From Burkholderiales bacterium (lineage in GTDB: Bacteria; Pseudomonadota; Gammaproteobacteria; Burkholderiales; Burkholderiaceae_C), in NCBI GenBank assembly GCA_016192425.1, contig JACPUE010000011.1:1-64000 (forward strand): a stretch of 64,000 nt of DNA, in the 5' to 3' direction. Shown piece by piece: positions 1 to 64,000 of the stretch. Each line of letters begins with the position of its first letter. The stretch's first letter is position 1. The position numbers and the translations under genes were made by a program. The notes under the pieces are model-generated. The model did no database searches. It saw nothing but the letters and a program-made list of their open reading frames with translations, and was not told the DNA's origin.

Positions 1-361
1 CCCGATTGCGCCCCAACCCGAAGGGCAGTGCCCTTTTCGGGCGGTCTGCGGCGTTGCGATGCTTCGCCCTGCGGGGCTATGGGCTGCGCACCGCGCCTTG
101 CATCCCATCCCGAAAAGAGCGCTGCGTGGCATCAAATAATTTACGGACAAGTTCTTAGGCGCAACTGAGCCGCCATCGGCCTGGATATGCAAGCCGCAAC
201 TACGGACGGGCACAAGGATCACAAGCATTGAAGCAAAATAATGCGGATATCGCACACGCTAGCATAGAAAATGCGCGGCTTCATTGGCGTTTTTGGTTCT
301 ACCCGTTTTGTATTGACCCTTGGAAAATTTACTCCCGAATCACTCAACCAGCCCCTGGCGC
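1..361. other. Leading non-coding stretch before dusA
   Basis: No convincing gene is seen here. A 9-bp inverted repeat (CTTTTCGGG at 33-41, CCCGAAAAG at 109-117) brackets a GC-rich segment that could fold. The part from about 130 to 320 is AT-richer and presumably carries the dusA promoter, but no clear -35/-10 pair can be singled out. No transposase or other mobile gene is visible beside the inverted repeat. Confidence 0.4.
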
Positions 362-1315
362 ATGTCCGTTGCGCCGATGCTGGACTGGACAGACCGCCAC
401 TGCCGCACCCTGCACCGACTGCTGAGCCGCCACGCCCTGCTGTACACCGAAATGGTGACCACCGGCGCACTGTTGCACGGCGACGTGGATCGCCACCTGC
501 GCTACACCGCCGAAGAGCACCCGCTGGCCCTGCAACTGGGTGGCAGCGAGCCCGCAGACCTGGCCGCCTGTGCGCGCCTGGGGGAGCAATGGGGTTATGA
601 CGAAATCAACCTGAACTGCGGCTGCCCCAGCGAGCGCGTGCAGCGCGGCGCCTTTGGTGCCTGCCTCATGAAAGAGCCGCTCCTGGTGGCCGACTGCGTG
701 AAGGCCATGGTGGATGCGGTGCAGGTGCCGGTGACGGTGAAGCACCGCATCGGCATCGACCAGGAGGAGAGCTACGCCTTTGTGCGCGACTTCGTGGGCA
801 CTGTGGCGCAGGCGGGCTGCCAAGTCTTTATCGTGCATGCACGCAATGCCTGGCTGCAAGGCCTCTCGCCCAAGGAAAACCGCGATATCCCACCGTTGCG
901 CTACGAGGTGGCGCACCGGCTCAAGCAGGACTTTCCGCACCTGACCATTGCCGTCAACGGCGGCATACGCACCGACGAGGCCGTGCAGGCGCAGTTGCAG
1001 CACGTCGATGGCGTGATGGTGGGCCGCGAGGCTTACCACAACCCATGGTGGCTGGCGCGCTGGGACAGCCTCTACTTCGGCGCACCCGAGCGCCACCTGA
1101 GCGTAGAAGCCGTGGAAGAAGCCATGGTGGACTACATGGAGCGCGAAGCCGCACAGCACGGCACGCCCTGGTACCCCATTGCGCGCCACATGCTGGGCCT
1201 GCGCCACGGCCTGCCCGGCGCCCGGCGCTGGCGCCAGGTCTGGAGCGACCACCGCCTCAAGCACCTGCCTGCGCACGAAGTGGCGGCCCAGGCACGCGTT
1301 CAGGAATCCAGGTAG
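362..1315 (+). CDS. dusA: tRNA-dihydrouridine(20/20a) synthase DusA
   Basis: FMN-dependent enzyme that reduces specific uridines in the tRNA D-loop to dihydrouridine with NADPH. The protein is 317 aa from the ATG at 362. It opens with the Dus signature PMLDWTDRHCR (about residues 5-15) and has the catalytic-cysteine block NCGCPSERVQ.G.FGACLM near residues 84-105, followed by VTVKHRIGID, VHARNAWLQGL and the FMN-phosphate loop region VNGGI...GVMVGREAY. The extended C-terminal block ending in HRLKHLP is the DusA rather than the DusB/C type. An in-frame TTG at 320 would add 14 residues with no recognisable homology, so the ATG is preferred although no strong Shine-Dalgarno precedes it. It stands alone, with phaZ starting 110 bp downstream. 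Confidence 0.93.
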   Translation: MSVAPMLDWTDRHCRTLHRLLSRHALLYTEMVTTGALLHGDVDRHLRYTAEEHPLALQLGGSEPADLAACARLGEQWGYDEINLNCGCPSERVQRGAFGACLMKEPLLVADCVKAMVDAVQVPVTVKHRIGIDQEESYAFVRDFVGTVAQAGCQVFIVHARNAWLQGLSPKENRDIPPLRYEVAHRLKQDFPHLTIAVNGGIRTDEAVQAQLQHVDGVMVGREAYHNPWWLARWDSLYFGAPERHLSVEAVEEAMVDYMEREAAQHGTPWYPIARHMLGLRHGLPGARRWRQVWSDHRLKHLPAHEVAAQARVQESR

Positions 1316-1325
1316 CGCTGCAGCC

Positions 1326-1342
1326 AGCCCCCATCGGGGGCT
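1326..1342 (+). other. GC-rich hairpin after dusA
   Basis: Perfect 7-bp arms AGCCCCC and GGGGGCT separated by 3 nt lie just after the dusA stop. There is no following T-run, so it is at best a weak or Rho-assisted terminator. Confidence 0.3.
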
Positions 1343-1396
1343 CGGGACGGCCGGACAGGTCACCCCTGCATGCAACCGTAAGCAAATACTGCTATA

Positions 1397-1407
1397 TTGC
1401 ACTGCAA
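1397..1407. promoter_or_regulatory. TTGCACTGCAA palindrome upstream of phaZ
   Basis: The perfect odd palindrome TTGCA-C-TGCAA lies 19 bp before the phaZ start codon. PhaR-type regulators of PHA metabolism bind TGC/GCA-rich palindromes near PHA genes, so this is a plausible PhaR operator (inference). The same ten bases TTGCACTGCA recur at 12891-12900 upstream of a mini-ORF next to the phaCAB operon. Confidence 0.4.
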
Positions 1408-1425
1408 CATTTTTGGGATTGCTCC

Positions 1426-2946
1426 ATGCTCTACAAGATTTACGAAACCCAGCGCTCATTCATGGAGCCCTTTGCCGATTTCGCAATGGCGGCTTCCAAG
1501 TTCTACAGCAACCCCTTGTCGCCGCTGCAGAAAACGCCTCTCGCCCAGCGCATTGCGGCAGCGTACGACCTGCTTTACCGCCTGGGCAAGGATTACGAGA
1601 AGCCCGAATTCAGCATCAAGACCGTGCCTGTCGATGGGGTGGACGTCGCCATCCACGAGCGTGTGGAAGTCAACAAGCCCTTTTGCGAACTGCGCCGCTT
1701 CAAACGCTTTTCCGACGACCCCAGAACCCTGGAAAAACTCAAGGGCCAGCCCGTGGTGCTGATCGTGGCGCCGCTCTCAGGCCACTACGCCACACTGCTG
1801 CGTGAAACCGTGCGGTCCATGCTTGGCGACCACAAGGTGTACATCACCGACTGGAAAAACGCCCGCATGGTGCCTCTGTCCGAGGGCGACTTCCACCTCG
1901 ACGACTACGTGAACTACGTACAGGAATTCATCCGCCACCTGCAAAAAGCCTATGGCAACTGCCATGTGGTCAGCGTATGCCAGCCCACGGTGCCGGTGCT
2001 TGCAGCGGTGTCGCTCATGGCCAGCCGAGGGGAAGCCACGCCCCTGTCGCTCACCATGATGGGCGGCCCCATCGATGCCCGCAAATCGCCCACCGCCGTC
2101 AACAACCTGGCCAGCGAGCGCAGCTTCGAGTGGTTCGAGAACAACGTGATCTACCGCGTGCCCGAGAACTTCCCCGGTGCGGGCCGCCGCGTGTACCCAG
2201 GCTTCCTGCAGCACGCAGGCTTTGTGGCCATGAACCCGGACCGCCACGCCGTCAACCACTACGACTACTTCAAGAACCTGATCAAGGGCGACGGCAGCAG
2301 CACCGAGGCGCACCGCAAGTTCTACGACGAGTACAACGCCGTGCTCGACATGGATGCGCACTACTACCTGGAAACCATCCAGACCGTGTTCCAGGAATTC
2401 CGCCTCGTGCATGGCACCTGGGATGTGCGCTCGCCAGAAGGCAAGCTCGAACGCGTACGCCCGCAGGATATCCACCAGGGTGCGCTGCTCACCATCGAGG
2501 GCGAGTTGGACGATATTTCCGGCGCGGGCCAGACCCACGCCGCGCATGGCCTGTGCACTGGGTTGCCCTCCAAGGAACAGCGCCACATCGAAGTGAAGGA
2601 AGCAGGCCACTACGGCATTTTCAGCGGACGGCGCTGGCGCGAGTTTGTGTACCCGCAGGTACGAAGCTTTATCCGTGAACACCAGGCGGCCCTGGCAAGC
2701 ACCTCGGCAGCAGCGGCCGCCCCGGCCACAGTCGTGGAGCCGCCCCCAACCAAGACTGCAGCCGCGGCCCCCAGCGCCAGCAAAGCCAAGGCCCAGAGCG
2801 CCGTGGTGAACAATAAGGATGCCGCTACGCCCCCCCCCGCAACACGCTGGGCAGGTGCCCAGGCACCTGCAGCATTGGCCGAAGCGGCGACTGCGGTCAA
2901 GAAAGCGCCCGCCAAGAAAGCTCCCAGCAAAGCAAAATTTGCCTGA
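1426..2946 (+). CDS. phaZ: Intracellular polyhydroxyalkanoate depolymerase
   Basis: Mobilises stored PHB granules in the cytoplasm. The protein is 506 aa from ATG 1426 (MLYKIYETQR..., the typical family start). It is an alpha/beta-hydrolase-like protein with a cysteine nucleophile in the block SVCQPTVPV (Cys about residue 185), as in the Ralstonia PhaZ1 family. The last ~90 residues are a low-complexity Ala/Pro/Lys tail (KKAPAKKAPSKAKF at the end) that is longer than the catalytic fold needs; similar basic tails occur on granule-associated proteins, so a role in granule or DNA contact is possible (inference). A TTGCACTGCAA palindrome sits just upstream. It is physically separate from phaCAB at 13-17 kb. 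The open frame extends further upstream, over the dusA 3' end, but that part is not PhaZ-like. Confidence 0.92.
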   Translation: MLYKIYETQRSFMEPFADFAMAASKFYSNPLSPLQKTPLAQRIAAAYDLLYRLGKDYEKPEFSIKTVPVDGVDVAIHERVEVNKPFCELRRFKRFSDDPRTLEKLKGQPVVLIVAPLSGHYATLLRETVRSMLGDHKVYITDWKNARMVPLSEGDFHLDDYVNYVQEFIRHLQKAYGNCHVVSVCQPTVPVLAAVSLMASRGEATPLSLTMMGGPIDARKSPTAVNNLASERSFEWFENNVIYRVPENFPGAGRRVYPGFLQHAGFVAMNPDRHAVNHYDYFKNLIKGDGSSTEAHRKFYDEYNAVLDMDAHYYLETIQTVFQEFRLVHGTWDVRSPEGKLERVRPQDIHQGALLTIEGELDDISGAGQTHAAHGLCTGLPSKEQRHIEVKEAGHYGIFSGRRWREFVYPQVRSFIREHQAALASTSAAAAAPATVVEPPPTKTAAAAPSASKAKAQSAVVNNKDAATPPPATRWAGAQAPAALAEAATAVKKAPAKKAPSKAKFA

Positions 2947-2951
2947 ACACC

Positions 2952-3638
2952 TTGCCCGACACCGCTGCTTCTGAAATCCTTTTCCAACGCCTGCTGGATG
3001 CACTGCCGCAAACACAGTGCCAACGCTGCGGGTACGAAGACTGCGCCGCGTACGCCCGGGCCATGGCGGTGGGAGAGGCAAACATCAACCGCTGCCCACC
3101 CGGTGGAGCCCAGGGCGTGGCGCGCCTTGCCGCGCTGACAGGCCGACCCTTGTGTGCGCTGGATGCCACATGCGGCGCGCAAGAGCCGCGCAGTGTGGTG
3201 CTTATCGACGAAGACTGGTGCATAGGCTGCACGCTGTGCATCAAGGCCTGCCCGGTCGATGCCATCGTGGGTGCCAACAAACTCATGCACACCGTGCTGG
3301 CGCAGGATTGCACCGGCTGCGGGCTATGCATTCCCGCCTGCCCGGTGGACTGCATCGCCTCCATCAATGCAAGCGGTAGCGCCACGGGCTGGGATGCCTG
3401 GTCAGCAGTGCAGGCCCAGCATGCGCGGCAGCGCTATGCGCAGCACCAGCAACGGCTTGCTCGCCAAGCCCGTGCCGAAGCTGCTTCAGGCGCCAGCACT
3501 ACAACGCCAACGGACGCCGCGCCGCATATTGCGGCACCGGATCCCGCCACTGCGGCACAACAGCCCCATTCACGCCAGGCTGCCATCGCGCAGGCTTTGG
3601 AACGCGCCCGCGCCTTGCGCAAGACCGCCCCCGGATAG
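2952..3638 (+). CDS. RnfB/RsxB-type ferredoxin-like electron transfer protein
   Basis: A 228-aa soluble iron-sulfur protein. Residues about 20-60 form a four-cysteine Fe4S4 (Fes) domain, TQCQRCGYEDC...RCPPGG. Residues about 80-135 hold two ferredoxin motifs, CIGCTLCIKACP and CTGCGLCIPACP. The C-terminal ~70 residues are Gln/Ala-rich and probably disordered. Full RnfB has an N-terminal membrane helix; this protein starts directly at the Fes domain, and no other rnf gene is nearby, so an Rnf complex is not implied by context. Such stand-alone RnfB-like proteins are common in beta-proteobacteria; an electron donor role is an inference. The start is a TTG six bases after the phaZ stop; no in-frame ATG exists near the N-terminus. 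It converges with the chemoreceptor gene, 7 bp away. Confidence 0.8.
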   Translation: MPDTAASEILFQRLLDALPQTQCQRCGYEDCAAYARAMAVGEANINRCPPGGAQGVARLAALTGRPLCALDATCGAQEPRSVVLIDEDWCIGCTLCIKACPVDAIVGANKLMHTVLAQDCTGCGLCIPACPVDCIASINASGSATGWDAWSAVQAQHARQRYAQHQQRLARQARAEAASGASTTTPTDAAPHIAAPDPATAAQQPHSRQAAIAQALERARALRKTAPG

Positions 3639-3645
3639 AGCGCGC

Positions 3646-5211
3646 TTACCTGCCGACCAGGGTCTTGTACACGCCGCAGCCCACGTACAAATCATCCAAC
3701 TGGCAAACAAAGGACATCTTGGTCTGCACTGTGCCTGTGGTGGGGTTCTGGATGTCGTATTCCACCCAGCCGGGTTCGCGCTCGGCCTGAGCGAAGATGT
3801 CGCTCACCAAGCGATCCCCGGCAATGCCCGGAATGTCCTGCACCCGCGTGCCCACCTTGGCGGGATTGCCGCCAAAGGCCAGGTAGGTACCTGCCGTGTC
3901 AAGGGCGAAGACGTACATGTCCCGGTCGTGGTAGGGCTGCGCCGGATCGGTGACGGTGCGCAAGAACTGCTCACGCCCCACCCGGCGGTGCAATTGGGCA
4001 GCCTGCGTGACCAGGGCAACCGCTTCATCTGCCGTACCCTGTTGCAGCCGGAAGGAGGAGACTGCAAGCGCCAAAGTTCCAGCCCGGTCTTGCAAGGCTT
4101 CTGTCTGGCTGACGGTGTATTCGACCATCTGTGCGTTTTGCTGGGTGATCTGGTCAAGCTGGCCCACCGCCGTGCTGATTTCCTGCAGGCCAGTGCTCTG
4201 TTCGGCGGCGGAAGTGGCGATTTCGGACATGGTGTTTGCCAGCGAGCGGATGGCATCGTTCATCTGGCTGATGCCCTGCCCCGCCGAGCCGATGAGCCCG
4301 GCACTGGTTTCCACCTGTTCGACCGTGGTGCCGATGAGGGCGCGGATCTCACGTGCCGCTTCAGCCGAACGCCCGGCCAGCATACGCACCTCGGATGCCA
4401 CCACGGCAAACCCCCGGCCCTGCTCACCGGCACGCGCTGCCTCCACGGCCGCATTCAGCGCCAAGATGTTGGTCTGGAAGGCAATGCCGTCGATCACGCC
4501 GATGATTTCATTCATGCGCCGGGCACCCTGCTGGATGCCCTGCACCGACTGCACAGCCCGTTGCATCGCCTGGGCGCCTTCGGCAGCCTCGCGGCTGACG
4601 CGGCTGGCGCGTTCATCGGCCGCGTGCACGCTGTGCTGGTTGCTTTGCACCGTACCGGAAAGCTCCTCCACGCTGGCGGCGGTCTGCTCCAGGTTGGCGG
4701 CTTGCTGCTCGGTGCGCTCGGCCAGGGCGCGGCTGTCGCGCCCCAGGCTTTGCCCCGCATGGGCCACCAGCGCCGCGTTGCTGCGAATGTCGGCCACCAT
4801 GGCCGAGAGCGTTTGCACCATGCGGTCGAGCAAACGCATCAGTTCAGCGACTTCATCGTTTCCCTGTGCGGCCAGGCGCACGGACAAATCACCCTTTGCA
4901 GAGCGATCCATGGACTGTGCCAATACCCTCAAGCCTGCGCTCAGATTGACGTAAAGCGCCAGCATGAGATAGCCCAGCACCAGCACCCCGCCCAGCAGCA
5001 CCCCGCCCACCGCCATGGCCGACGCACCCGACACGGCCATCAAGGCCAGAACCACCACCAACACCAGCACGCCCAGGCCCAGCAGCAAGAGTTTCCCTGG
5101 AAGCCGCATGGAGCCCATGAGCTTCAAGCCTGGCCGCAGAAAATAGGATGGAGTTTGTTCCACCGATGTCACCTTGTCGTTATGGATATGAATTTGGCGC
5201 GCAATACGCAA
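3646..5211 (-). CDS. Methyl-accepting chemotaxis protein with C-terminal Cache-like domain
   Basis: Chemoreceptor with unusual architecture. Residues about 40-60 and 65-90 are two adjacent membrane helices with almost no periplasmic loop. A HAMP-like segment follows, then the MCP signalling hairpin, whose tip has the diagnostic stretch [20 protein letters not shown]. After the signalling domain comes a ~120-residue C-terminal domain ([26 protein letters not shown]..) that resembles a single Cache/PAS-like sensor domain and would be cytoplasmic. The input domain is therefore behind, not before, the signalling hairpin. The upstream-most possible start is a TTG at 5211; an ATG at 5118 (MGSMRLPGK) is equally plausible and keeps both helices. 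Transcribed divergently from dapC. Confidence 0.85.
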
Positions 5212-5376
5212 TGCAAGTCAAGGGAAGAAACCTGCACGACCTGCCCCTGCACACCCGTTTGTTGCGCATTGTGTGACAGATTTCGTTCAGATGACTTACA
5301 TCACAAAAGAGCGAACAGCCCCAGCCCCGGTTCTGCCTGGCAAGGTCCGCGCCCGCATCACCCATAATCACGCCCC

Positions 5377-6591
5377 ATGAATCCCCTGCTTTCGCGATTG
5401 CAGCCTTACCCGTTCGAGCGGCTGCGGCAGTTGTTTGCCGACATCACACCCTCCCCCGCACACAGCCCCATCAGCCTGGGCATTGGCGAACCACGCCACG
5501 CCACCCCGGCATTCATCCAGCAGGCCCTGGTCGATGGCCTGGGCGGGCTGTCCGCCTACCCCGCCACCGCAGGCGAGCCGCGCCTGCGCCAGGCGTTTGC
5601 CGATTGGCTGCAGCGCCGCTACGGCCTGCAGGTGGATGCAGCCACGCAGGTGCTGCCCGTCAACGGCTCGCGCGAGGCCTTGTTTGCCTTTGTGCAAACG
5701 GTGATCGACCCCAGCGCGGGTGAGCCGGTGGTGGTGCTGCCCAACCCCTTCTACCAAATCTATGAAGGCGCCACGCTGCTGGCGGGCGCGGCGCCGTTCT
5801 ATGCCCCGAGCGACCCGGCACGCAACTTTGCGGTGGACTGGGACAGCGTGCCCGATGCGGTGTGGCAGCGCACGCAGCTGCTGTTTGTCTGCTCGCCCGG
5901 CAACCCCACGGGTGCCGTGATGCCGCTGGCCGAATGGGAAAAGCTGTTTGCCTTGTCGGACCGGCACGGCTTTGTGATTGCCTCGGACGAGTGCTACAGC
6001 GAGATCTACTTCCGCGACGAGCCCCCGCTGGGCGGCCTGGAGGCCGCAGCCCGCCTGGGCCGCAAGGATTTCCGCAACCTGCTGGCCTTCACCAGCCTGT
6101 CCAAGCGCAGCAACGTGCCGGGGCTGCGCAGCGGTTTTGTGGCGGGCGATGCACAGCTCGTCAAAGCCTTCCTGCTCTACCGCACCTACCATGGCAGCGC
6201 CATGGGGCCGGCCATTCAGGCCGCCAGCGTGGCCGCCTGGAGCGACGAGCAGCATGTGGTGGAGAACCGCGCGCTGTACCGTGCCAAGTTTGCCCAGGTC
6301 ACGCCCCTGCTCGCACCCGTGATGGACGTGCAACTGCCCGACGCCGGGTTCTACCTATGGGCCGGTGTGCCGCCCGCGCTGGGCATGAGCGACACCGACT
6401 TCGCGCGCGCCCTGCTGGCTCAATACAATGTCACGGTGCTGCCCGGCAGCTACCTCGCGCGTGATGCGCAAGGCGGCAACCCCGGTGCAGGCCGCGTACG
6501 CATGGCGCTGGTGGCCGAAACCGCCGAGTGCGTGGAAGCCGCGCAGCGCATCGTCCAGTTCATCCAATCGCAACCTGTTCAGCATCCATGA
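5377..6591 (+). CDS. dapC: N-succinyldiaminopimelate aminotransferase
   Basis: PLP-dependent class I aminotransferase of the succinylase branch of meso-diaminopimelate/lysine synthesis, converting N-succinyl-2-amino-6-oxopimelate to N-succinyl-LL-diaminopimelate. The protein is 404 aa. It has the fold-type I landmarks: [20 protein letters not shown], and the PLP-lysine block [15 protein letters not shown] with Lys about residue 243. The N-terminus ([14 protein letters not shown]) and glycine-rich GIGEP match DapC. The stop codon overlaps the dapD start (ATGA), so translation is coupled to the next step of the same pathway. Confidence 0.93.
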
Positions 6592-7412
6592 CCCAGAATC
6601 TCCAGAGCACCATCGAAACCGCATGGGACAACCGTGCCAGCCTCTCTGCCAGCACCGCCCCCGCCGAGGTGCGCGATGCCGTGGAGCATGTGATTGCCGA
6701 GCTCGACAGCGGCCGCCTGCGCGTAGCCACCCGCGAGGCGGTGGGCCAGTGGACCGTGCACCAGTGGATCAAGAAGGCGGTGCTGCTGTCCTTCCGCCTG
6801 CGCGACAACGAAATCATGTGCGCTGGCGACCTGCACTTCTACGACAAGGTGCCCGCCAAGTACACCCACCTGAGCGCCGAGGAAATGGCCGCCACGGGCG
6901 TGCGTGTGGTGCCGCCCGCCATGGTGCGCCGCGGCAGCTACGTGGCCAAGGGCGCGATCCTGATGCCCTCGTTCGTGAACATCGGCGGCTACGTCGATGA
7001 GGGCACCATGGTGGACACCTGGGCCGCCGTCGGCTCCTGCGCCCAGGTGGGCAAGAACGTGCACCTGTCGGGCGGCGTGGGCCTGGGCGGCGTGCTCGAA
7101 CCCCTGCAGGCCAACCCGACCATCATCGAGGACAACTGCTTCATCGGCGCGCGCTCAGAGGTCGTCGAAGGCGTGATCGTCGAGGAAAACTGCGTCATCA
7201 GCATGGGCGTGTTCATCGGCCAGAGCACCCCTATCTACGACCGCGCCAGCGGCGAAATCACCTATGGCCGCGTGCCTGCGGGGTCGGTGGTGGTGAGCGG
7301 CAGCCTGCCCAAGGACGGCGGCCGCTACAACCTGAGCGCAGCCATCATCGTCAAGCGCGTGGATGCCCAGACCCGCGCCAAAACCAGCCTCAACGACCTG
7401 CTGCGCGACTGA
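6588..7412 (+). CDS. dapD: 2,3,4,5-tetrahydropyridine-2,6-dicarboxylate N-succinyltransferase
   Basis: Transfers succinyl from succinyl-CoA to tetrahydrodipicolinate, the step before DapC. The protein is 274 aa, the usual DapD length, starting [17 protein letters not shown]. The C-terminal half is a left-handed beta-helix of hexapeptide repeats ([43 protein letters not shown]). The acceptor-site region [12 protein letters not shown] is present. ATG at 6588 overlaps the dapC stop by 4 nt; an upstream in-frame start would only extend into dapC. Confidence 0.96.
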
Positions 7413-7462
7413 CACGACGCGCCCGATCACGCCGGAACCACGCATCACAGAGGGACAACCGC

Positions 7463-8632
7463 ATGAGCACGATGGAACGCATCCTGCGCCTGATGGCCGA
7501 AAAAAACGCCTCGGACGTGTACCTGTCGGCCAATGCGCCGGCGCTGATCAAGATCAACGGCGAGTGCGTGCAGATCAACAACCAGATCCTGCCGCCCGAG
7601 GCCCCCAAGAACCTGATTGCCGAAGTGGTGCCGCCGCACCGCATCGAGGAGCTGGAAGAGACCGGCGAACTCAACATGGGGGTGCCGCTCACCGGCGTAG
7701 GGCGCTTTCGCGTCAGCGCCATGCGCCAGCGTGGCAGCTATGCGGTGGTCATCCGCTTCATCAGCCAGCATATTCCGGAGCTGGGCGAGTTGAACCTGCC
7801 CACCGTACTGGGCGACCTGATCATGGAAAAGCGCGGCCTCATCCTGGTGGTGGGCGCCACGGGCTCGGGCAAGAGCACCTCGCTGGCCTCCATGATCGAC
7901 AGGCGCAATGGGCTGTTGACCGGCCACATCCTGACCATCGAAGACCCGGTGGAATACCAGTTCCGCAACCGCAAGTCCATCGTCAACCAGCGCGAGATCG
8001 GCAGCGACACCCAATCGCTGCAGATCGCGCTGAAAAACGCACTGCGCCAGGCGCCGGACGTGATCCTGATCGGTGAAATCCGCGACCGCGAGACCATGTC
8101 CGCCGCCATCGCCTACGCGCAGTCGGGCCACCTGTGCCTGGCCACGCTGCACGCCAACAACAGCTACCAGGCGCTCAACCGCGTGCTGAGCTTCTACCCC
8201 GTGGAAGTGCGCCCCACGCTGCTGGGCGACCTGGCTGCGGCGCTCAAGGCCATCATCTCGCAGCGCCTGGTGCGCACCACCGAAGGCCTGCGCTTGCCCG
8301 CCGTGGAGGTCATGCTCAACACCAAGCTGGTGGCCGACCTGATCGAAAATGGCGACTTCTCCGGCGTGCGCGACGCCATGGAAAAATCCATGGCCGAGGG
8401 CTCGCAAACGTTCGAGGAAGACTTGGCGCGCCTGATCCTGGAAAACCGCATCGACCGCAAGGAGGGCCTGGCCTTTGCCGATTCGCCCACCAACCTGATG
8501 TGGCGCCTGCAAAACGACTTCTCGTTCGCGGCCAAGGCCGCCCAGGCCAGCAAGGACGCACGCGAGGCCCAACAACAGGACGACGCGCCGTCGTTCACCG
8601 AAATCGTGCTCGACATCAAGCCCGAGTCCTGA
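7463..8632 (+). CDS. pilU: Type IV pilus retraction ATPase, PilU-like
   Basis: PilT/PilU-family hexameric ATPase of the cytoplasmic face of type IVa pili, used in twitching and retraction. The protein is 389 aa, longer than a typical PilT (~345) and closer to PilU. Walker A is GATGSGKST (about residues 131-139), the Asp box is [10 protein letters not shown], Walker B is [11 protein letters not shown] and the His box is LATLHANN. The C-terminal ~40 residues after ADSPTNLMW are not in PilT. No other pilus gene is in the window. Embedding between dapD and dapE is a known arrangement in related Comamonadaceae. RBS AGAGGGA lies upstream of the ATG at 7463. Confidence 0.85.
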
Positions 8633-8640
8633 TCCCATCC

Positions 8641-9828
8641 ATGTCCCCCACCCTGCAACTGGCCCAGGCGCTCATTGCCCGCCCCTCCGTCACCCCCAGC
8701 GACGCCGATTGCCTGGAACTCATCGCCCAGCGCCTGCAGGCCCTGGGTTTTGCCAACGAGCGCATGGACAGCGGCCCCGAGTCCTTCCGCGTCAGCAATT
8801 TATGGTCAAAAAGGCTTTCAGGGCACGGCAGTGCTGCGCAAGACGCTATTAAAACCATAGTGTTTGAGGGACACACCGACGTCGTTCCCACCGGCCCGCT
8901 GGCCCAATGGGGCAGCGATCCCTTCACCCCCACGGTGCGCGACGGCAAGCTGTACGGCCGGGGCGCCAGTGACATGAAAACCTCCATCGCCGCCTTTGTG
9001 GTTGCGGTAGAGGAGTTTCTGGCCCACACACCCGCGCCCCTGCTGGACATCGCCTTCTTGCTGACCAGCGATGAAGAAGGCCCCTCGGTCGATGGCACCA
9101 AAGTGGTGGTCGAGCGCCTGGCCGCACGCGGCGAGCGGCTGGACTACTGCATCGTGGGAGAGCCCACCTCGGTAAAGCGCACGGGCGACATGATCAAGAA
9201 CGGGCGCCGGGGCACGCTCAGCGGCAAGTTCACCGTGCGCGGCATCCAGGGCCACATTGCCTACCCGCACCTGGCGCGCAACCCCATCCACCAGGCGGTG
9301 CCCGCACTGGCCGAACTGGCCGCCATGCGCTGGGACGAAGGCAACGCCTTCTTCCCGCCCACCAGTTGGCAGATGAGCAACATCCACGGCGGCACGGGTG
9401 CCAGCAACATCATTCCGGGGGAAGTCACCATCGACTTCAACTTCCGCTTCTGCACCGAATCCACGGCTGAAAGCCTCAAGCAGCGCGTGCACGCCGTGCT
9501 CGACCGGCATGAGCTGGAATACGAACTGCAATGGACCCTGGGCGGCCAGCCCTTTCTCACGCCCCCGGGCAACCTGGTGCAGGCGGTGCAACAGGCCATC
9601 GCCCAGGAAACCGGCCTGGCCACCGAACTGTCCACCACCGGCGGCACCAGCGATGGGCGCTTCATCGCCACCCTGTGCCCGCAGGTGATCGAACTGGGGC
9701 CGCCCAACGCCAGCATCCACAAGATCGACGAGCACATTGCGCTGGCAGACATCGAGCCGCTGACAAACATCTACCGCCGTACCCTGGAACACCTGGAGGC
9801 CCAGGCCCGCGCAGGTGCTGCCGCATGA
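8641..9828 (+). CDS. dapE: Succinyl-diaminopimelate desuccinylase
   Basis: M20-family zinc hydrolase that removes succinate from N-succinyl-LL-DAP. The protein is 395 aa from ATG 8641. Metal ligands are in [11 protein letters not shown] (His about residue 78), [17 protein letters not shown] and the C-terminal IHKIDEH block; TGGTSDGRF is also typical. An insertion not expected in Dap[20 protein letters not shown], sits between SNLW and the metal-binding strand; it is encoded exactly by a copy of the dispersed palindromic repeat (8806-8862), which keeps the frame open. The enzyme is presumably still functional because every catalytic motif is intact. The stop overlaps the prmB start (ATGA). Confidence 0.94.
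8806..8862 (+). repeat. Dispersed ~55-bp palindromic repeat, copy 1 (inside dapE)
   Basis: Starts TCAAAAAGGC and ends AAGACGCTATT...CATAG, matching the family pattern TCAAAA-GGCC-AGCGC...AAGCGC-AGCTAT...ATAGC in forward orientation. It adds an in-frame peptide to DapE. Confidence 0.75.
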
Positions 9829-10763
9829 GCACACCTGCGCACCCTGCCTCTTCCCTGCCGCCGCTGACCGGCGCCACCGTAGGCGCCTTGGTCGAAGCAG
9901 GCGAACAACTGCTGCTGGCCGCCGGTGTCGGCTTTGGCCACGGTACCACCAACGCCCACGACGAGGCCGCCTGGCTCGTGCTCTGGCGCCTAGGCCTGCC
10001 CTTGGACAGCCCCCTTGGCGACGCCCCGGATTCCCTATCCAATCGGCCCGTAACGCCCGCCGATCAAGCGCTGGCAGCTACACTTTTTGAAGAGCGCATC
10101 CGCACGCGCAAGCCCGCCGCCTACCTCACGCGCGAAGCCTGGCTGCAAGGCGTGCCCTTTTATGCGGACGAACGCGCCATCGTGCCGCGCAGCTTCATTG
10201 CCGAACTGATCGTGGACAGCGGTTTCGACGATTTTCTGGGCGAACACACCCGCCAGGTACTGGACCTGTGCACCGGCAACGGCAGCCTGGCCGTGCTGGC
10301 AGCCATGGCCTGGCCCGAGATCCACGTCGACGCAGCCGACATCAGCGAGGACGCCCTGGCCGTAGCCCGCATCAACGTCGATCGCCACGGCCTGCAAGAC
10401 CGCATCCGCCTGCTGCACAGCGATGGGCTTGCTGCCTGCCCCGGCCCCTATGACCTGATCCTGTGCAACCCGCCCTACGCCAACGCGCAGAGCATGGCGC
10501 AACTCCCGCCCGAATACCGCGCCGAACCCACCCTGGCCCTGGCCGGTGGCAGCGACGGCATGGACTTCATCCGCCGCCTGCTGCGCGAAGCGCCCGCAGT
10601 GATGAGCGAACACGCCGTGCTGGTGCTCGAAATTGGCAACGAGCGCGCGCATTTCGAGGCTGCGTTCCCCCAGTTCCCGGTCTTCTGGCTGGACACCAGC
10701 GCCGGATGCGATCAAGTGCTGCTGGCCGAACGCACCGCCCTCTCCTGCTTTTTCCCTTCCTGA
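9825..10763 (+). CDS. prmB: 50S ribosomal protein L3 glutamine methyltransferase
   Basis: SAM-dependent N5-glutamine methyltransferase of the HemK family acting on ribosomal protein L3. The protein is 312 aa from ATG 9825. It has the PrmB-type N-terminal helical domain, the linker [18 protein letters not shown] motif [14 protein letters not shown], the acidic motif [10 protein letters not shown] and the catalytic NPPY (about residue 215). The segment [15 protein letters not shown] falls on a copy of the dispersed repeat (10045-10090). It is translationally coupled to dapE and its TGA directly abuts the ATG of the ABC-F gene. Confidence 0.9.
10045..10090 (+). repeat. Dispersed palindromic repeat, copy 2 (inside prmB)
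   Basis: GGCCCGTAACGCCC, then CAAGCGCTGGCAGCTAC and TTTTTGA: forward orientation, in frame in prmB and slightly shortened at the ATAGC end. Confidence 0.6.
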
Positions 10764-12791
10764 ATGATTATTCTTAAAAACATCACCTTGCGCCGCAGTG
10801 CCAAGGTGCTGCTGGACAGCGTCAGCGCCACCATCAACCCCGGCGAGCATGTGGGCCTGATCGGGCGCAACGGGGCGGGCAAGTCCAGCCTGTTCGCCTT
10901 GCTCAATGGCTCGCTGCATGAAGACGGCGGCGACTTCCAGGTGCCCGCGCACTGGCGCATGGCGCAGGTGGCGCAGAACATGCCCGAGACGGAAGAATCG
11001 GCCAGCGATTTCGTCGTTGCAGGCGACACGCGGCTGGCCGAGGCGCAGGCACGGCTGGCGCTGGCCGAGGCGGGCGACGACGGCATGGCCATTGCCCATG
11101 CGCACAGCGACCTGCACGACGCGGGCGCGCACGATGCCCTGGCCCGCGCACAGGCGCTGATCCTGGGCCTGGGCTTCAAGGTGGGCGAGCTGCAACGGCC
11201 GGTCAACAGCTTTTCGGGCGGCTGGCGCATGCGCCTGCAACTGGCGCGCGCGCTGATGTGCCCCAGCGACCTGCTGCTGCTCGACGAACCAACCAACCAC
11301 CTGGACCTGGACGCGCTGGTGTGGCTCGAAGCCTGGTTGCAGCGCTACAGCGGCACGCTCATCGTCATCAGCCACGACCGCGAATTCCTGGACGCCGTGA
11401 CCAACGTCACCCTGCACATCGAACAGGCCCGGCTCACGCGCTACGGCGGCAACTACAGCAAGTTCGAGGAACTGCGCGCCCAGCAGTTGGAACTGCAGCA
11501 GACCAGCTATGCACGCCAGCAGGAGAAGATCGCGCACCTGCAAAAATTTATCGACCGCTTCAAGGCCAAGGCCACCAAGGCGCGCCAGGCGCAAAGCCGG
11601 GTCAAGGCGCTCGAACGCATGGAGCGCATCGCCCCGGTGCTGGCCGAAGCAGAGTTCACCTTCGAATTCAAGGAGCCCAGCAACCTGCCCAACCCCATGC
11701 TGGTGATCGACGACGCCAGCTTTGGCTACCGCACCGAGGACGGCCAGGCCACCACCATCCTGCGCCACGTGCAGCGCAGCGTGCAGGCGGGCCAGCGCAT
11801 CGGCATTCTGGGCGCCAACGGGCAGGGCAAGTCCACCCTGGTCAAGACCATTGCCCGGCAAATGGCGCCGCTGGCGGGCCGCGTGACCGAAGGCAAGGGT
11901 CTGGCCATTGGCTACTTTGCCCAGCAGGAACTGGACGTACTGCGCCCGGCCGACAACCCGCTGGAACACATGGTTCGCCTGGCCAAGGAACTGGGCGCCG
12001 ATGCGCGCGAACCCAGCCGCGAGCAGGACCTGCGCAACTACCTGGGCAGCTTCAACTTCACCGGCGACATGGTCAAGCAAAGCGTGGGCAGCATGAGCGG
12101 CGGCGAAAAAGCCCGTCTGGTGCTGGCCATGATTGTCTGGCAGCGCCCCAACCTGCTGCTGCTGGACGAGCCCACCAACCACCTGGACCTGGCCACGCGC
12201 GACGCGCTATCGGTCGCACTCAACGAATTCGAGGGCACGGTGATGCTGGTCAGCCACGACCGCGCCCTGCTGCGCGCCGTGTGCGACGAGTTCTGGCTCG
12301 TGGGCCGGGGCGGCGTGGGGCCGTTCGATGGCGACCTGGACGACTACCAACGCTACCTTCTCGACGAAGCCCGGCGCCTGCGCGAGGAGGCCCGCACCGC
12401 AGGCCTGGCGGCAGGCGATGCGGCCGCAAACGCTACACAAACCATAGCACCTGACGCACAGCCCACGGGCGCTGATGGCCCAAAAAGCCCGGAAGCCATG
12501 CCCCCTCCGCCCGTGCGCGATGCACGCGAGCAGCGCCGCCAGGACGCCCAGACCCGCCAGGCGCTGGCGCAAAAGCTGCGCCCCCTCAAGCAAGAGCTCG
12601 ACCGCATCGACCGCCGCCTGGCCGAACTGGCCCAGGAGCGCAGCACGCTGGAACAGCGCCTGACCGAACCCCTGGCCCCGGCCGACATCGCCGACTGCGG
12701 CCGCCGGCTCAAGGCCGCCAGCGACGAAACCGCCACGCTGGAAGAGCGCTGGCTGGAACTCTCCACCGAGATGGACAGCGCCAGTGCTTGA
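10764..12791 (+). CDS. ABC-F family ATP-binding protein (YheS-like)
   Basis: Soluble ribosome-associated ABC-F ATPase without membrane domains, 675 aa. Two nucleotide-binding domains are visible. The first has Walker A GRNGAGKSS (about residue 36), signature FSGGWRMRL and LLLLDEPTNHLDLDAL. The second has GANGQGKST (about residue 351), signature MSGGEKARL and LLLLDEPTNHLDLATRD. A basic linker rich in QEKIAHLQKFIDRFKAKATKARQAQSR lies between them, the P-site tRNA interaction motif of ABC-F proteins. A coiled-coil C-terminal extension follows. The segment NATQTIAPDAQPTGADGP between NBD2 and the coiled coil is encoded by a reverse copy of the dispersed repeat. Length and layout fit YheS better than Uup. 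It starts immediately after the prmB stop, so it is probably in the same transcript. Confidence 0.9.
   Translation: MIILKNITLRRSAKVLLDSVSATINPGEHVGLIGRNGAGKSSLFALLNGSLHEDGGDFQVPAHWRMAQVAQNMPETEESASDFVVAGDTRLAEAQARLALAEAGDDGMAIAHAHSDLHDAGAHDALARAQALILGLGFKVGELQRPVNSFSGGWRMRLQLARALMCPSDLLLLDEPTNHLDLDALVWLEAWLQRYSGTLIVISHDREFLDAVTNVTLHIEQARLTRYGGNYSKFEELRAQQLELQQTSYARQQEKIAHLQKFIDRFKAKATKARQAQSRVKALERMERIAPVLAEAEFTFEFKEPSNLPNPMLVIDDASFGYRTEDGQATTILRHVQRSVQAGQRIGILGANGQGKSTLVKTIARQMAPLAGRVTEGKGLAIGYFAQQELDVLRPADNPLEHMVRLAKELGADAREPSREQDLRNYLGSFNFTGDMVKQSVGSMSGGEKARLVLAMIVWQRPNLLLLDEPTNHLDLATRDALSVALNEFEGTVMLVSHDRALLRAVCDEFWLVGRGGVGPFDGDLDDYQRYLLDEARRLREEARTAGLAAGDAAANATQTIAPDAQPTGADGPKSPEAMPPPPVRDAREQRRQDAQTRQALAQKLRPLKQELDRIDRRLAELAQERSTLEQRLTEPLAPADIADCGRRLKAASDETATLEERWLELSTEMDSASA
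12431..12487 (-). repeat. Dispersed palindromic repeat, copy 3 (inside the ABC-F gene)
   Basis: GCTACACAAACCATAGCACC...GGGCGCTGATGGCC-CAAAAAG: reverse orientation, in frame, encoding a low-complexity linker between NBD2 and the C-terminal coiled coil. Confidence 0.65.
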
Positions 12792-12802
12792 GTTCCATAG
12801 GA

Positions 12803-12858
12803 ATTTTTGGCATCTATCGCAATGAATACGGGCGCCAACAGCTATACTTTTGATAGCA
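12803..12858 (+). repeat. Dispersed palindromic repeat, copy 4 (after the ABC-F gene)
   Basis: Forward copy TTTTTGGCATC...GGGCGCCAACAGCTATAC followed by TTTTGATAGC. It sits 12 bp after the ABC-F stop, where it could form a transcript-end stem-loop. Confidence 0.65.
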
Positions 12859-12890
12859 CAAGAAAACACTGTGCGAACACCCAAAAATTT

Positions 12891-12900
12891 TTGCACTGCA
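12891..12900. promoter_or_regulatory. TTGCACTGCA motif upstream of mini-ORF
   Basis: Same ten bases as in the palindrome before phaZ (1397-1406). It lies 57 bp before a 24-codon ORF beside the phaCAB operon. A possible PhaR-type site; inference only. Confidence 0.3.
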
Positions 12901-12956
12901 CTGTCAACCACGGCGCAAGGGCCCGCGTTGTAGAACCATCAACGGAGCTTATTGCC

Positions 12957-13031
12957 ATGAACACCTTCTCCATCCTGACCGCCTGGCCCGAAGACGAACG
13001 CGATCGCAAGCGCGCACCCGCCCGCTTCTGA
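12957..13031 (+). CDS. Possible 24-residue mini-protein
   Basis: A short ORF MNTFSILTAWPEDERDRKR... preceded by GGAGC at a suitable distance and followed by a strong bidirectional terminator. An own upstream motif (TTGCACTGCA), an RBS and a terminator suggest a discrete transcription unit. The peptide is charged at its C-terminus, has no membrane segment, and is not recognised. It could be a real small protein or a coding-like stretch of a small RNA. Confidence 0.3.
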   Translation: MNTFSILTAWPEDERDRKRAPARF

Positions 13032-13070
13032 GTTCAGCGCCCCAGGGCTCGGAGCTGGCAGCAGCTCCCA

Positions 13071-13102
13071 CAAAAAAACCCCGCTTTTGCGGGGTTTTTT
13101 TG
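13071..13102. terminator. Bidirectional rho-independent terminator
   Basis: AAAAAAACCCCGC, loop TTTT, GCGGGGTTTTTTT: a perfect hairpin with T-runs on both strands. It serves the mini-ORF from the left and phaB (minus strand) from the right. Confidence 0.92.
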
Positions 13103-13118
13103 TGGCGCAGGCACAGGA

Positions 13119-13856
13119 TCAACCCATGTGCAGCCCGCCGTTGACCGAGAAATCGGCGCCGGTGGAGTAGCCCCCCTCGTCGCTGGCCAGCCAGGCGATG
13201 ATGGAAGCGATCTCGCTGGGCTCGCCCAGGCGCTTGACCGGGATGGTGGCCACGATCTTCTCCAGCACGTCCGGACGGATGGCCTTGACCATGTCGGTAC
13301 CAATGTAGCCGGGGCTCACGGTGTTGACCGTCACGCCCTTGGTGGCCAGTTCCTGCGCCAGCGCCATGGTGAAGCCGTGCATGCCCGCCTTGGCGGCCGA
13401 GTAGTTGGTCTGCCCGGCCTGGCCTTTCTCGCCGTTGACCGAACTGATGTTGACGATGCGGCCCCAGCCTTTTTCCACCATGTCGCCCACCACCTGCTTG
13501 GTGACGTTGAACATGCTGTTGAGGTTGGTTTCGATCACGGCGTCCCAGTCCTCGCGGGTCATCTTGAGGAACATGCGGTCGCGCGTGATACCGGCGTTGT
13601 TCACCAGCACGTCGATGCTGCCGTGCTCAGCCTTGGCCTTGGAAAACGCTTCCACGGTGGAATCCCAGTCGCCCACGTTGCCCACCGATGCGTAAAAGGT
13701 GTAACCCAGGGCCTTTTGCTCATCCAGCCACTTCTGGTAGTCGCGCGTGGGGCCGCAACCGGCGATGACCTTGAAGCCTTCCTTGTGCAAACGCTGGCAA
13801 ATCGCGGTACCAATGCCCCCCATGCCGCCGGTGACATACGCTATTTTTTGGCTCAT
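13119..13856 (-). CDS. phaB: Acetoacetyl-CoA reductase
   Basis: NADPH-dependent short-chain dehydrogenase that makes (R)-3-hydroxybutyryl-CoA for PHB synthesis. The protein is 245 aa. It has the Rossmann motif VTGGMGGIGTAIC, the NNAGITRD motif, and the catalytic Ser-Tyr-Lys set ISSVNGEKGQAGQTNYSAAKAG; the C-terminus GADFSVNGGLHMG is typical of PhaB. A strong SD (AAGGAGCAAGGAAA) precedes the ATG at 13856. Last gene of the minus-strand phaC-phaA-phaB operon, ending at the bidirectional terminator. Confidence 0.95.
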   Translation of the reverse strand: MSQKIAYVTGGMGGIGTAICQRLHKEGFKVIAGCGPTRDYQKWLDEQKALGYTFYASVGNVGDWDSTVEAFSKAKAEHGSIDVLVNNAGITRDRMFLKMTREDWDAVIETNLNSMFNVTKQVVGDMVEKGWGRIVNISSVNGEKGQAGQTNYSAAKAGMHGFTMALAQELATKGVTVNTVSPGYIGTDMVKAIRPDVLEKIVATIPVKRLGEPSEIASIIAWLASDEGGYSTGADFSVNGGLHMG

Positions 13857-13983
13857 TTTCCTTGCTCCTTGACTGTACTGAATGGGTACCTTGCCACTCT
13901 ACCCAAGTTTTATGCAGGCGCCGTGAAGGTAAACACTGAGAACCGGTTCCGAGTGCCGCCCCCCTCAGCGGCGCCCTCTGCCA

Positions 13984-15162
13984 TCAGCGCTCCAGCGCGA
14001 GGGACACGCCCATGCCGCCACCGATGCACAGTGCTGCCAGGCCGCGCTTGGCATTGCTGCGCTGCATTTCGTGCAGCAAGGTCACCAGAATGCGGCAGCC
14101 CGAGGCGCCAATGGGGTGGCCGATGGCAATGGCGCCGCCGTTGACGTTGACCTTGGCGGGGTCGATGCCCAGTTCCTTGTTCACCGCGCAGGCCTGTGCG
14201 GCAAAGGCCTCGTTCAGTTCGAACAGATCCACATCGGCAGCGTTCCAGCCCGCGCGCTGCAGCGCCTTGCGCGACGCAGGCACCGGGCCCATGCCCATGG
14301 TGGCGGGATCCAGGCCGCTGGTGGCATAGGCGGCAATGCGCGCCAGCGGGGTCAGGCCCAGGGCGGCGGCCTTCTTGGCGCTCATCACCACCACGGCTGC
14401 GGCGCCGTCGTTGATGCCCGAGGCGTTGCCTGCCGTCACCGAGCCCGCCTTGTCGAACGCGGGGCGCAGACCGGCCAGCACCTCGGCGTTGGTCTTGCGG
14501 TTGAGATATTCGTCCACGTTGAAGACGATGGGGTCGCCCTTCTTCTGCGGCAGGCTCACGCCCACGATTTCGTCGGCAAACCGGCCTGCGTCCTGCGCTG
14601 CAGCGGCCTTTTGCTGGCTGGCCAGGGCCAGGGCGTCCTGCATCTCGCGGGTGATGCCGTACTGCTTGGCCACGTTCTCGGCGGTGATGCCCATGTGGTA
14701 CTGGTTGTAGACGTCCCACAGGCCGTCCACGATCATGCTGTCCTGCATCTTCCAGTCGCCCATGCGCTGGCCATCGCGCGAGCCCATCAGCACGTGGGGC
14801 GAGAGGCTCATATTCTCCTGCCCGCCCGCCACGACGATCTCGCTGTCGCCCGTGGCCACGGCCTGCGCGGCCAGCATCACGGCCTTGAGGCCGGAGCCGC
14901 ACACGGCGTTGATGGTGAGCGCCGGGGTTTCCTTGGCAACACCGGCCTTCATCAGCGCCTGGCGGGCAGGGTTCTGGCCCACGCCCGCAGCCAGCACCTG
15001 GCCCATGATGACTTCACCCACCTGGTCCAGGCCCACCCGCGCGCGCGCCAGGGCCTCCTTGACGACGAGGGCGCCCAGCTCGGTGGCTGGCGTCTTGGCC
15101 AATGCGCCGCCAAACTTGCCCACAGCGGTACGGGCGGCTGAAACGATGACGATGTCTTCCAT
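13984..15162 (-). CDS. phaA: Acetyl-CoA acetyltransferase (beta-ketothiolase)
   Basis: Condenses two acetyl-CoA into acetoacetyl-CoA, the first step of PHB synthesis. The protein is 392 aa, the standard thiolase II length. The nucleophilic Cys88 lies in NAVCGSGLKAV, the His is in GHPIGASG and the second Cys in LCIGGGMGV. ATG 15162 is preceded by AAGAAGGAA. It lies 93 bp after phaC and 127 bp before phaB. The operon and the PHB depolymerase elsewhere in the window make PHA metabolism, rather than fatty acid degradation, its likely role. Confidence 0.95.
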   Translation of the reverse strand: MEDIVIVSAARTAVGKFGGALAKTPATELGALVVKEALARARVGLDQVGEVIMGQVLAAGVGQNPARQALMKAGVAKETPALTINAVCGSGLKAVMLAAQAVATGDSEIVVAGGQENMSLSPHVLMGSRDGQRMGDWKMQDSMIVDGLWDVYNQYHMGITAENVAKQYGITREMQDALALASQQKAAAAQDAGRFADEIVGVSLPQKKGDPIVFNVDEYLNRKTNAEVLAGLRPAFDKAGSVTAGNASGINDGAAAVVVMSAKKAAALGLTPLARIAAYATSGLDPATMGMGPVPASRKALQRAGWNAADVDLFELNEAFAAQACAVNKELGIDPAKVNVNGGAIAIGHPIGASGCRILVTLLHEMQRSNAKRGLAALCIGGGMGVSLALER

Positions 15163-15255
15163 GGTGATTCCTTCTTGCTGCTACTTCAAAAAATGGGCCT
15201 TCTACTCAAAGCGGACCCGACAGATGGGACAGACCGATTCTGACGGCGCTGCATG

Positions 15256-16965
15256 TCAGGACTTTTGCTTAACATATCGCCCCGGTGCAGGTTCAATGGC
15301 CTTGAACTGCGCGCCCTTGCCGTAGGCCTTGGGCGCAGTCACCTGCTTGCCCGCATGGCTGCGCAGCCAGTCGGACCAGTCGGTCCACCAACTGCCGGGG
15401 TGCTCGGTGGCGCCATCGAGCCAGGCGTCCAGCGTGGCGGGCAGCTTGCCGTCGGCGCGGATCCAGTGGCTGCGCTTGCCCTTGGCCGGGGGGTTGATGA
15501 CGCCCGCAATGTGGCCTGAGGCGCCCATGACGAAGCGCTTCTTGCCCGGCAGCACCTGGGTGGATGCATAGGCGGCCTTGATGGGCACGATGTGGTCTTC
15601 GCGCGAGCCGTAGATGTACACCGGCAGGCGCACCTGGCCCAGGTCGATCTTCTCGCCGCACACCGTCAGCCTGCCCGGCTTGACGAGGTTGTTCTCCAGG
15701 TACATGTTGCGCAGATACCAGGCGTAAAACGGCCCCGGCAGGTTGGTGCTGTCGCTGTTCCAGTACAGCAGGTCGAACGGGGGCGGCGTCTCGCCCTTGA
15801 GGTAGTTGCCCACCACGTAGTTCCAGACCAGGTCGTTGGGCCGCAGGAAGCTGAAGGTGGACGCCAGCTCCTGCCCGCGCAGCAGGCCGCCGTCGGCCAT
15901 CTGCATCTCGCGGAACTGCACGAAGGCCTCGTCGATGAACACGTCGAGGATGCCGGTGTCGGTGAAGTCCAGCAGCGTGGTCAGGAAGGTGGCGCTGGCC
16001 ACCACGTCCTGCCCGCGCGCGGCCAGCACCGCCAGCGCGTTGCCCAGGATGGTGCCGCCCACGCAAAAGCCCAGCGCGTTGATCTGCGGCGCTCCGCTGA
16101 TCTTGCGCACCACCTCGATGGCCTCGATGGCGCCGTGCTGCACGTAGTCGTCCCAGGTCTTTTTCGCCAGCGATTCGTCGGGGTTGCGCCAGCTCACCAC
16201 AAAGGTGCGGTGGCCCTGCTCCACGGCATAGCGGATGAGCGAGTTGCCGGGCTGCAGATCCAGGATGTAGAACTTGTTGATGCACGGCGGCACCATCAGG
16301 AAGGGTTTTTCAAACACCTTGGCCGTGAGCGGCTTGTATTCGATGAGCTGGAACAGCTCGTTCTCATAGACCACCGCGCCCTCGGTCGTGGCCACGTTGC
16401 GGCCCACCTCGAACAGGCGCTCGTCGGTCATGGACACATGGCCCTGGCGCAGGTCGTGCAGCAGGTTGGCCATGCCTTGGGCGATGCTCTCGCCCTGGGT
16501 GTCCAGCGCTTTTTTCTGCGCTTCGGCATTGAAGGCCAGGAAGTTGCTGGGTGCCATGGCGGCAATCCACTGCTCCACGGCAAAGCGGATGCGCGCACGG
16601 GTCTTGGCGTCGGTTTCCACCGCATCGGCCAGGCCCATGAGCGTGCGTGTGCTCAGCAAATAGGCTGCGGCTGTGTAGGCCGCCATGGGGTTGGCGGCCC
16701 AGCCGTCGCCAGCAAAACGCTTGTCGCCCTCCGGGGCCTGTGGTGCGCCCTGCAGGGCCTGCTTCCAGAGCTTGCCTGCTTCCTGCACATATTCCTGCTG
16801 CAAGGCCTGCAGCTTGTCGCCGGAAAAACGGATTTCGGGCAGCTTCTGGCCCGGTGCTGCGCTTGTGCCGGTGGGCTGCAGCGTCTGCAGGGCCTGCGCC
16901 CAACCCCCACCCCACATCTGTTGCCATTGCTGGGCGCCCTGCGCCCAGAGCGATTCCTGGTCCAT
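15256..16965 (-). CDS. phaC: Class I poly(3-hydroxyalkanoate) synthase
   Basis: Polymerises (R)-3-hydroxyacyl-CoA on the granule surface. The protein is 569 aa from the ATG at 16965, which has a good SD (AGGAG, 6 nt spacing); an upstream in-frame start at 17085 would add 40 residues with no PhaC character. The lipase-box-like GFCVGGT carries the active-site Cys301; the Asp is in the YIYGSREDHIVP block and the His in the GASGHIAGVINP block. PhaC lead residues such as PWINKFYILDL are represented by PPCINKFYILDL, so a normally invariant-looking PW position reads PC. First gene of phaC-phaA-phaB. Confidence 0.93.
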   Translation of the reverse strand: MDQESLWAQGAQQWQQMWGGGWAQALQTLQPTGTSAAPGQKLPEIRFSGDKLQALQQEYVQEAGKLWKQALQGAPQAPEGDKRFAGDGWAANPMAAYTAAAYLLSTRTLMGLADAVETDAKTRARIRFAVEQWIAAMAPSNFLAFNAEAQKKALDTQGESIAQGMANLLHDLRQGHVSMTDERLFEVGRNVATTEGAVVYENELFQLIEYKPLTAKVFEKPFLMVPPCINKFYILDLQPGNSLIRYAVEQGHRTFVVSWRNPDESLAKKTWDDYVQHGAIEAIEVVRKISGAPQINALGFCVGGTILGNALAVLAARGQDVVASATFLTTLLDFTDTGILDVFIDEAFVQFREMQMADGGLLRGQELASTFSFLRPNDLVWNYVVGNYLKGETPPPFDLLYWNSDSTNLPGPFYAWYLRNMYLENNLVKPGRLTVCGEKIDLGQVRLPVYIYGSREDHIVPIKAAYASTQVLPGKKRFVMGASGHIAGVINPPAKGKRSHWIRADGKLPATLDAWLDGATEHPGSWWTDWSDWLRSHAGKQVTAPKAYGKGAQFKAIEPAPGRYVKQKS

Positions 16966-17021
16966 GCTGTCTCCTGGTGCGATCCCCGGCCCCGCGATGG
17001 CAGGGCTATTGTGCGAATGGT

Positions 17022-17039
17022 GCAACCCATGCAGGTTGC
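17022..17039. promoter_or_regulatory. GCAACC-CATGCA-GGTTGC palindrome in the phaC promoter region
   Basis: A perfect 6-bp inverted repeat around CATGCA in the 126-bp divergent gap between phaC and the small membrane protein gene. It is TGC/GCA-rich like the motif near phaZ but not identical, so regulator identity is open. Confidence 0.3.
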
Positions 17040-17091
17040 GCTGGTATGGTAACGCGCGCTCGCTTACACCATCTGACAGCCGCACCCGCCC

Positions 17092-17409
17092 ATGTACCTC
17101 GTTCTCATCGCCTGGTTCTACATCACCCTGCTCATGGCCCTGGCAGAGGCCACCAGCCCCACGGGCACTGTGCTGGGTGCGCTGGTCACGCTGGTCTTGT
17201 ATGGGCTGCTGCCCATGGGCATCGTGGGCTACATCCTGGGCACACCGGCGCGCAAGCGTGCGCTGCGCGCCAAGGCCCTGGCAGAGCAGGCGGCTGCACA
17301 GCCCCCTGCCGATGGCGCCACCCCCACCTCAGCCGAGCCAGATGCAGGCAGCCATGCGCCCGCTGCCACCGAGGGCAGCGCTGTCGCGCCGGTGCGAAAA
17401 GAACCGTGA
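17092..17409 (+). CDS. Small inner-membrane protein, function unknown
   Basis: A 105-aa protein with two predicted membrane helices (about residues 2-20 and 25-48, separated by a short SPTG turn), then a basic stretch ARKRALRAKALAEQ and an Ala/Pro-rich hydrophilic C-terminus. Basic residues after the second helix suggest a cytoplasmic tail. Not assigned to a named family here. It is divergent from phaC. Its last 81 nt overlap the 3' end of pgeF on the other strand, so the low-complexity tail may be a read-through extension over the convergent gene. Confidence 0.6.
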   Translation: MYLVLIAWFYITLLMALAEATSPTGTVLGALVTLVLYGLLPMGIVGYILGTPARKRALRAKALAEQAAAQPPADGATPTSAEPDAGSHAPAATEGSAVAPVRKEP

Positions 17410-18183
17410 GCCCTGCGCCACCGTACACCAGCCGGGGCTGGAATCGTTGCCGTAGATCTGCGTGATGCCCAGCGCCTGCAGCCGCTGGCGCGCCAGGCCC
17501 GCCAGGTCGGCCAGGTACTTGCCCGCCCCGTGGGGCTGAAAATGCTGCGCCGCCGCCGGGTTGTGCGTGCAAAACGCCGCCTGCACCTCGGCGCCCACCT
17601 CAAACGCCTGCGGCCCAATGCACGGCCCCAGCCAGGCCAGGGTCTGGCTTGCGCACGCACCAACGCCCTCATTTGCTACATTTTTGATAGCTACTTGCGC
17701 TTTATGGACGCGCCTCAGGGCCGAAAATCGTTCAAAAACCGCTTCCAGCACCCCCACACCGCCCTGCCCCGCCAGCCCGCGCCAGCCCGCATGCGCGGCG
17801 GCCACCACGGTGCCCGCGCGGTCGGTCAGCAGCACGGGCAGGCAGTCGGCCACCATGATGGTGCAGGCCAAACTGGGCTGCGTGCTCACGCAGGCGTCGG
17901 CCACCACTCCATCGGCGGTGCCGGGCTCCAGCACCGCCACCTGCGTGCCATGCACCTGCTGCAGGAACACGGCCCGTGCCTGCGGTGTGACGCTTTGCAG
18001 CGCCGCCTGCAACACGCCCCGATTGGCGGCCACGGCCTGCGGGTCGTCGCCCACATGGTCGCCCAGGTTCATGCGCTCATACGGCGGCTGGCTGTGGCCC
18101 CCGTTGCGGGTGGTGCACAGCGCATGCACATGGGCGGGGGCAGGCCAATGGGGCCGCAGCCAGTCGGGGGGAATGTGCGTCAT
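17329..18183 (-). CDS. pgeF: Peptidoglycan editing factor / multicopper-like purine nucleoside phosphorylase (YfiH/PgeF family)
   Basis: A 284-aa protein from ATG 18183. The family is reported to correct mis-incorporated residues in peptidoglycan precursors and to have purine nucleoside activity. Diagnostic blocks are LQQVHGT, VADCLPVLL, AAAHAGWRGLAGQ and WLGPCIGPQAFEVG; the C-terminus RMAACIWLG matches the family end. Between the AGWRG region and LGPCIG is an extra segment, SALRRVHKAQVAIKNVANEG, encoded by a reverse copy of the dispersed repeat. Start at 18213 is possible but adds only ten unconserved residues. Confidence 0.88.
   Translation of the reverse strand: MTHIPPDWLRPHWPAPAHVHALCTTRNGGHSQPPYERMNLGDHVGDDPQAVAANRGVLQAALQSVTPQARAVFLQQVHGTQVAVLEPGTADGVVADACVSTQPSLACTIMVADCLPVLLTDRAGTVVAAAHAGWRGLAGQGGVGVLEAVFERFSALRRVHKAQVAIKNVANEGVGACASQTLAWLGPCIGPQAFEVGAEVQAAFCTHNPAAAQHFQPHGAGKYLADLAGLARQRLQALGITQIYGNDSSPGWCTVAQGSRFFSHRRDSAALGGSGRMAACIWLG
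17675..17729 (-). repeat. Dispersed palindromic repeat, copy 5 (inside pgeF)
   Basis: GCTACATTTTTGATAGC, CTTGCGCTTTATGGACGCGC and AGGGCCGAAAATCG: a full-length reverse copy, in frame in pgeF. It is one of the best-preserved copies. Confidence 0.8.
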
Positions 18184-18241
18184 GTGAGCCAGTGTATCGG
18201 CGCCATGGCACACTCAAGGGCAGTCCCTGGACCCGCCTGAA

Positions 18242-18949
18242 ATGCAACCCGCCATGAGCTTTGTCTTTACCCCTCCCCCCGTCCCCAGCGTCTCCGTGCA
18301 CGGCAGCGCCCAGCGCTTTGCGGTGCACCGCATCTACTGCGTGGGCCGCAACTACGAAGATCACGCCAAGGAGATGGGCTTTACCGGCCGTGAGCCGCCG
18401 TTCTTCTTCCTCAAGCCCGCCGACGCCGTGCTGCCGATGGACGCTGGCCAGACCGGCCTGCTGCCCTACCCCAGCCTGACCTCCAACCTGCACCACGAGG
18501 TGGAACTGGTCGTTGCCATAGGCCAGGGCGGGCGCAACATCCCCGCTGCACAGGCGCTGCAGCATGTGTACGGCTACGCCGTGGGCCTGGACATGACCCG
18601 GCGCGACCTGCAGAACGACATGAAGAAACAGGGCCGCCCCTGGTGCATTGGCAAGGGCTTTGAGCACAGTGCCCCCATCGGCCCCATCACCCCGGCAGCG
18701 CAGGCAGGCCACATCGCGCAGGCCGCGCTGTGGCTGCAGGTCAACGGCCAGGACCGCCAGCGCAGCAGCACCGGCAAGCTCATTTGGAACATTGCCGAAA
18801 CCATAGAGCACCTCTCCCGCGCCTGGGAGCTGGCCCCGGGCGACCTGATCTACACCGGCACCCCCGAAGGCGTGGGCGCCGTGGTCAGCGGCGACCTGAT
18901 CGAAGCGGGCATCGACGGACTGGACGGCCTGCGCCTGCGCGTGCAATGA
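18242..18949 (+). CDS. Fumarylacetoacetate hydrolase family protein
   Basis: A 235-aa FAH-fold hydrolase. Family marks are VGRNYEDHAKEMG, FFFLKPADAV, the metal-binding EVELVVAIG with downstream GLDMTRRDLQ, KGFEHSAPIGP and IYTGTPEGVG. Members of this size hydrolyse or decarboxylate short beta-dicarbonyl acids (fumarylpyruvate, acylpyruvates, oxaloacetate); substrate cannot be told from sequence. Start is ATG 18242, with a second ATG four codons on. The stop overlaps the Nudix start, indicating an operon. Confidence 0.85.
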   Translation: MQPAMSFVFTPPPVPSVSVHGSAQRFAVHRIYCVGRNYEDHAKEMGFTGREPPFFFLKPADAVLPMDAGQTGLLPYPSLTSNLHHEVELVVAIGQGGRNIPAAQALQHVYGYAVGLDMTRRDLQNDMKKQGRPWCIGKGFEHSAPIGPITPAAQAGHIAQAALWLQVNGQDRQRSSTGKLIWNIAETIEHLSRAWELAPGDLIYTGTPEGVGAVVSGDLIEAGIDGLDGLRLRVQ

Positions 18950-19518
18950 CATCCGCCAGCACCCCCACAGGCTTTCAAAGCCAGATCAAGCACTGCCGCG
19001 CCTGCGGCAGTGCCGTGGTGTACCGCGTGCCCGACGACGGCGACACCCGCACCCGCGCCATCTGCCCGCAGTGCCACACCGTGCACTACGAAAACCCACT
19101 CAACGTGGTGGGCACCGTGCCCGCGCTGCCCGATGGCCGCGTGCTGCTGTGCAAGCGCAACATCGAGCCGCGCTGGGGCAAATGGACCCTGCCCGCAGGC
19201 TTCATGGAGCTTCATGAAACCACCGCCCAGGGCGCCCAGCGCGAAACCGACGAAGAAGCCGGCGCCCACATTGCCATGGGCCCGCTGTTTGCCGTGCTCA
19301 ACGTGCGCCGCGTGTGCCAGGTCCACCTGTTCTACCGCGCCACGCTGCTGAGCGAAGCCTTCAACCCCGGCTTCGAAACCCAGGAAGCCCGCCTGTTCAC
19401 CGAAGCCGAAATCCCCTGGGACGAACTGGCCTTCCACACCGTGCGCGAGACGCTGCTGCGCTTCTTTGCAGACCACAAGGCAGGGGCGTTTGGCATGCAT
19501 TGCGTCGATATTGAATAA
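18946..19518 (+). CDS. Nudix hydrolase with N-terminal zinc ribbon
   Basis: A 190-aa protein from ATG 18946, overlapping the FAH stop by 3 nt. Residues about 18-46 form a four-cysteine zinc ribbon (CRACGSAV...CPQCHTVHYENP). The Nudix box follows the pattern G-x5-E-x7-RE-x-x-EE-x-G in GFMELHETTAQGAQRETDEEAG. The ribbon-plus-Nudix layout resembles NudC-like NAD/FAD pyrophosphatases, but the substrate is not determined by this alone. It converges with the penicillin-binding protein gene. Confidence 0.88.
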   Translation: MTSASTPTGFQSQIKHCRACGSAVVYRVPDDGDTRTRAICPQCHTVHYENPLNVVGTVPALPDGRVLLCKRNIEPRWGKWTLPAGFMELHETTAQGAQRETDEEAGAHIAMGPLFAVLNVRRVCQVHLFYRATLLSEAFNPGFETQEARLFTEAEIPWDELAFHTVRETLLRFFADHKAGAFGMHCVDIE

Positions 19519-19537
19519 CGGCGCCGCGCCCCAGCGC

Positions 19538-22030
19538 TCAGGGGCGCGTTTCCACAAAGAACGGCTGGTTGTTCTGCGCCGACCCAGGCACCACCACGCC
19601 GCGCAGCACTGGCATTGCGGACACGGTGCCCGGCTGCGGCGCAGGCGCTGCGCCAGGGTCTGCGGCCTCGGGCACGTTGCCGTAGGTGCCCGGCGGAAAA
19701 GGCGGCGCCTGGGGCGTGGCGTTTTCCAGCGGCACCAGCGGGGCTTCGATGATCTCGGGCTGCTCCGCTGCGGCGGGCGGCGGTAGGGCTGGCGCGGTGT
19801 CGGGGGCAGGCAAGGCGCCCGGTGCGTGGTCGGGGCCATCCGGCCCTCCGGTGCGGCGGCCGAACAGGTCGTACACCCAGTTGCGCACGCCCGCCACGGT
19901 GCTGCCCACCCAGCTGGTTTCTTCCTCGTCGATGAAGCGTTCGCGGGCGTCGATCACCTTGGCGCGCAACGCCTGCTGGAACACCTCGCCCACCATGGGC
20001 AGCGCACTGTGCGCGCCCTGGCCCCAGTAGTCGCTGCGCAGGGTGATGCGCCCGTCGTTGAAGCCCACCCACGCGCCCGCCACCAGCTGCGGGTGCATCA
20101 GGATGAACCAGCCGTCCGTGTTGTCCTGCGTAGTGCCGGTCTTGCCCGCCACGTCGGCGCTGATGCCCCAGCGGCTGCGGATAGCCGCGCCCGTGCCCTT
20201 GTCCACCACGCCGCGCAGGGCGTCACGCAGCTGCTGCGCGGCCGTCAGGCCCAGCGCGCGCTCGGGCGCAGCGGGGGCAAAGTCTTCCAGCACCTTGCCG
20301 TTCTTGTCTTCGATGCGGGTGATGACGCGGGGCGCGTGGTAGCTGCCCGCGCTGGCGATGGCGCCGTAGGCCGCCACCATTTCCTTGAGCGTGACCGGGC
20401 TGGTGCCCAGGGCCAGCGAGGGCACCACGTCCAGCTTGGATTCGCGCACGCCCATGGCGCGCGCCAGTTGCGCCACGCGCAGCGGGCCCACCTGCTGCAT
20501 GACCTGCGCGGTGATGGTGTTCTTGGAAAACGCCAGGCCGTCGCTCAGCGTCATGGGCATGTCGCTCGGCGGCTTGTTGCCGTCCGTGGGGCGCCACACC
20601 TGCTTGTTGCCCAGCGGGATTTCCACCGCGGCGTCCATCAGCGTGTCGGTGGGCAGCAAGCCCTTGTCGAACGCGGCGCCGTACACGAAGGGCTTGAACG
20701 TCGAGCCCGGCTGGCGGCGCGCGGCCTGCACGTGGTCAAACGGGTCTTGCGCGAAGTCGCGGCTGCCCACCCAGGCGCGCACCTCGCCCGTGCGCGGGTC
20801 CATGGCCATGAAGCCGGCCTGCACGCGCGTCTTCTCTTGCCGCAGCAAGCGCAGGAAGGCTCCGTCGCCCAGCAGGTCCTTCAGGGCATCTTCGGGCGCG
20901 GCACCCTTGGCCACGGCGGCTTCGTAGCGCGCCGATTCGCGCACCAGTTGCTGCACCAGCAGGTTCTTGGCGTTCCAGCCATTGCGCGCGGCCCAGGCCC
21001 CGTCGGCCACGCCCTGCAGCGCCCTGCCCTGGCGCGCCACGGCCTGGTTGGCGAGCGTTTGCAGGCGGGAGTCGATGGTGGTGCGGATCACCAGGCCATC
21101 GGCATACAGGCTGTAGCCATTGCGGTCGGCCCAGTCGATGAGCTGCTTGCGCAACTGCTGCGCCAAGTGCGGCGCAGGGCCGGCGGTTTCCACCTGCCGC
21201 TCGAAGCGGATGCGCAGCGGGCGCTTGGTGAGCGCGGCGTATTCCGCCTCGGCCAGCTTGCCGCGCTTCTTCATCTGCGACAGCACGGTGTTGCGCCGCG
21301 CCTGGGCACGCTCGGGGTTGAGTACCGGGTTGTAATAGGCCGTGCCCTTGAGCATGCCGATGAGCGTGGCGCTCTCCAGCACGTTGAGCTGGTCGGCCGA
21401 CTTGTCGAAATACGTGCGCGCCGCCATCTCGATGCCGTAGGCGTTGTAGAGGAAGGGCACCGTGTTCAGGTAGGTCTCCAGGATCTCGTCCTTGGAGTAC
21501 AGCGCCTCGATCTTCAGCGCCGTGATCGCCTCCTTGATCTTGCGCGTGAGCGTGGGCGCCCGGCCAATGTCCTCGGGGTACAGGTTGCGCGCCAGCTGCT
21601 GCGTGATGGTGGAGCCGCCCTGCTTGTCGCCCCCCAGCGTGCGCACCAGCGCCGACGCCGTGCGCCGCCAATCCAGGCCCCAATGCTTGTAGAAGCGGTG
21701 GTCCTCGGTGGCGATCAGCGCGTCCACCACCGGCGGGGCAATCTCAGAGAGCGGCACCCAGGCGCGGTTCACCCAGCGGTACTCGGCCAGCAGCTTGCCG
21801 TCGGCCGCCACCAGCTGCGCCGGCTGCTCCGTCTTGGCCTTGCGGATATCGCGGATGCCCGGCGTGAAGGGGATGAGCACCAGCACATACAGCAACAGCG
21901 CCAGCCCGGCGGCAATGAACGCCCAGAGCAGGCTGTGCAGCGACAGCAGCTTTTCAGGCCGCCGCAGCATGCGCGCCCACACCGGCCGCAGCGCGGCCCA
22001 GCGCGTGCGCAGGAAAGCAGGGAAAAACAT
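19538..22030 (-). CDS. mrcA: Class A penicillin-binding protein 1A
   Basis: Bifunctional peptidoglycan glycosyltransferase/transpeptidase, 830 aa from ATG 22030. Residues about 25-55 are the membrane anchor. The GT51 domain shows EDHRFYKHWGLD and GGSTITQQLARNLY. The transpeptidase domain has the nucleophile motif PGSTFKP, the SKN motif (FSKNTITAQ) and KTGTT. The C-terminal ~80 residues are Pro/Ala-rich and probably disordered. An in-frame TTG at 22045 would add five residues. A forward copy of the dispersed repeat begins 12 bp upstream of the ATG, in the leader region. Confidence 0.93.
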   Translation of the reverse strand: MFFPAFLRTRWAALRPVWARMLRRPEKLLSLHSLLWAFIAAGLALLLYVLVLIPFTPGIRDIRKAKTEQPAQLVAADGKLLAEYRWVNRAWVPLSEIAPPVVDALIATEDHRFYKHWGLDWRRTASALVRTLGGDKQGGSTITQQLARNLYPEDIGRAPTLTRKIKEAITALKIEALYSKDEILETYLNTVPFLYNAYGIEMAARTYFDKSADQLNVLESATLIGMLKGTAYYNPVLNPERAQARRNTVLSQMKKRGKLAEAEYAALTKRPLRIRFERQVETAGPAPHLAQQLRKQLIDWADRNGYSLYADGLVIRTTIDSRLQTLANQAVARQGRALQGVADGAWAARNGWNAKNLLVQQLVRESARYEAAVAKGAAPEDALKDLLGDGAFLRLLRQEKTRVQAGFMAMDPRTGEVRAWVGSRDFAQDPFDHVQAARRQPGSTFKPFVYGAAFDKGLLPTDTLMDAAVEIPLGNKQVWRPTDGNKPPSDMPMTLSDGLAFSKNTITAQVMQQVGPLRVAQLARAMGVRESKLDVVPSLALGTSPVTLKEMVAAYGAIASAGSYHAPRVITRIEDKNGKVLEDFAPAAPERALGLTAAQQLRDALRGVVDKGTGAAIRSRWGISADVAGKTGTTQDNTDGWFILMHPQLVAGAWVGFNDGRITLRSDYWGQGAHSALPMVGEVFQQALRAKVIDARERFIDEEETSWVGSTVAGVRNWVYDLFGRRTGGPDGPDHAPGALPAPDTAPALPPPAAAEQPEIIEAPLVPLENATPQAPPFPPGTYGNVPEAADPGAAPAPQPGTVSAMPVLRGVVVPGSAQNNQPFFVETRP

Positions 22031-22041
22031 GGGGTTTGGAG

Positions 22042-22093
22042 TCAAAAGTGGCTCAAACGCTTGATGGGTAAGCGCTAGCAGCTATCAAATTGG
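22042..22093 (+). repeat. Dispersed palindromic repeat, copy 6 (upstream of mrcA)
   Basis: TCAAAAGTGGCTCAAACGC, TTGATGGGTAAGCGC and TAGCAGCTATCAAATTGG: forward orientation, in the 349-bp gap between mrcA and the three-gene island, close to the mrcA start. Confidence 0.75.
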
Positions 22094-22394
22094 GAGTTTG
22101 CAGGCAGGATGGGTTGGCTTGCAGGCCCCTCCGCGCGGAAGGCGGGAGGTGTGCAGTTATACCGCCAATCGTTGAGAATTGCGGTTTGGGGTTGTAGCTG
22201 TCGAGGGGGCTTCAGGATGGTTGCTGACGATGTGGATTGGAGCCAGCTTGCCGCCAAAAAGAGTAGACTGCCGAAAGTCAGACATTCACGGTGTCAATGT
22301 TTGGATCAGTCTTGAGAAAGTGTTGATGGCCCTATATTTAGCCTGTGGTATCGTGCCATTTGCCTAGGTCAATAATGGAACACAAGTTGCAATC
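22094..22394. other. Gap before the AT-rich three-gene operon
   Basis: About 300 bp without a gene, clearly AT-richer than surrounding core DNA, probably holding the promoter of the operon that starts at 22395. No clear terminator, att site or transposon end was seen. Confidence 0.4.
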
Positions 22395-23258
22395 GTGAAC
22401 AAAACGCGCATCCAGCCCGTAGGTGGCACCCATGCCATCGAGATCATGGCGATTGGGATCGAATGGGTCTCCCCGCTCGATGAAGCCCAACTTGCAGCTC
22501 TTCAAAAGGTCTACGACGAGACGTCGCAGATAAAGGAATTTCTCCCGCAGCACTCTCCTGTCCAAGTTTTCACGATCCAGCACGCTGCACAGTTCGGGCC
22601 GAGTGTCGGTGGCCCCCAACCACAGCCGCAAGTCGTTCTGCCGCCTCAGTTCGTGTCGCAAGCCGCAGGCTTTGATCTTCGCCGCATGGAACCTAGCGGT
22701 ACTACTTCTTGGGTAACTTCGATCCGTCCTGAGTTCTTATCGTGCAACTGCAGCGTCTATGATCGCTGGAAAAATGTTAGCCTCAAAGCGCTTTCGATTC
22801 TGCGGCCATTCGTTAACGCAGCCTTGAGTGCAGGAGCACAAATTAGCGCGATTGGTCTCCAATATCAGGATGCTTTCCGGTTACTTGATGGCGTCTCTCC
22901 AGAGGTTTCCAAGGAACTTTTCCGGCAGGACTGCGCATGGCTTCCGGGCCATGTATTCGACGAACCATCGTTCTGGCACTGTCACCAAGGATGGTTCTCC
23001 AAAGGACCCGACGGGCGTCGTTTACTTAACAACGTTACCACCGACATCTCGAACATCAATGACATCTGCTTTGCGCGCATCGGCGGCCAGCATCGAATTT
23101 TCTCGACGTCCTTTGACACAACGACGACGCTAAAAATCAATGCATCCGACATTGATCGGATTCTTGAGTGCTTGCACGATGAAAACAAAAAAGTAATCAA
23201 TGGAATGCTCAGCGATGGTGCTCTAGAAGCCATCGGCTGCTCTGTGGGAGGCGCATGA
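22395..23258 (+). CDS. TIGR04255-like family protein (sporadically distributed)
   Basis: A 287-aa soluble protein starting at a GTG. Tentatively placed in the sporadic TIGR04255 family from its overall pattern: an N-terminal strand region leading into WVTSIRPEFLSCNCSVYDRW, a central ISAIGLQYQDAF block similar to the family's 'IGLRYxN' strand, and a C-terminal helix ILECLHDENKKVINGML matching 'LH..N...F'. No catalytic motif or membrane segment is visible. Base composition is markedly more AT-rich than its neighbours. Its ATGA overlap with the next gene shows co-translation. Function is unknown; the patchy distribution and horizontal look are compatible with, but do not prove, a defence or conflict role. 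Confidence 0.6.
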   Translation: MNKTRIQPVGGTHAIEIMAIGIEWVSPLDEAQLAALQKVYDETSQIKEFLPQHSPVQVFTIQHAAQFGPSVGGPQPQPQVVLPPQFVSQAAGFDLRRMEPSGTTSWVTSIRPEFLSCNCSVYDRWKNVSLKALSILRPFVNAALSAGAQISAIGLQYQDAFRLLDGVSPEVSKELFRQDCAWLPGHVFDEPSFWHCHQGWFSKGPDGRRLLNNVTTDISNINDICFARIGGQHRIFSTSFDTTTTLKINASDIDRILECLHDENKKVINGMLSDGALEAIGCSVGGA

Positions 23259-23911
23259 TCATTAACTCAGCTCTGTCCAGTACTGATGGCTATTCCTATG
23301 GAATTCCGACTACGGGACTATTACATAGCGAACACTCCTCAGCAGATCGGACAACGGTGTTCGTCGTGGGTGAGTATTTTGCATCTGCCTCTCAACCTAC
23401 TGCAAAGTCGAACATCGATTATTTGCAATCACCGATTCAACAGATTCAAAGCCTGCTGAATGAATGGCTTGCTTCCTTCGGAAGCCAAACTAGGTTGCAA
23501 TGCGAAGATTCAGCATTGGTCGTGGCACCTGCATCGAAGATCTGTCCGGAGTTTTTTGAGGGATACGAACCTTTCTTCAAGACTATATTTCTCTATCAAG
23601 CCGCTTTAGGTGCGCCAGAGATAGAAGATTCAACTCCACCCTCTGAAGCCCAAATGAACGCGGCCTTCTTGGGTTTGGCGAACCTCATGGCTGCATTCGT
23701 ACCCGCACCTGCTCCGATGCTGCTTGAGGATGGAACGATAGGAGGCTATTGGCGCCGCGGAAGATGCTATGCAAGCATTGATTTCGAGGTCGACGGAGAA
23801 CACACATGGGTGGAAACCGACGGAGAAGAATTTAAATCTGGGACATGGAAATTGCCTGGCCAGCAGATACCACTCCCGTTAATTCAGCAACTGCTTACGC
23901 TTGCTTCTTGA
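23255..23911 (+). CDS. Hypothetical protein, second gene of AT-rich operon
   Basis: A 218-aa protein I do not recognise. It is acidic and soluble, with no signal peptide or membrane helix. A Pro/Ala-rich turn (AAFVPAPAPMLLEDGTIGGYW) precedes a strand-rich C-terminal part, RGRCYASIDFEVDGEHTWVE, ending in an amphipathic helix. The ATG overlaps the stop of the preceding TIGR04255-like gene by 4 nt, and the following gene starts 8 bp after its stop, so the three are one operon and the products may form a complex. Codon and base composition are unlike the flanking core genes. Confidence 0.7.
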   Translation: MIINSALSSTDGYSYGIPTTGLLHSEHSSADRTTVFVVGEYFASASQPTAKSNIDYLQSPIQQIQSLLNEWLASFGSQTRLQCEDSALVVAPASKICPEFFEGYEPFFKTIFLYQAALGAPEIEDSTPPSEAQMNAAFLGLANLMAAFVPAPAPMLLEDGTIGGYWRRGRCYASIDFEVDGEHTWVETDGEEFKSGTWKLPGQQIPLPLIQQLLTLAS

Positions 23912-23919
23912 GTAGATCG

Positions 23920-24624
23920 ATGAGTTTCTACGATCTCGATGCCTCGTCGAAGAAGGCACGCGCAGAACAGCTAGTAGAAAAAGACCCGGAGGGGGCCAAA
24001 CAATTAGAGAAAGTGTCAAAGCACTCTCCTGGCCCCGTCAAGGACGAGGAACTTCTTGCCCGAAGTTTGGAGTATCCGTCTAAATTTCATGCAGAAGGCG
24101 GGTTGAATGATGCGCTTTTTCAGGACGCTTTCAGCCACGGCGCATCGGCTCAACGATTGACGAATGGCTGGGCAAGCCATGAGTCCGATGTGCATTCTCG
24201 ATTTGAGGCGCGGGCAAAAGCGCGGCGCAATGGATCAAGCGGAAAGCCGATATCTCCGGATTTTACGTATATGGGATCGCTGCACATGACCGCAGGCGAT
24301 TTACGGAGAGTCCGGCTTAATGCAGATGACAAGGCGCGTATTCGTGTTTACGACGCTGGAAACGATGAGTCGGATTCGCTTCACGCTGAAATCATCATTG
24401 ACGCCTCCGGCTTACAAAGGCAGCAACGACACGAACTGAGAGTACGTTTGATGAAGCTGGCGGAACAGCGCGGTTTATATGTATCCCCGTATCTTGATCA
24501 GCAAGGACTACACAGAGCCGAATGCAGCCAATGCTGTTTAGTTCAACCGTCAGCGACCTTATCGATAGCCTCTCAAGAGGGCACTCCTGAAAAGTGCGAG
24601 AGCAAAGGTACATTGCTACCTTAA
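23920..24624 (+). CDS. Hypothetical protein, third gene of AT-rich operon
   Basis: A 234-aa protein of unknown family. The ATG at 23920 (MSFYDLDASSKKAR) is preferred over an upstream frame start because it follows the previous stop by 8 bp. The N-terminal ~120 residues are highly charged and probably helical. A compact C-terminal domain follows from about residue 125 (FTYMGSLHMTAGDLR...), with a strand-helix unit SLHAEIIIDASGLQRQQRHELRV. Two cysteines lie together in ECSQCC near the C-terminus, which could bind metal but lack a partner pair. No known catalytic motif was found. Confidence 0.7.
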   Translation: MSFYDLDASSKKARAEQLVEKDPEGAKQLEKVSKHSPGPVKDEELLARSLEYPSKFHAEGGLNDALFQDAFSHGASAQRLTNGWASHESDVHSRFEARAKARRNGSSGKPISPDFTYMGSLHMTAGDLRRVRLNADDKARIRVYDAGNDESDSLHAEIIIDASGLQRQQRHELRVRLMKLAEQRGLYVSPYLDQQGLHRAECSQCCLVQPSATLSIASQEGTPEKCESKGTLLP

Positions 24625-24761
24625 AGGAGCTGCACCATTAACGCCGCGCCGAGTTCAACTCTAGGGATTTGTCGTACTGCTGGCGTAGTTGACGGCGCAA
24701 TGCGCCCCGGTTGGTCATAGTTCTCGATCAACTCCGCCGCAACTGGTGAAGCAACCTGGCG

Positions 24762-27799
<3,038 letters not shown>

Positions 27800-28921
27800 T
27801 CAACTGAACAAACGACGGGCCTGCGGCGAGCCAGCGGAGAGGTCGCGGGCGTCGAGCTGGTCGTAAAGCTGCTCCAGGTCGGCGGCGATGGGGTCCATGG
27901 CCATGGCGGGCAGCGGGTTGCCGTTCTGGTCGCAGAGCACGCCGTCCATGCTTTCGCACAGGGCTGCGGCCACCTGGCGCAGGCGGGCAAAGGGCTGCTC
28001 GGCGCGCGGCACGTGGGCGACGTCCAGGCTGAGCGATAGCTCGCGGATGGCCGATTGCTCGGGGTCGTCCGACAGGGCGGCCTGGGTGTCGTAGCCCAGG
28101 CCCAGCACGGGCGACTGGCCCGCCGTGCCTGCGGGCAGCACCAGGCGGCCGGGCAGCGCGCCGGGCACCAGCCCCAAGCGCACGGCGTTTTGCTGCACGT
28201 AGCCGGGGCTCCAGGCGGCCTGGCGGGCGCGCAGCTGGAAGGCGAGCTGCGCGTCGTGCTCGCTGGCGAACTGGTCCAGCTCGCGGGCGCGGGCCACTTC
28301 CTGCAGCATGTCGGGGAATTCGGGCGCGGCGTTCAGGGCGTCGGCAAAGGCCTGGGCCTTCATGACGAATTCGGAGAACTCGATCTCGTTGAGCGCACCC
28401 ATGCGGTTGGCCAGTTGCACCCCGGCCTGGAAGGCGCGGTAGCGCTGGCCGGGCACGGGGGTTTCCCACTGGCCGCTGGCGTCGTTGAGCGCTTCGATGG
28501 CAAAGGGCTTGCTGCCCGCGCGCCGCGTGGGCGGCAGTGCGGCCAGGGCGGCTTCGCCGGGCACGGGCTGCTCGGGCACGATGGCGCCAATGGCGTCGAT
28601 CAGCGCATCCAGCTGGAACCAGCGCTCGGGGCTGGCGTGCACGGGGGGCACGGGCAGGTGCAAGGTGTCTTGCGCATCCACGCCGTGGGCGCTGGGCTCG
28701 GGGCCGTGGTCCAGGCCATGCACGGGCGAAGGGGCGGGCACGCTGGCGTCGGGTCCGTCAAGCGCGGGCTCCAGGCGCTGCGCGGGCTCGGTGCGGGCAT
28801 CCCGGTCGGGCGGCTGGGCCTTGCGCGGGGCGTTGCGTTGCGTGGTCCAGGCGTTGTAGGCCACGATCAGGGCCAGCAACACGGCGCCAATGACGGCCAG
28901 GCTGATTTGCAGGTTGCTCAT
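27800..28921 (-). CDS. zipA: ZipA-like cell division protein
   Basis: A 373-aa single-pass membrane protein. The N-terminal helix (about residues 4-23, LQISLAVIGAVLLALIVAY) is followed by a Pro/charged linker and a C-terminal globular region from about 225 that resembles the ZipA FtsZ-binding domain. The position between smc and ligA is the conserved one for this protein in Burkholderiales. Similarity to enterobacterial ZipA is low, so the assignment rests on topology and context. It lies 15 bp upstream of ligA on the minus strand and is probably co-transcribed. Confidence 0.75.
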   Translation of the reverse strand: MSNLQISLAVIGAVLLALIVAYNAWTTQRNAPRKAQPPDRDARTEPAQRLEPALDGPDASVPAPSPVHGLDHGPEPSAHGVDAQDTLHLPVPPVHASPERWFQLDALIDAIGAIVPEQPVPGEAALAALPPTRRAGSKPFAIEALNDASGQWETPVPGQRYRAFQAGVQLANRMGALNEIEFSEFVMKAQAFADALNAAPEFPDMLQEVARARELDQFASEHDAQLAFQLRARQAAWSPGYVQQNAVRLGLVPGALPGRLVLPAGTAGQSPVLGLGYDTQAALSDDPEQSAIRELSLSLDVAHVPRAEQPFARLRQVAAALCESMDGVLCDQNGNPLPAMAMDPIAADLEQLYDQLDARDLSAGSPQARRLFS

Positions 28922-28942
28922 GGTGGGTATGGATGGGATGGG

Positions 28943-31900
28943 TCAGGCGTCCGCCATGGAGAGGGCGGACTCCATGTCCACCGCCACGATGCGCGAGACG
29001 CCTTGCTCCTGCATGGTCACGCCGATGAGTTGCTCGGCCATTTCCATGGCGATCTTGTTGTGGCTGATGAACAGGAACTGGGTGCCCTGCTTGCTCATGC
29101 TGGTAACCAGCTTGGCGTAGCGCTCGGTGTTGGCGTCGTCCAGCGGCGCGTCCACCTCGTCGAGCAGGCAGAACGGCGCGGGGTTGAGCTGGAAGATGGC
29201 AAACACCAGCGCAATGGCGGTGAGCGCTTTTTCGCCGCCCGAGAGCAGGTGGATGGTCTGGTTCTTCTTGCCGGGCGGCTGGGCCATGACCTGCACGCCG
29301 GAATCCAGAATTTCGTCGCCGGTGATGATGAGCCGCGCCTGGCCACCGCCGAACAGCTCGGGGAACATGCGCCCGAAGTGCTGGTTGACGGCGTCGAAGG
29401 TGCCCGAGAGCAGGTCGCGCGTTTCGGCGTCGATCTTGCGGATGGCGTCTTCCAGCGTCTGCATGGCCTGCTGCAGGTCGGCGGTTTGCGCGTCCAGGAA
29501 GACCTTGCGCTCACGCGCGGCGGCCAGTTCTTCCAGCGCGGCCAGGTTGACGGCGCCCAGCGCGGCAATTTCACGCTGCAGGCGGTCGATCTCGCCCTGC
29601 AGGCCCGACAGGCGCACGCCGCCTTCGGCCACCGATTGCGCCAGCGCCTCCAGGTCGGCCTGCGCATCTTGCAGCAGGGTGCTGTACTGCTCCAGCCCCA
29701 GGCGGGCGGCTTGTTCCTTGAGCTGCAGTTCGGTGATGCGCGTGCGCTGGGGCTCCATGGCGCGCTCCAGTTGCAGGCGGCGCTCGTCGCTGGCGCGCAG
29801 GCGGGCGGTCAGGTCGTCGTACTGGCTGCGCTGGGCGGCCAATTCCTGCTCGCGTTGCAGCTTGAGCGTCAGCACCTGCTGCAGCCCGCCCTGCGCGGCG
29901 GCGTCGGACAGGCGCTCCAGCTCGCCCTGGGCGCGCTGGCGTTCGTCCTGCAGGGCCTGGGTTTGCTGGGCGGCGGTGTCCAGGGTGCGTGAAAGCTCGG
30001 CGCGGCGGGCCTCCAGGCTGCGCTGCGAGAAGGTGGCCTCCTGCGCCTGGCGCTCCAGGCTGCGCTGCTGCTCGCGGCATTCCTGCAGGCGGCGTTCGGC
30101 CTCGATCACGCGGTCGCCCAGCTGGGCGTGGCGCTCCTGGCTGTCGGCCAGTTGCATGTCGAGTTCTTCAAAGCGGGCTTCGGCGGCCACGCGGCGCTCT
30201 TGCAGGTCGTCCAGCTGGGCCTGCACTTCGGCCAGGTCGGCGCCGATCTGCTCGCTGCGCGCGCGCGCCTGCTCGGCCAGTTGCGACTGGCGCAGGTGCT
30301 CCACCTGCAGCTCGTGCGCGCGCGACTGGGCCTCGGCGGCCTCGCGGCCCAGCGTGGCCAGGCGCTGGGTGGCGTCGGCGTAGGCGGCCTCGGCGCGTAC
30401 CAGCGCGGTGCGGGCCTCTTCGCCGATGAGGGCCTGGGCGCGCAGTTCCTTGTCGAGGTGCTCGATCTCCTGGGCACGCGCCAGCAGGCCCGATTGCTCG
30501 GAGTCCTGCGCGTAAAAACCTACGCTGTGCGCCGTGACGCAGTGCCCCTGCGGCACGTACAGGGCGCTGCCGGGCGCAAGCTGGGCGCGGCGGTCCAGCG
30601 CCTCGTCCAGCGAGGGGGCGGTGTGATAGCCCACAAGCCAGTCTTCGAGCACGGCGCGCAGCCCTGCGTCGTGCACGCGCAGCAGGTCCGACAGGCGCGG
30701 CAGGCCGTTTGCTGCGGCCGGCGTGGGTGCCTGCGGCGGCGTGAAGAAGGCCAGCTTGGCGGCGGGCGCATCGCCCCCGCCCGCGCCCAAGAAGCCGCGC
30801 ACCATGTCCAGGCGGCCCACTTCGAGCGCGCCCAGGCGCTCGCGCAGCGCGGCTTCCAGCGCGTTTTCCCAGCCGGGTTCGATGTGGATGCGGCTCCACA
30901 GGCCCTGCAGGCCGTCCAGGCCGTGCTTGGCCAGCCAGGGGCGCAGTTTGCCGTCGGTCTTGACCTTTTCCTGCAGCGCCTTGAGGGCCTCCATGCGCGC
31001 CGAAAGGTCGGCCTGGCGGGCGGTCTCCTGGTTCACGGCCTGCTGGCGGGCGCGGCGGTCTTCGTCCAGGCGGGGCACGGCTTCCTGCAGTTCCTCCAGC
31101 CGGGCAGCGGCCAGTTCCTGGGCCTCGGTGGCGGCGTCGCACTGGCTGCGCAGGTTGGCCAGGCGTGCTTCGTCGGGCGCAGCCAGGGCGTTGCGGTCGG
31201 CGCGCAGGCGCTCGAAGCGGGCGTCGGCCTGGCGGGTTTGTTCGTCGATGCTGCGCTGCTCTGCCGCCAGCACCTGGATTTGCTGCTGCACCTGCACCAC
31301 GCTGGCGCGCTGGGCGTCGGCCTGGCCCTGGGCCTGGCGCAGGGCTTCTTCCAGGTCGGGCAGGCGCATGGCCTGTTCTTCGACCTGGGCGGCCAGCAGC
31401 TCGGCTTTTTCCTCGGCATCGACCCCGGCCCCGGCCAGGTGCTCCAGCTCGGCGTCGGCCTCTTCGCGGCGCGCCTGCCACTGGGTGATTTGCTCGGCCA
31501 GTTGCACCAGGCGCTGCTCCACGCGCTGGCGGCCTTCAAGCACGTAGCGGATTTCGGCCTCCAGGCGGCCAACTTCGGCGCTGGCCTCGTAGAGCTTGCC
31601 CTGGGCCTGGTTGACCTGGTCGCCCGCAGCGTAGTGCGCCTGGCGGATGGTTTCGAGCTCGGCCTCGACATGGCGCAGGTCGGCCATGCGCGATTCCAGC
31701 TCGTTGACGGCGGCCAGCCCTTCGGTGCGCACGCGGGCCTGCTCGGCCTCGGCCTCGGTGCGCTTGAGGTACCACTGCTGGTGCTGGCGCAGCGTGGCCT
31801 GGGACTGCAGCTGTTTGAAGCGCTCGGCCACCTCGGCCTGTTTTTCGAGCTTTTCGAGATTGCTGCCCAGCTCGCGCAGGATGTCTTCCACGCGGGTGAG

Positions 31901-32470
31901 GTTCTCGCGCGTGTCGTGCAGGCGGTTTTCGGTTTCGCGGCGGCGCTCCTTGTATTTGGAGACACCGGCGGCCTCTTCGAGGAACAGGCGCAGCTCCTCG
32001 GGGCGCGATTCGATGATGCGGCTGATGGTGCCCTGGCCGATGATGGCGTAGGCACGCGGCCCCAGGCCCGTGCCCAGGAACACGTCCTGCACGTCACGCC
32101 GGCGCACCGGCTGGTTGTTGATGTAGTAGCTGCTGTTGCCGTCGCGCGTGAGCACGCGCTTGACGGCGATTTCGGTGAACTGGTTCCACTGGCCACCAGC
32201 GCGGTGGTCGGCATTGTCAAAGACCAGCTCCACGCTGGAGCGGCTGGCGGGCTTGCGCGAGGTGGTGCCGTTGAAGATCACGTCCTGCATGGACTCGCCG
32301 CGCAGCTCGCTCGCCTTGGACTCGCCCAGCACCCAGCGCACCGCGTCCATGATGTTGGACTTGCCGCAGCCGTTGGGCCCCACCACGCCCACCAGTTGCC
32401 CTGGCAGCATGAAGTTGGTGGGTTCGGCAAACGACTTGAAGCCGGAGAGTTTGATGGAGTTGAGACGCAC
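28943..32470 (-). CDS. smc: Chromosome segregation/condensation protein SMC
   Basis: A 1175-aa condensin ATPase. The N-terminal half-ATPase has Walker A GPNGCGKSN (about 32-40); two long coiled coils flank a central hinge (about 510-680); the C-terminal half-ATPase has signature LLSGGEKALTAIALVFAI and Walker B PFCLLDEVDAPLDD. It works with kleisin ScpA and ScpB, not present here. The start is GTG 32470 (MRLNSIKLSGFKSF). First gene of smc-zipA-ligA-patatin, all co-directional with short or overlapping spacers, so a single operon of genome maintenance genes is likely. Confidence 0.97.
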   Translation of the reverse strand: MRLNSIKLSGFKSFAEPTNFMLPGQLVGVVGPNGCGKSNIMDAVRWVLGESKASELRGESMQDVIFNGTTSRKPASRSSVELVFDNADHRAGGQWNQFTEIAVKRVLTRDGNSSYYINNQPVRRRDVQDVFLGTGLGPRAYAIIGQGTISRIIESRPEELRLFLEEAAGVSKYKERRRETENRLHDTRENLTRVEDILRELGSNLEKLEKQAEVAERFKQLQSQATLRQHQQWYLKRTEAEAEQARVRTEGLAAVNELESRMADLRHVEAELETIRQAHYAAGDQVNQAQGKLYEASAEVGRLEAEIRYVLEGRQRVEQRLVQLAEQITQWQARREEADAELEHLAGAGVDAEEKAELLAAQVEEQAMRLPDLEEALRQAQGQADAQRASVVQVQQQIQVLAAEQRSIDEQTRQADARFERLRADRNALAAPDEARLANLRSQCDAATEAQELAAARLEELQEAVPRLDEDRRARQQAVNQETARQADLSARMEALKALQEKVKTDGKLRPWLAKHGLDGLQGLWSRIHIEPGWENALEAALRERLGALEVGRLDMVRGFLGAGGGDAPAAKLAFFTPPQAPTPAAANGLPRLSDLLRVHDAGLRAVLEDWLVGYHTAPSLDEALDRRAQLAPGSALYVPQGHCVTAHSVGFYAQDSEQSGLLARAQEIEHLDKELRAQALIGEEARTALVRAEAAYADATQRLATLGREAAEAQSRAHELQVEHLRQSQLAEQARARSEQIGADLAEVQAQLDDLQERRVAAEARFEELDMQLADSQERHAQLGDRVIEAERRLQECREQQRSLERQAQEATFSQRSLEARRAELSRTLDTAAQQTQALQDERQRAQGELERLSDAAAQGGLQQVLTLKLQREQELAAQRSQYDDLTARLRASDERRLQLERAMEPQRTRITELQLKEQAARLGLEQYSTLLQDAQADLEALAQSVAEGGVRLSGLQGEIDRLQREIAALGAVNLAALEELAAARERKVFLDAQTADLQQAMQTLEDAIRKIDAETRDLLSGTFDAVNQHFGRMFPELFGGGQARLIITGDEILDSGVQVMAQPPGKKNQTIHLLSGGEKALTAIALVFAIFQLNPAPFCLLDEVDAPLDDANTERYAKLVTSMSKQGTQFLFISHNKIAMEMAEQLIGVTMQEQGVSRIVAVDMESALSMADA

Positions 32471-32678
32471 GGATCACCCTGACAGACGCCGGGCCAGGGC
32501 TGTGAAAGCCCCGTCGGCAAGGCGCCGATGTTACCCGAGCGCCGTGTCCCGGCGCGGTTGTGGCACAGGCGTGTAAACAAATGAAACATCGGCGGGTTTG
32601 CGCTTTTCCATACCACCGCCTTTGCCTTGGGCATGACAGACTTGCACGCACCGTCAAGAACCTCTTGGAACGCACGCC

Positions 32679-34403
32679 ATGAACGCCCCACCCTCTCTCC
32701 AGGAATCCCAGGCGCTGAGCGCCGCAGAAAACTCCCCCCTTTCCATGCAAGGACACGGCGCCGCGCTTGCGGCCCTGGGTGCGGCGGCCCTGGCCGCCTG
32801 CGGTGGCGGGAGCGACTCCAGCCCCTCCACACCCGGTGCCCCGGACACCAGCACGAACGCTCCTGCCGCCCCGCTCACCAATGAGGAAAGCGCCCGCTTC
32901 CTGGCGCAGGCGACCCTGGGCGCGAGCCGCGCCGACATCGAGGCGCTGACCAGCAAGGGCCTGGAGACCTGGCTCAACGAGCAGTTCGCCATGCCGGTGA
33001 GCCAAAGTTTGGTGGAGTGGCTGTACGCCAAAGGCTTTGATGCCGAAACCTACCGCTTCAGCCAGAACGGCCTGGACAAAGCCCTGTGGCGCACGCTCAT
33101 CAGCAGCCCCGATACACTGCGCCAGCGCGTGGCGCTGGCGCTGTCCGAGATCTGCGTGGCGTCGGCGGCAGGCGTCAACAGCAGCTTTCCGCAGTTTGCC
33201 ATGGCGTTTTATTACGACATCCTGCAAACCCATGCGTTTGGCAACTACCGCCAATTGCTGGAGGCCATCTCGCTGAGCCCGGCCATGGGCTACTACCTCA
33301 CCTACCGGGGCAATGCCAAGGCCAACGCCAAGACCGGCAGCCAGCCCGACGAAAACTATGCACGCGAGCTGATGCAGCTTTTCTCCATCGGCCTGGTGCA
33401 GCTGCAAGCCGACGGCACGCCCGTGGTCAACAACGGCCAGTTCGTGGAAACCTACCGCGCCGAGGACGTGAGCGGGCTGGCGCGCGTGTTCACGGGCTGG
33501 GACCTGGACACGGCGGGCCTGGCCCAACCCTACCCGGCCGTGCTGATGTGCCGCTCCATGGCGCAGGCGGCCTCGCGCTACGAAACCGGTGCCAAGCAGT
33601 TCCTGGGCACCACCATCCCCGAAGGGACCGATGCGCTCGCCGCGCTGCGCCGGGCGCTGGACGCCATCTACGCCCACCCCAATGTGCCGCCGTTCATCAG
33701 CCGCCAGCTCATCCAGCGCCTGGTGACCAGCAACCCCAGCGGCAACTATGTGGCGCGCGTGGCAGCCGTGTTTGCCAACAACGGACAAGGTGCGCGCGGA
33801 GACCTGCGCGCCGTGGTGCGCGCCGTCTTGCTGGACCCCGAGGCGCGCGACCGCAACCAGCTGCAAAGCCCCTCCTGGGGCAAGCTGCGCGAACCGGTGC
33901 AGCGCTTCGTGCACTGGGCACGGGCTTTCGGCGCCACGTCCACCGGCCAGGCCTGGGACGTGGGCGACCTGTCCGACCCCGGTTCACGCCTGGGGCAGAG
34001 TCCGCTGCGCTCGCCCTCGGTGTTCAACTTTTACCGCCCCGGCTATGTGCCGCCCAACACCACGCTGGCGGCCCAGGGCCTGGTGGGCCCGGAATTCCAG
34101 GTCACCAACGAATCCACGGTGGCGGGCTACGTCAACTTCATGCAGAACGCAGTGGCAGGCAAGAGCGTGGGCGACCTGCGTGCAGACTACGCCCCGCTGC
34201 TGGCCAAGGCGGGCGACCCGGCGGCGCTGGTGGCCGAACTGCAGCTGGTGCTGGCGGCAGGCCAGCTATCGGCTGGAACGGTGGCCACGCTCACGGCACT
34301 GCTGGGAGGCATGCCCGGCAAGACCACCGCAGAGCTGCAGAACCGGGTATATGCCGCACTCACACTGGTGCTGGCATCGCCCGAATACATCGTCCAGAAA
34401 TGA
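32679..34403 (+). CDS. Exported DUF1800 family protein
   Basis: A 574-aa secreted or lipid-anchored protein. The N-terminus contains a hydrophobic stretch ending in AALAACGGGSD, a probable lipobox. DUF1800 landmarks are FLAQATLGASRADIEAL, ARELMQLFSIGLVQL (the 'ENYARELMELFTLG' block), GLARVFTGW and NFYRPGYVPP. Molecular activity is not established for the family; it is nearly always paired with DUF1501, as here. The stop codon overlaps the next start. A 208-bp intergenic region from smc holds the promoter, with AT-rich TGTAAACAAATGAAAC. Confidence 0.85.
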   Translation: MNAPPSLQESQALSAAENSPLSMQGHGAALAALGAAALAACGGGSDSSPSTPGAPDTSTNAPAAPLTNEESARFLAQATLGASRADIEALTSKGLETWLNEQFAMPVSQSLVEWLYAKGFDAETYRFSQNGLDKALWRTLISSPDTLRQRVALALSEICVASAAGVNSSFPQFAMAFYYDILQTHAFGNYRQLLEAISLSPAMGYYLTYRGNAKANAKTGSQPDENYARELMQLFSIGLVQLQADGTPVVNNGQFVETYRAEDVSGLARVFTGWDLDTAGLAQPYPAVLMCRSMAQAASRYETGAKQFLGTTIPEGTDALAALRRALDAIYAHPNVPPFISRQLIQRLVTSNPSGNYVARVAAVFANNGQGARGDLRAVVRAVLLDPEARDRNQLQSPSWGKLREPVQRFVHWARAFGATSTGQAWDVGDLSDPGSRLGQSPLRSPSVFNFYRPGYVPPNTTLAAQGLVGPEFQVTNESTVAGYVNFMQNAVAGKSVGDLRADYAPLLAKAGDPAALVAELQLVLAAGQLSAGTVATLTALLGGMPGKTTAELQNRVYAALTLVLASPEYIVQK

Positions 34404-35821
34404 GGCCCCGCATGCCTGCACACCCCACCACCACCATGCACGACGCCACCCACGACGCTTCCCGCCGCGCCTTCCTGCGCCGCAGCAGCCTTTTGTCCAT
34501 GGCCGCGGGGGCCGCTCCCTGGGCGCTCACGCTCTCGGCCATGGGCGACGCAGCCGCACAGACGGCCAGCGACTACAAGGCCCTGGTCTGCGTGTTCCTG
34601 CAAGGCGGAAATGACAGCTGGAACACCGTGGTTCCCTACGACAGCACACACCACGCGCTCTACCAAGGCCTACGCAGCAACATCGCCTTCACGCGCGATG
34701 CGCTGGCAGGCAGTGTGCTGACGCCTGCAGGCGGCAGCACCGACGGGCGTGCCTTCGCCCTGGCCCCCAACCTGGGCGCGGGCCTGTTGCCGCTGTTCCA
34801 GCAAGGACGCATGGCCGTGCTGCACAACGTGGGCACGCTGGTGCAGCCCACCACGCGCGCGCAGTACCTGGCGCGCTCGGTGCCGCTGCCGCCAAAGCTG
34901 TTCTCGCACAACGACCAGCAGTCCTACTGGCAGGCATCGGCCGCCGAAGGCGCCACCACCGGCTGGGGCGGGCGCATGGGGGATTTGTTCGTATCGGCCA
35001 ACAGCACGTCGGCATTCACCTGCATCAACGTGACGGGCAACGCGGTGTACCTGTCGGGCAACACCGCCATTCCCTACCAGGTGACCACCAGCGGCGCGGT
35101 GCCCGTCAACGGTATCAAGAGCGCGCTGTTCGGCTCGTCTGCGGCATCGCAGGTGCTGCGCCAGTTCATGACGCAAGGCTCCCCGCACTGGCTGGCCAAC
35201 GAGCACGCACGCGTGGCGCAGCGCTCCATCGAGGCGGGCGAGCGCATCACCGCCGCACTGGCGGGCAACCCGGCGCCCGTCGCCTTTCCCACCAACAACC
35301 GGCTGGCCGACCAGTTGGCCATGGTGGCACGCCTCATCAGCGCCCGGGGCAGCCTGGGCACCAAGCGCCAGGTGTTCTTTGTGTCGCTGGGCGGATTCGA
35401 CACGCACGACAGCCAGGTCAACGCCCACGCCACGCTGATGGCCACCCTGGGCAACGCGCTGTCCGCGTTCTACCGCGCCACCGAAGCCCTGGGCGTGGCC
35501 TCGCAGGTCACCACCTTCACGGCCACCGACTTCGGCCGCACGCTGGTCAGCAACAACGACGGCACGGACCACGGCTGGGGCTCGTCACAGTTCGTGATCG
35601 GCGGCGCCGTGAAAGGCGGGAGCTTTGTCGGCACCGCCCCGCTGCCCGCCAACAACGGGCCCGACGACGTGGGCCAGGGCCGCCTGCTGCCCTCGGTGTC
35701 GGTCGAACAATACGCCGCCACGCTGGGCCGCTGGTTCGGCATATCCGCCACCGACCTGCCCCTGGTGCTGCCGCGCCTGGGTAATTTCGGCACGGCCGAC
35801 CTGGGCTTCATGGCGGCCTGA
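34400..35821 (+). CDS. Tat-exported DUF1501 family protein
   Basis: A 473-aa protein translated from an ATG that overlaps the DUF1800 stop (ATGA); a second ATG lies four codons downstream. The N-terminus has a twin-arginine signal, SRRAFLRRSSLLSMAAG followed by a hydrophobic run and an AxA-type site near DAAAQ. DUF1501 motifs are CVFLQGGNDSWNTVVPY, FSHNDQQSYWQ, FFVSLGGFDTHDSQ and ATDFGRTL. The fold is related to alkaline phosphatase/sulfatase-like proteins, but activity is unknown. Function in the envelope with DUF1800 is inferred from pairing. Confidence 0.87.
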   Translation: MRPRMPAHPTTTMHDATHDASRRAFLRRSSLLSMAAGAAPWALTLSAMGDAAAQTASDYKALVCVFLQGGNDSWNTVVPYDSTHHALYQGLRSNIAFTRDALAGSVLTPAGGSTDGRAFALAPNLGAGLLPLFQQGRMAVLHNVGTLVQPTTRAQYLARSVPLPPKLFSHNDQQSYWQASAAEGATTGWGGRMGDLFVSANSTSAFTCINVTGNAVYLSGNTAIPYQVTTSGAVPVNGIKSALFGSSAASQVLRQFMTQGSPHWLANEHARVAQRSIEAGERITAALAGNPAPVAFPTNNRLADQLAMVARLISARGSLGTKRQVFFVSLGGFDTHDSQVNAHATLMATLGNALSAFYRATEALGVASQVTTFTATDFGRTLVSNNDGTDHGWGSSQFVIGGAVKGGSFVGTAPLPANNGPDDVGQGRLLPSVSVEQYAATLGRWFGISATDLPLVLPRLGNFGTADLGFMAA

Positions 35822-35840
35822 CCCCGAATTTGTGGATTGG

Positions 35841-35894
35841 ATTGGGCTCCAACGCCTATCCATTAAGCGCTAACAGCTACTAATTCGATAGCAT
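35841..35894 (+). repeat. Dispersed palindromic repeat, copy 9 (3' end of the acyl-CoA regulator)
   Basis: GGGCTCCAACGCC, ATTAAGCGCTAACAGC and TAATTCGATAGC, forward orientation. It lies between two convergent genes and supplies the stop codon and last residues of the minus-strand regulator. Confidence 0.75.
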
Positions 35895-37343
35895 TCGCTG
35901 CTGCACCGGGTACGGTGCCAGCGTGCTGCGGCGCTCGTCCACCTCCAGCGTGCGGCCTACGGGGGGGAAGGCGCGTTGCGGGCAACTGGTGCGCTCGCAG
36001 ACCTTGCAGCCCATGCCGATGGGCACGGTGGCGGCGGGGTCGGCCAGGTTCAGGCCCTTGGAATACACCCAGCGCGGCGCGTGCTCGATATCGCAGCCCA
36101 GCGCCACGGCGTGCAGCTTGCCCGGCGCGCCCCAGGCGCCGCCGCCATGCTGCACGGTGCGCGCCACCCACAGGTAGGTGCGCCCGTCGGGCATGCGGGC
36201 GAGCTGCGTGGCGATGCGGCCGGGCTGGGCGAAGGCCTCGTACACGTTCCACAGCGGGCAGGTGCCGCCGATGCGCGAGAAGTGGAAATGCGTGGCCGAC
36301 TGGCGCTTGGAGATGTTGCCCGCCCGGTCCACGCGGATGAAGATGAACGGGATGCCGCGCGCCTGCGGCCGCTGCAGCATGGACAGCCGGTGGCACACCG
36401 CCTCGAAGCCCACGCCGAAGCGCTGGCCCAGGCGCTCGATGTCGTAGCCCTCCTCCTCCGCCGCACGCAAGAAGGCCGCATAGGGCATGAGCAGCGCCCC
36501 GGCAAAGTAGTTGGCCAGGCCGATGCGCGCGAGCTGCCGCGCTTCGCTGCTGGACAGGCGCGCGTCCTGCGCCAGGCGGCGCAGTTCGGGCTCCATCTCC
36601 AGAAAGGCCAGTTGCGTGGCCATGTGGAAGTTGCGCTGCCCGCCCTCCAGCCGGTCCGACAGGTACAGCACCCCGGCAGCGGGGTCAAAGAAGCGCAACG
36701 TACCGTCGCCCAGCACGGGCGCCTCGGGGCCGGGCGTGACCACGCGCACGCCGTGCTGCTGCTCCAGGCGCTGCAGCAGCGCGCCTTCTGCCCGGCGCGG
36801 CTCCACGCCCCAGGCCTGGGCGCAGCGCTCGGCGGTGTCGTCCAGTTCGGCCATGTGGTTGTGGTGGGCGAAGAAGTAGTCGCGCACCTCTTCGTAGGCC
36901 ATGGGTGGCGGTGCCGCGCTGCCCTGCGCGCTGCGCTCGTCGCCCCAGCCTGCGGACAGGGCCTCCAGCCGCTCCAGCACCTGGCGGTAGCGCGTGTGCA
37001 TGCCGATGAGGGTGCGCGCCACGGCGGGCATGCTGGCGGCCAGTTCGCGCACCTCGGCCAGCGACACCTGGGCGCGTGCATCGGCGGCGGCGCCCTGGTC
37101 GGCCAGCACTTCGCCCAGCCCGGCGATCAGGCGCGCTTCTTCATCGTCTGAAAAGCGCTGCACGTCCACGCCCAGCACGGCGTTGATCTTGAGCAGTACG
37201 GGCACGGTGAGCGGGCGCTGGTTCTGCTCGATCTGGTTCAGGTAGCTGGCCGACAGGCCCAGCGTGCGCGCCAGGGCCACTTGCGTCAGGCCGCGCTCTT
37301 CGCGCAGGCGGCGCAGCTGCACGCCCATGAAGGTTTTGCGCAT
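35880..37343 (-). CDS. XRE-type short-chain acyl-CoA regulator (RamB/PrpR-like)
   Basis: A 487-aa regulator. Residues about 8-65 are an XRE helix-turn-helix ([30 protein letters not shown] split over two helices). A central IrrE-like region with a degenerate HxxxHxxD follows, and a C-terminal DUF2083 domain ends in the cysteine set CERTSC plus upstream GMGCKVC. Family members (RamB, MSMEG PrpR) sense short-chain acyl-CoA and control glyoxylate or methylcitrate genes. It is divergent from prpC across a 171-bp region rich in TTTGCAA-like boxes, so it almost certainly controls the prp genes and itself. The last codons and stop come from repeat copy 9. Confidence 0.87.
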
Positions 37344-37363
37344 GGTTCAAGCCCCTTCCAATT

Positions 37364-37499
37364 ATTCGCAAAATTTGCAATTCACCATTTTTTGATTCGC
37401 AAACCTTCGCCAATTCAGGACTTTCAGGGCTACAGCAGTTTGCGTACATTGCAAATTATCCGCCAGACAGGCAGGAAAGCGCCACTTTTGATTTGCAAT
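37364..37499. promoter_or_regulatory. prp control region with repeated TTTGCAA-type boxes
   Basis: Four related boxes lie in the divergent gap: ATTCGCAAAATTTGCAAT (37364-37381, inverted pair), GATTCGCAAA (37394-37403), TTTGCGTACATTGCAAA (37439-37455, inverted pair) and GATTTGCAAT (37490-37499). RamB-type regulators recognise TTTGCAAA-like sequences, so these are good candidate operators. Confidence 0.65.
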
Positions 37500-37514
37500 G
37501 GAGAACCCCGCACC

Positions 37515-38672
37515 ATGACCGAAACCACCACCCTCGCCCCGCCCAAGGCCAAGAAATCCGTCGCCCTGTCGGGCGTGCAGGCAGGCAACACCGCGCTGTG
37601 CACCGTGGGCCGCACAGGCAACGACCTGCACTACCGCGGCTACGACATCCTGGACATTGCCGAGGTCTGCGCGTTCGAGGAAATCGCCCACCTGCTGGTG
37701 CACGGCAAGCTGCCCACGCAGGCCGAACTCAAGGCCTACCAGGCCAAGCTGCGTGCCCTGCGCGGCCTGCCCGGCAGCGTGAAGGCCGCGCTGGAACAAC
37801 TGCCCGCCGCCAGCCACCCCATGGACGTGATGCGCACCGGCGTCTCCACCCTGGGCTGCGCCCTGCCCGAAAAGGACGACCACAACCTGCCGGGCAGCAG
37901 GGATATTGCCGACCGCCTGCTGGCCAGCCTGGGCAGCATGCTGCTGTACTGGTACCACTTCAGCAACTCGGGGCGCCGCATTGCGGTGGAGACCGACGAC
38001 GACTCGATTGGCGGGCACTTCCTGCACCTGCTGCACGGCACGCCGCCGCGCGCCAGCTGGGTGCGCGCCATGCACACCTCGCTCAACCTGTATGCCGAGC
38101 ACGAGTTCAACGCCAGCACCTTTGCCGCGCGCGTGGTGGCGGGCACGGGCAGCGACATGTATTCGGCCATCACCGGCGCCATTGGCGCGCTGCGCGGCCC
38201 CAAGCACGGCGGCGCCAACGAAGTGGCGTTTGAAGTGCAAAAGCGCTACGACAGCGCCGACGAGGCCGAGGCCGACATCCGCCGCCGCGTGCAGGCCAAG
38301 GAGGTGGTCATCGGCTTCGGCCACCCGGTCTATACCGTGAGCGATCCGCGCAACGCCATCATCAAGGGCGTGGCGCAGCGCCTGTCGCAAGAGGCGGGCA
38401 GCACCAAGATGTTCGACATTGCGCAGCGGCTCGAAGCGGTGATGTGGGAGGAAAAAAGGATGTTCCCCAACCTCGACTGGTTCAGCGCCGTGAGCTACCA
38501 CATGATGCAGGTGCCCACGGCCATGTTCACGCCGCTGTTCGTCATTGCCCGCACCAGCGGCTGGGCAGCGCATGTGATCGAGCAGCGGCAGGACAACAAG
38601 ATCATCCGCCCCAGCGCGCAGTACATTGGCCCCGAAGACCAGAAGTTCGTGCCCATAGAGGCACGCGCGTGA
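37515..38672 (+). CDS. prpC: 2-methylcitrate synthase
   Basis: Condenses propionyl-CoA with oxaloacetate. The protein is 385 aa from ATG 37515, the normal PrpC length (citrate synthases are ~430). It starts with [18 protein letters not shown] and has [10 protein letters not shown], catalytic His regions [10 protein letters not shown] and GFGHPVYT, and the Asp-containing ENLDWFSA-type block ([11 protein letters not shown]). It is the first gene of prpC-acnD-prpF-prpB, directly under the acyl-CoA regulator's operators. Context decides methylcitrate rather than citrate synthase. Confidence 0.95.
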
Positions 38673-38710
38673 GCCGCCCGCCCACCCCCGCAACGCCACG
38701 CAGCCCCACC

Positions 38711-41362
38711 ATGATGAACACCACCTACCGCAAACCCCTGCCCGGCACGGCGCTGGACTATTTCGACGCGCAGGCCGCGGTCGAACGCCTGCAGCCCGGC
38801 GCCTGGGCATGCCTGCCCTACACCGCCCGCGTGCATGCCGAAAACATCGTGCGCCGCGCTGCGCCCGCCACTGTGGACGACTGCCTGCGCCAGATCATCG
38901 AACGCCGCCGCGAGCGCGACTTTCCCTGGTACCCGGCGCGCGTGGTCTGCCACGACATCCTGGGCCAGACCGCGCTGGTGGACCTGGCCGGGCTGCGCGA
39001 CGCCATTGCAGCCGAGGGCGGCGCCCCGGCCCAGGTGAACCCCGTGGTGCCGGTGCAGCTCATCGTGGACCATTCGCTGGCCGTGGAGTGCGGCGGCTTC
39101 GACCCCGATGCCTTCCAGAAGAACCGCGCCATCGAAGACCGCCGCAACGAAGACCGCTTCCACTTCATCGAGTGGACGAAAAAGGCCTTCGCCAACGTGG
39201 AGGTGATCCCGGCGGGGAACGGGATCATGCACCAGATCAATCTGGAAAAAATGTCGCCCGTGGTGCAGGTGCAAGACGGCCTGGCCTACCCCGACACCTG
39301 CGTGGGCACCGACAGCCACACGCCGCATGTCGATGCGCTGGGCGTCATCGCCATCGGCGTGGGCGGCCTGGAGGCCGAGAACGTGATGCTGGGCCGCGCC
39401 TCCTGGATGCGCCTGCCCGAGATCGTGGGCGTCAAGCTCACCGGCCAGCGCCAGGACGGCATCACCGCCACCGACGTGGTGCTGGCGCTCACCGAATTCT
39501 TGCGCAAGGCCAAGGTGGTGGGCGCCTACCTGGAGTTTTACGGCGAGGGCGCGCGCAGCCTGACCCTGGGCGACCGCGCCACCATCTCCAACATGGCGCC
39601 CGAATACGGCGCCACCGCCGCGCTGTTCGCCATCGACGCGCAGACGCTGGACTACCTGCGCCTCACGGGCCGCGCCGCCAGCCAGGTGCAGTTGGTAGAA
39701 ACCTACGCCAAAGCAGCGGGCCTGTGGGCCGACAGCCTGCAAGACGCCCAGTACGAACGCACGCTCGCATTTGACCTCTCCAGCGTGGTGCGCAACCTGG
39801 CCGGCCCCTCCAACCCGCACGCCCGCGTGGCCACCGCCGACCTGGCGGCCAAAGGCATCGCAGGCCCCTGGGCCCTGCCCGCAGCCAGCGAAGGCACGCT
39901 GCCCGACGGCGCCGTGGTCATTGCCGCCATCACCAGTTGCACCAACACCAGCAACCCGCGCAACGTCATCGCCGCCGCCCTGCTGGCACGCAACGCCCGC
40001 CGCCTGGGCCTGAACCGCCAGCCCTGGGTCAAAACCTCGCTCGCCCCCGGCTCCAAGGCCGTGGAGCTGTACCTGCAGGAAGCAGGATTGCTGGGCGACC
40101 TGGAGGCGCTGGGCTTCGGCATCGTGGGCTTTGCCTGCACCACCTGCAACGGCATGAGCGGCGCGCTCGACCCCGCCATCCAGCAGGAGATCATCGACCG
40201 CAAGCTCTACGCCACCGCCGTGCTCTCGGGCAACCGCAACTTCGACGGGCGCATCCACCCCTACGCCAGCCAGGCCTTCCTGGCCTCGCCGCCGCTGGTG
40301 GTGGCCTATGCGCTGGCGGGCACGGTGCGCTTTGACATCGAACGCGACGTGCTCGCCGTGGTCGATGGCCGAGACATCCGCCTGCAAGACCTGTGGCCCA
40401 GTGATGCCGAAATCGACGCCGTGGTGCAGGCCGCCGTCAAGCCCGAACAGTACCGCGCCGTGTACGAGCCCATGTTTGCCCTGCGGCGCGACGACGGCCA
40501 GCGCGTGAGCCCGCAGTACGCCTGGCGCGCCCAGTCCACCTACATCCGCCGCCCGCCCTACTGGGACACCGAGGGCGTGGGCGCGCTGGCGGCGCACCCG
40601 CGCACGCTCAAGGGCCTGCGCCCGCTGGCGATCCTGCCCGACAACATCACCACCGACCACCTCTCGCCGTCCAACGCCATCCTGGCGGACAGCGCGGCGG
40701 GCGAATACCTGGCGCGCATGGGCGTGCCCGAGGAGGACTTCAACTCCTACGCCACGCACCGGGGCGACCACCTCACCGCCATGCGCGCCACCTTTGCCAA
40801 CCCGCAGCTGGTGAACGAGATGGCCGTGGTGGACGGCCAGGTGCGCAAGGGCTCGCTGGCCCGCGTGGAGCCCGAGGGCCGCGTGGTGCGCATGTGGGAA
40901 GCCATCGAAACCTACCTGGGCCGCCGCCAGCCGCTCATCATCATCGCGGGCGCCGACTACGGCCAGGGTTCCAGCCGCGACTGGGCCGCCAAGGGCGTGC
41001 GCCTGGCGGGCGTGGAGGTGGTGGTGGCCGAGGGCTTCGAGCGCATCCACCGCACCAACCTCATCGGCATGGGCGTGCTGCCGCTCGAATTCCAGCCCGG
41101 CACCACGCGCCACACGCTGGCGTTGGATGGCACCGAAACCTACGACGTGGCGGGCACGCTGCAGCCGCGCGCCGTGCTGTCGCTCATCGTGCGCCGCAAG
41201 AACGGCGAGGTGCTGCAGGTGCCCGTGCAATGCCGCCTGGACACCGCCGAGGAAGCCTCGGTGTACGAAGCGGGCGGCGTGCTGCAGCGCTTTGCGCAGG
41301 ATTTTTTGGCCCAATCGGCCCCCAGCGCCCCACCAGCAAGCGCTGTCAGCTATCAAAACTGA
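38711..41362 (+). CDS. acnD: Fe/S-dependent 2-methylisocitrate dehydratase AcnD
   Basis: Aconitase-family enzyme that dehydrates 2-methylcitrate to trans-2-methylaconitate, working with PrpF in place of PrpD. The protein is 883 aa. The 4Fe-4S ligands are in TSCTNTSNP and CTTCNG; other marks are TDSHTPHVDALGVIAIGVGG and the swivel-domain GADYGQGSSRDWAAKG. The last residues (about SAPPASAVSYQN) and the stop are encoded by a copy of the dispersed repeat, so the natural C-terminus has been replaced or extended. It starts 38 bp after prpC. Confidence 0.95.
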   Translation: MMNTTYRKPLPGTALDYFDAQAAVERLQPGAWACLPYTARVHAENIVRRAAPATVDDCLRQIIERRRERDFPWYPARVVCHDILGQTALVDLAGLRDAIAAEGGAPAQVNPVVPVQLIVDHSLAVECGGFDPDAFQKNRAIEDRRNEDRFHFIEWTKKAFANVEVIPAGNGIMHQINLEKMSPVVQVQDGLAYPDTCVGTDSHTPHVDALGVIAIGVGGLEAENVMLGRASWMRLPEIVGVKLTGQRQDGITATDVVLALTEFLRKAKVVGAYLEFYGEGARSLTLGDRATISNMAPEYGATAALFAIDAQTLDYLRLTGRAASQVQLVETYAKAAGLWADSLQDAQYERTLAFDLSSVVRNLAGPSNPHARVATADLAAKGIAGPWALPAASEGTLPDGAVVIAAITSCTNTSNPRNVIAAALLARNARRLGLNRQPWVKTSLAPGSKAVELYLQEAGLLGDLEALGFGIVGFACTTCNGMSGALDPAIQQEIIDRKLYATAVLSGNRNFDGRIHPYASQAFLASPPLVVAYALAGTVRFDIERDVLAVVDGRDIRLQDLWPSDAEIDAVVQAAVKPEQYRAVYEPMFALRRDDGQRVSPQYAWRAQSTYIRRPPYWDTEGVGALAAHPRTLKGLRPLAILPDNITTDHLSPSNAILADSAAGEYLARMGVPEEDFNSYATHRGDHLTAMRATFANPQLVNEMAVVDGQVRKGSLARVEPEGRVVRMWEAIETYLGRRQPLIIIAGADYGQGSSRDWAAKGVRLAGVEVVVAEGFERIHRTNLIGMGVLPLEFQPGTTRHTLALDGTETYDVAGTLQPRAVLSLIVRRKNGEVLQVPVQCRLDTAEEASVYEAGGVLQRFAQDFLAQSAPSAPPASAVSYQN
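41303..41360 (+). repeat. Dispersed palindromic repeat, copy 10 (3' end of acnD)
   Basis: TTTTTTGGCCC, CCCCCAGCGCC, AGCAAGCGCTGTCAGC and TATCAAAACTG, forward orientation. It encodes the AcnD C-terminal tail and stop. Confidence 0.7.
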
Positions 41363-41372
41363 AGTAAAAGCC

Positions 41373-42551
41373 ATGGCACCGCAAACCAAGATTCCCGCCC
41401 TCTACATGCGCGGCGGCACCAGCAAGGGCGTGTTCTTCCACCTGCCCGACCTGCCCGAGGCCGCGCGCCACCCCGGCCCCGCGCGCGACGCGCTGCTGCT
41501 GCGCGTGCTGGGCAGCCCCGACCCGTATGGCAAGCAGATCGACGGCCTGGGCAACGCCTCGTCCAGCACCAGCAAGGCCGTCATCCTGAGCCGCAGCACG
41601 CGGCCCGGGCACGACGTGGACTATCTCTTCGGCCAGGTCGCCATCGACCGCCCCTTCGTGGACTGGAGCGGCAACTGCGGCAACCTCTCGGCCGCCGTGG
41701 GGCCCTGCGCCATCCACTGGGGGCTGGTGAACCCCGAGCGCATCCCGCGCCAGGGCAGCGTGGCGGTGCGCATCTGGCAGGCCAACATCGGCAAGACCAT
41801 CGTGGCGCATGTGCCCATCGTGGGCGGGCAGGTGCAGGAAACGGGCGGCTTCGAACTGGACGGCGTGGCCTTCCCCGCCGCCGAGGTGCCGCTGGAGTTC
41901 ATCGCCCCGGCGGATGAAGGCGAAGGCGGGGCCATGTTCCCGACGGGCAACGAGGTGGACCAGCTCGACGTACCCGGCGTGGGCAGCTTTGCCGCCACCC
42001 TCATCAACGCCGGCATCCCCACCATCTTCCTCAACGCGCAAGACCTGGGCTACACCGGCACCGAGCTGCAGGCCGCCATCAACGGCGACCCGCAAGCCCT
42101 GGCGCGCTTCGAGGCCATCCGCGCACACGGTGCGGTGAAGATGGGGCTGATCCGCAGCGTGCAGGAGGCCGCACAGCGCCAGCACACGCCCAAGATTGCC
42201 TTCGTGGCCCCGCCCGCCAGCTACACCGCATCCAGCGGCAAACACATCGCAGCCGACGACATCGACCTGCTGGTGCGCGCCCTCTCCATGGGCCAGCTGC
42301 ACCACGCCATGATGGGCACGGCGGCCGTGGCCATTGGCACCGCCGCCGCCATTCCCGGCACGCTGGTGAACCGCGCGGCCGGCGGCGGCACGCGCAACGC
42401 CGTGGTGTTTGGGCACCCTTCGGGCACCCTGCGCGTGGGCGCCGAGGCCGCGCAGGTGGGTGGCCAGTGGCAGGTCACCAAGGCCCTCATGAGCCGTAGC
42501 GCCCGCATCCTCATGGAAGGATTCGTGCGCATTCCGGCGGACAGTTTTTAA
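41373..42551 (+). CDS. prpF: 2-methylaconitate cis-trans isomerase PrpF
   Basis: Isomerises trans- to cis-2-methylaconitate after AcnD. The protein is 392 aa from ATG 41373, 10 bp after the acnD stop. It has the PrpF signature YMRGGTSKGVFF at the N-terminus, SSSTSKAVI, DWSGNCGNLSAAVGP and the second-domain block MMGTAAVAIGTAAAIPGTLV. The two-domain diaminopimelate-epimerase-like fold is expected. AcnD and PrpF together define the alternative methylcitrate route. Confidence 0.94.
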   Translation: MAPQTKIPALYMRGGTSKGVFFHLPDLPEAARHPGPARDALLLRVLGSPDPYGKQIDGLGNASSSTSKAVILSRSTRPGHDVDYLFGQVAIDRPFVDWSGNCGNLSAAVGPCAIHWGLVNPERIPRQGSVAVRIWQANIGKTIVAHVPIVGGQVQETGGFELDGVAFPAAEVPLEFIAPADEGEGGAMFPTGNEVDQLDVPGVGSFAATLINAGIPTIFLNAQDLGYTGTELQAAINGDPQALARFEAIRAHGAVKMGLIRSVQEAAQRQHTPKIAFVAPPASYTASSGKHIAADDIDLLVRALSMGQLHHAMMGTAAVAIGTAAAIPGTLVNRAAGGGTRNAVVFGHPSGTLRVGAEAAQVGGQWQVTKALMSRSARILMEGFVRIPADSF

Positions 42552-42552
42552 G

Positions 42553-42609
42553 CAAAATCAGCCTCCAGCGCTTATGCAGCAAGCGCAAGCAGCTATCAAT
42601 TCAATAGCA
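42553..42609 (+). repeat. Dispersed palindromic repeat, copy 11 (prpF-prpB spacer)
   Basis: CAAAATCAGCCTCCAGCGC, TTATGCAGCAAGCGC and AAGCAGCTATCAATTCAATAGC in two overlapping parts, forward orientation. A complete copy showing both nested inverted repeats (GCGCTT/AAGCGC and GCTAT/ATAGC); it starts two bases after the prpF stop. Confidence 0.85.
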
Positions 42610-42624
42610 TTTGATCGATATCCC

Positions 42625-43488
42625 ATGAACACCAAACAACAACTCAAGGCCCTGGCCCATGCCCGCCGGGGCGTCATCGTGCCCGGCGCATTCAACGCCC
42701 TCTCCGCCCGCGTGGTGGCAGACCTGGGCTTCGAGGCCCTTTACGTGACTGGCGCGGGCGTCACCAACATGTGGTTCGGCCTGCCCGACCAGGCCTTCAT
42801 GGGCCTGACCGACATCGCGGACCACACCGCCCGCATCCGCGACGCCGTGGACCTGCCCCTGATCGTGGATGCCGACACCGGCTTTGGCAACGCCCTCAAC
42901 ACCTACCACGCCGTGCGCACCCTGGAGCGCGCCGGGGCCGACTGCATCCAGCTCGAAGACCAGGTCAGCCCCAAGCGCTGCGGCCACTTCGCTGGCAAGG
43001 ACGTGGTGCAGGCCAGCGAGATGATCGGCAAGATCAAGGCCGCGTGCGACGCCCGGCGCGGCAAGGATCTGCTCATCATGGCCCGCACCGACGCGGCCGC
43101 CGTGCATGGCTTTGACGCCGCCGTGGAGCGCGCCCAGCAGTACGCCGAGGCGGGGGCCGACCTGCTGTTCGTCGAAGCCGTCACCGGGCTCGACCATGTC
43201 CGCGCCCTGCCCCAGCGCCTGGCCGTGCCCCAGCTCATGAACATGGTCATCGGCGGCAAAACCCCCATCACCAGCGCCCAGGAGCTGGGCCAGCTCGGCT
43301 ACGGTCTGGTGCTGTACGCCAACGCCGCGCTGCAGGGGGCGCTGGCGGGCATGCAGCGCACGCTGACGCAGTTGCGCGAAACGCAGCGCATCGATGAAGA
43401 CCCGGCGCTGGTGACACCGTTTACGGAGCGGCAGCGGCTGGTGGGCAAGGGGGTATGGGATGGGTTGGAGAAGAAGTATTTGGGGTGA
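42625..43488 (+). CDS. Isocitrate lyase/PEP mutase family lyase, probable 2-methylisocitrate lyase
   Basis: A 287-aa TIM-barrel lyase. Family marks are GAFNALSARVVADLGFEALYVTGAG, DADTGFGN, and the active-site loop QLEDQVSPKRCGHFAGK. Context as the last gene of prpC-acnD-prpF suggests cleavage of 2-methylisocitrate to pyruvate and succinate (PrpB). However, the catalytic loop reads KRCGHF, whereas classical PrpB reads KRCGHRPNK; the former is closer to the oxaloacetate decarboxylase/dimethylmalate lyase-like subgroup. No other prpB is in the window. The symbol is therefore left empty. A dispersed repeat separates it from prpF. Confidence 0.8.
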   Translation: MNTKQQLKALAHARRGVIVPGAFNALSARVVADLGFEALYVTGAGVTNMWFGLPDQAFMGLTDIADHTARIRDAVDLPLIVDADTGFGNALNTYHAVRTLERAGADCIQLEDQVSPKRCGHFAGKDVVQASEMIGKIKAACDARRGKDLLIMARTDAAAVHGFDAAVERAQQYAEAGADLLFVEAVTGLDHVRALPQRLAVPQLMNMVIGGKTPITSAQELGQLGYGLVLYANAALQGALAGMQRTLTQLRETQRIDEDPALVTPFTERQRLVGKGVWDGLEKKYLG

Positions 43489-43529
43489 AGCGAAGTACCC
43501 CAAAAAAATTCCGATATGTCCGGCCCCCC

Positions 43530-43755
43530 ACCGGCGACCAGCTCCAGGCCGCGCGGATGGCCGCCAGGCTGAGCCAGGCTGCAGCGGCAGCAGTTCCGCA
43601 CCCTTGAGGGTGACGAAGCCCGTCTCGCGGGTCACGTTCACGAAACCCTGCAGGCAGGGCTGCACCGGCAGCGCGGCCACGCCCTGGCCGCTCGCCACCA
43701 GCTGCAGCATGGCCAGTGTCCGCTCGGTGGCGCGGCGCCGACCGCCCCCCGCCAT
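43530..43755 (-). pseudogene. Remnant of a LysR-type regulator effector-binding domain
   Basis: On the minus strand the frame reads ERTLAMLQLVASGQGVAALP..., the typical LysR substrate-binding-domain block 'VLQLVASGRGVAALP', followed by partial similarity that fades by about residue 70. No HTH domain, no start and no complete C-terminus are present, so this is a decayed fragment between prpB and the MarR operon. Confidence 0.6.
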
Positions 43756-43787
43756 CCGTCCACATGGCGACCCCCTGAGGCATTTAC

Positions 43788-43814
43788 TTGACTAGACAAT
43801 TATTGTTTAGCCAA
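43788..43814. promoter_or_regulatory. 27-bp palindromic operator of the MarR-efflux operon
   Basis: TTGACTAGACAAT-T-ATTGTTTAGCCAA: the two 13-bp arms match at 11 positions. It ends 14 bp before the MarR start codon and includes a -35-like TTGACT, so the encoded MarR protein probably binds here and represses its own operon. Confidence 0.75.
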
Positions 43815-43828
43815 ATAAAATCGCGTCC

Positions 43829-44368
43829 ATGCCGGACTCCGCAAGCCCCTCCCCCACCCCCGCACGTTTTTACGACGCCACCCGCCTCGACCCCGACGAG
43901 AGCGTGGGCTATCTCATGCGCAGGGTCATGTCGTCCATTCGCACCCAGGTCGACTCGCAACTGTCCTTGCACGGCATGACCTATGCGCAATGGCTGCCGA
44001 TCTACAAGCTGTCGCTGTGTCCCGCCACCACCACCGTCGCCAGCCTGGCCCGTGATCTGGAGACCGATCCGGCCTCCATGACACGCGCGCTCGACCGCCT
44101 GGAGGCCAAGGGACTGGTGGCGCGGGAGCGCTCCAGCACCGATCGCCGGGTAGTGCAGCTGGCCCTCACGCCTCAGGGGCAGGACGCCGCAGCCAAAGTT
44201 CCGCCCGTGCTGGCCGATGTGCTCAATGGCCACCTCAGCGGCTTCACCCCCGACGAGTGGCAGCAACTGCTGCATCTGCTGCGCCGCATGCTGGCCAATG
44301 GCGAAACCTTGCGCCAGCGGCAGCCCCTGGACTCGCCCCTTTCATCCTCTTGCGCTCCCAACCCATGA
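43829..44368 (+). CDS. MarR-family transcriptional repressor
   Basis: A 179-aa winged-helix regulator. Residues about 45-115 form the MarR core: MTYAQWLPIYKL, TVASLARDLETDPASMTRALDRLEAKGLV (recognition helix) and the wing ERSSTDRRVVQLALT. The N-terminal ~20 residues are Pro/Ser-rich. The stop overlaps the ATG of the outer-membrane efflux gene, and a long palindrome lies in its promoter. The arrangement marR-OMF-MFP-MFS is a standard drug-responsive efflux operon; the inducer is unknown. Confidence 0.9.
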   Translation: MPDSASPSPTPARFYDATRLDPDESVGYLMRRVMSSIRTQVDSQLSLHGMTYAQWLPIYKLSLCPATTTVASLARDLETDPASMTRALDRLEAKGLVARERSSTDRRVVQLALTPQGQDAAAKVPPVLADVLNGHLSGFTPDEWQQLLHLLRRMLANGETLRQRQPLDSPLSSSCAPNP

Positions 44369-45831
44369 CATCACCCACACGCCACTCCACCGAGGGCGCA
44401 CTGCTGCACCTCACCACCCTGGCCGCTGCACTGGCGGCGGCCCTGTTGCTGGTAGCCTGCGCCAGCCCCGGCCCGGCGCACACGCCGCTGGCCACCTCCA
44501 CGGCCCAGACGGCAGGCCTGCCTCCTTCCGGGTCTGCAGGCACGGCGCCCGCCCAATGGTGGCACGCACTGGGCGACAGCACGCTCGATGCCCTGGTTCA
44601 GCAAGCCCTGCAGGGCAATCCCAGCCTTGCCGTCAGCCGCGCCCGCCTGGCGCAGGCCTTGGCGCTGGCCCAGGTGCGCGAAGCAGCCAATGGCCCGCAG
44701 GCTGGACTGGGCATCGACCTCAATCGCCAGCATTACACGGCCCATGGGCTGATTCCCGCCCCCATTGCTGGCAACAGCTATTCCACGGGCAATATTCAGG
44801 CCTCCCTGAACTGGGCTCCCGACTTTTTTGGCCAACACGCCGCAGAGCTTGAAGCCGCGCTGGGGCAAGCCCGCGCCGCGCAGGCCGACGCCGCTGCGGC
44901 GGCCAACCAGCTGGCTGCGCTGGTGGCCCGCAGCTATGTCGGCCTGGCACGCCTGGGCGCCCAACGCACCGTGGCAGAACGTGCCTTGGCGCAGCGCCAG
45001 GAGCAGCTCGAACTGACCCGCCAGCGCCTGAACGCTGGGCTGGACAGCAAGGTGGAGCTGACCCAGTCGCAAGGAGCGGTTCCCGACGCCCGCACGCAGA
45101 TCGAAGCGCTGGATGAACAGATCACACTGGCGCGGCACCAACTGGCCGTGCTCACAGGCCAGGCACCCAATGCGCTCGAAGGCCATTCCCCGGCCCTGGC
45201 TGCGCTGCAAAGCCCTCCTGTGCCCGATGCGCTGGGCGCCGACCTGCTGGGCCGCCGACCCGACGTAGCGGCTGCGCGCTGGCGCATCGAGGCTGCCACC
45301 CAAGGCGTGGCCGTGGCACGCAGCGAGTTCTACCCCAACATCAACCTGGCGGCCTTTGTGGGCCTGAATGCTGTGGGGCTGGACCGGTTGTTCAATGCGG
45401 GCTCGCGCCAGATCGGTGTTGCCCCGGCACTGCGCCTGCCGCTTTTTGACGGCGGGCGCCTGCGCGCCCAGCTGGGCGGACGCCAGGCAGAACTGGATGC
45501 CGCCATTGCCCAGTACAACGGCCTGGTGCTGGACGCAGCCAAGGAGGCGGGAGACGCCATCGCCTCGCTGCAATCGCTGCAACGCCAGCAGGCCTTGCAG
45601 GATCAGGCCGCTGCCAGTGCAGAGAAGGCCTACCAGTTTGCGCAAGAGCGCTACCGCGCCGGCCTGGGCAGCTACCTGGTGGTGCTGAGCACCGAAAACC
45701 AGGTGCTGGCCCAGCGCAGGCTGGGGGTGGACCTGCAGGCCCGCCAACTGGATACACGCATTGCCCTGATGAAGGCCCTGGGCGGCGGCTGGATCGACGA
45801 CACCGCCACACTGGCTGCAGCCACCCACTGA
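44365..45831 (+). CDS. NodT-family outer-membrane efflux lipoprotein
   Basis: TolC-like outer membrane channel, 488 aa from ATG 44365. The signal sequence ends in a lipobox LLVACASP. The repeated outer-membrane efflux protein pattern is visible in two halves: WWHALGDSTLDALVQQALQGNPSL, then LGRRPDVAAARWRIEAATQGVAVARSEFYPNI and RLPLFDGGRLRAQL. It forms the exit duct for the EmrAB-type pump encoded next. Translation is coupled to marR by the ATGA overlap. Confidence 0.92.
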   Translation: MTSPTRHSTEGALLHLTTLAAALAAALLLVACASPGPAHTPLATSTAQTAGLPPSGSAGTAPAQWWHALGDSTLDALVQQALQGNPSLAVSRARLAQALALAQVREAANGPQAGLGIDLNRQHYTAHGLIPAPIAGNSYSTGNIQASLNWAPDFFGQHAAELEAALGQARAAQADAAAAANQLAALVARSYVGLARLGAQRTVAERALAQRQEQLELTRQRLNAGLDSKVELTQSQGAVPDARTQIEALDEQITLARHQLAVLTGQAPNALEGHSPALAALQSPPVPDALGADLLGRRPDVAAARWRIEAATQGVAVARSEFYPNINLAAFVGLNAVGLDRLFNAGSRQIGVAPALRLPLFDGGRLRAQLGGRQAELDAAIAQYNGLVLDAAKEAGDAIASLQSLQRQQALQDQAAASAEKAYQFAQERYRAGLGSYLVVLSTENQVLAQRRLGVDLQARQLDTRIALMKALGGGWIDDTATLAAATH

Positions 45832-45864
45832 CCCCCTGTTCGACCGATTTTGAAAGACACCACC

Positions 45865-47139
45865 ATGAGCGAACCCCTGACCGCCACCGAAGCCAACACC
45901 GCACGCCGCCGTGGCCTCACCCTCATTGCCCTGGCTGTGGCCGTGGCGGGCGCCGCCTGGGGCGGATGGCACTGGATGCACGCCCGCAACTTTGAAACCA
46001 CCGACAACGCCTATGTGGCGGGCAATGTGGTGCAGATCACGCCGCAGATGGGCGGCACCGTGGTGGCCATCGGCGCGGACGACACCGATTTCGTGCGCAG
46101 CGGCCAGGTGCTGGTCAAGCTCGATCCGGCAGACGCCCGCGTTGCCCTGGAACAGGCGCAGGCCCAACTGGCGCAGACGGTGCGCGAAGTGCGCACCCTT
46201 TTCGCCAACAGCACCGCGCTGCAGGCCCAGGTCAGCCTGCGCCAGGCCGAGCTTGCACGCGCCCAGACCGAAGTGGCGCGCCTGCAGGACGACGTGAACC
46301 GCCGCGCCCCTCTGATGGCCAGCGGCGCCGTGGGCAAGGAAGAATTCCAGCACACCAATGCCCAGCTCACCGCCGCCAAGAGCAGCATGGCCGCAGCCCA
46401 ATCGGCCGTGCTGGCGGCGCAGGAGCAACTGGCGGCGAGCCAGACCCAGACAGAAGGAACCTCTGTCGAGCAGCACCCCAGCGTGCAGCGTGCAGCCGCC
46501 CGCGTTCGAGAAACCTACCTCGCCGTGCAGCGCGCCCAGCTGGTCGCGCCCATCGATGGCCATGTGGCCAAGCGCGGCGTGCAGGTGGGCCAGCGCGTAC
46601 AGGCCGGCGCCCCGGTCATGACCATCGTGCCCCTGTCCGAACTGTGGGTGGACGCCAACTTCAAGGAAAGCCAACTGCAAAGCCTGCGCATCGGCCAAAA
46701 GGCCACCCTCACGGCAGACGTCTACGGAACCAAGGTGGCCTACCACGGCACCCTCGCCGGCCTGGGTGCGGGCACGGGCGCAGCCTTTGCGCTGCTGCCC
46801 GCGCAAAACGCCACGGGCAACTGGATCAAGGTGGTTCAGCGCGTCCCGGTGCGCATCGCGCTGGATCCCGCCGAGGTGGCCGAGCACCCGCTGCGGGTGG
46901 GCCTTTCGATGGAGGTGGAAGTGGACGTGCGCGACCAAAGCGGCAAGACCCTGTCCGACGCCCAGCGCACCACGCCGGTGGCATCCACCACCGTGTTCGA
47001 CGCCCAGCTCCAGGCCGCAGACGAATCCGTGCGCCAGACCATTGCAGCCAACCTGGGGCACAGGCAGGCACCACTGGCACGCAAGCCTGCCACCCAGCAA
47101 CACGCCCAGGCTGCCTTGAGCAGCCCCAGCGTGCAGTGA
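45865..47139 (+). CDS. emrA: EmrA-type membrane fusion (HlyD family) efflux adaptor
   Basis: A 424-aa periplasmic adaptor from ATG 45865. There is an N-terminal membrane helix (about residues 17-37, GLTLIALAVAVAGAAWGGW), then the lipoyl-like half-motif NFETTDNAYVAGNVVQITPQ, a long alpha-hairpin coiled coil (about 95-215), and the second half LVAPIDGHVAKRGVQVGQ. TTDNAYV is a hallmark of EmrA/HlyD_D23-type adaptors. It links the MFS pump to the NodT channel. An in-frame TTG at 45850 would add five residues. Confidence 0.92.
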   Translation: MSEPLTATEANTARRRGLTLIALAVAVAGAAWGGWHWMHARNFETTDNAYVAGNVVQITPQMGGTVVAIGADDTDFVRSGQVLVKLDPADARVALEQAQAQLAQTVREVRTLFANSTALQAQVSLRQAELARAQTEVARLQDDVNRRAPLMASGAVGKEEFQHTNAQLTAAKSSMAAAQSAVLAAQEQLAASQTQTEGTSVEQHPSVQRAAARVRETYLAVQRAQLVAPIDGHVAKRGVQVGQRVQAGAPVMTIVPLSELWVDANFKESQLQSLRIGQKATLTADVYGTKVAYHGTLAGLGAGTGAAFALLPAQNATGNWIKVVQRVPVRIALDPAEVAEHPLRVGLSMEVEVDVRDQSGKTLSDAQRTTPVASTTVFDAQLQAADESVRQTIAANLGHRQAPLARKPATQQHAQAALSSPSVQ

Positions 47140-47170
47140 TCGCCCCGTCGCCCCATTTGCCCACTGAGCC

Positions 47171-48793
47171 ATGAGCACCTCGGCATCCCCCACCGCTGAA
47201 GGCACGGCGCCCGCCTCGCAGCCCCAGCCCCCGGCCGCACCGCCCGCCCCACCGGCAGCCCATGCGCCGCTGCACGGCACGGCGTTGCTGCTGGGAACAT
47301 TGTCCCTGTCGCTGGCCACGTTCATGAACGTGCTGGACTCGTCCATTGCCAACGTCTCCATTCCGTCCATCGCTGGCGACCTGGGCGTGAGCCCCACCCA
47401 GGGCACCTGGGTCATCACCAGCTTTGGTGTGGCCAACGCCATTTCCGTGCCCTTGACCGGCTGGCTCACGCAGCGCTTTGGCGCGGTGCGCCTGTTCACC
47501 ATGAGCGTGCTGCTCTTTGTGCTCACCTCCTGGCTGTGCGGGTTTGCCTCCTCGCTGGAGATGCTGGTTTTCTTCCGCGTGCTGCAGGGTCTCGTGGCCG
47601 GGCCCATGATTCCGCTGTCGCAAACCCTCTTGCTGGCAAGCTATCCGCGCGCCTTGGCGGGCACAGCCCTGGCGCTGTGGGGGGTCACCACCCTGGTGGC
47701 GCCGGTGGTCGGGCCGCTGCTGGGCGGCTGGATCACCGACAACATCTCGTGGCCCTGGATTTTCTACATCAACGTACCCGTGGGCCTGTTGGCCGGGCTG
47801 CTCACCTGGGGCATCTACCGCCACCGTGAGACCCCTGTGCGCAAGCTGCCTATCGACACGGTGGGGCTGTCGCTGCTGGTGCTCTGGGTGGGTGCGCTGC
47901 AACTCATGCTCGACAAAGGCAAGGAGCTGGACTGGTTTGCCTCCGCAGAGATCACCATCCTGGCGGCAGTCGCAGTGGTGGCGTTTGCCGTGTTCCTGGT
48001 GTGGGAACTGACCGACAAGCACCCGGTTGTGGATCTGCGCCTCTTCGCACGGCGCAATTTCGCATTTGGCGCCATGGCACTCTCGGTTGCCTATGCGCTG
48101 TTTTTTGGCAACGTGGTGCTGCTGCCCCTGTGGCTGCAGCAATGGATGGGCTACACCGCCACTTCGGCGGGCATGGCGCTGGCGCCCGTGGGGGTGTTTG
48201 CCATCTTGCTCACCCCGCTGGTAGGCCGCAAGGTGGGCCAATGGGATCCGCGCCGCATGGCCACTGGCGCTTTTGTGGTCTTCAGCCTGGTGTTGTGGCT
48301 GCGCTCGCATTTCACGGTGCAAACGGATTTCATCCACATCCTGATCCCCACCCTGATCCAGGGTGCAGCGATGGCGTTCTTCTTCATCCCGCTGACCACC
48401 ATCACCCTGGCGGGGCTGCCGCCCGAGCGCATACCATCGGCAGCCGGCCTGAGCAACTTCACCCGCATCACTGCGGGCGCCATGGGAACCTCCATCTCCA
48501 CCACGCTGTGGGACAGCCGCGCCGCCATGCACCACGCCCACCTCACCGAAGGCCTGGTTCAAGGGCAAGGCGCCTTCGCAGCGGCGCTGGACCAACTCAC
48601 CACATCCGGTCTGAGCCAGGCCCAGGCACTCGCCCAAATCAACCGGATGATCGACCAGCAAGCCTATACCCGCGCCGCAGACGACATTTTTCTGGGATCA
48701 GCTGCCATCTTCCTGCTGCTGATCGGCATGATCTGGTTTACCCAGCGCCCCGCATCTGCGGGTGCAGCTGCCGATGCAGGTGGCGCACACTGA
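47171..48793 (+). CDS. emrB: EmrB-type DHA2 family MFS multidrug efflux pump
   Basis: A 540-aa proton-coupled transporter with 14 predicted membrane helices after a Pro/Ala-rich N-terminus. It has the DHA2 motif FMNVLDSSIANVSIPSI in helix 1, motif A-like GWLTQRFGAVRLF and motif C-like GVTTLVAPVVGPLLGGWI in helix 5. With EmrA and the NodT channel it forms a tripartite system exporting hydrophobic compounds across both membranes. Last gene of the operon, followed by a terminator. Confidence 0.93.
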   Translation: MSTSASPTAEGTAPASQPQPPAAPPAPPAAHAPLHGTALLLGTLSLSLATFMNVLDSSIANVSIPSIAGDLGVSPTQGTWVITSFGVANAISVPLTGWLTQRFGAVRLFTMSVLLFVLTSWLCGFASSLEMLVFFRVLQGLVAGPMIPLSQTLLLASYPRALAGTALALWGVTTLVAPVVGPLLGGWITDNISWPWIFYINVPVGLLAGLLTWGIYRHRETPVRKLPIDTVGLSLLVLWVGALQLMLDKGKELDWFASAEITILAAVAVVAFAVFLVWELTDKHPVVDLRLFARRNFAFGAMALSVAYALFFGNVVLLPLWLQQWMGYTATSAGMALAPVGVFAILLTPLVGRKVGQWDPRRMATGAFVVFSLVLWLRSHFTVQTDFIHILIPTLIQGAAMAFFFIPLTTITLAGLPPERIPSAAGLSNFTRITAGAMGTSISTTLWDSRAAMHHAHLTEGLVQGQGAFAAALDQLTTSGLSQAQALAQINRMIDQQAYTRAADDIFLGSAAIFLLLIGMIWFTQRPASAGAAADAGGAH

Positions 48794-48815
48794 TGCGCCC
48801 AGTGCTGCCATAAGG

Positions 48816-48845
48816 GAGGCCGTCCACCGTGACGGCCTTTTTCTT
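48816..48845 (+). terminator. Rho-independent terminator of the MarR-efflux operon
   Basis: Stem GGCCGTC / GACGGCC with a 6-nt loop, then TTTTTCTTTT, 25 bp after emrB. Confidence 0.85.
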
Positions 48846-48867
48846 TTGCGCATCTCTGCGGCACGTC

Positions 48868-49171
48868 CAATCGGCATAGGGGGCCTCCATTGTTGGAGGC
48901 ACCCCTGCTACACCACCCGGCATGCGGGTCCGCACCGGGCGGTTCGGGAGTTTGAGGTCAGGACAGGCGCGGTACTCCCAGCCGATCAAAGTACGCGATG
49001 GTGAGCACCGTCTTGAGCAGTCGGTCGCTGTTGCGCCACCAGCGGCGGCAGTTACCCGCCACCTGTTTGGCCACATCTTCCGATGCCCTCAGCACCTTGA
49101 GTTCCCGGTAGATCGTCCCCGGCCTTCTCCAGTGCTTGAGCTGGATCGCACGCAATCGGTGGCGCAGCCAT
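48868..49171 (-). pseudogene. 3' remnant of a group II intron with RT/maturase C-terminus
   Basis: On the minus strand only the last ~70 codons of a maturase remain (WLRHRLRAIQLKHWRRPG..., ending FDRLGVPRLS, stop at 48958), followed by the 3' ribozyme end (domain V/VI region 48868-48957). It is very similar to, but distinct from, the corresponding part of the intact intron at 49390-51025. The 5' part is lost. Lies 23 bp after the efflux operon terminator. Confidence 0.75.
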
Positions 49172-49389
49172 CTACGCCACCTCGCCTTGGTCACAAGAGC
49201 TTTGCGGTTTCTTGCCCGCTCGCCCTGCTCGGCAACGCCTTCTATGCGGTTCTTGTCCACGGACAAGCGATTTATGCTCCACGCTTCCTTCCCACACTCG
49301 GTCGCCCTCACGCAGTTGCGCTTCGCTTTGCTCACTGTGACCAGCTCGCAGCGGGACTTGCACCCGCAGGCGTACGCCCATGCTGGGCG
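49172..49389. other. Intron-remnant flank without a gene
   Basis: About 220 bp between the intron remnant and the 3' end of the intact intron. It has no homology to the full intron at the aligned position and no recognisable gene; it may be a rearranged part of the older intron or its target. Confidence 0.4.
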
Positions 49390-51025
49390 CAATCGGCATA
49401 GGGGGCCTCCATTGTAGGAGGCACCCCTGCCACACCACCCGGCATGCGGGTCCGCACCGGGCGGTTCGAGAGTTTGAGGTCATGACAGTCGTGGCAGTCC
49501 CAACCGGTCAAAGTACGCAATGGTCAACACGCGTTTGATGGCCCCGTCGCTGTTGCGCCACCACCTGTGGCAGTTGCCCGCCACCTGTTTGGCCACATCC
49601 TCCGAGGCCCCCAGCGCCTTGAGTTCCCGATAGATCGCCTTGGGCCGCTTCCAGTGTCTGAGCTGGATAGCCCTCAGTCGATGGCGTAGCCACTCGTCCA
49701 GCTCTCGCCAGACTCTTGGCGTTTGCGCCATCCCGAAGTACGCCTTCCAGCCCAGCAGGTAGGATCTGAGCTTCTGCACCACTTGCGCCATGCCGCGCCC
49801 TCCCGAGCGGCGCGTGAGCTGTCGGATGCGGGCCTTGAAGTTGTCCAGTGCCTTGTGGGCCACTGCACATTTGACTTCCTTGCCTTTGGCCACCCATAGC
49901 TCGTAGCCCAGGAATTTGCGCCCGAAGGCGCTGCCTACCGCGCTTTTGGCTTCGTTGATCTGAAGCTTCAAGCCCGCGTACAGTTTCCTGAGCAAGGCCA
50001 TGACCCGCTCACCAGCCCTTTTGCTGCCCACATAGACGTTGCAGTCGTCGGCGTAGCGCGCGAAGCTGTAACCCCGCACCTCCAATGCCTTGTCCACTTC
50101 GTCCAGCAGCACGTTGGCCAGCAGTGGGGACAGCGGCCCGCCCTGAGGCGTGCCCAGATGGCGATCAACCACCACTCCACCATCCATGATCCCGGCGTTG
50201 AGGTACGCCCGGATCAGCCGGATCACTCCAGCGTCGTCTGTGCGTTTCTTGAGCCTGTCGATCAGGATGTCGTGGTTGACCCGGTCAAAGAATTGGGCCA
50301 GGTCTACGTCCACCACCACGCGTTTGCCCGATTGGACGTACGCACGCGCGGCCTTGACCGCGTCGTGGGCTCGTCTGCCGGGGCGAAACCCGTGGCTGTG
50401 CTCGCTGAAGGTGGGATCGATGATGGGTTGCAGTATCTGCAGCAGTGCTTGCTGGATCAGTCGATCTGTCACCGTAGGGATGCCCAGCTCGCGCTGGCTC
50501 CCGTCGGGTTTGGGGATCATCACCTTGCGTACCGGGCTGGGCCGGTAGCGTCCTGTCAGCAGTGCAGATCGGATGTCGGGCCAGCTTTGGCGTATGACCT
50601 GGGCGGTTTGCTCGATGTCGAGCCCATCGACCCCGGCTGCGCCTTTGTTGGCCTTGACCCGTTTCCATGCTGTCTGCAGGTTCTGTCTCGTCAGCGCCGC
50701 CTGCAGCAGGCCTCCTGTGCCTGCTATCGGCTTTGCCGTCCCTGTGGCTGGGTGTTCGTGCAACGTACCTCGGGTTTCGTCGCTGGCAGTGTCTGGCCCG
50801 GCTTCACCGTGCCGCCTTCCTGCCCGCCCGGATTGCTCCGGCATCTGACGCATGACCTTGTGGCTTTGCATGTCCTCAGTCACTCACTCTCGTTCGGTCC
50901 TTCGCTCTTGCCTTGTGGCCTCAGCGGCCCCGGCTCCAGCTACTACGACCTCTGCTGACTTCTCGCTGCGGCAATGCCGTCGCCCTTTCAGGCGTGAGGC
51001 GAGATCTCCCCAGGTAAGAACGCAC
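49390..51025 (-). mobile_element. Group II intron
   Basis: Minus-strand intron. The 5' end is placed near 51021-51025, where the minus strand reads GTGCGTTCTTACC (GUGYG-like start), followed by ribozyme sequence up to the maturase gene. The 3' end, placed at about 49390, is where similarity to the older copy (from 48868) stops; the GC-rich domain V candidate is GAACCGCCCGGTGCGGACCC and its complement-like GCATGCCGGGTGGT. Exact boundaries and class are not proven by sequence inspection alone. Confidence 0.75.
49480..50871 (-). CDS. ltrA: Group II intron reverse transcriptase/maturase
   Basis: A 463-aa protein from ATG 50871 (a GTG at 50883 would add four residues). RT domain blocks: TAWKRVKANKGAAGVDG, IPKPDGSQRELGIPTVTDR, FSEHSHGFRPGRRAHDA, DVDLAQFFDRVNHDIL, GTPQGGPLSPLLANVLLDEVD and the catalytic YADD (FARYADDCNVYV). 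A maturase (X) domain follows, with KLRSYLLGWKAYFGMAQ and the conserved WWRNSD...YFDRLGLPRLS end. No HNH endonuclease domain is visible. It needs the surrounding intron RNA to splice and move. All RT motifs are intact, so it may be active. Confidence 0.93.
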   Translation of the reverse strand: MQSHKVMRQMPEQSGRAGRRHGEAGPDTASDETRGTLHEHPATGTAKPIAGTGGLLQAALTRQNLQTAWKRVKANKGAAGVDGLDIEQTAQVIRQSWPDIRSALLTGRYRPSPVRKVMIPKPDGSQRELGIPTVTDRLIQQALLQILQPIIDPTFSEHSHGFRPGRRAHDAVKAARAYVQSGKRVVVDVDLAQFFDRVNHDILIDRLKKRTDDAGVIRLIRAYLNAGIMDGGVVVDRHLGTPQGGPLSPLLANVLLDEVDKALEVRGYSFARYADDCNVYVGSKRAGERVMALLRKLYAGLKLQINEAKSAVGSAFGRKFLGYELWVAKGKEVKCAVAHKALDNFKARIRQLTRRSGGRGMAQVVQKLRSYLLGWKAYFGMAQTPRVWRELDEWLRHRLRAIQLRHWKRPKAIYRELKALGASEDVAKQVAGNCHRWWRNSDGAIKRVLTIAYFDRLGLPRLS

Positions 51026-51026
51026 A

Positions 51027-51989
51027 CCTTCATCGCACAACCGCCGCATTTACACCCTGAACAACAAGACCCGCGTCATGGGACTTGGCCCCGTGCATCG
51101 CATCTCCTTCGACGAAGCCACCAAGCGGGCACGCAAAATTCGCGTGCTGCTGGATGACGGCATTGACCCGCTGGCCGAGCGTGACCACAAGAAGGCAGAG
51201 CAAGCCCTGAGCAAAACCTTCAAGGAGTGCGCGGCAGAATTCATCCGCAGCCATGAAGCGGGCTGGAAGTCCGCGAAGCACACCGCACAGTGGTCGGCAA
51301 CGCTGGAAGCCTACGCTTACCCCACTATCGGAGACTTGGCGGTACAGAACATCAAGGTGGCACACGTCAAGAAGGTCATCGAACCGATCTGGCGCACCAA
51401 GAATGAAACCGCCGAGCGGGTTCGATCTCGCATCGAGAAGGTTCTGGCGTGGGCCACCGTACATGGCTATCGAACCGGCGACAACCCGGCACGATGGTCA
51501 GGCTACCTCAGCGAAATCTTCCCCAAACGGGCTGCTGTGCGTAAGGTGAAGCATCATCCTGCACTACCGTATTTGGAGCTACCTGCCTTCATGCGCCTGC
51601 TGGAAAACACCGCAGGTCGAGGCGGATGGGTGCTGCGCTTCCTGATCCTGACCGCCACCAGAACGACCGAGACGCGAGCCGCCGAATGGTCGGAAATCGA
51701 CATGGAAGAACGCCTGTGGTGCATTCCGGCTGAACGCATGAAGGCATCACGCCCGCACCGTGTTCCGCTGTCGGAGCCAGCGATGGAAATCCTGCGCTAC
51801 ATGAAGGCCATCAACGATGCACACCCCACGCCATCGAAGTACGTCTTCAACGGCCAGACCTGGGGCAAGCATCCCTCGGAGGCCATCATGTTGATGCGGC
51901 TGAAACACATGGGCCGCACCGACATTGTTCCGCACGGCTTGTCCAGGCGACGGTGGCGACTTCTTGCCAGACTCGATTTCATGGCATAG
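51027..51989 (+). pseudogene. P4-type tyrosine integrase, truncated at both ends
   Basis: The frame reads RIYTLNNKTRVMGLGPVHRISFDEATKRAR..., which is integrase sequence that begins in mid-domain right at the group II intron's 5' end; the N-terminal ~50-60 residues are missing. The core continues with the first catalytic Arg region (ILTATRTTETRAAEWSEID) and stops matching at DIVPHG (about 51940), just where the catalytic HGFR motif should be; the reading frame then runs into unrelated sequence. The His-x-x-Arg and Tyr catalytic residues are absent, so it cannot recombine. Confidence 0.85.
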
Positions 51990-51996
51990 TATGCCA
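51982..51996. promoter_or_regulatory. ParD operator palindrome TGGCATAGTATGCCA
   Basis: A perfect 15-bp odd palindrome 28 bp before the parD start codon, in the likely promoter; ParD/ParDE complexes usually repress their own promoter through such sites. Confidence 0.65.
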
Positions 51997-52023
51997 ATGC
52001 ACACATTGATTCAGGAGGCTCCC

Positions 52024-52302
52024 ATGCCAACCCGAAACGTTGTCCTGACCGACCATCAGGCTCACTTTGTCGAACAGCTCGTCACCTCCGGGCGTTACCA
52101 GAACGCCAGCGAAGTTCTGCGCGAAGGGCTGAGGCTGGTTGAGCGCCGGGAAGCGGAAGACGAAATGCGTCTTGCCGCCTTGCGTGATGCGGCCAGTGTG
52201 GGCATTGCAGACATCGAGGTCGGCAACTTCCGTAGTTTTAGCTCGGCAGACATGCTTGGTCAGCATCTGGCTGCACTGACTTCCGAAGTGATTGGCGCGT
52301 AG
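52024..52302 (+). CDS. parD: Type II toxin-antitoxin antitoxin, ParD family
   Basis: A 92-aa antitoxin from ATG 52024, with a strong AGGAGG ribosome binding site 7 bp upstream. The N-terminal ribbon-helix-helix reads MPTRNVVLTDHQAHFVEQLVTSGRYQNASEVLREGLRLVE, the classic ParD/CopG pattern with the 'GRYQNASEVLREGLRLLE' core; the C-terminal part wraps the toxin. The stop overlaps the ParE GTG start by 1 nt. Next to degraded integrases, the pair may stabilise this genomic island. Confidence 0.92.
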   Translation: MPTRNVVLTDHQAHFVEQLVTSGRYQNASEVLREGLRLVERREAEDEMRLAALRDAASVGIADIEVGNFRSFSSADMLGQHLAALTSEVIGA

Positions 52303-52646
52303 TGGTCGAACGGATTTGGACTGTTCGCCTATCGGCTGCCGCCGAGGCTGACTTTCGCCAGATTCTGCGCTGGACGGTAGATCATTTCAGCTCCGCGCAG
52401 GCGCGAATTTATGCCGAAACCCTGTCAACAGCACTGAAAGACCTATGCGCCGGCCCATCCATCATTGGGGTCAAGGAACGGCCGGAAATCGGTAGCAACA
52501 TCTGGACACTCCATGTCGCGCGGAACGGTCGCAAGGGGCGACATTTCATTATGTTCCGAGTCGGCGCCGCCCAAGATAGCAAGGTGATCGACGTTCTTCG
52601 GCTCCTGCATGACGGCATGGATCTGGCAAAGCACATGCCATCGTAA
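52302..52646 (+). CDS. parE: Type II toxin, RelE/ParE family
   Basis: A 114-aa toxin starting at GTG 52302. ParE pattern: VRLSAAAEADFRQILRWTVDHFSSAQARIYAETL, then the beta-sheet IWTLHVARNGRKGRHFIMFRV and the C-terminal IDVLRLLHDGMDLAKHMP, the typical 'I.V.RILH..MD...H' end. ParE toxins inhibit DNA gyrase; RelE-like relatives cut mRNA. Sequence fits ParE better. Co-translated with parD. Confidence 0.9.
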   Translation: MVERIWTVRLSAAAEADFRQILRWTVDHFSSAQARIYAETLSTALKDLCAGPSIIGVKERPEIGSNIWTLHVARNGRKGRHFIMFRVGAAQDSKVIDVLRLLHDGMDLAKHMPS

Positions 52647-52726
52647 GGCATGAGTCCCATGCCATTCTTCTTGACTCTTGAAGTATCCTATACGGCTATA
52701 AATTCGGGAACCTCACGCACGTAGCG

Positions 52727-53045
52727 TCATCCATCCGATGCTCCTCGAATAGCAATGATGGTCGCCCTGCTCACTTGGTAGCTCGCCGCCATGCTGCTGA
52801 CCGTCGCCCCTGCCGCCAGGGCTTTACGAATCGCACGCTGCTGGTCTGGCGTGGTCTTGGATGGCCGCCCCATGTGCGTGCCAGCCGCACGGGCACAGGC
52901 CTGACCGGCTTGGGTGCGTTCAATAATCAAGTCCCGCTCAAAGTCGGCAACCGCCGCCAGCATCTTGACCATCAACGCGCCAGCGGATGAAGTCAGGTCG
53001 AGGTTGCCAAGCTGCAAGACCACGAGCCGGACACCCCGCATCATC
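52727..53045 (-). pseudogene. C-terminal stub of a Tn3-type resolvase/serine recombinase
   Basis: The minus-strand frame matches a resolvase only from RGVRLVVLQLGNLDLTSSAGALMVKMLAAVADFERDLIIERTQAG to the C-terminal HTH (GRPSKTTPDQQRAIRKALAAGATVSSMA...), written here in parts. The catalytic N-terminal Ser domain is missing; upstream of the RGV point the frame runs into the antisense of an unrelated recombinase gene. It marks an old transposon end. Confidence 0.8.
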
Positions 53046-53101
53046 GCGAAGCTGTCGGCATGGTGGAAGAACGCGCCACCTGGCAACAGCGTCATCGCAA
53101 G

Positions 53102-54000
53102 ATGCCTCGGCCAGACGCTTACACAGTAGAGGCCGCCGTGCGGCGCTACCTCCAGGAACGTCGTCAGCTTGGCTTCGCCCTGAAGTCCCCCGGTACCGAG
53201 TTGCTGCGGTTCGCTCGGTTCGCCGACGCCCAAGGTCATCGCGGAGCGCTGACGCAGGAGCTTCAGCTCGAATGGGCGTGACAACATGTCCTGCGAACCA
53301 GTGCTGTCACCGCAGCCCGAAGGCTCGAGATCGTTCGACCCTTCGCGGCCTACTACCGTCAGTTCGAGATTGACACCGAGGTGCCGCCAACCGGGATCCT
53401 TGGGCGCGGGCACAGAAGGTCACACCCCACATCTACACTGACCAGGAGGTCTGCGAGTTGCTTGAGCAAGCGGGGCGCTTGCCCCCCGAGGCGGCCTGCG
53501 CCCGCTGATGTACCGCACACTGTTCGGCCTCATCGCCGCTGCGGGGCTCAGAGTCTCCGAGGCCTTGAAGTTGCAGGTCGAAGATGTTGATCTGGAGGGT
53601 GCCACGATCACCGTACGCCAGACCAAGTTCCACAAGTCCAGATGCCTACCTCTGCATGTGAGCGTCGTGCGCGCCCTGTCGGAGTACCGACAGGTACGAG
53701 ACCAACACGCTGATCCCGGGCCGAATGCTCTGTTCTTCATCTCGCGCATTGGCGGCATCTTGCCAGTCGGTACGGTGCAGAACGTCTTCAGACGCATGCG
53801 TCCTCGGCTCGGGTGGCAGGCGCGCGGCGACCACGCCAACCCTCGCATCCATGACCTGCGCCACACCATGGTGGTCCGCCGCGTCCAACTGTGGCACGAG
53901 GCCAGAGCGTCCATCGATCACGCCATGTTCTGGCTGCGCACCTACCTCGGCCACGCCAAGATCTCCGACACCTACTGGTACCTCAGTTGGAGGGGGCGAT
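53102..54000 (+). pseudogene. XerC-like tyrosine recombinase, broken
   Basis: Starts MPRPDAYTVEAAVRRYLQER..., runs to an in-frame stop at 53279-53281, continues in the same frame (VLRTSAVTAARRLEIVRPFA), then needs a frameshift near 53405 to reach the catalytic domain RTLFGLIAAAGLRVSEALKLQ...RIHDLRHTMVVRR...YLGHAKISDTYWYLS. Arg, His-x-x-Arg and the Tyr region are still visible, but the C-terminus is cut after DTYWYLS by the PKS stop region. Nonfunctional as read. Confidence 0.8.
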
Positions 54001-54001
54001 G

Positions 54002-57000
54002 CTAACCGGCGCTCTCGCTGAAGCGGCCTGCGATGCGCGGCGCGCGGCGGGGTCGCCGGTCGACCGCCGACAGCAGCGCGCGCAGCGCCTTGTTGAACGC
54101 GTCGGGCGCGTTGAGGAATGGCAGGTGCCCGGCCTGCTCGACGACCACGAACCTTGCGTGGTCGATGCCCTTTTTCAGCAGCGCCACCTGGTCGATGGGG
54201 AACGCGATGTCATGGCTGCCGGCCACCACCAGTGTGGGCACCTCGATCTCCTGCAGACGGCTTCGTGTGTCGAATGTGAACAGGCTCGAGATGAAGTTCA
54301 TCAGGGCCTGCGGATCGACCGTCAAATGGCATTGCCGAATGATCGACAGGCTGCGCGTCACTTCCGGCGCCAGAAAGTCGGCGCCGTAGATGTTGCTGAA
54401 CTCCATCTGGTAGGTCAGCAACGGCGAGTCGGAGTAGTCCTCCAGATCCTTCTGGCTGACACCCCGCATGCGCGCATCGGTGGGTGTGGTGCACACCAGC
54501 GTCAGCGACGCCAGGCGCCTTGGGTGGCGCAGCGCCGCCAACTGCGCGATGTTGCCGGCCACGCACCAGCCCACCAGATGCACCTGCTCGATGCCGAGGG
54601 CGTCCATCAGTTCGATCAGGTCGTCGGCCAGATCCTCGAAGCTGAAGCCGACACCCGTGTAGACGCTGCCGGCATGACCCGGCAGGTGCGGAAAGATCAA
54701 CCGGTGGTCGGCGCCGAACTCGCGGATCTGGTCGTCCCAGATCGACTTGCCGAAGGCCAACGCGGTGAGGAAGATCAGTGCCGGGCCCTGGCCGCATTCG
54801 AAGTACTCGCAGGTCTGGCCGCGGCTGCTGACGAACTCGCCGCGGCTCAGGCGCGCCGCGTGGTCCAGGGCCGTCTCGCTGCGCCCGGCCGCCAGCAGGC
54901 GTTGCAGCACACGTTCGTGCAGGTCGTCCGGCACGCTCGGCACGGCGACGGTGCCGGCCGGCTCGCTGCCCAGGTGCCGGTCAGCGAGCCGGCGGGCCAG
55001 CAGGTCGACACTGAGCGCCTCGCCGGCGGCCACGCCGAACAGACCGACATCCACCGACGCGCCGTAGCGCTGCTGCAGGCGGGCAAACACCAGCCCCCAG
55101 GTGAGCGAACTGAGCCCAGCGGTGGCGAGGTCTCGCGCGGGGTCGAGGGCGACGTCGTCGCCCACCGCGTCGGCGCAGGTTCGGAGCACCAGGCCATGGA
55201 TCGCCTCGCGCTCGGCAGCCTGGCCGGCGTCCTGCGCCGGATCGGCATCGGACGGCGGCGCGGCATCGCGCACGAACGCAGACAACTGCGGCGCGGAGAT
55301 GGCCTGCTGTCGGTAGCCGGCGCGGCGCAGCGCGGCCTGCAGCGCCTGGGCGTCGGGCAGGCGCTTGCCGGCCACCGGTGGCCACAGGTCGGTCAGGTCC
55401 ATGATCAGTCGCAGCCCGTCGCACTCGACCGGGCCCACCACGAAGACCAGGCCGTCGGCTTCGCCCGCCGCGGCACGCCGCTCCAGCAGGTCTGCCGCCT
55501 CGCTGGCGCAGGGGTCCTGCAGGTTCACCACCACCAGATCGAAGTGGCAGCCTTCCAGCCGCTCGAGCAACGCGCCAGGCACCAGCGGCGTGAGCGCTGA
55601 AAAGTCCACGCCGGGCACCTGTTCGCGCCCGCGCTCCACCATCGCCTGCGCCACCGGCGACCATCCCGACACCATGCGGCAGCTCACCGGCACACCGGGC
55701 GCCGCCGACTCGGCCAAGGCCGCGATGAATTCCATGCCGCCGGCGCCGATCATCAGCATCGACAACTGCTCCTGACCCGCCCCCCGTTCGGCCAGGTACA
55801 TCGACGCGGCCAGGCGGTGCACGAATGCCAGCTTGGAATCGGCGGTGAGCATGCCCGCCAGGCGAGAGAAGGCCGCCGCGAGGTGTTCCGGGCCGGGCCG
55901 CACGCCATCGAGCATGCCGCTCAGAATGGCCGCCAGCAATTCGCAGTACGGCTGCGATTCGGGCAGTGCGCGCAACCCGATGTCGTACTGCGAGCGAAGC
56001 TGGTCGAGATCCTTGCGGCTGCGGACGGAGGCCGGCAAGGCCAGGCGCAGGCCGGTGGGATCGGACACCAGGAAGGGAGTGGCCATCATGCGCTTAACGA
56101 TGTAGGCCGCCATCATGCCGGTGACATCCGGCGACGCGGCGCCGAGGCGCACCAGACCGGGCCGGCCGGACGCCGACAGCCGCTCGCGCACGCGGGCCAC
56201 CACGTGCGTGGCCAGGCCCATGAGCTGCTGGCGGCGGCCGCCCAGGCCCGCGGCGCCTTGCGGTTGGGCCAGGTACGCGGCCAGCCGGTCGGCCGCCTCC
56301 ATGGCACCGCTCGGCAACCGCAGGTACAGGGCAAAGGAGCCGTCGGGTGCGCGGCGCTCCTCGAAGGCCACCCCCTTGTCGCTGAACACGGCGTAGACGA
56401 TGCCCACGGTGGTGAGCCGCAGGTATTCCGCGACACCGCTGACCTGCTCTTCGATGTAGCGCTCGATGTCGGCCACCGTGCTGGCCGACTGCAGCAGCTT
56501 CGGGGCCGCCCCCACGGCGCCCACCACCGCCTTTGCCGGCGCCTCGGGCGCGGGATGGCGCGCCAAGGCCGCCTGCCGTGGTGGCTTGGGCGTGGGCGCC
56601 GGGCTGGCAGGCCCTGCAGGCGCCCGAGCTTCCTCGCGCCCGGCCCCCGGCCAGAAAGCACGCAACTCGAACGGCGCCCCCGGCAGCGACACCCGCCGCC
56701 GAGGGCCACCAGCCCATGGGCCCGCGCCCCAATCGACGGTGGCACCGGCCACCCAGCGGCGCGCCAGCGCCTGAAGGTCATCGGCGGCAGCCGACGCCAG
56801 CGTGGCGCCCTCACCCGCCGCCGGTGCGGCCCCTGCCTCCGCAGAGCAGACGACCCGGGCGTCGTCGGCGCCGTCGAGCCAGGCCCGCAGCGCTTGCGCG
56901 GCGGAGTCCGGCGAGTGGGCGACCCAGGCCAGGCGGTGGGCGAACGCGCGCCGGCCCACCCGCAGCGTGTGGGCCACATCGCACAGCCGCAAGCGGCTGC

Positions 57001-60000
57001 CATCGGGCTGGCTGTCTGGCTCGAGGCGGTGCGCCAATGCCTCGGCCGCGCGCCGCAGCGCCGGCCGGGACCGCGCCGAGAGCACCAGCAACTCGGCGGC
57101 GCGCCCGTCGTCACCCGGCGTCGCGGTGAGCGACGCGGGCGCCGCCTCGACAACGAGGTGCGCGGCCGTGCCGCCGGCGCCGAAGGCATTGATGCCCATG
57201 CGCGGAAGGTCGGCCGCCGTGAGCGGCAGCCTGTCCTGCCCGGTCTGGACCACGGCCCGCGCGTCGGCCAGGCCCAGTTGCGGATTGATGGCGTCGCCGG
57301 TGAGCGTGGACACCAGGGTGCGATGTTCCAACTGCAGCACCACCTTGAACAGCTGAGCCATGCCTGCCGCGGCCTCGGCATGCCCGATGTTGGGCTTGAC
57401 GGAGCCCAGCCGCAGCGGTTCGCCCTGCCGCTGTCGGGTGTGATAACCCGTTTTCAGCGCGTCCACCTCGGCGGCATCGGTGACCTCGTCGCCGCTGCAT
57501 TGCAGCTCGACATAGACCACCGAATCCGCGGCGAGGCCGGCGGCATCAAGCGCCTTGCCCATCACGCGGCTCTGCCCGCGGGACGACGGCGCGAAGTAGT
57601 TCAGCGTGTGGCCCGCATGCCCGACGGCACTGCCGCGGATCACGGCGTGGATGGTGTCGCCGTCCTGCAGTGCGGCCGCCAGCGGCTTGAGCACCACCGA
57701 GGCCACGCCCTCGCCCGCGAGGAAGCCCCGGCCACCGGCGCCGAAGCTGCGGCTGGTGCCGTCCTCGCTGATCAGCCGGCCCTGCGCCAGCGTCTGCATC
57801 CGGGAGGGATGCAGGTTGAGGTTGACGCCGCCGGCCACGGCCATGGCGCACTCCCCGCTGCGCAGGCTCTCGCAGGCCATGTGCAGCGCCACCAGCGACG
57901 ACGAGCACATGGTGTCGACCGACAGGCTCGGCCCGGTCAGGCCCAGCGCATGCGACACCCGGTTCGCGATCGATGCGAACGACAGCGTGGCGGCCTGGGG
58001 CTGCCCGGCGAGCGACTGCTCGAATCCCACCAGGTTGTAGCTGGCGGCGGTGACGCCGACGAAGACGCCCACCTCCAGGCCGGCGCGGCCGCGTTCGGCC
58101 AGCCAGCGGTCATTGCCGTAGCCGGCGTCTTCGAGGGCATGCCAGCACGACATCAGGAACAGGCGCTCCTGCGGATCGATGACCTCGGCATGCAATGGCG
58201 AGATGCCGAAGTACCCAGGGTCGAAGAGCTCGACACCGTTGAGGAAGGCACCCCAGCCCTGCGGCGCGTGGGCGTCCGCGGCGGCCCCCTTGTCCGGCCA
58301 ACGGCGGGCCGGACCAGCGTTGTCGGCGCGCTGGCCAGCCTTCAGCAGTTGCCAGAAGGCGTCCACCGAATCGGCACCCGGAAAGCGGCAGGCCATACCG
58401 ACGATGGCGATGCCGCCCTGATCGGCGCGACCCGCGGGGCTCGTGGCCGCAATCGTGGCCGCAATCGTGGCCGGAATCGTGGCGGGCAAGGCTGCAGGCC
58501 GCAGCACGGGCGAGGCCGGCGGCGATGCGTGCGGCGGCAATGCGTGCGGAGATGCGGCCGCGGCATCGGCCACGCGCGGCGGTGCCGCGATCGCCTGGTC
58601 ATCGGCCGTCGCCACGGCAGCGCCGGGCGCGTGCCCGGCGTCGGCCGCCACCCAGGCCACGAGCGCATCGCGCTGCGTGGCCAGGAAGTGGGCGGCGAGC
58701 GCATCGATGGTGGGATGGTCGAAAAACATCGCATTCCGGACATCGGCGAAGCGCTCGGCCAGCAGCCCCACGAGCTGCGTGACCGAGATCGAGTCGACGC
58801 CGTAGGTGGCGAGCGACTCCTCGGCATCAATCTGCCCCTGCGGCACCTGCAGCAAGCCGCCGACGAGCTGCCCGAGCGCCGCCACACCCAGGCGGTGGAG
58901 CGCGGCATCGTCCAGCCCGCCGGCGCCCGTGCCGGCCGGCAACGCCGCCGGTGCCGACCGCGCGGTCACCCGTTCGGCGCCACCGTCGCGCGGGGGCCGG
59001 GCGGGCGGCAGCGGGGCCGTCGTCTTGAGCAGCGCCAGCTGGCGGTGCGGCCCGCGGAGCAAGGCCTCCAGGGCCTGCCAGCCTTCGTCGGGCTCGATCG
59101 AGGCCAGGCCGTACTGCTTCATGCGCGCCTCGTAGGCCTCACCGGCGGCCACGCCGACGCTTCCCCACCAACCCCAGTTCATCACCTTCACGCAGCAGGC
59201 CCCATGCCGGCCCAGAGCCTGCACGAACGCGTCCTTGAACACGCAGCCAGCCGCGTAATTGCTTTGCCCCGGGCTCCTGAAGAAGCTCTGCACGGACGAG
59301 AAGAACAACGCGAAGTCCAGATCGAGCGCGCCGAAGACCTGCGCCATGCGCACGCTGACGTCCACCTTCGACGCCAGGCTCGCGGCGAAGCGCGCCTCGT
59401 CCATGCCAGCGAGCCCCTGGTCACCGAGCACCAGCGCCGACTGCACCACGCCGTGGATGCGGCCGAAACGGCGCTGGACCTCGTCGCAGGCCGCCTGCAG
59501 GGCCGCGCGGTCGGTGGCATCGGCGGCGATGTAGTGCGGCGCCGGCCCGTGCTGCGACAGCCGGTCGATGGCCGACCGAATGCCCGCATCGGCGGCACGG
59601 CGCCCGATCCACACCACCTGCGCGCCATGTTGGCGCAGCACGTGTTCGCTCCAGGCCTGGCCGATGCCGCCGGCACCGCCGATGACCACGTACACGCCGT
59701 GCTGGCGGTACGCCGGAGCCGTGTCCAGCGCGGGCGTCACCGGCCGCAGGTGCTGTCGGTACCAGCGGCCACCGCGCCATGCCCAGGTGTTGCCCTGGGG
59801 GTCGGCCGACAAGGCCAGCACATCGGCCAGCGGCCAGGGCTGTTCCACGGGCAGGTCGATGGTCCGCACGCGCCAGTTCGGGTACTCCTTGGCCAGCGCG
59901 CCGACCAGGCCATGGAGGGCGGCGTGATCCGGGTGGATGGGCTCGCCTTCCAGCACGGCATGGGTCTGCGAGGTCAGCACGCTCCAATGCAGGGTCTTGG

Positions 60001-63000
60001 CGCCGAAGCCGACATCCAGCAACGCCTTGATCACCCGAAAACCGTGCAGCACACCGTGCTGCTGGGCCTCAATCAGCGCGTCGTCCGCAGGCCCTTGCGC
60101 CTGCGCCTCGGGCGCGATCCACACCACGTGCTCGAACGCATCATGGGCGGCCAGCGCATCGGCGATCGCGCCCTGGCGGTCGCCCGGCGCGAAATCAGCC
60201 ACCTGCAGCGAGGGGCAATGCCGACGCAGCACCGCGTGCTGCATGGCCGTGCCGCCGATGACGAGCACGCCACCGGCCAGCGGCGGCGCCGTGCCCGGAG
60301 CTGCCACGGCTTCCCACTCGGGCGCCAGCAGCGTGAGCTGGGCGGCCGCCACGCCGCCGCGCGCGGCCGGCGCCGCCTGCGCGTTGGCGCCACGCTCGAT
60401 CCGGGGCGCCGCCTTGGGCACGCCCGCGTCGCGGTCGAGCCAGTAGGCCTCACCGGCAAACGGGTAGGTGGGCAGGCTCACGCGCCGCGGCCGGTGCTGC
60501 GTGTCGAGGTCGTAGAGGCGGTGCCAGTCGAACACCATGCCCTTGACCCAAAGGTCGAGCACGTTGCCGAACTTGCCGCGCTCGACCCATTTGCCGACGG
60601 CCTCCTGCATCTCCTCGTCGGCCGCGAACACGGCCATGGCCTCGCGGTTGTGGCGCACATGGCCGCGGTAGAGGTCTTCGATCGCCTCCTCGTCGGCCAG
60701 GAAGGCGGTGAGCTTGTGCTGCAGCTCTGCCATCGAGCGCGCCAGCAAGGCCAGCCGCTCTTCCATCGGCTCGCGGCCCACCTGCAGCGTGAAGGCCAGG
60801 TCGGCCAGGCGCTCGTCGCCCCAGCCGCCGACCGCGAGGGCCGCGAGCAAGTGGCGCACGCGCTCGCGCAAGCGATCTTCGTTGCGCGCCGACAGAACCA
60901 CCAGCGCGGCGCCGGTGGGCACCGCTGTCTCGTGCGGCAGGGTGTCGACGTACTCCTCGATCACCACGTGGGCATTCGAACCCCCGGCGCCGAACGACGA
61001 GATGCCGGCACGCCGGGGCAGTTCCACGGCGCGCCCGTCCACGTCGATGACCGGCCGCTTCCATTCGGCCAGCTCGCGCTGCACGACGAAGGGCGTGGCC
61101 CCGAAGTCGATGTGCGGGTTGGGCGGATCGCTGTGCAGGCTGGGTGCGATGCGGCCATGCTGCAACTGCAGCAACACCTTGGTGATGCCGGCGATGCCGG
61201 CCGCGCTTTCGCAATGGCCGATGTTCGACTTCACCGAACCGATGGCGCAGAACTGCCGCGCCTGCGTGCTTTGCCCGAACGCCCGGCTCAGTGCCGCGAT
61301 CTCGATGGGGTCGCCCAACGGCGTCCCGGTGCCATGGGCCTCCAGGTAGCTGATGGTGCGGGCCTCGATGCCCGCATCGTGCAGCGCGGTGGAGATCACC
61401 GCCGCCTGCGACAGCGGATTGGGCACGGTGTAGCCATTGGTCCGACCGCCGTGGTTCAGCGCCGTGGCCTTGACCACGCCGTAGACGTGATCGCCGTCGG
61501 CGATGGCCTGGGCCAGCGGCTTGAGCGCGATGACGCCCACGCCCTCGCCGTCGATGAAGCCGTCGGCGCCGTCGCCGAAGGCGCGGCAACGGTCGCCGGC
61601 CGAGAGCATGCCCATGGCCGAGAGCGTGACGAACTGCGAGGGGTGGACGATCAGGTTGACGCCGCCGACCAGCGCCGCATCACAGGCCCCCGAGCGCAGG
61701 CTCTCCATCGCCAGGTGCAGCGCGGTCAACGACGATGAACACGCCGTGTCCACCGCCATGCTCGGTCCGTGGAAGTCGAACAGGTACGAGACCCGGTTGG
61801 CGATCGACCAATAACGCGCACCGCCGCTGTACTGCCCGTTCATCACGCCGGCGAAGACGCCTACCTTGCCGCCGGCGGCCAGGGTGCCCGGCGTATAGCC
61901 GGCATCCTCGATGCTGGCGTAGGCCTCCAGCAGGAACAGGCGCTCCTGCGGGTCGATGAACTGCGCGTCACGCGGCGAGATGTTGAAGAACAGCGGGTCG
62001 AAATGGTCATGCCCGTCGATGAAGCCACCCCACTTGCTGTAGCTCTTGCCCAGGCGCCCCCGCTCGGGGTCGAAATGCACATCGGCATCCCATCGGCCGG
62101 CTGGCACCTCGGTGATGCAGTTGCGCCCTTCGGCGAGGTTGCGCCAGAACTCGCTCACATTGCGCGCCTGCGCATAGCGGCCCGACAGGCCGACGATGGC
62201 CACGTCGTGGCGCAGCGTGGGCAGGTGAGGCAGCGTCGCCCCCGCCTGCCCCGCCTGCGGGTGGCTGCTGCCGCGCCGCAGGCGGTTGGGCACGGCCCGT
62301 GCCGACATCGCCGGCACCTGCGCGCTGGCGGCCGCCGGCGCCCGCGTGGCGGCCGAAGCCCCCACGCTGCCCGGGCCGAGCTTCAGCACCTTCGCCATCG
62401 CCTGGGGTTGGGTCTGCAGGAAGTGGCTCACCAGTTCGTCGATGCTGCGGTACTCGAAGAACAGCGTGCTGCTCACGCCCTGGAACTCGCCCTGCAGCAC
62501 CTTGGTCATCTCGACCACCAGGATCGAGTCGATGCCATAGGTCTCCAGCGGCTCGGCGCTGTTGATCCGCTGCACCGGCAGCTTCAGCGCCTTCGACAGC
62601 AGCCCCTTGAAGTAGGCCACGGCCTTGTCGCGCAGGGCGCCGCCCTCGGTAGGCGCCGCCTCTTGCTCGCGGCGGCGGGCCTGCGGCGCCGGGCCTCGGG
62701 CAATCGCCGCGGCCGGGGCGGACGGGGCCACGTCGACAGGGGTCGAAGCGGCCACCGCGGCGGCGGCGGCCGGGCCGCGCGCTGCGGTCACGGCAGCGGC
62801 CACACCCTCCAGCGCCTGGCGCACCACGCCATCGCTCTCGGCCGCGATGATCTGCTGACCCAGCGCCGCCTGTTCGCCCGCGGGAGTGAGCACGGCGCGG
62901 AAGCCTTCATCCTCCAGCACTGCACGCCAGCTGGCCGCCGACAGCCCCGGGCAGCCCGGAATGCGCAGCTCCGCATCCTCATACAGCCACCAGCCTTCGA

Positions 63001-64000
63001 GCAGCCCGAAGCTCAGGTGCGTGAACAGGTGGCTGCTGCTGATCTCGTTGAGCAGCAGCACGCCGTTCGTGCGCAGCGCCGCCTTGGCGTTGCGCACGCT
63101 GTGCCGGATGTTCGGCGTGGCGTGCAGCACATTGGTGGCCACCACCAGGTCGTAGCGCCCGGCCTCGATGCCCTGGCCGGCCAGCGGCCGGCCGATGTCG
63201 AACAAGCGGTACTGCAGGTACGGATTGGCCGGCCCGTACTGCGCCTCGGCGTGGAATAAGAAGGCCTTGGAGAGGTCGGTGTAGCAATACTCGTCGATGT
63301 GCGCCGCATACGGTCGCAGGCGCTCGAACAGCAGCACGCTGCTGCCGCCGGTGCCCGCACCGATCTCCAGCAGACGCAGCCGCGCCTGCGGATCCTGCCG
63401 CAGCCGCGCCTGCACGAACGCCACCACCGCGTCGGCCAGCAACTGGTTGAAGTGGTCGGCCACCGGGTTGTCCTTGTAGACCCCCTCCACCAGGCGCATC
63501 GACGACTCAGGGAACATCACATCCGTGGCCGACACGCGGCCGCTCAGAATATCGGGTAGGGCCTGGAGGGTGGTTTCCACCAGCGTCGCCTGCGCCCTCA
63601 GGCCCGGCGTGTCCGGCCACGAGGCCTTGCGCTGCGCCCACTCGGCCCAGGCCACCTGGAGATCGACCACACGCATGCCCTGCGTCTCGGCCCGCTGGCC
63701 ATCGAACCGCAGATCGCCCCGCTCGGCCAGGGCCCGCAGCGTCTGCTCGAGCCAGCGCAGGTACAGCGGCCGCAGCCCCAGCACCCCGGCCACCTCGGCC
63801 ACCGTGCCCTGAACGCCTGCCTTCAGCCCCAGCGCCTGCATTTGCCCGCACAGCAATTGGCCCAGGATCTCGCGCAGCGCCGCGTCTACGGTCGCGCCCG
63901 CGGACACCGGCCCTGGCAGCGCGCGCGAAGGCGCCTGCCCGATGGCATCCACCAGCGACGGGTACTCCTGCGCGAACAGCTGCACCGTGTCGGTCGGCGC
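54002..64000 (-). CDS. Large trans-AT type polyketide synthase, 5' end outside window
   Basis: Reading frame open to the window edge; residues are counted from the codon ending at 63985, giving 3327 visible residues. Order: C-methyltransferase (about 130-400; SAM motif LLEIGAGTGGSS at 206-217); ACP1 (Ser487, YGIDSI); KS1 (591-1015; Cys749 in DTACSSS, His884 in HGTGT, KSNIGH); docking linker ending LPTYPFAGEAYW; KR (about 1200-1640; GGAGGIG, Tyr1577 in SNYAAG); ACP2 (Ser1732, YGVDSI); KS2 (1857-2279; Cys2027, but Gln2162 in place of the first catalytic His); linker; methyltransferase-like segment (about 2490-2890); ACP3 (Ser2960, GLSSL); alpha/beta-hydrolase (about 3070-3310; Cys3141, Asp3259, His3287). 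No acyltransferase domain, so a trans-acting AT is needed. Stop is TAG at 54002-54004, abutting a broken recombinase. Confidence 0.9.
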   Translation of the reverse strand, partial: APTDTVQLFAQEYPSLVDAIGQAPSRALPGPVSAGATVDAALREILGQLLCGQMQALGLKAGVQGTVAEVAGVLGLRPLYLRWLEQTLRALAERGDLRFDGQRAETQGMRVVDLQVAWAEWAQRKASWPDTPGLRAQATLVETTLQALPDILSGRVSATDVMFPESSMRLVEGVYKDNPVADHFNQLLADAVVAFVQARLRQDPQARLRLLEIGAGTGGSSVLLFERLRPYAAHIDEYCYTDLSKAFLFHAEAQYGPANPYLQYRLFDIGRPLAGQGIEAGRYDLVVATNVLHATPNIRHSVRNAKAALRTNGVLLLNEISSSHLFTHLSFGLLEGWWLYEDAELRIPGCPGLSAASWRAVLEDEGFRAVLTPAGEQAALGQQIIAAESDGVVRQALEGVAAAVTAARGPAAAAAVAASTPVDVAPSAPAAAIARGPAPQARRREQEAAPTEGGALRDKAVAYFKGLLSKALKLPVQRINSAEPLETYGIDSILVVEMTKVLQGEFQGVSSTLFFEYRSIDELVSHFLQTQPQAMAKVLKLGPGSVGASAATRAPAAASAQVPAMSARAVPNRLRRGSSHPQAGQAGATLPHLPTLRHDVAIVGLSGRYAQARNVSEFWRNLAEGRNCITEVPAGRWDADVHFDPERGRLGKSYSKWGGFIDGHDHFDPLFFNISPRDAQFIDPQERLFLLEAYASIEDAGYTPGTLAAGGKVGVFAGVMNGQYSGGARYWSIANRVSYLFDFHGPSMAVDTACSSSLTALHLAMESLRSGACDAALVGGVNLIVHPSQFVTLSAMGMLSAGDRCRAFGDGADGFIDGEGVGVIALKPLAQAIADGDHVYGVVKATALNHGGRTNGYTVPNPLSQAAVISTALHDAGIEARTISYLEAHGTGTPLGDPIEIAALSRAFGQSTQARQFCAIGSVKSNIGHCESAAGIAGITKVLLQLQHGRIAPSLHSDPPNPHIDFGATPFVVQRELAEWKRPVIDVDGRAVELPRRAGISSFGAGGSNAHVVIEEYVDTLPHETAVPTGAALVVLSARNEDRLRERVRHLLAALAVGGWGDERLADLAFTLQVGREPMEERLALLARSMAELQHKLTAFLADEEAIEDLYRGHVRHNREAMAVFAADEEMQEAVGKWVERGKFGNVLDLWVKGMVFDWHRLYDLDTQHRPRRVSLPTYPFAGEAYWLDRDAGVPKAAPRIERGANAQAAPAARGGVAAAQLTLLAPEWEAVAAPGTAPPLAGGVLVIGGTAMQHAVLRRHCPSLQVADFAPGDRQGAIADALAAHDAFEHVVWIAPEAQAQGPADDALIEAQQHGVLHGFRVIKALLDVGFGAKTLHWSVLTSQTHAVLEGEPIHPDHAALHGLVGALAKEYPNWRVRTIDLPVEQPWPLADVLALSADPQGNTWAWRGGRWYRQHLRPVTPALDTAPAYRQHGVYVVIGGAGGIGQAWSEHVLRQHGAQVVWIGRRAADAGIRSAIDRLSQHGPAPHYIAADATDRAALQAACDEVQRRFGRIHGVVQSALVLGDQGLAGMDEARFAASLASKVDVSVRMAQVFGALDLDFALFFSSVQSFFRSPGQSNYAAGCVFKDAFVQALGRHGACCVKVMNWGWWGSVGVAAGEAYEARMKQYGLASIEPDEGWQALEALLRGPHRQLALLKTTAPLPPARPPRDGGAERVTARSAPAALPAGTGAGGLDDAALHRLGVAALGQLVGGLLQVPQGQIDAEESLATYGVDSISVTQLVGLLAERFADVRNAMFFDHPTIDALAAHFLATQRDALVAWVAADAGHAPGAAVATADDQAIAAPPRVADAAAASPHALPPHASPPASPVLRPAALPATIPATIAATIAATSPAGRADQGGIAIVGMACRFPGADSVDAFWQLLKAGQRADNAGPARRWPDKGAAADAHAPQGWGAFLNGVELFDPGYFGISPLHAEVIDPQERLFLMSCWHALEDAGYGNDRWLAERGRAGLEVGVFVGVTAASYNLVGFEQSLAGQPQAATLSFASIANRVSHALGLTGPSLSVDTMCSSSLVALHMACESLRSGECAMAVAGGVNLNLHPSRMQTLAQGRLISEDGTSRSFGAGGRGFLAGEGVASVVLKPLAAALQDGDTIHAVIRGSAVGHAGHTLNYFAPSSRGQSRVMGKALDAAGLAADSVVYVELQCSGDEVTDAAEVDALKTGYHTRQRQGEPLRLGSVKPNIGHAEAAAGMAQLFKVVLQLEHRTLVSTLTGDAINPQLGLADARAVVQTGQDRLPLTAADLPRMGINAFGAGGTAAHLVVEAAPASLTATPGDDGRAAELLVLSARSRPALRRAAEALAHRLEPDSQPDGSRLRLCDVAHTLRVGRRAFAHRLAWVAHSPDSAAQALRAWLDGADDARVVCSAEAGAAPAAGEGATLASAAADDLQALARRWVAGATVDWGAGPWAGGPRRRVSLPGAPFELRAFWPGAGREEARAPAGPASPAPTPKPPRQAALARHPAPEAPAKAVVGAVGAAPKLLQSASTVADIERYIEEQVSGVAEYLRLTTVGIVYAVFSDKGVAFEERRAPDGSFALYLRLPSGAMEAADRLAAYLAQPQGAAGLGGRRQQLMGLATHVVARVRERLSASGRPGLVRLGAASPDVTGMMAAYIVKRMMATPFLVSDPTGLRLALPASVRSRKDLDQLRSQYDIGLRALPESQPYCELLAAILSGMLDGVRPGPEHLAAAFSRLAGMLTADSKLAFVHRLAASMYLAERGAGQEQLSMLMIGAGGMEFIAALAESAAPGVPVSCRMVSGWSPVAQAMVERGREQVPGVDFSALTPLVPGALLERLEGCHFDLVVVNLQDPCASEAADLLERRAAAGEADGLVFVVGPVECDGLRLIMDLTDLWPPVAGKRLPDAQALQAALRRAGYRQQAISAPQLSAFVRDAAPPSDADPAQDAGQAAEREAIHGLVLRTCADAVGDDVALDPARDLATAGLSSLTWGLVFARLQQRYGASVDVGLFGVAAGEALSVDLLARRLADRHLGSEPAGTVAVPSVPDDLHERVLQRLLAAGRSETALDHAARLSRGEFVSSRGQTCEYFECGQGPALIFLTALAFGKSIWDDQIREFGADHRLIFPHLPGHAGSVYTGVGFSFEDLADDLIELMDALGIEQVHLVGWCVAGNIAQLAALRHPRRLASLTLVCTTPTDARMRGVSQKDLEDYSDSPLLTYQMEFSNIYGADFLAPEVTRSLSIIRQCHLTVDPQALMNFISSLFTFDTRSRLQEIEVPTLVVAGSHDIAFPIDQVALLKKGIDHARFVVVEQAGHLPFLNAPDAFNKALRALLSAVDRRPRRAPRIAGRFSESAG
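54050..54780 (-). other. Terminal alpha/beta-hydrolase (thioesterase-like) domain with Cys nucleophile
   Basis: The fold is recognisable from LIFLTALAFGKSIWDDQ, FPHLPGHAGS and the nucleophile elbow LVGWCVAGNIAQLA. The GxSxG position holds Cys3141 (codon 54563-54565). The acid is Asp3259 in VAGSHDIAFP and the base His3287 in EQAGHLPFLN. It is the last domain of the PKS, in the chain-release position. Confidence 0.85.
57142..58415 (-). other. KS2 domain with altered active site (KS0 candidate)
   Basis: The nucleophile Cys2027 (codon 57905-57907) is in DTMCSSS, and the second His (KPNIGH, residue 2202) is kept. The HGTGT motif is replaced by QCSGD, with Gln2162 (codon 57500-57502). The Cys-to-Gln distance is 135 residues, identical to the Cys-to-His distance in KS1, so the substitution is positional and not an alignment artefact. 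Such a KS is expected to accept and pass chains without condensation. Confidence 0.8.

What the first reader, a model, noticed from the sequence alone, without database searches (positions are those of the whole stretch)
54050..54780. PKS release domain with a cysteine nucleophile (GWCVAG)
The terminal alpha/beta-hydrolase keeps Asp and His but carries Cys where Ser is usual. Cys-type thioesterases are known in a few assembly lines that make strained rings: the ObiF thioesterase of obafluorin (beta-lactone) and the SulM thioesterase of sulfazecin (beta-lactam). Here it follows a non-condensing KS, an odd methyltransferase-like segment and an ACP, so the release chemistry may be unusual. Strained-ring formation is inference only.
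Basis: partly seen in the sequence, partly recalled or inferred. Interest (0 to 1): 0.75.

Follow-up and report, generated by a model that had tools for sequence, protein, structure and literature searches.

The report
Cysteine-type polyketide release domain
The last domain of a large bacterial polyketide-making enzyme uses a cysteine where most relatives use a serine, a swap kept in one distant sister cluster, so it may release its product by closing a ring rather than by plain hydrolysis, but the product is unknown.

Summary
The PKS frame (minus strand, stop at 54002, open to the contig end) finishes KS–KR–ACP–KS0–MT*–ACP–hydrolase. The elbow is GWCVAG, with Asp and His in place; an AlphaFold2 model puts Cys124 after strand 5, Asp242 after strand 7, His270 after strand 8. 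One true relative was found (G793, other genus, same family): 70% identical in the hydrolase, elbow GWCLAG, in a 10,921-residue frame. So Cys is kept in 2 of 2; the 26 other rows of that alignment have Ser.

The link to ObiF and SulM holds only as analogy. The domain scores as PF00561; PF00975, found at 147 bits in a control, gives no hit. Seven other assembly-line ends, G793 included, carry the same kind of domain; with the window these 8 share a His after strand 4. Five have Ser, three Cys (window, G793, Sinorhizobium medicae).

MT* folds like a C-methyltransferase (low-confidence model) and seems to lack key residues.

Best reading: a Cys-type release domain, more likely cyclising than hydrolytic. 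A beta-lactone is possible, unproven, and not favoured over a larger ring.

The parts
54002..64000 (-). trans-AT-type PKS gene, 3' part; frame stays open to the contig end (66335, beyond the window), at least 4110 aa
54062..54847 (-). C-terminal alpha/beta hydrolase (PF00561) release domain; lead-in extends to 54934
54554..54571 (-). nucleophile elbow GWCVAG; Cys codon 54563-54565
54209..54211 (-). catalytic Asp (GSHD), after strand 7 of the model
54125..54127 (-). catalytic His (GGHLPF), after strand 8 of the model
54686..54688 (-). His after strand 4 (FPHLPG), shared by the 8 assembly-line PF00561 domains compared
55001..55252 (-). last ACP (approximate limits), Ser codon 55106-55108 in GLSSL
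   Evidence: the G793 counterpart hits PF00550
55265..56476 (-). MT*: C-methyltransferase-like fold, no sequence-family hit, probably a pseudo-methyltransferase
57038..58411 (-). KS0: DTMCSSS and NIGHAE kept, HGTGT replaced by QCSGDE
58688..58876 (-). ACP of the penultimate module
59162..59698 (-). KR of the penultimate module (Tyr kept, YxxxN reads YAAGC); no DH hit in P0001
60806..62215 (-). elongating KS (HGTGT intact) of the penultimate module
62891..63409 (-). C-methyltransferase of the module before it

Best explanation
This is the chain-release domain of a trans-AT PKS/NRPS assembly line. It comes from the PF00561 esterase/enol-lactonase side of the alpha/beta hydrolases and carries a Cys-His-Asp triad. 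Proposed steps: the last elongating module makes a beta-hydroxyacyl-ACP; KS0 passes it on without elongation; MT* is a structural or docking relic; the last ACP hands the chain to Cys124 by transthioesterification; the acyl-S-enzyme is attacked by a hydroxyl of the chain (or of a second chain) to release a lactone. Shown here: sequence, predicted fold and triad placement, conservation in one relative, KS0 motif loss. Inferred: catalysis, the acyl-thioester intermediate, cyclisation rather than hydrolysis, and which hydroxyl attacks.
For: Cys in 2 of 2 orthologous modules, with the hydrolase the best kept part: 70% against 46% for MT* and 54% for the whole stretch. Triad in canonical places, model mean pLDDT 84.2. 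The same altered KS motif in both clusters, E-L/M-Q-C-S/V-GDEVTDA. Penultimate module KS-KR-ACP (window) and KS-KR-MT-ACP (G793), no DH hit in either. Literature passages: the ObiF C-to-S mutant gives only the beta-hydroxy acid, and a pikromycin thioesterase with one active-site change (Koch 2017, title seen in the reference list, not read; the passage speaks of thioester against oxoester) is cited as a better macrocyclisation catalyst.
Against: No activity or product is known, and the window cluster is cut by the contig end. Five of the 8 assembly-line relatives use Ser. The precedents are recalled as another thioesterase family. SulM is mixed: its C-to-S variant still made monobactam, which was then rapidly hydrolysed, so Cys is not strictly needed to close a ring. 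The SulM paper also names a Cys NRPS thioesterase, AB3403, as uncharacterised. The KR lacks the usual Asn, so the beta-hydroxyl is not certain. Only one ortholog supports the conservation.
Confidence: 0.53

Rival explanations
1. Hydrolytic release: the Cys enzyme uses water and gives a linear beta-hydroxy acid; the Cys is a tolerated swap in a thioesterase.
For: Sequence and structure neighbours shown are mostly hydrolases: esterases, enol-lactonase, meta-cleavage hydrolases. A second assembly-line lineage with Cys (S. medicae) shows that the swap recurs, with no link to ring formation known to me.
Against: Conservation of the Cys and its surroundings (GWC-V/L-AGNIAQL) across a module only 55% identical. 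In ObiF it is the Ser variant that only hydrolyses.
Confidence: 0.29
2. Beta-lactone release (a special case of cyclisation): the beta-hydroxyl made by the penultimate module attacks the acyl-S-Cys to close a four-membered ring, as in obafluorin.
For: Cys plus Asp after strand 7, as reported for ObiF and SulM. A beta-hydroxyl is expected beside the carbonyl (KR without DH).
Against: Different hydrolase family. The Asp position is the common one of the superfamily. Another hydroxyl is predicted near the heterocycle, so larger rings are possible. A beta-lactone next to a conjugated chain would be fragile (general chemistry).
Confidence: 0.14
3. The domain is not the release enzyme in practice (editing or inactive), and the chain leaves by another enzyme.
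For: The first oxyanion-loop residue, His in 21 of 26 other hydrolases, is Thr here, and the last ACP has GLSS instead of the usual G-x-DS.
Against: Strong conservation of the hydrolase, terminal place in both clusters, and that His is missing from 6 of 7 assembly-line domains.
Confidence: 0.08

Closest known systems
   Same: KS0-MT*-ACP-hydrolase with GWCLAG; 55% over query residues 12-827, 70% in the hydrolase
   Different: Penultimate module carries an extra C-methyltransferase, nearly identical to the one before it
ObiF and SulM thioesterase domains (obafluorin, sulfazecin)
   Same: Cys nucleophile and Asp after strand 7 in the SulM paper's numbering
   Different: NRPS thioesterases, recalled as PF00975; the window domain matches PF00561 and not PF00975
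PF00561 release domains at the ends of other assembly lines: Streptomyces xanthii and NBC_01361, Kitasatospora NBC_00039 (beside LnmK and HMGS genes), G007, Bacillus velezensis (macrolactin locus by recalled gene order), Sinorhizobium medicae
   Same: C-terminal place, PF00561 the best Pfam hit in the 5 of these 6 that were scanned, His after strand 4 in all 6
   Different: Ser except S. medicae (ASCFG); 21-30% identical to the window domain; two, S. xanthii and Kitasatospora, also just pass the PF00975 cut-off (26.6 and 29.6 against 26.4)
PcaD 3-oxoadipate enol-lactonase and related esterases
   Same: Best NCBIfam profiles and fold neighbours
   Different: Free-standing enzymes; the window domain scores 134.8 against the TIGR02427 cut-off of 255.85

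Membership tests
ObiF/SulM-type (PF00975) thioesterase | Match to the PF00975 Thioesterase model (that ObiF and SulM belong to it is recalled) | tested here: not met
   six families up to E = 1, best PF00561 at 2.6e-27, no PF00975; G793 domain likewise up to E = 0.1, while a control protein scored 147.1 bits with PF00975
ObiF/SulM-type (PF00975) thioesterase | Cys nucleophile | tested here: met
ObiF/SulM-type (PF00975) thioesterase | Asp on the loop after strand 7 | tested here: met
   (model); this is the common layout of the superfamily
ObiF/SulM-type (PF00975) thioesterase | Close structural match | tested here: inconclusive
   neither is among the 50 rows shown, which excludes nothing
ObiF/SulM-type (PF00975) thioesterase | Forms a four-membered ring | not testable with these tools
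   needs biochemistry
PF00561 alpha/beta hydrolase | Score over the curated cut-off | tested here: met
   96.5 bits against 25.8
PF00561 alpha/beta hydrolase | Ser in a G-x-S-x-G elbow (usual, not required) | tested here: not met
   G-W-C-V-A-G; Ser in the 26 rows other than window and G793
PcaD enol-lactonase (TIGR02427) | Score over the curated cut-off | tested here: not met
   134.8 against 255.85
Assembly-line PF00561 release domains (grouping proposed here) | Fused C-terminally to a megasynthase, with His after strand 4 | tested here: met
   8 of 8 fused domains; other rows 0 of 26 and 1 of 28 (the two sets overlap in part)
Assembly-line PF00561 release domains (grouping proposed here) | One clade apart from other hydrolases | tested here: inconclusive
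   98/96; not recovered after one row was added, one trimmed and two dropped
Non-elongating ketosynthase (KS0) | Active-site His of HGTGT lost | tested here: met
   QCSGDE (window), QCVGDE (G793); 7 of the 11 KS compared keep HGTGT
PKS C-methyltransferase (for MT*) | C-methyltransferase fold over the whole domain | tested here: met
PKS C-methyltransferase (for MT*) | Acid after strand 2 and catalytic His, as in the true C-methyltransferases of the same enzymes | tested here: inconclusive
   by eye: TDLS seems replaced by SGW and NVLHAT by NLQDPC, while the glycine-rich IGAGG is kept; hhalign gave no usable alignment

The most novel reading that the evidence does not exclude
A polyketide release domain outside the PF00975 thioesterases that independently evolved a Cys nucleophile and closes a beta-lactone (or another strained lactone) on a beta-hydroxyacyl chain delivered by a dedicated KS0-pseudoMT-ACP hand-over unit.
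Probability: 0.14. Interest if true: 0.75.

Novelty: new variant of a known kind. Interest (0 to 1): 0.45.

Why it matters
Cys release domains are called less common in the papers read, and the two examined there close four-membered rings. This one scores with a different hydrolase family, so it could test whether Cys itself, rather than one family's pocket, steers release toward ring closure. It also picks out PF00561-type release domains as a set with a simple mark (His after strand 4) in which Ser and Cys both occur, and points to a trans-AT cluster with an unassigned product, flanked by mobile elements.

Tried and rejected
Scan of genome contigs with MT*+ACP+hydrolase: 174 pattern matches, 1 confirmed relative, a 32% hydrolase; its single-sequence patterns probably explain why no ortholog appeared. 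Viral contigs with A4: 36 pattern matches, none confirmed. MT* alone: no match in plasmids; in PDB sequences one hit at E = 0.038, unrelated.

Genome samples for the ortholog: besides the window's own, 5 of 398 (phylum, hydrolase query), 162 of 399 (order) and 8 of 399 (family) had matches at the limits used. Apart from G793, the matches shown cover the hydrolase part, a few reaching further back at weak identity. One search's list was cut and not fully seen.

The rest of the window's cluster was sought in its own genome: 10 KS-type matches, of which only the two of this contig's PKS lie in a frame over 838 residues. So the product cannot be read from the window's organism. ObiF and SulM are not among the structural neighbours shown; this excludes nothing.

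Considered and dropped: base error (G793 keeps the Cys); a PHA-synthase-like Cys hydrolase (recalled analogy; no such family among the listed hits); MT* as an active methyltransferase (key residues seem missing by eye, though IGAGG is kept; hhalign to the true C-MTs gave probability 0.35%).

Literature: searches listed no paper that I recognised as describing a PF00561-type Cys release domain or this cluster; titles and abstract starts only, lists capped. Seen further: SulM paper, passages and section 4; ObiF paper, passages; conglobatin and phthoxazolin papers, passages. Koch 2017 on pikromycin: cited there, not read. Macrolactin identity of the B. velezensis locus is recalled; one search gave listings only.

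Rows dropped: the tree left out L079 and L027 (long branches); A3, used for the hydrolase model, left out L009, L010, L011. A1 itself took 28 of the 35 matches listed plus the window row, less repeats and near-repeats: L004, L021, L022, L025, L028, L029, L030 and L046 were not put in; the first seven have Ser and L046. In one search, 4 of 19 other own-genome PF00561 places were not reached. In one search the 29 new loci were read of 56 listed matches; of the 28 other than G007, 2 have neither Ser nor Cys at the elbow (Gly, Ala) and none has Cys.

Confidence moved from 0.55 to 0.53 and hydrolysis from 0.28 to 0.29.

Full report
What is there. The window is G000:C7:1-64000 of a 66,335-base contig. 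On the minus strand a PKS frame is open from the contig end to the stop at 54002, at least 4110 residues. P0001 covers its last 3327 residues. Pfam and motifs give in order: C-methyltransferase (193-365), ACP, KS (594 on), KR (1430-1608), ACP (1704-1766), a second KS, a segment without hits, an ACP (Ser at 2960) and Abhydrolase_1. The elbow is GWCVAG at 54571..54554.

The Cys is kept. A family-level sample of 399 genomes gave 9 with a match at E <= 1e-22: the window's own, one true relative and seven with generic hydrolases. The relative is G793 C10 476024-478471, 55% identical over residues 12-827 of an 829-residue query, in a frame of 10,921 residues. Its elbow is GWCLAG. In the hydrolase the two are 70% identical, in MT* 46%. 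In the 28-row alignment A1 the other 26 rows have Ser: the PKS-fused domain of Streptomyces xanthii and 25 others not known to be fused (frames up to 619 residues where the search lists gave them). In the window's own genome PF00561 hits 21 places, two of them in this domain; of the other 19, 15 could be aligned, with 13 Ser, 2 Asp and no Cys. The relative is rare: the window's own is the only one of 26 genomes of its genus, G793 the only one of 4 in its genus, and the window's own the only one of 350 in the class sample. Patchy spread fits horizontal transfer (inference).

Family. The domain scores 96.5 bits with PF00561 (cut-off 25.8) and PF00975 is not listed up to E = 1. As a control, a separate thioesterase-like protein of the S. 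xanthii cluster scores 147.1 bits with PF00975. NCBIfam's best models are PcaDC and PcaD, both far below cut-off. By sequence family it is therefore not an ObiF/SulM-type thioesterase, if these are PF00975 as I recall.

Other assembly-line hydrolases. Plasmid searches and a profile search of 398 genomes (56 matches, of which only the window's and one of G007's lie in frames over 600 residues) gave hydrolases fused to the ends of megasynthases: S. xanthii, Streptomyces NBC_01361, Kitasatospora NBC_00039, B. velezensis, S. medicae and G007. PF00561 is the best Pfam hit in the five scanned (NBC_01361 was not), and two of them also just pass the PF00975 cut-off. With the window and G793 these make 8. 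All 8 have His after strand 4; of other rows 0 of 26 (one of them, L079, unannotated) and 1 of 28 do, the two sets overlapping in part. Elbows: Ser in 5 (GASFG three times, GASAG, AASWG), Cys in 3 (window, G793, S. medicae ASCFG). The first residue of the oxyanion loop is His in 21 of 26 others (HG in 9) but in 1 of 7 assembly-line domains compared. Whether these form one clade is unsettled: 98/96, not recovered after adding the Bacillus row, trimming S. medicae and dropping two long branches. In all three trees window and G793 pair on a long stem.

What the line may make. G793 shows what looks like the complete cluster: a discrete AT (so trans-AT), an AprA-type loading unit with ACP, KS-DH-KR-ACP, KS0-ACP, two condensation stretches whose DxxxxDxxS motifs suit heterocyclisation, A with two carrier stretches, a nitroreductase-type domain, KS0-ACP, KS-KR-ACP, two KS-DH-KR, KS-DH-KR-MT, KS-KR-MT and the terminal unit. 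The A domain's PDB matches are led by linear gramicidin synthetase LgrA and 8xjz (two stretches each), then Txo2, the fuscachelin FscH domain, Txo1 and EntF (one stretch each); I recall the last four as serine modules, so an oxazole is an inference. The chain reaching release should carry a beta-hydroxyl and a second hydroxyl near the heterocycle. The terminal KRs keep Ser and Tyr but have YAAGC where YxxxN is usual. The same variant sits in the DH-KR-MT module, where dehydration needs reduction first, so it is probably active (inference).

Mechanism. In ObiF, Cys-to-Ser gives only the beta-hydroxy acid, and its authors cite an engineered pikromycin thioesterase as showing the greater reactivity of a thioester over an oxoester. 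In SulM, Cys-to-Ser still made monobactam but hydrolysed it rapidly, and Cys-to-Ala made none. By analogy an acyl-S-Cys favours attack by a hydroxyl over water, though Cys is not strictly required. Ring size is open: a macrolactone or macrodiolide through the distal hydroxyl, or a beta-lactone through the near one. I put cyclisation of any kind at about 0.55-0.6, of which beta-lactone 0.14, and hydrolysis at 0.29.

Verdict. The link to ObiF and SulM is an analogy across families. It is a new variant of a known kind, with an open product.

Noticed in passing
49480-54005: The strip beside the PKS end holds mobile-element pieces: a group II intron reverse transcriptase/maturase ORF (49480-50883 -), a phage-integrase ORF (51078-51989 +) and a tyrosine-recombinase fragment (53508-54005 +) overlapping the PKS stop (Pfam). 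A ParD/ParE-like pair (about 52024-52646 +) and resolvase-like sequence (about 52740-53080 -) were named only by reading.
   Followed up: partly
contig C7 end, 66335 (L002): The PKS gene is cut by the contig end, and the KS search of the assembly gave no other PKS-sized frame, so most of the assembly line is missing from this genome.
   Followed up: partly
L072 9900-10787 and 14760-15647 (G793): Two C-methyltransferase copies in neighbouring modules are identical in the stretch compared except its last two residues, and the KR strips before them read the same: a sign of recent module duplication.
   Followed up: partly
L078 2878-3777; L080 13257-25154: A Sinorhizobium medicae plasmid megasynthase ends in a PF00561 hydrolase with Cys (ASCFG), in a stretch with SagB-type dehydrogenase and 3-dehydroquinate synthase II genes; possibly an independent Cys case.
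   Followed up: partly
L070 16310-19999 (G793): AprA-type loading region (AprA_N, MT2-like) at the start of a trans-AT PKS/NRPS cluster.
   Followed up: no
L009, L082: A Streptomyces plasmid and G007 (same class as the window's genome) share a similar megasynthase end: PLP-enzyme-like stretch, by eye, then a PF00561 hydrolase with Ser.
   Followed up: no
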